DNA from: Eudromia elegans
Taxonomy: Eukaryota > Chordata > Aves > Tinamiformes > Tinamidae
Assembly (NCBI GenBank): GCA_003342815.1
Contig: PTEX01000164.1
Span: 1,155,748-1,219,747, forward strand
DNA length: 64,000 bases
Direction: 5' to 3'
Position numbers and translations under genes: made by a program
Shown here: piece after piece, positions 1 through 64,000 of the stretch
Numbering within the stretch: position 1 is the first letter of the stretch
Layout of the letters: every line of letters starts with the position of its first letter
Notes under the pieces: generated by a model
The model's input: only the letters and a program-made list of their open reading frames with translations
The model's database searches: none
Told to the model about the DNA's origin: nothing

Positions 1-1442
1 TCAATAACACCCCACATTCTATTTAAGAACAAAAAAAGAAGAGACACAATTATCTTTTACTATTGTAACTACTGCTTTGGCATCTGCCAGATTTCTTTTA
101 AAAACATCCACATATTCACATCTTTTAAATTCCTCACAGCTGACTGGAAGATAGAAGCTGAGGATGGTAATTTTTTTCATTTTGATCTAAGCCTACATGC
201 CACTTGAGCAAACTGGTTAACTAGCACTTGTCATTCAATCTCTGAAAGTGTCTGTGAAATTGTATCCCAGATAGCCTAGAGGAACAGATGAAAACACTAA
301 TAGTAAAGGATTAATTATCTTTTATCATCTCCTTTCCAAAACTTTGTCAAAACTTAAAAGTTTTCAAAGAAAGTGTATTTTAGCTCCTGAGAGCCACACA
401 GGTGACAAAAATCAAACCACAGCTCAGAAAACCAATCCAATGACTAAAAATTTTCAGTTACAGATTCAAGGTAAACATTTCAGTAGAATTCATCCTACAG
501 CCACTGGAGAAATACAAGAAAGTAAGCTTATTCTTCTCTGAAGTCATCTTGGGAACATCTAAATAACAACCTGGCCTAAGAATAAGCTTATTTCTTACTT
601 TTTTCCTCTCCTCACCTCTTTCACTACGAAGCACCATGGCTCTCCACACCACAGTTACAATCCTACAGATTATTATAGAATCATTAGTCGTCATTAAGAC
701 AGATTACTAGAATTCTTAAGAATACAGAAATATAGAAAAAGTCAGAAAGACTAAATTAAATTTAAAAATCAACTGCCTAAAAATATTTCATATTAAAACA
801 GTCTGTTTAAGCTTTTTATTGACAAAAACCTGCTAAAGATATCTTTCATTCCTATATCCTGCAGCAAAGTCCTTGGATGTCCATAAGGATTGGAAAGACT
901 CCCAGAGACAAAACAAGCTTCCAGCAAGTTCCTTAACCCAAGGGCTCTGTTCTCTCACATGAATCATCAGAGAGAAAAAAGTTTCATTTCTCATTGAGCA
1001 GCCCATCCCCAAGAAAAAGAAACAGTGAAAAACAAAAAGGAACATACTCTATTTCCTATAGCTGAAAAGCCAATTTTCCTCCTCAAAGCTTGCAGAGTTC
1101 AGCACAAGTAGTTCATGCTAGGAATCATATTAAGAGTTAAGGATGCTTACAAACCTGACTTGCATTTAAATTGGCTCACTGCTACGGCCAAAGGCTGAAT
1201 AAAAGGCAATGCACTACCAGCCTATTACCTGAGTCAGCAGAAAAGCAGCTGTGCCAGCAGATGACCAAGGTGCTAACGTGAAGCCTGGGTCACCTTCCCG
1301 GCTAGTCAGCTAAACCCACGCGGATAACCTACATTTTCCTCACACGCTTCCTTCAGAAGGGGACTTTCACAGAGCCTCTCCCTTTCATGTCTCTGGAGAG
1401 GGAATAAACCGCTTCTGGCGCGGCAGAGGCGCTACTCGCACC
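1..1442. other. AT-rich flank, probable SHLD2 intron 1
   Basis: No coding exon is recognised here. The short open frames on either strand do not resemble SHLD2 or any family I know. Because a good minus-strand splice donor lies just to the right, this stretch is best read as the beginning of the first intron of the divergently transcribed neighbour. That is inference from position and from the human SHLD2-GLUD1 head-to-head order. Confidence 0.4.
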
Positions 1443-1451
1443 CGTACTCAC

Positions 1452-1690
1452 GCTGCGAGACGCTGCGTTTTAAAGAGTGGCGAAAGGGCAGGCGGCCGCC
1501 GCGGCCGAGCTGGTGCTGAGAGGAAGGCAGCTCCTGCCGACCCCAGCAAAGAGGCAGGAGCCGAGCGCGAAGAACTCCGCGCTGCCCCCAGCGCCCCGCA
1601 GGCCCACGCGCACTTGTAGACACCGTTAAGGACCGTTAACGGTCGCCAACTGCAGGGCGCGCGCGCTTGCGCGAGACTAGCCTCACGGCG
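1452..1690 (-). other. SHLD2: Candidate non-coding first exon of SHLD2 (divergent from GLUD1)
   Basis: On the minus strand a GC-rich segment ends at 1452 and is followed directly by the donor GTGAGTACG (1451-1443). In human, SHLD2 (FAM35A, a shieldin subunit in double-strand-break repair) starts head-to-head with GLUD1 within a few hundred bases and has a non-coding first exon. No SHLD2 coding sequence is visible in the window, so identity rests only on synteny and the donor. The start of the exon is not defined by sequence; 1690 is a guess within the GC-rich block. Confidence 0.4.
1623..1652. promoter_or_regulatory. MYB-type site pair with overlapping palindrome
   Basis: CCGTTA occurs at 1623-1628 and again exactly 10 bp later at 1633-1638. 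The second copy is part of the perfect palindrome CCGTTAACGG (1633-1642), so both strands read the MYB core YAACGG there. A further core, CAACTG, lies at 1647-1652. The MYB consensus YAAC(G/T)G is established knowledge; occupancy here is inference. Confidence 0.5.
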
Positions 1691-1773
1691 GAAGAGGAAG
1701 CGAGGCTGGGGAAGGAACAGTGATGCGGAACCCCTCCCACCGCCGTGCTACGGCAGCCCGCGGGCGGCGGCAG

Positions 1774-1813
1774 CCGTTACAGGCCATTACAGGCCGTTAA
1801 GAACCGTTACTGT
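1774..1813. promoter_or_regulatory. Four 10-bp phased CCGTTA-type sites
   Basis: CCGTTA at 1774, CCATTA at 1784, CCGTTA at 1794 and CCGTTA at 1804 form a tandem array with an exact 10-bp period, about one helical turn. The reverse complement of CCGTTA is TAACGG, a strong MYB-family core. The array lies about 300 bp upstream of the GLUD1 start codon and just upstream of the presumed minus-strand exon. It could also be a short tandem duplication without function. Confidence 0.5.
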
Positions 1814-1873
1814 ACGGCGGGAGCGCCTTTATAGCGGCACGAGGGGGCGGGGAGGAAGCGCGAGCCGCTGCAG

Positions 1874-1885
1874 CGCGCATGCGTG
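1874..1885. promoter_or_regulatory. NRF1-like palindrome
   Basis: CGCGCATGCGTG matches the NRF1 consensus YGCGCAYGCGCR with one mismatch. NRF1 commonly binds promoters of nuclear genes for mitochondrial proteins, which suits GLUD1. Binding is inferred. Confidence 0.4.
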
Positions 1886-1949
1886 GCACGCCCCCCCACC
1901 GCCCCCGTCCCCTCCGCGAATCGCTCCGCGGGCGGGGCGGCGGCGCGGC

Positions 1950-1961
1950 CGCGCAGGCGCA
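1950..1961. promoter_or_regulatory. Second NRF1-like palindrome
   Basis: CGCGCAGGCGCA matches YGCGCAYGCGCR with one mismatch, 76 bp downstream of the first NRF1-like site and about 150 bp upstream of the GLUD1 ATG. In such GC-rich DNA chance matches are not rare. Confidence 0.35.
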
Positions 1962-2035
1962 GTGCGGCGGCGCGGAAAGTGGGGGGTGTCCCCGCCGCTC
2001 GGCCCCCCCCGCCCGCCACCCCGCGGCCGTTTAAA

Positions 2036-2053
2036 GGCGGCGGCGGCGGCGGC
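2036..2053 (+). repeat. (GGC)6 microsatellite before the GLUD1 start
   Basis: Six GGC triplets follow TTTAAA at 2030-2035. The run is about 50 bp upstream of the ATG, so it probably lies at the transcription start or in the 5' UTR, where its length could influence RNA structure. Confidence 0.7.
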
Positions 2054-2103
2054 CTCGCGCCCATTGTGCCCGCAGCGCCGCGCCCGCCCCGGCCCGCTCC
2101 GCC

Positions 2104-25679
<23,576 letters not shown>

Positions 25680-25848
25680 GGAGGCCCTTACTGCTCCTTA
25701 TTGTATCCCATCCTTCTTGCCGTTCATGTACCCTTTTCTTGAAAAAGCTTATCACAAGTTTACATGTAACCACAAAAATTTCTTTTCTTCTGACATTATA
25801 GTGGATTCTATTCTCAATTAGTTTCAGTCCAAACTAGTTTTTTTATAT

Positions 25849-25854
25849 AATAAA
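25849..25854 (+). terminator. GLUD1 proximal poly(A) signal AATAAA
   Basis: Canonical hexamer 170 bp after the stop codon. Confidence 0.7.
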
Positions 25855-26899
25855 ATCCATGAATTAGGATATTGTATACAAATATATACCTGAAGATAAC
25901 CATTCATCTGCACTTGTGGGGGCCATTCTGGGTATTTTGCCTACAAAAACAAAATGGTACATTTTATGTATGGAAGAGTGGCCTCGCCACCAGGGCCACT
26001 ACTCAAACGCCAGATCAGATACTGTACTACATGAGCGTGTAGCTCACTGTTACTTCATGCACTTTTGTTTAATTATGTAATTTTGGCTTTGGCACTTTCA
26101 GTAAGGCCTTGTATGATCAATGCTGTGGCATTGTCAGAGGAAGAATGGGCCTCCAGCAGGGATTAACTTTGATAGGAATCTGATTTTTATTTGTAGTAAA
26201 GCTTCAGGCCTGATTCCCTTTAGGCAATGTTTTTTTTCTTTAACTGTGCTGCTGTTATAAGACTGCTTAAATTGCTTGTTCAAGCTTGCTTGACTATCAC
26301 AATGAAATATATAGAAAAATGACAGAAACTAGTATTTTTATAAGCTGAAACAGGCAACTCTAATGCGGTTATGTTTTTAATCAAGTATCTATGTAACTAT
26401 TCTGAATGTAGGGTTTTTTTTTTAAGGGATAGTCTGAATTCGATAAGTCATCCTACTCTAAATTTTTGACACCATTTTTCATTTTTTTCCTTTCTGAAAA
26501 TTACTTATTGTCACAGTGAACAACTAAATTGAAACTGCACCCAGAAATAGTTGGCTGAACTACACAGGAACTAAAATGCTGCTACATGAACTTCATCCAC
26601 TGTCTTAACACACAGCCTTATTTTTGCCTTCTCTCTGTCTTTTTTTTTTGTCATCTGGAGGTCTTGAATATTTGAATATGTTCAAATACAACAAAATGGA
26701 CCTTGACACAATCTTGGATCAAGCACAGGTTTTGAAGTCTAAGGCTTTTGTCCAGTGGAGTCCCCTTGAAGTGCCAGGTGTTATTTATGTAATGAATATG
26801 AATGTTTTTTTAAAACGCCAACTAGTCCCTCCCAGAAGCTCATACTTTTTTTCTAACTACTTTGTAACTGCATGACATAACCTGGTGGGAAGAGCAGTT

Positions 26900-26905
26900 A
26901 TTAAA
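26900..26905 (+). terminator. GLUD1 distal poly(A) signal ATTAAA
   Basis: ATTAAA followed by an A-run and a T/GT-containing stretch, 1.2 kb after the stop. It would define a long 3' UTR. Confidence 0.5.
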
Positions 26906-26930
26906 AAAAGTTGACCTTTCCAAACCTACT

Positions 26931-28270
26931 ATGCTGGTCTGTTACTGTTTCGTATTTCACGCGCTAGGAGCTCTCGGCAGCACCAGAACCAGTGACTGCT
27001 CTCAGCACCCCTCTTTATCATTACAAGACTGTTGGTAACACGCTGAATCATGGCAAGGTACTCACGAAGCACCTTTTTATCTCATGAACTGGCCTGTTCA
27101 CAGGACTGCAGGAGCTGGCTCTGTTTGGTAAATCATTCCAGGTAGCTGCTGCGTCTCTGGAAGGAACGTGTGTGAAGAAGAACTGTTTTAGTAGTTAGCA
27201 TGGAGCAGTTAAGCTGTGTGATGCATTAAGGTAGTGGCTTACTGCATCACCTATGCTGAAATGCAGGGTTAGAGCAGCACTTCCAGTGGGCTCTGTGCAG
27301 TATATTTTTGCTGCCTTTTATTTTAAAAACAAAAATGAGAACTCGTGTGAGCATGAAAGCGTTACTGTCAGCAGCGTGGTTCTCTGGACAGAGCCGTGCC
27401 TTGGGCCGTACCTTTCAGTGGAGTTTTGCATAAACATTTGCGGGATAGCAGTGTGGAATCCACAGGCAGATTGCATGCACCTGACAAGCCGGGAGCTGCC
27501 GCCAGAAGGATATGCAGGCTGAGGCTCCGCAGCAAGAGGCTGCGCCAGGCAGAGGGGCGGCTCCTCTGCACCAGGGCCCTCACCCGTCCCACCAGGCGCA
27601 GGACAACCCAGAGCAGCAGCAGTGCAGAGGCCTGGCCTGCTGACTGCGTTGCTCTTGCTGAGCCCCACGTCCCCCGCCCACTTCTCCTTCCCCCTGTCTT
27701 GAAGTGGCCCCAGTTTGACTATACGCAATGCAAACAAGACCCCATTCGGTACTGAAGCACACTTAGAATGGCACAGACAGCTCACGTAGCCAGCCCGCTG
27801 GGGTTTCTCCTACCCACTGCTGTAGAAGAACAAGGAACACAAAGCTGCGAGGTCCCTAAGCTAGACGTCCCATTTCACGGGCATCGTGTTCCACGTTGCA
27901 CTTTGCAACACACCTCTCACACACGTGGGCAAACCCAAGGCACACGCAGCAGCAAGGACAGAGAGAGACAATAAAGGAGCCACAGAGTTCCACACAGCCC
28001 TGCTAAGAGTTAATGCAGCTTCCGGACGTGCCAAGCGCACAGCGGCTCCGGCTTTTCCCTAACCGCTGCCACAAACAAGACGTGGGAGGCGGGTCGAGGT
28101 ACGCCGTGCGGCCCCAAGGAGGTTTCCAGCCCCGCTTCCCTCCCCACACATGTACACAGGCCGCGCTCAGCCCAGCACAACTGCCCCGGGTGCCGCGACA
28201 CGGGGCAGCCGGCACATTGCACATGGGCGCAGCGAGTCACCAACGCGTCCCCAAGGAGACGGGCAACACA
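26931..28270. other. Convergent intergenic spacer GLUD1 / ADIRF-type gene
   Basis: About 1.3 kb between the last GLUD1 poly(A) signal and the minus-strand poly(A) signal of the next gene. It is moderately GC-rich from 27480, with only chance open frames. No element recognised. Confidence 0.7.
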
Positions 28271-28291
28271 CACAGGCTTCAGGGTATTGTC

Positions 28292-28297
28292 TTTATT
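28292..28297 (-). terminator. ADIRF-type gene B poly(A) signal
   Basis: TTTATT on the plus strand is AATAAA on the minus strand, 53 bp after the stop codon, giving a very short 3' UTR. Confidence 0.75.
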
Positions 28298-28349
28298 ATT
28301 CAAGAGTACGTGTCATAGAAACAGAGATTTCAGTAGTGTCACAGGATCT

Positions 28350-28447
28350 TCACTGTCCAAAGCTTTTTCCCCAGGCAGTAGCTTGATTTGCTACGTTCTT
28401 TACAGCTTTCTCGCCACTTTCAGCCACTTTGCAGACTTCATCAATAG
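28350..28447 (-). CDS. ADIRF-type gene B exon 3
   Basis: 98 nt, codes for AIDEVCK... to GKSFGQ and TGA. The acceptor TTTTAAAG follows a long T-rich tract on the minus strand. It shares the QKAID..CK junction motif with gene A. Confidence 0.87.
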
Positions 28448-31400
28448 CTTTAAAACAGAAGGGAAAGGGTGAAAAAGAAGAAAAAAAAAAAAAAAGGTAA
28501 CTGCAGCATGGCTGTAATAGGGCACCTGTGTTAGCAGCAGCAGGTGAAAGGGGACTCTGGGGGGAAACAGGATGGGAGGTGGGAGATACTGAAGAGCTGG
28601 GACAGACGCAGCCTCAGGGCTTTGTGCAGGAGCTAAGGGCCACGAGTGACACCCTGCTTGTGCCCCGGCCTCTGGAGCTGCCGCGAGGCCGTGGGGCCGG
28701 ACGCATCGCTGCCGGGGGCTGGTGGCGTCTGGCAAGACAAGGGGACCGAGGGAGGTGGTGGCAGAGGGGGGACCTGCCCGGGACTGCCCCGCAGGACGTG
28801 GCTGCTGCGGGCGGAAGCACTGGGTACCTTTCTGGCCTGCATCCTTGGCCTGCTCCACTACTTGCTGCACAGCCTGGCCCGCTGTGTTAACTGGAAGTAG
28901 AAAAAGAAGCATAAAAAAAGGAGTCACCTTTATCCTCCCCCAAACTCAGTCGTCGCATTTTAGGAGGGATTCCTAAACATCTCAGTACACAAAGTTCTTC
29001 CTTAAGTGTGGACACCCCAGAGCAGCGGCAGGGAGATGGTGTGAGGGGCTTGGCTGTAGCTCCCACTTCACCTGCATCCTCCAGGTGCACCAGCCATGCG
29101 CACCAGCACCTGCACACTTAGCTCCCTCTCCTAGCGCAAAGAACTTAGGTATTGATTTATTAAGGAGCTAAAGTAGCTCTAAAGGTATGGAGGAAGAGAC
29201 AGCGATGGCAGGAGGAGCATAAATATAAACCTGGCTTAAGTAGAAGAATTTCAGCCCCAGAAGACACTAAAATTGAGTGGTTGGCCTCCAAGAGCTGCGA
29301 TAAGGGAATCCTCACTTGCAAGAGCTGGCCAAAGAAAGTTTTGGGAGAGGGGCCTTCAGTGGAACCCCTCCTGGTGCTATTCGCCCTGCCTCCGGCGAGG
29401 ACCCTGTCCAAGGCGGCTGTTCAGCACCTCAGGCTCCCCATGAGGCGGTCGGGAGCGTCGCACAAGCGGCCGATGCTCAAGGCAGACCCCACTCCAGCGG
29501 CAGGGAGCGGCTAAAGCCTCTCAGGCCCCCGGGCTCGAGTCAAAGGGCTCTTGTACAAGAGCTGTTTCATAAGGGCTGTCTCGTAAGCCTGCTGCATGTT
29601 GTACCATGCATTTGTAAGACACTTTTACAGCTTAGAAAATGCCTTAATTATCATCACGCATCATCTTTTGAAGTAGTTGAGTAATTGGTGAGTGGCATAT
29701 ACTGATCATAAGGCAAGGAAAACGCCACTCCTATTGTTCAGAGGGCTCTCCGGCCTTCCTGGGGCTCTGGGAGAGGTGCTGGGTTCAGACACTTGCAAGG
29801 ACCAGTCGTGCCGCTCTGGACACCGCACGGCTCCGAGGACTGAGCCTCAGGGCACACAGCGCAGCAGCCCAGCAGCAGTCCAGTGACTCTGCGATTCACA
29901 GTGTTGCTCTAGTAAGAGAGCCGGGCTAAATCCTGTGCTTGAATTGAAACAGGATTTGGGGTCACCCACATGCACGGCACAGCCCGTGAGTGTGCCACAC
30001 GGGACGCACAGTCATACGCATCCAGCAGCACGTGCTGATTATTAATGTGCAAATCCTATGGGCAGCACACAGGAGCATGTGGGAAGCCTCCTGCTTGTTT
30101 CTGTTACTCCTGGAAAGGGAAGAGATGCCAAGGACCAGGCCCTGGTCACGCAGGGATGGCAGAGACCGTCACCGGTACCTCGCGTCCCCTCATGCGCTGC
30201 GGGCAGGGAGAGCCGGGGGGGGCACCGCAGCCAGGCCGGCTCCACGTGCCCAGCAGGAGGAACAAGGTCTGCAAGGGGGCCGGCCACGCCCAAAGCGCGG
30301 CCCAGGCGGCTGCGCGCCGAGGGGGCTGCGCGGCTCCCTCAGGTGACCAGCGGCACTTCCAAAACCCACAGGTGATCCACCAGCACGGGAAACTACCCGC
30401 CATGTTCCCCAACGTGAGGGATACAGGAGACTCCACAGAAGACAACTTTGCAGGGCTGTACATCAACACAGCCAAGAGCGCTTATAAAGACTCGTTACAA
30501 AATAACATCAAAAAGTGATCACACGCAACTGCTGGAGGCTGGTTGTTTGGGTATCCTCCAAGGTTCAGCATAAGGGTGATTAATTTAGGAATCCACTTTG
30601 GAAATGGGAATAGTGCAGGTGTGGTCTGGGGGCTTTCATCTTTCCAGCCAAGAGTAACCATAAACAAGCAGGAGCCTTTGGCTCATCGCATCACGTGCTG
30701 CTGGGAGGATTTGCACATGGGGAAAGGGTGGAACACAAACAAAAGGGCAAGCAGGTGCCAGCAGGCATCTCGGCAGCGACGTTTCTGCTGTGTCCGAGGT
30801 CACACAAATACCCGGTTTCATGAGGTAACCTACAAGTTGTGTAAAGGAACAGGAGACACTGTCTCAGCTGCTCCTGCCTTACACAAGGCACGGGATGTTT
30901 CGGGCACAGCATCAGTTAAACAAGTCTGTTTGGGTTAGGGCTTCCTCAGCAGTGGCTCCTCGCAGGGACATGTTATTTAACCCCAGCAGATTCCCAGAGC
31001 GCCTCGGAGGCGAAGCCCCATGATCGTGCAAGGGCTTTCAGTGGGACAAGCAGCTCCAAGAACAGGCTGGGGCAAACTGGAGCGACCGCGCAGGTTGAGG
31101 GGCCAGACGGGCTCAGAGCTTCGGGGAGCTCGTTACACAAGTGCTCAGAATGACCTTGGCTGCCCCAACATACAGCTTTGTACTTCATGTGCATTTTATC
31201 TCTGTGTATAGCCAAGCGGGGATGTATCCAGAAGCACCTCCAGGCTCCCCTCTCAGCTTTTCAGGGCCCTCTGCTCCCTTCCATGCGTCTTCCAGCCGCT
31301 CACACATACAAGCCGGGGCGCCATGGGAAGCTGCTAGCCAGCGTTAGTTCCCCCTGTGCTGCATCACTGCAGGGGGTCGGCCTCGCCCAGCGCACGGGCC

Positions 31401-31597
31401 ACAGCAGGGGGGCTGCAGAGCAGAGCTCGGCACGGGCGCCGCCTGCCCCGGTGTGCGGGGCCGAGCACAGCGCGGGTGCTGGGGAGGCTGAGCAGGACGC
31501 GGCAAGGGGGAGCAGGGCCGCACTCACCGGCCGCCTGCGCGGCTTGCTCCGCTTGCTGCGTGGCTTCCTCGGCGAGCTTCCTCCCGAGGCCGAACAT
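28350..31597 (-). CDS. ADIRF-type gene B, second adipogenesis regulatory factor paralogue (76 aa)
   Basis: Join on the minus strand: 31597-31528, 28890-28828, 28447-28350; 231 nt, 76 codons plus TGA, both introns GT-AG in phase 1. Human ADIRF (APM2) is also 76 aa; it is a small, helix-rich protein of fat cells linked to PPARG and CEBPA expression. The middle exon product (VNTAGQAVQQVVEQAKDAGQK) is very close to the human AAQQVVDQATEAGQK stretch. The N-terminus (MFGLGRKLAEEATQQ) and C-terminus (TAWGKSFGQ) differ from both human ADIRF and gene A at 36698-39210. From residue 8 the chain falls into six 11-residue Ala-rich repeats, predicted amphipathic helix. No signal peptide or membrane segment. 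It has its own TATA box and poly(A) signal and no defects, so it looks functional. Family membership is well supported; function is inferred. Confidence 0.88.
28448..28827 (-). other. ADIRF-type gene B intron 2
   Basis: 380 bp with a 15-A run on the plus strand (about 28481-28496) forming the polypyrimidine tract, and a GC-rich 5' half. No other feature. Confidence 0.8.
28828..28890 (-). CDS. ADIRF-type gene B exon 2
   Basis: 63 nt, phase 1 at both borders, acceptor TTCCAG and donor GTACCC. Same length and phases as exon 2 of gene A, and the part most like human ADIRF. Confidence 0.9.
28891..31527 (-). other. ADIRF-type gene B intron 1
   Basis: 2.6 kb of mixed GC content. It contains a perfect 16-bp palindrome at 29547-29562 and a CpG-rich patch near 30170-30340. 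Open frames here are not recognisable as proteins. Confidence 0.75.
31528..31597 (-). CDS. ADIRF-type gene B exon 1
   Basis: 70 nt, Met plus 22 codons and one base, donor GTGAGT. The start was chosen because it is the only ATG between the TATA box and the donor in this frame, and because the total length then equals the family's 76 aa. CpG-rich. Confidence 0.85.
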
Positions 31598-31673
31598 GGT
31601 GCCTCCGCTCCCTGCTGCGGCGGGCGAGCGGGTCCGAGCCTGCTCCTGCTACGAGGTCCTCCAAAGTGCAGCT

Positions 31674-31681
31674 ATTTTATA
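31674..31681 (-). promoter_or_regulatory. ADIRF-type gene B TATA box
   Basis: TATAAAAT on the minus strand, 77 bp upstream of the ATG, predicting a transcription start near 31647 and a 5' UTR of about 50 nt. Confidence 0.75.
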
Positions 31682-31690
31682 GGCAGAGCC

Positions 31691-31709
31691 CAACTCCTCC
31701 CAGGAGTTG
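31691..31709. promoter_or_regulatory. Perfect inverted repeat next to the TATA box
   Basis: CAACTCCT, three-base spacer CCC, AGGAGTTG. It lies 10 bp upstream of the TATA box of ADIRF-type gene B, the usual place for a dimeric activator site; no factor is assigned. Confidence 0.4.
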
Positions 31710-32223
31710 CAGGGCCAACGCGACCGGGAGCAGGGAAAGCCAGGAGCCCGTGTTGGGTGATTAATACACGATGCACGAAAGGGTGAGGAGACCGTAGCGG
31801 TTGTTGTGTTTTCCTCCCCAGAGGGAGGGCGTGCTCACAGTCGGCACAAGTTTTCCACGGTTTTTGGAACCAAAGCATTGTTTTTCCCATGCCGAGGAGC
31901 TGGAAAGCAGCTCGCATTCCTGGGCTGCCCTCACGAGGCCTCTGTGGCGGGAGCGGGTCCAGCAGCATGGCCCATCCTGACCCGGCCGCCGGCATCATGG
32001 CCCGAAACGCGCAGCTGCAGCCTTGCCCAAGCGTTTCAAAACCTTACATAGGAAAACATCCCCTTTCGGGGCATTCTTGCCCAAACTGTTTTTTGTCCCA
32101 GGCAGACTTAAAGTTTGTAGTTAAAAAAAGAACTGGGAGGAGTTCACCCTCCTCCTCCTTCCAGCCACCAAGCAAGGCTGACAGCGCGTTGCCTGCAGGC
32201 AGCCAACTCTGCACGAGCCTGCG

Positions 32224-32611
32224 TGCATTTAACCCCACACGTGCGTGCGCAACGAGGCGGGTCCTGCCCTTCCCTTCCCATGCTGAGCCCGACGCGCGCG
32301 TTTAACCCCACACGCGTGGGACGAGGTGGGTCCTGCCCTTCCCTTCCCATGCCGAGCCAGACGCAGTTTAACCCCACCGTTTAACCCTACGTGTGCAGGA
32401 CGAGGCGGGTCTTGCCCTTCCCATGCTGAGCCCGACGCGCATTTAACCCCGCACGTGCGGGATGAGGCGGGTCCTGCCCTTCGCATCTTGAGCCAGAGCC
32501 TGACGCGCATTTAACCCCACGTGTGTGGGACCAGGCGGGTCCTGCCCTTCCCATGCCGAGCTCAACGTGCGTTTAACCCCGCACGTGCGGGACGAGGCAG
32601 GTCCTGCTCTT
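32224..32611. repeat. GC-rich minisatellite, 62-73-bp unit, about 6 copies
   Basis: TTTAACCC landmarks occur at 32228, 32301, 32367, 32380, 32442, 32510 and 32572, giving spacings of 73, 66, 13, 62, 68 and 62 bp. Each unit then reads a CACGTG- or ACGCGT-type palindromic core, GGACGAGGCGGGTCCTGCCC, and CCCATGC(T/C)GAGC. The last copy is partial. Copies differ by several substitutions and small indels, so the array is not very recent. It lies 0.6 kb upstream of ADIRF-type gene B. Confidence 0.9.
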
Positions 32612-32919
32612 GCCCTCAAAGCAACAGCTCCAGGCCATGTACAGGTCCCAGCAGCCATCAGGGCCAGCCCGTCACCAATAACGGGGTACTCGGCAAGGAG
32701 CTGCTCGCACCGCAGCCCTCCCAGTTGCCCGCACTCCTTATCCCTCCCGCACGTCACGTCCCAGCAAGGCTCTGCTGTGTGAGGGACGTGCAGGCTGCCT
32801 CCTGGCAGAGGACTCATGCACACCCTCTCCTCCTGCCTTTGGGGAGCACGAGAGCAAGGAGACCCCTCCCTATCCCAGTCTGTGCACACCAGGGCTGACA
32901 GCAGCTTCCCCTCCCACTC

Positions 32920-32959
32920 AAGAAGTGTGACCTGTGGAAAGCCACAGGTCACTCTTCTT
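32920..32959. repeat. Near-perfect inverted repeat, 18-bp arms, 4-nt loop
   Basis: Arms 32920-32937 and 32942-32959 pair at 17 of 18 positions (mismatch 32926/32953) around the loop AAAG. Each arm holds a nuclear-receptor half-site, TGACCT at 32928-32933 and AGGTCA at 32946-32951. It is shorter than a usual pre-miRNA. Confidence 0.85.
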
Positions 32960-34275
32960 CCAGCCTTTGGGTTTCCAATTGGCCACAAAGTCCTGCTCTG
33001 CATCAGCCCAATGCAACGCAGGCCTGGGGGGCCACAAGGGCTGCTTTACACTGTTTTGCCTTCTGACAGAAGAGGAGAGCTGCTCACTGTTTTTTAAAGC
33101 AAACTATTCCATGTACAGGCAAGAGAAAAAAGGAGGGATGTTGGTTTTCAGCTGGAGCCCTACTCAGTGTGGAGCCCTGAGCAGCTGACAATGTCTGAAA
33201 GAGACCAAAGGTGCAGCAGGAACACGCTGTGCTCCCTCACAGGCCACAGAACAAGCCCTGCCCTGGGAAAAGCAGCAGCAGGGGCCAACCTGCAGCATCC
33301 CACAGTGCTGTTCCCTGCCCCATGCACTGGGATGCTCCTGGGAAGCAGCCACTTCTGTGTCCCACATCCCCCACATTTCTTGGGTACCCACACAACCCAT
33401 GTGGGAAGCCAAGGAACACAGTCAGGTCACACACACAGCAGCATGCTCTGGATACCCACTGGGATGTAAAGCTGGCACTGACACAGCTGGGACGAGGCCC
33501 CCATGCACAGAAGAGACAGCGCTTACCCCAGAGAAGCCACATCATCAAAACACACTACATTACACTACATGAAAATACACCTTGCAAGAATAATAAACAT
33601 CTCAATTCAGACACTATATAGACAACAAGCACAAAAAACAGCTGAAAATACTCATAGGTTTGCAGATACCAGGGATTTAACAACACACAGATAGTGCAGT
33701 CCTGACCCTAATCCCAAGGAAATACAAAAAAAAGGCAGGAGAATCACCCCTTTCCTACCTGCTGCCATGGCTGAAGAGGACAATGAAGGTGAAGGCACAA
33801 ATGAGACAGTGCTGGACCCTGGGGACTCTCCTCACGGGCTGTTTTGTGGCCCCCAGACCAGCCCAGGTGCAGGCAGCTACTGCACCACCTGCCCCCACCT
33901 CAGCCTGCCTCGTTACAGCCCATGGGGTGCAGCTGCTGCCCACAGTGCCCTGAAGAGAGCAGGCACTAATGGGGACATGCTGTGGCAGGTTTGGGGGTGG
34001 GTGCTGCTGTCCCTAGTGTTGGGGGGGAAAAGCAGGGGAGGGGGGTGTCAGCATGTTCTAACCCATCACCCCAGTTCATGGAACCAGAGTGGCTGGCTTG
34101 TTTTGTGTCTCTGCAGCTCACTGTGCAGCAGTAGCAAATGTGGGGTTTACGCCCTGTCCTGCTTTCCCTGGAAGCTCCTTCTGGACTCTTAAACATGAGG
34201 GTTAGAAAATCCCAACAGAAAAGCTGCAACTGCCCTGAGCAGGTCACAGGGTTATAGTGGAAGGGAACAAGAGAG

Positions 34276-34813
34276 TTAGGGGCAGTCACTGAGGAGGGAG
34301 CAGGCGCCGCTCTCAGGCGCAGGCGGTGGGACGAGGTCCGGGCAGGCAGCTGCCCACCAGGGGCAGCGAGAGGGGAGGCGGGCGGCCGTGCGGGCCGTGC
34401 GTGCGTGTACGCGTTCCGGGCCCGCCGCGTCGTTCCGGCAGCGCTGCGGGTGCGCGGCTGGGGCTCCGAGCGCCCCAGGAACCACGGGGGCAGGTGAAAA
34501 CGTGCCGAAGGGTTCAGATTGCCTCTGCTGCGGGGAAGGCTCTGCAGGCTGCATAATTACGGGTCTAATAGTAGAGAATTTGGGGAAAATTCCTCAAAGT
34601 AGTGGACTCGGCTCTGTAGTTTTATCACTGAAAATGATGGGCTCTGCCTCACTCTGGTGTTAGTGTCAGCAGCAGCAAGGGCGCAGTCTTGAGGAAACGC
34701 TGCAGGCCGCCGTGGGGCAGCGCCGTGCGGAGCCGCTGCGAGTGGATGACCCGGGCAGCGCCGCGGCCACCTCGGAGCGGGCGCTGAGGGGCAGCGCTGG
34801 CCTCGCCTGTGGA
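34276..34813. other. CpG-rich blocks without a recognised gene
   Basis: Two CpG-dense patches (34300-34500 and 34690-34810). On the minus strand the second follows an acceptor-like TTTTTCCACAG (34824-34814). No protein family was recognised in any frame, so this could be an orphan CpG island or an unrecognised exon. Confidence 0.35.
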
Positions 34814-36255
34814 AAAACACATCTGTCAGGTCTTTAGCAATGTGCACCGAGAAATGCTCTCAAACAAACAAATAAAATAACAAAGAGAACATGTTGCAAT
34901 GCCCAGTGTATAAACCACCCCCTCCCATCCACCGGACGGCAGCGACAGATGCGACAGCCGAGTCTGAAATTCCTGGCCTCAGGGATTCGGCCGCTGGGGG
35001 TTCAACCATCTGGGAAGTAACCATGGAAAGTACTAAATAATTAAGTACTATTGAGTGCTGCCCAGTAACTGAGAGTGCAATAGTGTAGTGCTTTTTCCTT
35101 GAGCTTGTACTTGGGTAAATATTTAGGCTTTTAAAGCTTTAAATGAGAGTGGGCATTGCATCGGGACACTCTGTGCAGAGCCCTGTACGATGTTTGCTCA
35201 TGGATGATGTGTTACGGATAGGCTCCTCTAAGGGCTTTCAGTCCGCGCGGCCCTCGTGCCCGTTGCAGACGGCAGCGCTCTCCGGGTTCAGCAGGGAGCT
35301 GGGCTGCCCCGGGACACGTTAACACCAATTAGTACATGCCAAAAATCCCAAAAAACAGGTCCACATCTCTTGGCCAAGAGGTGCAAAACAGCAATACTTA
35401 ATGTTGGCCTGGATTGCCCCACCTCACTACATCCCCTCATTTGGGGCTATTTTTTGGTCTTCCTTTCGCAAGACCCAGATTAACTTTTTATTGAGAGCTG
35501 GCTGGGCAGGCTTTGAAGCAGAAGATAAAAGGGCAGCATTGCCTAGCAATGAGAACTGTGCAGAGGCAGAGCAGGGAGCACTTAGGAGCGAGTGGGTGTT
35601 AGTGCCCTTTGTTGACAGAGGCAGCCCGAACCGGCCGCCTGTTTGTCTGCAGCCGGGCTCCGATTGCCAGCAAGCAGCAGCCTAACACCAACATTGCCAT
35701 CCCCTCGGCAAGAAGCTTGTCCCTTCCCGCTCCGGCACAGACGCTGCCCCGAGCGCCTCTGCAAGCGCGGAGCTGCTGCCTTGAGCACCCATGAGCAGCA
35801 GCCAGAGCCCTCAGCTCAGGCATCGCTCAAGAAACTCGGGGAAAGCTGCACCGTTCTATCTAGCAGCAGGGGCTATAGGGCGTGCTCAGGGCTACTTCTG
35901 CAGGGGTGTGTCACAGGGGCTCCTTTTGTTCCCATGGGATTTAACATGAGCTTTCCTGTGGCCCAGAGCAGCAAGAAACCCGGAGTGGGGACAGATGTGT
36001 CGGAAGGGATGAGGGGATGGACGCCCACGTCTCATTCGTTTCCAGGTGGCAGGGCCAGCACGGGGCTGCTCCTTTCCACACACCTCACTATGCTAAACAT
36101 TCTCCTTGTTCACCCACCTTACCAGCCCCGTTGGACTGTGAATGGAAAGCAGAGGCTTGCAAGGCCTTGTGAGATCCTTTGGTGAAGGCTGCAACACGAG
36201 TCCCTAACAAGGAGCTATAGCCAGTGCTGGGGAGGGAAGAAATATTGCTATAATT

Positions 36256-36261
36256 TTTATT
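36256..36261 (-). terminator. ADIRF gene A poly(A) signal
   Basis: AATAAA on the minus strand, about 440 bp after the stop codon; it defines the likely 3' UTR 36697-36240. Confidence 0.7.
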
Positions 36262-36697
36262 TAACACAGAAAAACAACATAATGGAACAAATGAACCAGT
36301 GACATGAAATACAACACTAACCAATTTTGATTGCTGAAAGAAAGCGGGGTTTCATAATATGAAAGTCCTGGTATGCTGAAATATTACTAGTTTCGGTATT
36401 TCTGTAAGCTCACACTGGACGAATGTGGCAATAATCCCTGTGCTGTTGAAAGAGCAGGGCAATAACAGTGCTTAGGACTTCTGATCCATTTTGAAGAGAA
36501 CATTATGAACAGACGAAGCAAGATGTGCTAAAACATGTATTCTTCCTACGGGAAGAATGAGGGGGGCATTCTGCATTCAAATATTGTATTTGGAGAAGAT
36601 TATCCGTATCTCAAACAGCTTTCATTTTTCTACACAAAGGCATAGGGAATTGCAGAACAAAGATGCCTTTTACATACAGCACTGTTTGCTTAAAGTA

Positions 36698-36804
36698 TCA
36701 CTTCTTAAATCCACACTTTTTCCCCAAGCCAGAGATGGCTTCTGCAGCTTGTCCAGTGGCTTTTTCTACACCATCTTGAGCTGTCTTGCAAGCCTGATCA
36801 ATAG
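36698..36804 (-). CDS. ADIRF: ADIRF gene A exon 3
   Basis: 107 nt, residues 42-76 and TGA; acceptor TTTCAG. The tail GLGKKCGFKK is basic like the human one. Confidence 0.92.
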
Positions 36805-39210
36805 CTGAAAGAGAGGGAGAAATTAATCAGATAAGCCAAAAACCTGAAAAATGCCACATGGTTTAGTATTTATGACGGAAAGGGGAGGTGTGAAAGAGTT
36901 TAGAGTCTCCCTATACAGGCATACGGTTCAAGGGAGGTTCTTCCCCACTGCTTATTGCTCCGTAGGAGTGGTTCCTTGGGAGCACCGGGCGATGCCTCGA
37001 GGCGCCGCTGGACGGGCAGTGGGACAAGGCTGACGAGGACACCGGTGCTCAGGCGGCCGGCGGGGCGAGCGCGGGCAGCGCGTACAGGAGGGCGCTCGGG
37101 GCTCAGGCAGGGCTGGGCGGGACGGCGGCACCTCCCACGCCGCGAGGCGGGCCGAGCCCCCGGCTCCGCTCTGCCCTGCGCGCCGGCCTGTGCATCTGAG
37201 GCACGGGCACGCTGAGGCACAGTTTAGACCCCCTCATTCCTAGAAAATGATTAAAATGGAGCGAGAACTGAACTGAGCTCTTAATTTAACCTGCCAGTTT
37301 GCTGTCGTCAGAAATGAAATGCCAAAGCTTCCTTCACAGGAAGCTTTCCTTCACTCTTTATAGCTTCCAGCATCATTAATTTTTGACCTCAGCTGCTGCC
37401 TCAGCAGACACATAGGGTGGACAGGGGGTTGAAGCTGGTGGACTCCTGCCCTCGGAGCTGGAGCAATCAAGATATAGCACATGTTTACTTCCTCTTCACG
37501 AACGAAGAGCAACGTTTTGCCCACCCTGTTCCAAGAGCCCGTCCCTACAGGAGGCCGAGACCTGAGCGTGATGCGGAGCACGCTGCGTGGGGTGCGCCGG
37601 GGAGGTCGGCTACTGAGCTGGCCAGGAAAGCCAGGGAGCAACTGCGATCAGATCCCGACCTCCCTTCCCACGAGGCTCATGCAAGGCCAAAGACCACCAC
37701 TAAAACCCGCGCACATTCAGCACAAGAACACGCAAGAGAGAAGGGGGAAAGCAGAACCGCGGCTGTTGCGGCTGTGTGCATTCAGTTGCTCGAGCTCTTG
37801 CTCATTCGAGTGTAATTTCTCATACCTTTCTGGCTTGCATCCGTAACCTGGTTGACTGCATCCTGAGCAGCCTGTCCAAAAGTGTTTGCTGTAGTTAAAG
37901 ACAAAAAAAATCCATTTTCATCTGTTCACAGTTATGCTCTCCTTCCCTCTGACTCTGTTCACAGGCTGTAAACTCCTGTGAATCCCTCTTGCCACCAGGC
38001 CTCCCATGCGGGCTGGGGCCGTGCACTTTGCTCCTGGGCCCCGTGAGGCAGGCGTGCTGCCGGAGCAGGCACGCTGCGGAGAGCCGAGCGTTTGCGTAGC
38101 CCTGCAGCCAGCCGGGGACACCGCTGACAGGGAGCAAGACGGGAAGAAAGCAGGAGGGAGATGCGGAAGCAAGGATCAGCAGACAGTTTTAATACTGGCA
38201 TATGGCTGCAGATTGCTTGTTTTATCCTACACTTGCCATTACTGACTTATAATAGCTTCTTCTGTTGGGAGATGTTTACCCACGCCTTGGCAGGTCATTG
38301 GGAATCAGTGTGCTTTCCAAAAGGGAGGAAAATACACTAAACAGAATAGGACAGAAAATGAGAGCTTTTACAAAGAAGATCTAAATAGATGTTCAGAGAA
38401 AGACAAGCCAAAACTGCAATGGATCAACTCCAGAATATCAAGTACTAAAAAGAGTGAAGTGACACTTCAAACATGAGATGTCTCATATTTATGAGGACAA
38501 GATGGTCACTCCATTGCTTTTGCTAGAGGAGGAGCTCTGTGGTGACCCCTCAACGGCATGAACACATTCAGCATGGAACAAGAAACATTTTGGTTTACAA
38601 ACAAAATTGCTGTCATGTCCTGGGTCTAATACATTTTTGGTTCTAGATGCGCAGAAAATTGCAGCAACGCCAAAGAATCCATGAGTTTGGATGCCCCCAA
38701 CCTCCAGACACACAGAGCAAAGAGCTGTTGCTTGGGGAGCTATCAGGGTTGAGCTACGTCCAGCGAGCAGTGAACAAGCTCTGCGTGGGCCAAGGTGAAG
38801 GCGGCTGCTGAGCCCAGGTTGGTGGCAAGATGGGGGCCTTGGTCCTCGCTGGGGTCTTTCCTGGGCAGAGGGACCCACGGCTCCAGGATGGGTGGAAGAG
38901 CAGAAGCTGCTCCTGGCAGCACTGAGGGGACCCATGGAGGCAGGGGATGGCTGCAGGAGGCACCGTGTGCAAGGGGGGCCACAGGGGCTGCCCCCAAACG
39001 TCCTTCATCAAGAGTTGTATTCTGCAGCCGCTGCTAACTGGAGATAAAAAGCCCCACTCAAGTTAGGGTTACTGCAGATTTTGCTCTGTGGCAGCAAAAG
39101 CACCAGCCAACCCCCCTAAGCATATCCAAGGCTGTTCAACCTTTCTTACCAGCATCCTTGGCTGCACCTTCTGCCTGTTGCTTCAGTCCCTGGAAGCTCC
39201 TACTGGACAT
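36698..39210 (-). CDS. ADIRF: ADIRF, adipogenesis regulatory factor (gene A, 76 aa)
   Basis: Join on the minus strand: 39210-39150, 37888-37826, 36804-36698; 231 nt, 76 codons plus TGA, GT-AG introns in phase 1. The product matches human ADIRF in length, in its N-terminus (MSSRSFQGLKQQAEGAA against human MASKGLQDLKQQVEGTA) and in its C-terminus (SGLGKKCGFKK against SGIGKKFGLLK), so this is the likely orthologue. Residues 16-70 divide exactly into five 11-residue repeats with Ala, Ser or Gln near the front, Ala or Gly at position 5 and Ala, Val or Ile at position 6, a pattern of an extended amphipathic helix. Human ADIRF is a small cytosolic and nuclear protein of adipose tissue linked to adipogenic transcription. 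It lies between SNCG and a second ADIRF-type gene, all minus strand, as SNCG and ADIRF are co-oriented in human. Confidence 0.92.
36805..37825 (-). other. ADIRF gene A intron 2
   Basis: 1.0 kb. About 36980-37200 is a CpG-rich block with chance open frames on both strands. No other feature. Confidence 0.8.
37826..37888 (-). CDS. ADIRF: ADIRF gene A exon 2
   Basis: 63 nt, residues 21-41 (ANTFGQAAQDAVNQ and following), phase 1 borders, acceptor CTACAG, donor GTATGA. Confidence 0.92.
37889..39149 (-). other. ADIRF gene A intron 1
   Basis: 1.26 kb with mixed base composition. No repeat, extra exon or RNA gene recognised. Confidence 0.8.
39150..39210 (-). CDS. ADIRF: ADIRF gene A exon 1
   Basis: 61 nt, residues 1-20 and one base, donor GTAAGA. 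The ATG follows the TATA box by about 100 bp and gives the human-like N-terminus. Confidence 0.92.
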
Positions 39211-39290
39211 AGTAGCTTTTGACACCTTCTGATGGCCCCCTGCTCCAGCGCAAACGAAACCCGGGCAATGCAGAGCACAGCGTGAGGGTG

Positions 39291-39308
39291 CCCTGCCCTG
39301 CCCTGCCT
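39291..39308. repeat. (CCCTG)n short tandem repeat at the ADIRF start
   Basis: Three full CCCTG units and a partial fourth lie just downstream (minus sense) of the TATA box, so the presumed transcription start falls at its edge. Confidence 0.7.
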
Positions 39309-39311
39309 TTT

Positions 39312-39319
39312 ATACAGAT
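39312..39319 (-). promoter_or_regulatory. ADIRF gene A TATA box
   Basis: TATAAAAG on the minus strand, 102 bp upstream of the ATG. Predicted start near 39285 and 5' UTR of about 75 nt. A strong TATA fits a regulated, tissue-restricted gene. Confidence 0.8.
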
Positions 39320-39329
39320 GCCAAGAGAC

Positions 39330-42300
39330 CTGCAGATGCTCTCGGGCAATTGGTGCCATGGGTGGAGTCCGAGTTTGAGGAACGAAGAGTTGAAAAGCAA
39401 ACAGAGAAGCGCTTTACTTGCCCTTCCCAAGGAGAAGGTGTGCCAGGGAGGGATTTCTGCTTCGCTGCATTTAAGATTTGAGCTGTCTTTGCTTATATAT
39501 AGATTTTAAATCAAAACTGCAAAAACCTGTTCCACCATAACAGAAATATATAAACAGATAAAACCACTGAACTGAACTTTCTGGAAAACTACTGCAGTAA
39601 ATTCTAAAACCAGTATCTGGGCACGCCGATCTTTCATCCTAACCAGGCATTTCCTTTTACTTTCTTTCATTCTGTAACCTTTACAATGAAAATAAACCTT
39701 CTGGGAACAGACTAAGCCCAAGCTTTATTTAGATTTTAGCAGTTTTAATCACAATGCCTTTTTTAGTTTTGGTCAGAGGAAATATTTTTAGATTATGAGA
39801 GTTGTAATTTAAATGTATTTTTATAAGAAACAGCAAATCTGATCATCTCTGCAGCCGCCTCCTCATTCCAGCCTGCAAGGCAGCATTAACACGGGCCGTC
39901 CCCAGGTAGCTCGGTCAGATAACTGGCTTCATTTCCATGAGCTCTGGGGGATGCGGGGGTCGGAGGGACAAAGGAGGTCAAGGTGGCATAAGGAGCTTTC
40001 CTGTGTAACTGTCCATTCTACAGACTTTGTTGGTGTGGAAATACTGTTTAAAACCATTTCCTGAGGAGAGGGGCAGCTCTCCTGGCCGAGGCGCCCCATT
40101 AGCACCGCGAGCGAGCGAGCAGGGGCAGCGCAATGCAGGCCCGCTGTGGGGCCCGCCCTGCCCTCCTTCCTCCCTGGGGCTTCGGCTCCCCGGGCTCCGC
40201 GCGTTGGTCGTTTCAGCCAGCAGCCTCACTGCGCCTGGCCAGGCCCAGCAGCAGGTTAATTCTGTATTCACGTCAGGTATCTTTTCCAGTTCCTTGCTTT
40301 GCTTTTCCCGAATCATTTTCTTACTGGATTTTCAAGAACTCCCATGAAAGTCACCTGATGTTTCACTGCTTTGGCCCTGCGTTCTGCTCCTTCCCAGCCT
40401 GTTGCCTCGGCATTGCAGCCCTTCCTTATGAGCAGCACTTTATATCTGCTGGGGCGAGAAAACCGCACGATTCCTGACGCGCCAAGAGGGGCCCCGAGCC
40501 ACGACTCTATCTAGAGCCAGTCGGCAACTGTCAACACAGAGTCCAAATGGCTTTTAGCTACATCTAAGACACCACAGGGCCATTAGGACTCGTTCTGCTC
40601 TGCTCTGTCCCCTTTTCCAGCTCTGCTCAGCCTCTCTTACATCAGTGACACGAGCCCTTCTGTTTGTATTACCCCACGGAGCCAAGCGATAATCCATCAG
40701 AACGAGGGTTCATCTCTCACACACGGGCTAAATTGGAAGTATTGAAGTATATTTGGGTTTTGTCTAATTACAATTTTACCAGAATTGTATTTTAGAGGTT
40801 AATACACTTTCCATCAGCAAGGTAAATGCCAGGATATATCAGGACTGAAAATCATTAGCTAAATCACTTCTGAAATTAAAAAAGTGCAGAAAGTGTTCAA
40901 AACTAGACTTTGCTTAAAGAAAAAAAAAACTCAAAAGTGGAAAGGATGCAAAATTTACATTAGAAAACAGAATGATATAAAGATAAGATAATTACCAGAG
41001 ATATACTTGAATACTAAGATTTTTGTGGCATCTCATGATATCCTGCAGCTCGTGTATGACGAAGAACAAACTGCAGCTGGTCTTTACAAAAGTTAGAAGG
41101 ATGAGAAAGGCTTTACTCCTGGCTTAGGATCCATCACGGGGTTAGACTGTGCGGCATGAGGAGCAGTGTTTAAAAAGAGCAGCCTTTAATTTTCTATCAG
41201 GTGCTCTCGGAGCCCAGCGTTACCTAACGATGAAGGCAGGACTTTCAGGTGAAGTCGGACTTTTAAGATGTGTCTTATTGCCTCATTTGCATTTAAATTT
41301 GTGGAATGTGTGTCAGGGTGTTCCGGGGAGACCCCCTGTCTTCTCCTCAGCGCCTTAGCCGAAGGTTTCTGAGAGCAAACGAGGCCCTGTACACTCCTGA
41401 GCCCTCGGCTAAAATGTAGTTGTAGGGGGAGCTCTCAAAGCCTCTGAGCTATCTCAGAGCAAATTAGTTAATCAAGCTGAACTGCAATTTTGCACCGTTG
41501 GTTAGTTCTGTTGTTTCAAGGGGAACAAATGATTTTCAGTGTCCTTTCGGTCGCTTCTAAGGTTAAGTTGAGGCAGCAGTTGGCAGGTCTCTTTCCGCCG
41601 CCTTTGCTCAGAGCAAAACCTCCTGGGGAGGAGAGTTTCAGTGGGGAAGGGACCATGCCCTGCTTCGCCTGGCACGGGGGCCATCTTATCACAGTGGGAT
41701 TAAACTGACAGCTTGGGCTACACAGATAAATATCACACATGCAGGGTCCACTTTACTCAAAGGGTAAGCTCCGTAAAAGTAACTCTCAGTCATCTAGATC
41801 ACGAGCTGTCAGCAAAATATTTTTCTGTGTTCCTGTGTTTACGTGGATCTGTTTTCACCTTGGGCAGCAGGGTATCCAGCACGGCTCTTGCGAAAGCATT
41901 TTCTGATCCCTTCTGCCTCAGGATGTTTGCTGATGCGTCTTGCTCCACGCTCCCATTTTTCAGTGTCATTCCACTGCTAGTTACTTTTGAACACTCATTA
42001 AAATACAGACTTCTATACAGTGACCCAAATAGACACATGCAGCAACATTTAATTGAATAATTAATATACATACGGCTGTTTTATGAATGCTCCCTGCTCA
42101 TACCCCCGAGAAAGGCCGCTCAGGCTGCAGGCTCTGCCCTGCCTCTGCTTCGGCCCGGCTCTCACGGGCCCGTGTCCCGGGCACGGGCAGCACCGGGGCT
42201 CCCTCACCCAGCGGCACAGGATGATCATGAGGGAGGAGATCACAAGTCCTCATCTCCTTCCTCGAGACTCGTGATTGCCTTCGGTACGATGCACAGAGGC

Positions 42301-44264
42301 TCCTCTGAGCTTCTCCTGGAGCTACTGGTTTAGACAGAGGACGTGCTCAGATGCTGAATCTCCCGCCAGCCTCGTGCTCGGGAATGTGAAACCCAGGCAG
42401 GAGCAGCAAGAAGGTATTTCAGGTGCCTGTGGCAAGCAACAGCTGAGCAGTTTTTAGCATCACAGTTTTAGCTCCAGTTAGATCCTGTCCTTCCCCCAGG
42501 ACAAAGGTACTGGGGCATTGCCCCACGGGGTGTGCTGCAAGCCTCTCAAAAGGAGCCGTGTAGCTCACGCCAGAGAATAGCTTATTTGCACCCCAAATTT
42601 AGCCATTATATTTTTTCCCCTTTGAAGCTTTTTTGATTCAGGGATGAGGCCTGCTTGGGAGAAGGAACGGGCCTCCAGGGGTGGCACATGCCCTGTTTTA
42701 CCTCAGTCTGGGCGCAGCGGCGGGAGGCCCTGCTTTCCTGATGTGCTCCAGCACCGGAGGGTGTCACACTCCTCGCTCCCCTGCAGGCTCTTTCTGATCA
42801 CCACAGAGCAAAGCTTCCTAGCAGGGTTTTCTTTCTCCTTTTTCTCTGCCGAACACCAAGAATAGGCTCTAGCCTCCTCCTGCTGGGCATGAGTACCCAG
42901 ACCCTTTGTGCCCTCTTATCTTGTCCTCAGCTTTTGTTATAAAAGTCATAAAGTGCTGTAAAAGTATCGCTGGACATGATAAGAGAATCCTTATTTATCA
43001 CCTAGAGCTTTCTTGGAGGACTCGTCATCTCTGCTAGTGCTCTGTCATTCCCCTTCCTTGTTAAGATCAAACAGCCACTCTGGATGGAAGCTCCTGGGCT
43101 CTGCAAGGCCACGTTTTGGAGGGATTGCTAATGTGCTAGGTCCTTTCATACACCGAATCTCTCCTCCAACACCTTCAACAGTCATCATCAAGATGAAGTT
43201 TAATAAAATTAACAGTCTGATTTTGAGTGGGCTGAACATCTACAGCTTATACTGGCTTCTCTTGAATCCATAGGGGCTCTGCCTGTAGATGAATTAAAAA
43301 ATACCTTATTTAGATCTCGACATATTGGTGAGTTTTATTCTCATTCTTCATTATTGAGAATACGTCAATTCACAATAACATCAGTGTAGCTCAACTCACG
43401 AATACAAAAGGACTCTGCTTTTCCCTCTCAGCAGCTTATCTGCTGTATAGCTTACTATTGTAACCTATATCAGCCCATATATTCTCATTACACTAATAAT
43501 TCTTCTCAGCTTGACTCTGGCACTCCCTGACATCTGTCATGGGAGTCACTCATTTCACAGTAATCCAAGCTGTGTGACCCAGCAGTGACAGAGCTGAGCT
43601 CCAGGAATTAGTGCTCAGAGCTCTTCTGTTCTGTTCTGGCATTCATTATATGCAAGACACCAGGACAAGGTTTTCAAGCTCTGGTGTAAAGCAGAATAAA
43701 TAGCAAAGAACATGAACACTACCTCTGCTCCACACAACGTCTGCATTCCTCTGTAGACCCTTCTCACTTCCCATTTCACCCACGCACAATCTCCTGAATG
43801 TGGGGATATACTAAAAAACTGATACACCCATTTTTCAACTTTGATAGATAGAAAACTAGGCTGCCTACCCTAACGTCTTCAGAAATAGCTTTTCACTATT
43901 TGCCCTCCAAGATGATCTGAGGCTTTGACAGTCCTGAGCACTAAGCAGTTTAGATGCAGGTGGGTTGTAGTAGTCCACGTGCATAAAAAACTATCCCAAG
44001 CAACTCAAAGAGAGGAGCTAATGGATTAAACAGCAGAAATGACCCCAAATTACCATTAGACCCTTAAGTAGTCCTTAGATCAGTAGAAAATAAGAAATCA
44101 GCGTTATTTGTGTAAGTGTGTAGAAGCACTAATCTTGAAAAGAGTAACTAGAGTAGCCCCCTGTGCTTTCTCCCTCCCTGATACCTAGTACCACACGTCT
44201 ACAGGATGAGCTTATCAGTCTGGAAGAATCAATGGCTAAAACACAGAAATAAAATTAACAAAGC
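39330..44264. other. Intergenic spacer ADIRF / SNCG
   Basis: 4.9 kb, mostly AT-rich with GC-rich patches near 40060-40260 and 42090-42210. All open frames are under 120 codons and unrecognised. No mobile element recognised. Confidence 0.75.
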
Positions 44265-44278
44265 TTGTTCAAACACTT

Positions 44279-44284
44279 TTTATT
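44279..44284 (-). terminator. SNCG distal poly(A) signal
   Basis: AATAAA on the minus strand, about 365 bp after the stop. Confidence 0.65.
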
Positions 44285-44494
44285 AGTTAAAAAAAAATAT
44301 TTCCATGATACCTAGAGATCCCAAGTGCCCGTGCAGATGGACATGAGACACTTATCAGTGGGTCCAACTACAAGAAACTGGAGCATCACAGCACTCAAAG
44401 CCGGTGGGTCAGGAAGCCACAAGGGACGTGGGTAGAGAAACGCACACCATAGTGAACAATTGCACTTCACATACTATCAGGAGTCTGACTTACA

Positions 44495-44500
44495 TTTATT
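44495..44500 (-). terminator. SNCG proximal poly(A) signal
   Basis: AATAAA on the minus strand, about 150 bp after the stop. Confidence 0.6.
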
Positions 44501-44648
44501 GTGGGACTGGTTTGTGAGGCAAGCGAAAGGCTACGGTGCTGAATGCAGTTAGTCTATGGGTAGCGGGGTTCTCCTGCTGTGGTGCCAGCTAATATTTCCA
44601 TAGACGCTCCTGGAATTCTCTCTGCGGGGCTAGGAGTCCCTAGGTTGA

Positions 44649-44669
44649 TTAGTTGCCTTCATTTTCACC
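44649..44669 (-). CDS. SNCG: SNCG coding exon 5
   Basis: 21 nt: GENEGN and TAA. Acceptor TTTTCACAG. The 3' UTR continues to about 44265. Confidence 0.9.
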   Translation of the reverse strand, partial: GENEGN

Positions 44670-47600
44670 CTGTGAAAAGAGCAGGACAAGAAAATAGATG
44701 AAAAAAAATAAAACTGATAGTCACTACATTAAACAACATAAGCAGTTGTTTATAACTGCTATAACTGTTATAACTGTTATAACAGTGAGGACTGTACATT
44801 GTGCAGAGAAGTGATCAGTTACCCACTTGCCCTGGGAACCAGACGTGCGTCGTCTTTAGCTCAGGCCTCTAGTGAAAATGAGGGTGTGACTTCTCAGTGG
44901 CCTACGTGGGGCTAAGGACGGGGGCGTCCTGCTCGCTGCCGCCGTGCCCGCTCCCTGCCCGGCGCGCGCCCGGATCACGCGGGCGCTGCGGCAGGAGCGT
45001 CGGGGTCGCTGAACACACGGCGCGAGCCCTGGCACGCGGAGGCTGCCGGAGGCCGCTCAGGGCAACCTGAGGCGCTTGGACGTTTAGGACACCGTGAAAG
45101 CACAGCCGGAGTTCCAAGAAGCCGCAAACCGAGGCGAGGCGGCACAGAACAGGCAGCCAAAGGTCTGCTGGGGAAACGCCTGTCTGTTCAAAACGTCCAG
45201 GTTGGGCAATGGGAATTCTTCCTTCCTCCTTCGAGAGCTGCAGCTGGCTCAGAGACTGCCTGACATTTGACTCGGGGTCTTAAAGGACATGGTGGCTAGA
45301 ACAAGGCAAAATCAAGCTGACTCAGATGTAGAAAAATCTAACTTGGGTGAGCTCTTCTGAACTATGGTCAAGATGTTGGAAAAATTATTTAATACGATGA
45401 TATAAGAAGGAAAATATGAAGGCAACTGTTTTTATCCCAAATCAACACAAACCAAACAGTTCAGAATCAGGCACGTGTTCCTCATGGCAACCTCTGGGTC
45501 CTGAAAGAGGAAGTGGCAAAACCACAAGAACATAGGGGCTCCAATCCCATCAGAGGATGAACAAATTGGCAATATGCAATATTCTGGCTTTTGGGGCAGC
45601 AGATTTAAAATCCTCATTGCACAGAAAGAGGAGGCAAATCTTCCGTGGGAAGAACAGGAGCCCAAGAAGAGCAGGAGCCGGTGCCAGAGGCGCGCAGGGA
45701 TGCCGGGGCTGCGGCGTCACTTACCTCTCCGCCGCCCTCCGTGCCCGGCACCGCTGCTCCCGCTGCCCCCGGCTGCTCCGGCGGCTGCGCCAGGTCCTCC
45801 TGCCAAGCACAAGGAAAAGGGCGTCCTTACAAGCACGGCAGAGGCACGGCCTCATCTCAGGCGGGCTCTCTGAGTAAATGAGGTAAGGTGGATTTCAACA
45901 TTAGGTATGTAAATACAACACCAGGTTCAATATACGGCAAATATGGCTTTCATTTTTTTTTCCTTTTTGTGCAGTTTGTTAGAGCAGATGTTTATAAAAG
46001 TACAATTCATTTTCTTATGCTCTGTTTCAGGTTATTCTTTTTCATTTTTAATGAAATTTTATCTTAATTTTGTATGGAAGTCAGATATACCGTTCGAATT
46101 TCAAGGCTTTGGAAGCAAGGAGCCACTGCTTTCCTCAATGCCACTGCTAACACAGTGTAAATCAGCTGTCCATGCAAAACCTGCCATAAAAAGCATTCTA
46201 TGCTCTGAGTGTTTTGGGGGAGACTCTACCTGAAATTTGTGGGAAGATTAAGATGGACTTTAACCTGTGAGAAATAAGTGTGCACCTTTTTGACATTAGG
46301 AGACTTTGTAAAGAACCGCCTAATAAAAGGAAAAAAAAAAAAAAGGAATTCTGGGAATTCTGTATGGGTTGGTGTTTAAAAAGAAACAGAAAAGAAAAGA
46401 AGGGAGCATCTTCCCATGTTCTCAGACTCTCTCTATGATTCCTTAGTAATGCTTCATGCCACAAACAGATGGAGGCCATCTATACATCTACAAATGTCCT
46501 TCTCTGCTCTTCTCTGCTGAATATGCACTGCTGAAAGGACTAAGTAGGAAAAGCTTTTTAGGGCAGAACCTGGAGGAAAGCCTTCCTAAACACTCCACAT
46601 GTGCCTTAGTTTCCTGTCCAAGAAAGCTTTTCATTAGTAACACAACAAAACTGCTGCTGAATTAGGGAACAAATGACAAACAAATAGGAGAAAATAGGCA
46701 TATATCACACTCAATTGCATAAATACCAAGTAGATTTCATGGGACTTTAAGCTCCAAATCGGCTTAGCTTCCAGACTAATTTTTAATAAGACGGGGAGCT
46801 GGGTAATCAGTGCTGAGATCAATTCACCAAGAAAGAAAACTGCCTAAACACTTGCCTTGGTCCAGTAATAGTTTCTGTGGGAGCTTCAGTCAGTCTCCTT
46901 ACCTCCCTGCTAGGAGTTAATTAGCTTATGAGCACATACAGCTGGGCACTGCTGAAGCCTCTGCATGAAATGATTATACCACAATGTTTTTTTTCCTGAA
47001 TAAATATGCTCCCAAATGCCCGGCCCTGCTGGCTGGGGTGAGTCCTGCTATTATCGGTGTGATGCGTGCTAAGTAAGCCTAGCTAATCTAACAACATCAG
47101 ATTGTTTGCAGGACGGAGCAGATCCATTTGTGGTCTCCCCAAGGGAGCTCTTGCAGCTCTGCAGAATCACTTAGCTGTGGCTGCAGCCCTTCCGAAATGA
47201 GCAAGCTCTATTGTTGTGGGTGAACAATGCCAGTGGCAGGAGAGCCACCTCTGTCCTGCGGATGGGGAAATATCTGAGCTGGAGCATCAAGAGGTCCCTG
47301 AGAAAACTGGTGTGTAAAAGTGAACAGCACCGCACTTCCCAGCTTTAAAGAGCACCTTCGGTCAAAACCGGTAAACAGCCTGAAAATGTATTTTAAAGCT
47401 TTCTGAACAGTTTACAGGCTGTTATGGGGAAAGAAAACGCAGACTCCTGCAATGCGGGTCAGTGGCAGCAGCTGCAAGAGGAGGCACTTGGCAGCCGCTG
47501 GGCAGAGGTGTCTGTGCAGAAGGAGCCGCAGGAGGAGGGATCCCTCCCCAGGACCTTCCCGCGGAGTTGGCCTGAGCGCCGTGGTGGGTTGAGGTCCCGC

Positions 47601-50600
47601 TGCTGCTCCGTGTCCTGCTGCTCCCCACAGCCCTTAAACCCGCTCTCCGGCAGGACCACCCTGCAGCGGGACCACGGTGCCTCCTGCGGCCACTTGCGGC
47701 ACGGGAAGGAACCCTGTTTCTCCGGAGCCTTCCTCAGCGGCCGCGGCAGGAGCCAGCACAGTCGCAGGACGAAGAGGTGTCAGGTTGTGCTGAGGTTTCC
47801 GCCTCCGGGCGCTCGTCTCACCCGCCTGCCGCCCTCACTGCCCAGAATAGCAGGGCCCGAGGGAGGCTGCGCTCTGCCGCTGGGCGTAGCGGGATGGGGA
47901 CACAGCCACGGCCTGGTTAAAACCCGTGGACAGCTTCACCGTGCAAGGTGGGGGGCTTCGCTTCGGCTGAGGATCCAGGAACTGGTGGGTGGCAACCCCA
48001 CCTGTCACAAACAGTAATGAGCAGCATGATGCTGAGCAGGAAGGCAAGGGTAGAGCAGTGCTGTTCACCTAATTACGGAGGAGGAATGTCCTCACGGAAA
48101 GCTGTGTGGCAACCCTGGGCTACACTGTAAAACTATGTTCATTCTTCTGTCCTAAGAAAGCCAGAGGTCTCTCTCCCCTTTCTAACAGGGAAATCACACT
48201 GTTGCTGAGCAGAGGTGCTGCCAGAAAGGCAGCACACTCAGCGGTGAGCAAGCTCTCCTCCTGCTCCAAGGCTGTGACGCAGCAGTGCCCTGGCACCCTG
48301 CTACAGATGTACCCGTCCAAAATGGGACACCAATTTCTGAGGGGCAAAGCAAGGTTGAGCTCTCCAGCCCGCCTTGGGTGCCGGAGCTCAAGCAGAGCGT
48401 GCCGAAGCAAGGCAATGTGTGTTGGCAGCATCCCCAGAGCACGCCCTGGCGAGCAGCCTGAGCCCCGCGGACGCGTGTGCACCTTCGCTGTCCCACTGCA
48501 CTCGTTGCTTTCCCAAGGTGAACTCCTGCGGCAGCTTTCCCTTCTCCGCCAGCCCGGGGCCGGGCGGCTCCCACGGACAGCGCAGGGTCGGTGGGACGCA
48601 GCGTTTGGCCCGGACGCGCGCACTGCCCCCCGTGAAGGCGAGGGCCTCACCGCGCCAGCGCAGCCGGCCTGCACACCTCCTGTGCCGGGATGGGACCTGC
48701 CGTGACAAACCCGGGCCCGGCAATACCAACCAGAACGAGAACGCAGCACAGACACGTGTCTGGGTGCAAAGCTGCCCAGGTCAGGCTGCTTTTGCAGCCT
48801 CCCCTGCTTCACAGGGCTGTCAAGGCAGTGCACGAGGAAGCTGAGCACAATGGGGACGACTGCAGGCACTTATTGGGGTTTAATCCTTATGTGCTTAAGC
48901 GGTGGATTTCCGTGTTCCTCCTGCTGGTGCCTCCCTGGGCACAGAGGCTCAGCAGTTTTGCACTCGGAGGCACCTCGGGTGCCCCTGTGTGCTGCACCTC
49001 TCCTGCTCGCGCTCACCCTCGCGAAACAAGCTGAACAGGGAGGTGTTTCATTAACGTCTGCCTCCAATTCCTTCAGCGGAACCGTGTCAGTGGAATCGCA
49101 CGGCTTGAGTGAGCAGAATTAAGACCATGCACGTGAACGGTTCATATGAAAAACATGTACTTGTTACGGAAATGATAGTCCTAAACTACAGGCACAGTAC
49201 ACACACAGAGGAGCGCTGAGGTCTAGCACACAGTTAGGTTGCACACAACTGAGAACTGCTTAAATAATTAATGGCATGAAATAAAAACAGATCAAAACTA
49301 CTTTCAAATGACAGAACTGTGACTGACAACTAAACCGTATTAAAACTGACAGGGCAAATGGATCTAAAGAGAAGATCTAGGTGGAGGGCGAGGCAAGAAT
49401 AACTGTAGGGGAGTATCAGCCCCTGGGAGAATCCCTGAGGGGTGTCTGGTTGGGGGGTGTGTGTGAGTGCACGCGCGTACGCACCCGGCTCGTTCCCGAC
49501 CACGTGGCGTCTGCAATGCAGCAAACGCTGTGCTGCGTCATGCACATGCAAAATTAATCCTGCTCTAACACAGGGAGACTTGACGAGTGACCATCTCACA
49601 GAAATTACTCAATGCCCACGCCAGTGACTGAGACGCATGCAGAGCTGTAGGGCAAACACATTACTAACAGTGCTCACTCTTTGAATACTGGAAAAATATA
49701 CAGACGCTTTATTATCTTTTAATTTATGTATTTTTACTTCATGCTTAAATACTCAATCAGTCAATCGTTTCTGGCACTCAGCAGCGACCAGGCCAATGAC
49801 CAAGCTCACCTAAGTGATGCCCCCGCTAACCAAGGCTGTGCACAGCTGGTGCCTGCCCCCCCTCCTTCGGGGCAGGGCTGTTTGGGGCACATTTTCTTCT
49901 GCCCAGGTCTGAGGATGGCAGGGAGCAGAAGGGGCCTCTCCCATAGGGACATCGTAAGTGCAGAGTCCAAACCACCCAGTTGACTTAGGGCTGCCTTAGG
50001 GCACCCACGAAGCTCACTGACCCCAGAATCCCCAATCTGTGAAAAGCAACCTGTGCACTGCTAGCCCATGTCTTACACCGATACCAGCCGTTCAGCACAC
50101 AGATTGCATGTCAACAAGCTACCTGTAATTCCTACTAACACTAGCCACAGTGAGCTGTGGTTATGCCTCCTACACCACTCTACTCCCCACGTTCAGCTCC
50201 TCCCAGCGTGGCGCAGTGCTCACCGTGTACCTGCACAGATGTCCCTTCACTGAGAACAACTCCTCCATAAAGTCAGGAGGGGAATGACACTAAGAGTAAC
50301 TGACAACAGAAATAAGGCTTACGCAACTGCTCTTTGCAATCAAAAATAAAAGAATCAGATGGAGCAGAAAAAGGCTCAGCACTGTTTGTAACAACTATCT
50401 CAGGGGGAGGGAACTTAGGCAGGATTAGAAGAGTTTCGTGTGGTCTGTTTGTTTTTTCACACGTGTTAGTGCTGTACCTTTTCCCTCCTCCTAGCCCATC
50501 TGCAGCGTGCCCTTCCACGCCCTGCAGCTCCAGGCAGTGCCTCCGGCCGGAGCCCATCGGTTCCTTGTGTGGCACGGGAGGAGCAGCCCCAGGAGGAGCA

Positions 50601-53600
50601 GGCCCGGTGGGCAGGAGCCATGCGGGGAGGCAGCGCCGCGTTCCTCCTTTCAGGCCTCTGCCCTTGGCAGCAGGGACAGGCTGGGAGCAGATCACTGCCG
50701 TGGTGCCACCCGAAAGCCATCCAGCCCATGCACTTGGGGACCTCTCTCTGCTGGGACCCGCACTATGGCGAGCAACCATGACTGGAAGATTTTCATTCCT
50801 CATCTAAACTACATCACTAAGTCACAGGGCCCCTCTTGGTCACTGACACAAACATTTTACCTTAACTCCTTTCTTCTCTAACTTATTTTTGCTTTGCTTT
50901 TCTCCTCCTGTATTCAGTCTGCTCCTCACCTCTGCTTTTTGACATTACCCCATGACATCGTAGCTAAAGCAGCTTCCTGGCTCCCCCCATTAGTCTGTCA
51001 TTCGGCATAGGACACATCCCACATTTTTTTTCTTCTTGACCAATCCCCATTTTAACTTTATGCGGGCTGACACTTTAAGGCGATGCCAGAGTGACCCCTC
51101 AGAGGCTCCCACCCCGTAACACTCCAGAAAACCTGCAGCTCCCGGGATGCGGCGTGCATAATGCAGAGACGCTCCCAGGGCGAGGGAAGAGCTGATTTTC
51201 TACAGGACTCTGCACAGGGGCAGACACAGACAAAGCAGATGAGCTACCGGTGTGCACTTACCACCACCGCCACGTTTTAGCTCATTAGTCCTTGAGCGGG
51301 GGCTTGCACTTGGGCCTAAAGGGCAAGGGCACTGCTGCTGCTCCCCCGTCTGCAGTGGGGACGGGTCCGCCGAGGGCTGATGGGTTCCCACCGTCCCCAC
51401 ATTCCCAGCTTCCCTGGGAGAGTCACCCTGGAGACCGAGTATGGCAAAAGGTACAAGAGGGTAGAGCCTGGCCCCACTGAACGCGAAGTCACTGTTTGCA
51501 CTTCTGCAGCCTCGCTGTGGCAATAAAGATTAATCTTATCCCAAGGGCTTAGCAGGTCTCCTGTGTCTGTCCTTTTCACATGTTTCCAAGAGGACATTTT
51601 GCGTCACTCGTAGCTGCCTTTCTCCTCCTTTGTTAGCCTGTTCTCCCAGGATTTGTGCGGCGCGCAGAAGTTTTGTTTCTCATCACAATGTGCTCACTGT
51701 TAGGTCAGGAAATTCATCAGCCAACTGTCTGAACAACTAAAAAAAATTGGCCAGCCTCACTTGGCTGTGATTCTGGGTTTGGGCTGTGACTAAGGCAGGT
51801 TATGTCACTATCAGCTCTATTGACTATGGGCCTATAAAAGCCACAAAAATCCCCCCTCTAAAAAGGCCATAAAAGACTCCCCTCTAAAGCGGAGATAAAA
51901 AACAAGTTTATCAAAGAACTGCCAAATATTTACCACTAGAATAGCCTCATGCCCTGTACAAAGGGTTTACATTTGCTATCACATGGTGAAAATACCTTGT
52001 GTAACAACCAGTTTTGCTTTCAGCCAAGGAGTTGCTCTGCTTCTCTACATGTCCCTTCATCCACTAAGCTGAACCCATTCAGTTTGGCACATTGCATTCA
52101 AGGACAGAAGATGCCTTGTTTGAATCTGGCTTTCTCAGTGCATAATCTGAGTCACATGCCCTTTATCAGAAGATGCTTAGATGTTGTCCAAATCAGCCCA
52201 AATAGAAGACGAGGATCAAGCTCTTTGGAGCCTTCTATGGGACCACGCTCTTCAGAGCCGTGCCGGGTTGTCTTAGTTAATGCTGCCATCTACTGCTCAC
52301 AAAACTGATGGTCCTGGTTGGGAGATGGGTCTGCATCAACCCAGGGTTGGGATCAGTACAGTGCGTAGATGGTAAATACAGAATTTCAAAACATACCTCA
52401 AAGCTCTGTACTGTAAAGACACCAAGTGAGGACATAACCACCAACCTCCCTCCCTTTCTTTTTTTCCCATGTCTCAACACATTCAGTAGCTCTGTTTCCT
52501 GACAGAATTCTCATTGCAGTCTTGTTCTGCATATATTCAAGTCCATGAAAAAATTGTGTTTTTACATTATTTTAAAGTATAAAAATATTTTCCACCCTGA
52601 AAAATGGCTACAAGACAAAAGATAAAGTCCTCCAAATAAAAATGCAAATCATTAAGATCTTGATACAACCTTGTCTTGATGGATATAAAGGCACGCTGTC
52701 CTTTACATTTTGAGGAAATTCACATCTGGAGTTAGATGCAAATCAGTTTGGAAAGCAAAAGCCCCTAATTTTTTAAGACTTCTCAGAATTTTAAAGCTTA
52801 AAAATAACTCTAAGAATAGTCTATTTTCTTTCCTTGAACAATATTGCCTTTAAATATGAACAAAATCATTTATTAAAAAGTCTTCAAAATTAGAAAATAT
52901 TATTAAAATTCTTTTGGAAAGGAAGACTAAGATGCATTGGTTGGATGGCACATTATCATAACTGGATTTGAATTCAGGTACTACTGCTGTGGAGTCCTGC
53001 CAAGCAAAATGTAGCTGGAGACGGCATGTCGTTCCACAAAATTTCCATGAGATGAAGATCTCTAAATGCACATCATAGCTCTGGATGTCCAATGATTTTG
53101 GTAGGGGCTAGGAGGAAGAAGACCCACCTCCGAGGTAGCAATCAACAATATTTCACACCAGATTTCAGTGAATATTGTAAGTGGTGGGCTCTGGATGCCA
53201 AGTCCATTTTGAAAATGTTTGATACCTAGAATCTCATCCTGTTTCTGAATAGTTTTATTTACTGCCATATCCACACAGCAAACATCAAGAGACAGTGCTA
53301 TTACCTTTAACCGTAGCTGATATTAAACATCCTATAGTAGACGTTCTACAACAGTAGATATTGTTGAAATCCTCTCATTAAATAGGTAAAACGAACAACT
53401 CTTAACAACATTGCCAGCTATTCTAAGCTGCGCGATCCAAACGAGAGTTTTCTGCAGGCTGCTAAAGAAACAAACATACCTTTTTTACAACTCCTGTAGT
53501 GGCCACAATGGTCTCTGCTCCTTCTACAGTCTTGTTTGCCACTGTGTTCACACTGGCTACTACCGCTTCTCCCACAACGTTGGCCTGCTCTTTGGTCTTC

Positions 53601-56600
53601 TCAGCAACTAGGATATCAACAAGACATACTCAGTTAACCTGGTACTGTGAACAGGTTGCCAAATTAACTGGGACAATAAAATGATTGCACCAAGCTAAGA
53701 GAAGAAATGGACTCGGGGTTAGGCCTCTTTTGGATTTGCTGTATGATAGCACATCTGAATTTAGATTCTGTGTGTGAGGGTTTCATCTCACACAAAATGC
53801 TATCCAGGGGAACATGGACATTGCAGCTTGTCAGTCCTCACGGGCAACTGGAGACTGCAAAATCCAATGCAAGATGCTAAGAGACTATCATGCAAAGAAA
53901 GCATTTTGTAAGATAGACCGTGCGTGGCCTCTCCCCATGTACCTTCTAAGTGTATAGATTTGTGCAAAAAATAATTAATTCTGTCATGAAATTACCTAGA
54001 GAAAGGGATCTGTTCCTATCAGTTCAAGCCAGTCCCAGGTGTACCTGCCTTGGGCCTTGTGGACCCCAGAAGAGTCCCACAGGACCTGACTCTGTGACTG
54101 GCTGGCAGGAGGTTCCTAAAAGCTAAGGTTTTAGCCCAGCAGGAACTGACACAAGCACAAGGAGAGCCTCTCTGCACTCTGGACAGCACTCCTGACACTG
54201 TGAGCTGAATCGCTATGAGTCAGCAGCGCCCACCAAATAATATTTGTTAGGGGTTTTTTGACCTGCTCCACTGATTAAATATTTTCTCCCATCCACGCGC
54301 ACTGCAGATGCCAGACCCTGACCCTTTGCTCCTGGCAAGCATCCTCCATTCACCAGGTGAAGCTCACGTGGAGCAGCGCTGCCTCCAAGAGAGCTCCAGT
54401 GCGGCAGGAACGATGCCCTCGTCAGGAGGTTCAACAGCACCACCACCAAGGATTGCCCCATGGCTCGCAGGGAGCGTTGCCTCTTACCTGAGGTCACACT
54501 GTGCACTACGCCCTCCTTGGTTTTGGCACCTGTGAAAGGAAGCAGAGAGGGTGTCAGCGCGCGCCAGCGAGGAGCACGCGCGTCTCTGCCCCCGGTGGCT
54601 TTTGTCCTTATGAGGGGTGCTGGGAATACGTCCAGAGTGCATTGCCCAGAGATACCCCAACTTGATAAATCCTGAGGATGGCATGTTTGAGTAAGAAAGA
54701 CTGTCCCTTGGATATTTCTAAAATGAGAACCACCGCTGAGCAGAAATAAAACAGTGTCGGGTTAATTGAATGCATATTAAATGACCAAGTAAAATCTCGC
54801 TTATTTCAACCTTTCAAAACATGATTCACCTCAGCGATGCCCTCCTGCCTCTCAGCGGGTCATTGGCCACTGTACTCAGAACTAGACAAATTCATCTCTG
54901 TCAAAAGCTAACAAAATTTTAAGGTTTCCCTTTGATGGTTCCACCTCACTGTATTTGTAAATCATCCACACCTACACAACCTATTTGCAAGTTTTCATAC
55001 CAACACAAAAAACAAACAACAACAGCCAGACATATTTTATGGCCAGCTTTCAAAATGACAGAAACACGGAATCAGTCAGGTACAGATGCACTGCAGCATC
55101 CGTGGGGGAAGTTAGTCACGAACCACACCTAATTTTCATTAAAAGCCTAAAAAGCAAAACAAGTGCAGCACTCTGATAACGGCTGATAGGGTGGAACAGA
55201 GCTGTGCTCCTACAACACACCCTACACATTTCATTCTATCATCCTGCGCTGTGCAACCTGGAGAGATGAAATCTTTGTGGTTTTGGTTACAGCTATAAGC
55301 TGGGCTTAGGAATGATGCACTGGACATGGTGTGTACTGCTGTAAACTGGGTTTCAAGATGATGCTTGTAGGCGTGTGCACAGCAGCACGTGAGCAGGCAG
55401 ACCAGATGTGCATCTCATCATTGCCACGAATGCAGGTCCCAGCATTGCCCAAATGCACAAAGTCCAGTTGAGACGTGAAGCAGCTTTAACTCCTCCCCTT
55501 CTCCCACAGCACTGATGTGACGTGCCCGGCCGCCTCACGCCACACACAGAGGTTCACGTTCAGCCCTTCTTTGCTGCTTTTTGCTCCAAGAGCAATTCTA
55601 AGGCAAATTAAATATACAGTTTATTGTCCAGGATTCACATCTTTTCACTTTGCAGTTAACATTCTGAGACAAAAAGTATACTTACACCCCAGATACGTTT
55701 TTTTAGTGGGCTTTTTATCTAAGATTTCCCTCTGGACTTGCTTCTTTTGCAGGGGAGTGTTTTTAAAATGAAAAATAATTCCAGAAGGGAGGGATGCCCG
55801 TCCAAGAGAGCCCTTTCCTGCATTGCTTTCAGGACGGACGGGGAGCAGGGGCAGCAGCAGCAGCAGCGCGGCTGCGTGCCGCCCAGTGCAGCTCGCCTCC
55901 TCTCCCTAACGCACTCCCACACCACACCCCATGACTCAGGCTCCCGCATCCCCTGCGCCCGGGGCCTTCCCGCACATCCCTCGCCTGCCTCCAGCAGCAG
56001 TTGCACAGGGAAGCCACCACCCCAGCTCCATCCCCACTGCTCATCAGCCTTTGCCCACGGCCACCACATGCGCAATTAAGTGTTCCTCTGTCCTGCCCCT
56101 TCTGCAAAAGGGGTGTCCAAGGGCTGCGCAGGGTCCGTGAGAGCTCTGCATCAGTATCTGAGGCGGGGCGAGGTGGTGGGGCTCTGTGCACGGGGCAAGG
56201 CTGTGCTAGACACCACTCTAACGCTGTGCACTGGCCTTGCGGGAGCGGTGCTGGGGTCGCTTCTCGAGCAGGGCCGGGTGCGCTGGGGCTTTCTGCAACA
56301 CATGTGACAGCAAGGGAGGCTGTGGGGACTCTTAGGCAGGGTGGCATTAACCTCATCATCACTCATCCCCGTCTTTAAACCACATAAAACAGCACAACAG
56401 AATTACCTGCTGAATACACATTGCTTGTGCAAGAAATCCACTGCACTTTCTGCATAGCCAGGGCAGCTCTAGACTGGAGAGCAGTCTGTGTTTTCACCAG
56501 GAGCACCAGTGGTCCTGCTGCAGCATTTCTCCTGCTCTCGCCCCCTTTCCATGCACCCTCACCTCTCCCCTGGGCCCTCAGCAAACCACCCAGGGGACAC

Positions 56601-58829
56601 CCCATGCCCACGGACACCCTCGGAGGTGGCAGCCCCTCGGACCAGCCCAGCTGAACCGCATTGCACTGTTAGCACAGGGAGAGGCAGCCCAGGCTGTGGG
56701 ACCCAAGGTGCCTAGCTCAGGGAGCAGAAGAAAGGAGAGGCAGCAGCAGAGCCCCCATGGCCCCGTCTGCTCCAGGGGGATGCCTCAGCAGGAGCACTTA
56801 CATCCTGGGGTTGCAGTGAGTGACTCACCAGGTTGGGTGGTCACGCTGGCCCTCGGGAGCCCTCCTAAAGCCTTTGGGGTGGTCAGCAAGGAGTTAATGC
56901 AGCTGATGATAAAAGTGAAGGATCCTCTTGACCCTTCTTAGGTTTAGAGTCTGTTTGTCACCTCCACCCCTGCCCTTTCCAACTCCCCAAAGAGACTCCC
57001 AAGCTTCAATGCAAGTCTTATTTTCTCCTAGCACAAGAAAATGCAGATTGCTTCACCTAACACCCAGATCAACCTTCCTGGGAAGGGTTATCCAAAGGAG
57101 GAAGCAGTGAAAGTTCTTTAATTAGCACCTTGTATGGCAAAGATTGAGGAGCAGTGACTCAGACAACATACTAACCATTGCAACTTTAATGATTAAACCT
57201 CATTTCCACCTTCCCTGCTTATTTAACATCAGTTCCGTGAGGCCATCAGCATCTGGCCCTCACTTTCCTTTCTGTGAAAGGCTGAACGTTCCCCAAAGGG
57301 CTGAGCGTCCCTGCAGCACGCAGGAGAACGTGAGCATCACGCAGAATCAGCCTGCCTTCAATTTGATCCCCATTTGGTAATTTAGGTTTTACAAAGGCTT
57401 TCAGGAAAGTTTGCTGAAAAGAGCAGAGCATGAGGAGATTCTGCTTCACCTCACAAGATGAAAAACAGGTCACAGGCTGAAGACGCAAAACGCTACTGAA
57501 AAGTGAGGGGAGAAATCACATATAAAAACTCTGAACGATCCCCTCCAACACTGCTTAAATCAGGAAGCAGCTGGGGCAGCAGCAACGCCACCATGCGACA
57601 CCCACACGTGACGTTTCACAGGCTGGTGTTTCAGACAGTGCTGTTGGTGGAATTATTTCCAGGGAGGCTGCTTACGTTTTCGCTTGTGAGTCAGCTCTAA
57701 ACTGCACTGTGAGCTATTATACACCACAAAGAGCACGTTCCGTTACAGCATGCCGATGAAATTTGGGGATGAACACATTATCAGATCTGCTAAACACAAC
57801 ATTTGTGTTCATTTATAATTCAAAAATGTGCTGTCTGTAGTTATCACTCACATAGATGTTAATAAATATTGTAAGCATGACGGCAAGAAGCACTTATCTG
57901 GAAACTTTCTGACTGAAAATAAAAACCCCTTACCCATATTTAGCAGACACAAAAAGCTGTAAAAGATGCAGTCATCAATATCCAGCTAATTATCTGGGGA
58001 ATCTAAGACGTTATAGAGCCTACAGTATCTAGAGTATCTGACTGCCCAGCCATATAGTTGCATGCACTAGAGAGGGAAGATCCCAGGTTTCAAGAGCAAC
58101 CCTGAAACAGGGAGTTTCTGAGAAAAAAAAATTGAGAGAGATTTCTATACAGGATACAACACATGTTGTTTTCCTTTGTGCAAAATGAATATAGGTGTCT
58201 CTTGTAAAGCAAAATTAACATGTGCACGGGGAACAAAACAGGTCAGTGAGCAGGAGGAGGAGGAGGTTAGGACCAAATGGTAAGTCTGGGGAGAACAGGA
58301 ATGTCCTACAAGCCCACTGAATAACAGCGTTCATCCCCGCCTGGGCTCTCGCTCACTGTGCTTCTGACAGCGCTGAGGTGAAAAGCAGATCATCAGTGCT
58401 CAGTGTTGAGTCTGAAAGCAAGCAGTGAATAATCATAAAAGAAACCTGCCACCAGAGCACCTGCTTGTTCCTATTACATTATTGCTGCCTCCCACAAAGT
58501 ACCGTTGGTTGCTACTTCTCATCTGCAGTTGAGGAAACTGCGCAAGCCGGGGGTATTGCAGAGAGGCTGGGGCACCCCAGGCTTACACAGCAAATCTGCA
58601 ATAGAGCTCAGGACATGACACAGACCCCTAAAATTTTGGCAGACTTTCTCAAAGAAAACCTATGTGGCAGTTCATGCAGAGATAGTAATGGAAATAGTTC
58701 TCTCTTACCTACGTACATCACACCCTCCTTGGTCTTCTCTGCAGCCTCCGTCACCCCCTGCTTGGTCTTTTCCGCAGCAGCCACAACACCTTCCTTAGCA
58801 ATGGAGAAACCTTTCTTAAAGACATCCAT
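44649..58829 (-). CDS. SNCG: SNCG, gamma-synuclein (5 exons, 128 aa)
   Basis: Join on the minus strand: 58829-58709, 54529-54488, 53607-53480, 45799-45725, 44669-44649; 387 nt, 128 codons plus TAA, all introns GT-AG. Human SNCG is 127 aa, and its first two coding exons have the same lengths (121 and 42 nt). The N-terminus [16 protein letters not shown] is diagnostic of gamma- over alpha- and beta-synuclein. KTKxGV-type 11-residue repeats run through residues 10-65, followed by the hydrophobic middle ([15 protein letters not shown]). This part binds acidic phospholipid vesicles as an amphipathic helix. The C-tail (98-128) is Pro/Gly/Ala-rich with seven acidic residues and no lysine, much less charged than the human tail. 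Human SNCG is cytosolic, in peripheral neurons, retinal ganglion cells and fat. Confidence 0.96.
44670..45724 (-). other. SNCG intron 4 with a 9-bp tandem repeat
   Basis: 1.06 kb. It includes four 9-bp units at 44751-44786 and a CpG-rich block at about 44920-45070. No exon recognised. Confidence 0.8.
44751..44786. repeat. 9-bp tandem repeat, 4 units (TATAACTGT type)
   Basis: Units TATAACTGC, TATAACTGT, TATAACTGT, TATAACAGT in a row inside SNCG intron 4, 82 bp before the last exon. Confidence 0.85.
45725..45799 (-). CDS. SNCG: SNCG coding exon 4 (GC-rich tail exon)
   Basis: 75 nt, residues 98-122, opening with EDL as in other gamma-synucleins, then PPEQPG and Ala/Gly-rich sequence. Acceptor TTGGCAG, donor GTAAGT, phase 0. 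Its GC content is far above that of the other exons. Confidence 0.92.
45800..53479 (-). other. SNCG intron 3 (7.7 kb)
   Basis: Contains GC-rich blocks at about 47420-47960, 48400-48720 and 50480-50760, an alternating purine-pyrimidine tract at 49457-49484, and a 26-bp imperfect tandem dimer at 51853-51904. Long open frames in the GC blocks (up to 249 codons, 48120-48869 minus) resemble nothing known and are probably chance. Confidence 0.75.
51853..51904. repeat. Imperfect 26-bp tandem dimer after a TATA-like box
   Basis: Two copies starting CCCCTCTAAA (51853 and 51879), agreeing at about three quarters of positions. A plus-strand TATAAAAG lies at 51833-51840. No transcript evidence. Confidence 0.5.
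53480..53607 (-). CDS. SNCG: SNCG coding exon 3
   Basis: 128 nt, residues 55-97: [17 protein letters not shown] repeat segment and the hydrophobic middle to GVVKK. Acceptor CCTAG, donor GTATGT. Confidence 0.96.
53608..54487 (-). other. SNCG intron 2
   Basis: 880 bp, no feature recognised beyond its splice sites. Confidence 0.85.
54488..54529 (-). CDS. SNCG: SNCG coding exon 2
   Basis: 42 nt, residues 41-54, [14 protein letters not shown]. Same size as human. The repeat reads KTKEGV, where human gamma-synuclein has KTKENV. Confidence 0.96.
54530..58708 (-). other. SNCG intron 1
   Basis: 4.2 kb, AT-rich with a GC-rich block near 55800-56300 whose open frames are unrecognised. No mobile element recognised. 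Confidence 0.8.
58709..58829 (-). CDS. SNCG: SNCG coding exon 1
   Basis: 121 nt, residues 1-40 and one base, ending MYVG across the junction; donor GTAAGA. The start is set by the invariant [14 protein letters not shown], although the frame stays open upstream to an ATG at 58994. Confidence 0.96.
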
Positions 58830-59030
58830 CCTTTTGCTTGCTTGGGTATCACCTGCAGGATCTGTGGGAGGGACAGCAGTAAAAAACACCTCAGGACAGT
58901 GACTGCAGTATGCAGTCTTACCCTCCGTGGAGATGCAGTTGCTCTGCCAGTCTGTTTGCTCCTGCTCCTCTGCTGGATGGAGATAGTGTGGCAAACCTCA
59001 CAGTCTTTGCCAGCTCTTATTGATCAAGTG
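58830..59030 (-). promoter_or_regulatory. SNCG 5' UTR and probable core promoter
   Basis: The minus strand has an AATAAG at 59021-59016, a weak TATA variant, that could place the start near 58990. A donor-like GGGTAAGA near 58922 and an acceptor-like CCTCCCACAG ending near 58863 suggest an optional intron of about 60 nt, short for a vertebrate. All of this is inferred. Confidence 0.35.
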
Positions 59031-62000
59031 CTCTGCAGTGTAGCCAATGCCTGCAAAAAGCTGATACTGAAATATTAATGATATGGGTCTGCTTGGCAAG
59101 ATTTAGGAAGGGAGGGGGAGAGGAGGAGGACATTGGTAGGTAAGGGACTTTCTGGAAAATTTCCAGATGGATAAGGCTTTATAAATATACTGTAATGCTC
59201 CCACTCAAGGACACTCTCGGATCCTTTCATGGGGAGTGAGAAAGCGATTTTTATCTGAAGAGCCAAGTTCCTGAAAGCTCCTCTCCCTGAGGTTGCAGCA
59301 AGAAGAAAACTCACCCTCCGGCGGGTTCCTGGAAGCTGGTCAGCTTGTAAAGCAGGTAGCACTCGTAACAAACCAAACAGCATCACATTTCTTGCTCTAG
59401 CTTTTACCAGAACTCATCCCGCACAAAACAATACCGAGAACATCATTTGTAGCAAACACTGACAGAAAAAGGGGAACAAAAGCCATTAGCTAATGCGTGG
59501 TGCCCAGGTAGGGGAGCTGGAAGCCCCATGAGCTGTTGGTGAAGTTTGAAGGTGGCCCCTCAGGGCACTAAGGATGAATTACGGTGTTTGCTTGGCTTCA
59601 CATCCCTTTACCACAGCTCATTTCTGAAAAATCCCATGCCTGCCGAGGGAAATCCTGTTTCCTATTTGCTTCTCAGAGCTGCGGTGCACCGAGCTCAGGG
59701 AAGCTGCTGCAGAATGATGCAACATTTTACACAGGCACCATCACTTAGGGCAGAAGTCTGTGTCTCGGCGTATACTGGGGCGAGCAAACCACTGCTCTGA
59801 CAAGTGATTGTGAAAATCTTTTAGTTTGCAAAGAAAGGGCTCATTAGGAAAAAAAACAATATGAAAACATATAGACATTAGTCATCATTGGAAATCCCAA
59901 TAGACCTTAAGTTAAACACTAAATTATCTTCTGAATAGATCCCAAGTGACCTACATTAACTGCTGTCTCAGTAGCAAACTGAAATTCAAAGCAGGCAAGC
60001 CTGAAAGCAACGGCGGGTGCAACCCTCCTGCACCCGCGTGCTGAACGTTTTGTCCTGTATCAGCGGCCACAGGCAGGGTGGAGGCTTTGGATGGGGCTCT
60101 ATCTGAAGCTGTGGGATCCTGAAGCCGCAGTCCCTGAGCCGCGGAGTCACCGGCCTGGGCAGCTTCTCCCGCCAGCCCCACGGAGCGTCACGGCGAGAGC
60201 TCCCGGCGCGCAACGCAGGGTCGCAGGCTGCACCGCCACGTGGACACATCCGGAGGGCCGCTGATCTGGAAAATAAGAGGTGGGTTTCTTGATCCTTGTT
60301 CTCACAAACGGTTCTCCTTGACCGTAAATGGAGGACCAATTTCCACTTGAGTGCAGAGGACTCAAACTCGTGAAATCGTACAAAATTATTGTTAGTTACA
60401 AAATAGAGCAGGACTCAGAAGGCAGCCATTACAGCATGCTAAGAGGATACTAATTTCCATTTAGATCATTATTATACTGAACTGAGAGGTGTAATTGCGA
60501 TAGACAATGGTGTTACTATGTGAGGGGGGAAAAAAAAGTTTCTTCCACTATCTTTCAAAATTTCCTTTGGGGGCTGATTGAGCATTACTCAGCTGCTGCC
60601 CTGATCTGCTCCCAGCCTGCACCTAAAGCAGATATACCTCTTTCACTTCATTGTGCCACTGTTTAACAGAGCTGCTCTTGGAGTCAGTGGCGACAGCCCC
60701 ACTGCTTTCATTAGAGCAGGGCAGGTGTCTGGTAGAAAGGGAGTTTGCCCCTTGGGGAGCTGCTACAGGGCCCATTTACTCTTTCACCAGGCTTTCCGAA
60801 AGCATCAAAGTGCAGAGCTCTGCAGGGTTACAGGTGCTACCAGTATCTTCATGAGAACTGCCAGCCTGGCAGGGCTGAGCAAAAAGCATATTTTGACTTG
60901 GTCAAACTATTGTTCTGTCACTGTAACTTCTACAGTTTAATTCTACATAACCTGCATCGTTACTGAAGTTATCAAACACATGAAATACCAAGCTTTTCTG
61001 GAATGTAAAACATGAATCATCCCAGGATTCAATTAACCAGTGCTAGAACGGGATACTCCTTTCCTGCACCCGCCTCTGCTGATGACCTTCAGAAAGGAGC
61101 CCACGAGAGGCATCTCGGGGTTGCTGGATCACTCCCAAGGCGGCACGCAGTCTGCACAGGCACCGCTTCAGTTTCAGGAAAGCTCTGCACTCAAGACAAC
61201 GCTGCAGGTGATCTATACAGAGCAAGTGTCAGTAAAGGCTCTTAAACACTTGCTACCCCACGGCAATCACTCTACCCTGTTTTCTATTCCAAGCAGAGAA
61301 TTCAATCCAATTTTTTTGCCAATCCTGCCTNAGGCAAATCTAATAACTGCAGTTAAAATAAGCAACCTTATTAACCTTATTTAAGCAACCTTAAAAGCAT
61401 TAAGGTTTTACTGGGTTATCAGCTTTGTGCCTGAAAAATAAACTTTCATTTGTATTAGCGCCCCGACAACAGAGACCCTTTCGATAAAATTTAGAAAAAC
61501 AGAGGTGCTTTACAGGTAGCAAGGTACAACTATCAGAATCCACCCGTGCTCTGCATTATTATTACTTGGAATATTTCTCTCCAGTGGCTGAAGCGGGTTA
61601 CAGAAGAGCTTTTATTCTGGTGTGGAAAAGGGTTAATCGGAGGGTTTCCATCATGCCCGGTACACAGCAGGAATGAACAGGACACGTCGTGAGACGCAAG
61701 GCAAACTCTTCAGCAAGGAGCCCGCCAAGTTCGACGCCTCCGAGATGCCCAAGCGGCGGCGAGTTCCCCTCGCTTTTCCATAGCTTTGCCTATGGCTGCT
61801 GCTCACAGGCTGTTCTCCCGTCGCCGAGCTGGTGCTGACGCCGGCTGGGGGCCGCTCACCCCCGACACGAGGGGTCTGCAGAGTCCCAAAAGGGGCAGCT
61901 GCCCCTGGCCGGGCTGCCTATGGCTAACTCCAGCCCAACCCGCTTCTCCCCCAACATACAAAGGAAATACACGAATGCAAAGGGAGAAAAAAAAAAAAAT

Positions 62001-64000
62001 CAAGATTCCCTGACCTCTTCCATTGCGTCTACGGGCTAAAATAGGATTTTACATTGTTTGTTCCTCTTTCCTCGCTTGTTTTCTCAGTTGCAAGTTACTC
62101 AGCATGCAAGACCTTGCGTTTGCCCTTTAACAGGGAACTTGCAAAGGAGACAAAGGTATCCCACCGGATTCGAGGAATGGGATTTGGTCACATCCTATTT
62201 AAGTACGAAAATGGGGGTATGATATTGTTGGAAAGAAAGGTAAGGTAAGGAAAGACAACCAGCTGCTTCTGCGATGAATAAATATCCTTTCTTCAGGAAG
62301 TTTTTATAGGCAGCAAAACATTAACATATAGGATCAAACCTTGCTTCATATAAACAAAAAACCTCCTCCTCTGTTTCTCTCTCTCCATTTATGGATAGTT
62401 CAGAGTGCAGAAAGGAGACCGGTCTCAGGTCATTAATTTCCAGGCTCTAAGGGAAACAAGGAGTTCTGTCAGACATCCTCTTGGCAGATCATTTAAGCCT
62501 TGAATCCTGTGTGCATGTTTGCATAGCTAATGAGTAATTTCCTTTGTCAGGGAATAGTGGTGCAAAGCCTGACAGACAAGCAGCTTTTAGGGCACATAGA
62601 CCGAGAGCAGAGTGCTGCTAGCACAGCACTCTGCACTCTTTAGCGACCCATCTCCACTATTCAATATCGTTTGTGGGTTTTGAGCAAACCGAAAAAGTAC
62701 ACAGCCAAAAAGAAGCCACCTTCCTCCTCCAAAGGCCAAGCTACTGAAGAGAGTTAGCTTCACAGTCTCTGCCTCTGCCTAGAGAAGAGATCTGCTGGCC
62801 CTGCTCTTCCTGTGCTCCCACGCTCAGCAGCTGAATCCCGTTCCCCCCGGCTGCGCACGGGGAAGGCCTGGGCTGCGAGTGCACGGGAGCGTGGGGACAG
62901 GACACGCAGAATGAGACAGCATTTTCCAGGTGGAAAAGCGGCTGCCTGGCGAGCACTTGACCCCTTGCTGCCCAGACACCGGCAAAACTGCTCTGGGCAT
63001 CTTCACAGGCACAGAGCCCTTACAGCTGTTCAGTCTGCCTCGGAGGTGTGAAGATGGGATGTATGAATCTTAAGCAATATATACTTATTTAAACACCTCT
63101 AGGTTTCCTCAGCTTTCTAGACATCTTTTCCAAGTTTTTGTTTTTTTTTTTTTTTTAAAGATACTCAGATTCTGAATTTAAGACCATAACATAGATTTAA
63201 GATCACTACGAGTAGATAGCAAATCTTGGAAGATACAGAGGAAATGAAAAAATGATCCATTAATTGAAATTTCGTCTCAAAGGGCTCATTCTCCAGAGAA
63301 ACTATTTGGTACAGCCAGTTGCATTTGCTTTCCAAGCATGCACAAGCTGTTTATCAAATGCATTGCCTGGCACTGTTTACTGTCAGGTCACTAACCTCCT
63401 ATTGAACTGCAGTTGCAGGGCTGTTACTTTAAACCAAGAGAAGGTGGCGAAGATGAGAAAATGGATTCTAGCTCTTACCTAGGTTATCTAGAAGAGTGTA
63501 TCACTATTTGACAACTTGATTATGGAACTGCAAATGGTACAGTGGGTCCAGGCAGACAGCACTGCAGGCAGTCACACATCGCTATTACCAACGGCCAAGT
63601 TTACTTTGGGAGTAAAACCTCTTCCCAAATCCTTTTGCAAACTATGCTTTGAGCTGTATCTATTTCACCTCTTTCTTCCATTCCTCCAATAGTATTAATA
63701 AGCTGAGCAGGTTGGTAAAGTACCCCAAACTTACAACAAAGCTACTAAGCGACCAGCAGATAGTTATCTGTGATAATGGGTGCACAATTGTCCTTCTCCT
63801 TCAGTAATGACCTTCTTGAAGAAACTGCCCGTAAAAGGCAATGTGTGCATTACTATGGCAAACCTCCTCACACATCTGCTTTCACTGCTTCCCATGCTGA
63901 CTCACCTGCCCAACAGAGGAAAGGTTGCTCTGTATGATATTCCTAAATATAGACTCACATCCTCTACAGATGTTAAGGATGAAAACTTACAGCTCAGTTC
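59031..64000. other. Upstream flank of SNCG, no gene recognised
   Basis: In human the next gene upstream is MMRN2, divergent from SNCG. No signal peptide plus EMI-type cysteine pattern of MMRN2 was found on the plus strand, so it must start beyond the window or in exons I cannot recognise. There is a T-run near 63139-63157, one ambiguous base at 61331, and otherwise ordinary sequence. Confidence 0.6.

Follow-up and report, generated by a model that had tools for sequence, protein, structure and literature searches.

An ADIRF gene and a probable FAM25 ortholog in tandem between GLUD1 and SNCG in Eudromia elegans

Two three-exon genes between GLUD1 and SNCG

We analyzed a 64,000-nt stretch of the Eudromia elegans genome, referred to here as the window (C73:1155748-1219747, in a genome of 944 Mb and 723 contigs). 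Two genes, A and B, lie within it on the minus strand between GLUD1 and SNCG, the two neighbors having been located with human query sequences. Each gene has three coding exons that splice to 231 nt (76 codons and a stop), a middle exon of 63 nt and two phase 1 introns with GT...AG ends, and each is accompanied by a TATAAA and an AATAAA sequence. These are the properties listed in the original prediction of two intact minus-strand genes, and their coordinates were re-derived exactly. The features are as follows.

2104..25676, plus strand: GLUD1, neighbor (extent of protein matches)
28292..28297, minus strand: AATAAA of gene B
28350..28447, minus strand: gene B (FAM25, best reading), exon 3, coding part with stop, 98 nt
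28828..28890, minus strand: gene B (FAM25, best reading), exon 2, 63 nt
31528..31597, minus strand: gene B (FAM25, best reading), coding exon 1, 70 nt
31676..31681, minus strand: TATAAA of gene B
36256..36261, minus strand: AATAAA of gene A
36698..36804, minus strand: gene A (ADIRF), exon 3, coding part with stop, 107 nt
37826..37888, minus strand: gene A (ADIRF), exon 2, 63 nt
39150..39210, minus strand: gene A (ADIRF), coding exon 1, 61 nt
39309..39314, minus strand: TATAAA of gene A
53480..58829, minus strand: SNCG, neighbor (extent of matches to the first 97 residues)

Since full-length relatives of both products exist in other birds (best E 4.9e-30 for B and 1.2e-32 for A), the two genes are more than chance; for A as for B, the nearest database matches are bird proteins. 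A search of the genome with B returned three matches, all of them the exons of B itself in the window, and thus no further B copy elsewhere in the genome; tblastn of A and B gave no convincing third copy in the window. A GC-rich tandem repeat (32393-32616, unit ~62 bp, 3.4 copies, 76% matches) lies ~0.8-1.0 kb upstream of the gene B start codon. Between ADIRF and SNCG, the segment 47424-48869 has open frames on either strand that overlap and are 113-249 codons long; they probably are not genes. A PPARG-type DR1 site at the A and B promoters was considered and rejected, as the window holds four matches with at most two mismatches against 5.6 expected; the nearest DR1-like match is ~1.3 kb upstream of the gene B start codon.

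Relationship of the two genes to ADIRF and FAM25

By sequence comparison, we identify gene A as avian ADIRF (adipogenesis regulatory factor, APM2, C10orf116). A protein search with A gave 22 matches, 15 of which are named adipogenesis regulatory factor or -like, four 'uncharacterized' and three unnamed. For phylogenetic analysis, we built an unrooted tree of 42 rows and 79 columns from the two window proteins, two human proteins and 38 database proteins. The latter were picked from 126 as full-length representatives, with the other 88 omitted as fragments, near-duplicates, odd gene models or surplus, and the comparison sequences came from birds, squamates and mammals, with no turtle, crocodile, amphibian or fish among them. 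In this tree, gene A falls into one cluster (support 100/97) with mammalian ADIRF and with that of two lizards and other birds, which agrees with its earlier designation as ADIRF-type. Bird and lizard A also were closer to mammalian ADIRF in each exon when mean global exon scores were compared, and gene A scored 16.1 bits against the Pfam FAM25 profile (PF15825, length 65), below the gathering cut-off of 27 bits.

Gene B scored 34.1 bits against PF15825, above the cut-off, with a match that covers only positions 1-47 of the 65 and leaves positions 48-65 unmatched. Five other sauropsid B-type proteins scored 29.1-36.9 bits, and four other ADIRF-type proteins, one of them human, scored 13.6-18.8 bits. 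At E<=1e-5, the profile was matched by 16 of the 20 B/FAM25 alignment rows (17 sauropsid and 3 mammalian; 4 failed) and by none of the 20 ADIRF rows. B, FAM25 and ADIRF have in common a middle exon of 21 residues that ends in GQK or GEK and is followed by the residue A, the mammalian limits of this exon having been deduced from the read-through fragments P0098, P0079 and P0114.

The position of gene B also was compared. In the window, B sits between GLUD1 and ADIRF on the same strand as ADIRF, and FAM25A lies between ADIRF and GLUD1 in what we take to be the human order, SNCG-ADIRF-AGAP11-FAM25A-GLUD1. Two reports name these genes together: one gives SNCG, MMRN2, ADIRF, AGAP11 and FAM25A as candidate targets of a single lncRNA, without showing their order (PMC5354744), and the other lists AGAP11, C10orf116, FAM25A, GLUD1 and SNCG in one 10q region alphabetically, so the list does not show their order (PMC10093755). 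Gene B is most likely the sauropsid ortholog of FAM25, a gene that mammals also have, and strict orthology is our inference. That the pair A and B corresponds to bird ADIRF and bird FAM25 is a reading in which we have considerable confidence.

An eleven-residue helical period in A and B

The helical hydrophobic moment at 98.2 degrees, corresponding to 11 residues in three turns, was not equaled by any of 5000 shuffles, either for A or for B, and B can be written out as seven lines of 11 residues, with 10 in the last. In human FAM25A, exon 3 exceeds that of B by 12 residues and that of A by 9, with a gap of 11 or 12 columns in alignments, and the Podarcis lilfordi ADIRF is shorter by 11 residues, possibly because of a gene-model fault. 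Relative to A and FAM25, B lacks one residue near position 55. AlphaFold models, both of low confidence, gave a single helix for condor B (residues 3-74, mean pLDDT 56, pTM 0.24) and for emu A (residues 4-71, mean pLDDT 70, pTM 0.30).

We suggest that A and B each would form a single long helix, amphipathic and with a period of 11 residues (~3.67 residues per turn). The 11-residue period, the single helices in the AlphaFold models and the disorder predicted for human ADIRF in one study (PMC9692912) led us to the idea that both proteins may be disordered in solution and fold at a lipid surface, for example that of a droplet or a membrane. Whether A and B bind lipid, as the periodicity would suggest, we judge to be evenly balanced. 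Mean spectra of six groups of sequences have their peak in the range 96-99 degrees, close to the 11/3 value; a heptad coiled coil would give 102.9 degrees. This counts against a different proposal, that A and B act not on lipid surfaces but on other proteins, either through pairing of helices or as co-factors in transcription, in keeping with the name ADIRF. That proposal is a possible one, though we would not favor it; it draws on the comparison of B with solved structures, in which the best match was a protein called THR2 (E 1.2e-4), followed by coiled coils and designed helices, with no functional lead, and on the tabulation of ADIRF as a 'transcription factor' in the same study (PMC9692912).

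If the two proteins do act as helices on lipid surfaces, their sites of action may differ. In the mouse, Fam25c is a marker of differentiated squamous cells of the cervix (PMC7878191) and of the superficial urothelium, where it requires PPARG (PMC12045629). By analogy, FAM25 of birds would act in differentiating epithelia. ADIRF is expressed in fat and muscle-type tissue, where bird ADIRF would then act.

Age and spread of the gene pair

Each of six groups forms one side of a branch in the 42-row tree, and the branch that separates avian, lizard and mammalian ADIRF from sauropsid B plus mammalian FAM25 has the support of 100/97 given above; three variant trees, likewise unrooted, recovered the split between ADIRF and B/FAM25 at 99/96.8, 98/96.6 and 100/98.1. 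In the best trees of all four runs of the topology tests, B lay outside the ADIRF of birds and mammals, with alternatives not excluded by every AU test. A bird-only group of A and B was rejected (p 0.0005). A sauropsid group of A and B could not be rejected from the full set of rows (p 0.115), after removal of the short Podarcis ADIRF row (p 0.141) or under a simpler model (p 0.074), and was rejected in the one of the four runs in which echidna was the sole FAM25 (p 0.031). A group of sauropsid B with mammalian ADIRF was not rejected (p 0.204). Because the tree is unrooted and has only 79 columns, synteny and the exon plan bear part of the argument.

We also compared B with the mammalian proteins exon by exon, using mean global alignment scores for bird B and lizard B against mammalian FAM25 and mammalian ADIRF. 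For exon 1, bird B scored 29.6 against FAM25 and 24.6 against ADIRF, and lizard B, here closer to ADIRF, 2.8 and 13.3. The corresponding scores were 44.5 and 57.8 (bird B) and 36.0 and 65.8 (lizard B) for exon 2, and 30.4 and 40.4 (bird B) and 34.8 and 36.9 (lizard B) for exon 3. Against echidna FAM25 alone, exons 1, 2 and 3 scored 27.5, 59.6 and 43.1 for bird B and 7.2, 59.3 and 44.4 for lizard B. The raw identity of B is 41% to human ADIRF and 37% to human FAM25A. Given these mixed exon scores and nearly equal identities, simple similarity leaves the place of B unsettled. In our reading of these sequences, therian FAM25 is the derived member, with B nearer to the common form. The alignments agree with the original description of B as matching ADIRF best in the middle exon and differing at both ends. 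They speak against the accompanying idea that these ends are newly made, since the start MFGLGRKLAEE and the end GQ of B resemble the start MLGGLGKLAAEG and the end GQ of FAM25, and exon 1 of bird B, though not of lizard B, scored higher with FAM25 than with ADIRF.

A different history would make B a sauropsid duplicate of ADIRF, or else an old third lineage that mammals have lost, with mammalian FAM25 having arisen separately in the same place. The three-group tree is unrooted, three of the four AU runs did not reject the sauropsid group of A and B, raw identity is about equal to the two families, and mammalian ADIRF gives the higher scores for exons 2 and 3, all of which leave room for this history. 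Yet it requires two separate duplications that reached one slot with one exon plan, the best tree of each run keeps the ADIRF of all three classes separate from B, the sauropsid group of A and B was rejected in the echidna run and the bird-only group in its own test, and B is above the PF15825 cut-off; we thus regard it as unlikely. The related proposal with which the locus was first described, that B is an undescribed sauropsid-specific paralog, came from a comparison that omitted FAM25 and is not supported by the same profile score and trees. With B as FAM25, the duplication that gave ADIRF and FAM25 most likely predates the amniotes, and the order SNCG-ADIRF-FAM25-GLUD1 would represent an old tandem pair, older than the split of birds, squamates and mammals.

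Among the matches listed, B-type proteins came from 12 named birds and from 13 squamates (eight and four in the first search, with four and nine more in the second), which shows B to be shared across birds and squamates. A and B types occur on equally long contigs in Rhea, Nyctibius, Melanerpes and Hemicordylus, and from the equal lengths we read the two as being on the same chromosome in each. Between birds (the window and three birds), identity is 80-91% for B and 78-87% for A; to the lizard Hemicordylus, compared with the same four, it is 47-60% for B and 58-62% for A; and within one species (the window and four species), A and B are 41-47% identical. That B is a functionless copy, silent or in decay, is very improbable given its intact exons, splice sites, TATA box and AATAAA, its conservation between birds at about the level of A, and its full-length relatives in birds and squamates, though for the last databases favor intact frames. 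Ducks and fowl account for none of the 12 named B-type birds and for 3 of the 19 named A-type birds among the matches listed, a difference that may be due to sampling; Galloanserae may have lost B, or it may be missing there from the assemblies or from the sample.

As the genes already are in public annotation, what is new is their assignment to FAM25, within a known family. The name adipogenesis regulatory factor or -like is carried by 17 of the 25 named B-type records (6 of 12 birds and 11 of 13 squamates), and the precomputed FAM25 label is missing from three of the 25 (P0006, P0071 and P0082). A horse record named 'Synuclein gamma' (P0077) ends in ADIRF sequence and looks like a read-through or a naming fault. 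Literature searches on FAM25A, FAM25C and ADIRF gave no title or abstract opening on FAM25 in birds or reptiles among the matches listed. If the assignment is true, labels would need correction, with the 'adipogenesis regulatory factor(-like)' genes of birds and squamates being of two kinds, and what is reported as ADIRF expression in birds may stem from either A or B. A table of the chicken pituitary, for instance, gives ADIRF at 1.7-2.2 FPKM, and the excerpt does not state which gene is meant (PMC5148799).

A more far-reaching reading, which we hold to be possible but less likely than not, is that ADIRF and FAM25 form one amniote family of lipid-surface-binding helices built of 11-residue units, which would change in length by whole units and would have divided fat and epithelial roles before the amniote radiation. 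The assignment of B to FAM25 would itself link two poorly understood families and give them a testable biochemical idea.

The neighboring gamma-synuclein resembles A and B in its 11-residue helix period, and, as in ADIRF and B, a phase 1 intron follows each of its first two coding exons, which are 121 and 42 nt long. A common origin with SNCG is unsupported: register-preserving shuffles of the window SNCG scored as high as SNCG itself in 21 of 60 cases with the B/FAM25 profile and in 12 of 60 with the ADIRF profile, and full shuffles did so in 2 of 60 and 4 of 60, respectively. These profile scores thus indicate no sequence similarity between A or B and the synucleins beyond the common 11-residue register. 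With ADIRF, B shares the exon plan, the 76-residue length, the 11-residue period and a large part of the middle exon, but its two ends are different and the best trees place it outside the ADIRF group. With FAM25, B differs in length, being 76 residues here and 83-88 in the listed squamates, which have a charged tail, compared with 89 in the human protein, whose exon 3 is longer by the 12 residues noted above. We take the longer exon 3 to be a mammalian trait and not one that defines FAM25; if it is taken as defining, B is FAM25-like. What B shares with FAM25 is the PF15825 score above the cut-off, the 21-residue middle exon, the 11-residue amphipathic period, the slot between GLUD1 and ADIRF (given the human order that we assume) and, for bird B, the M-[LF]-G start and the GQ end.
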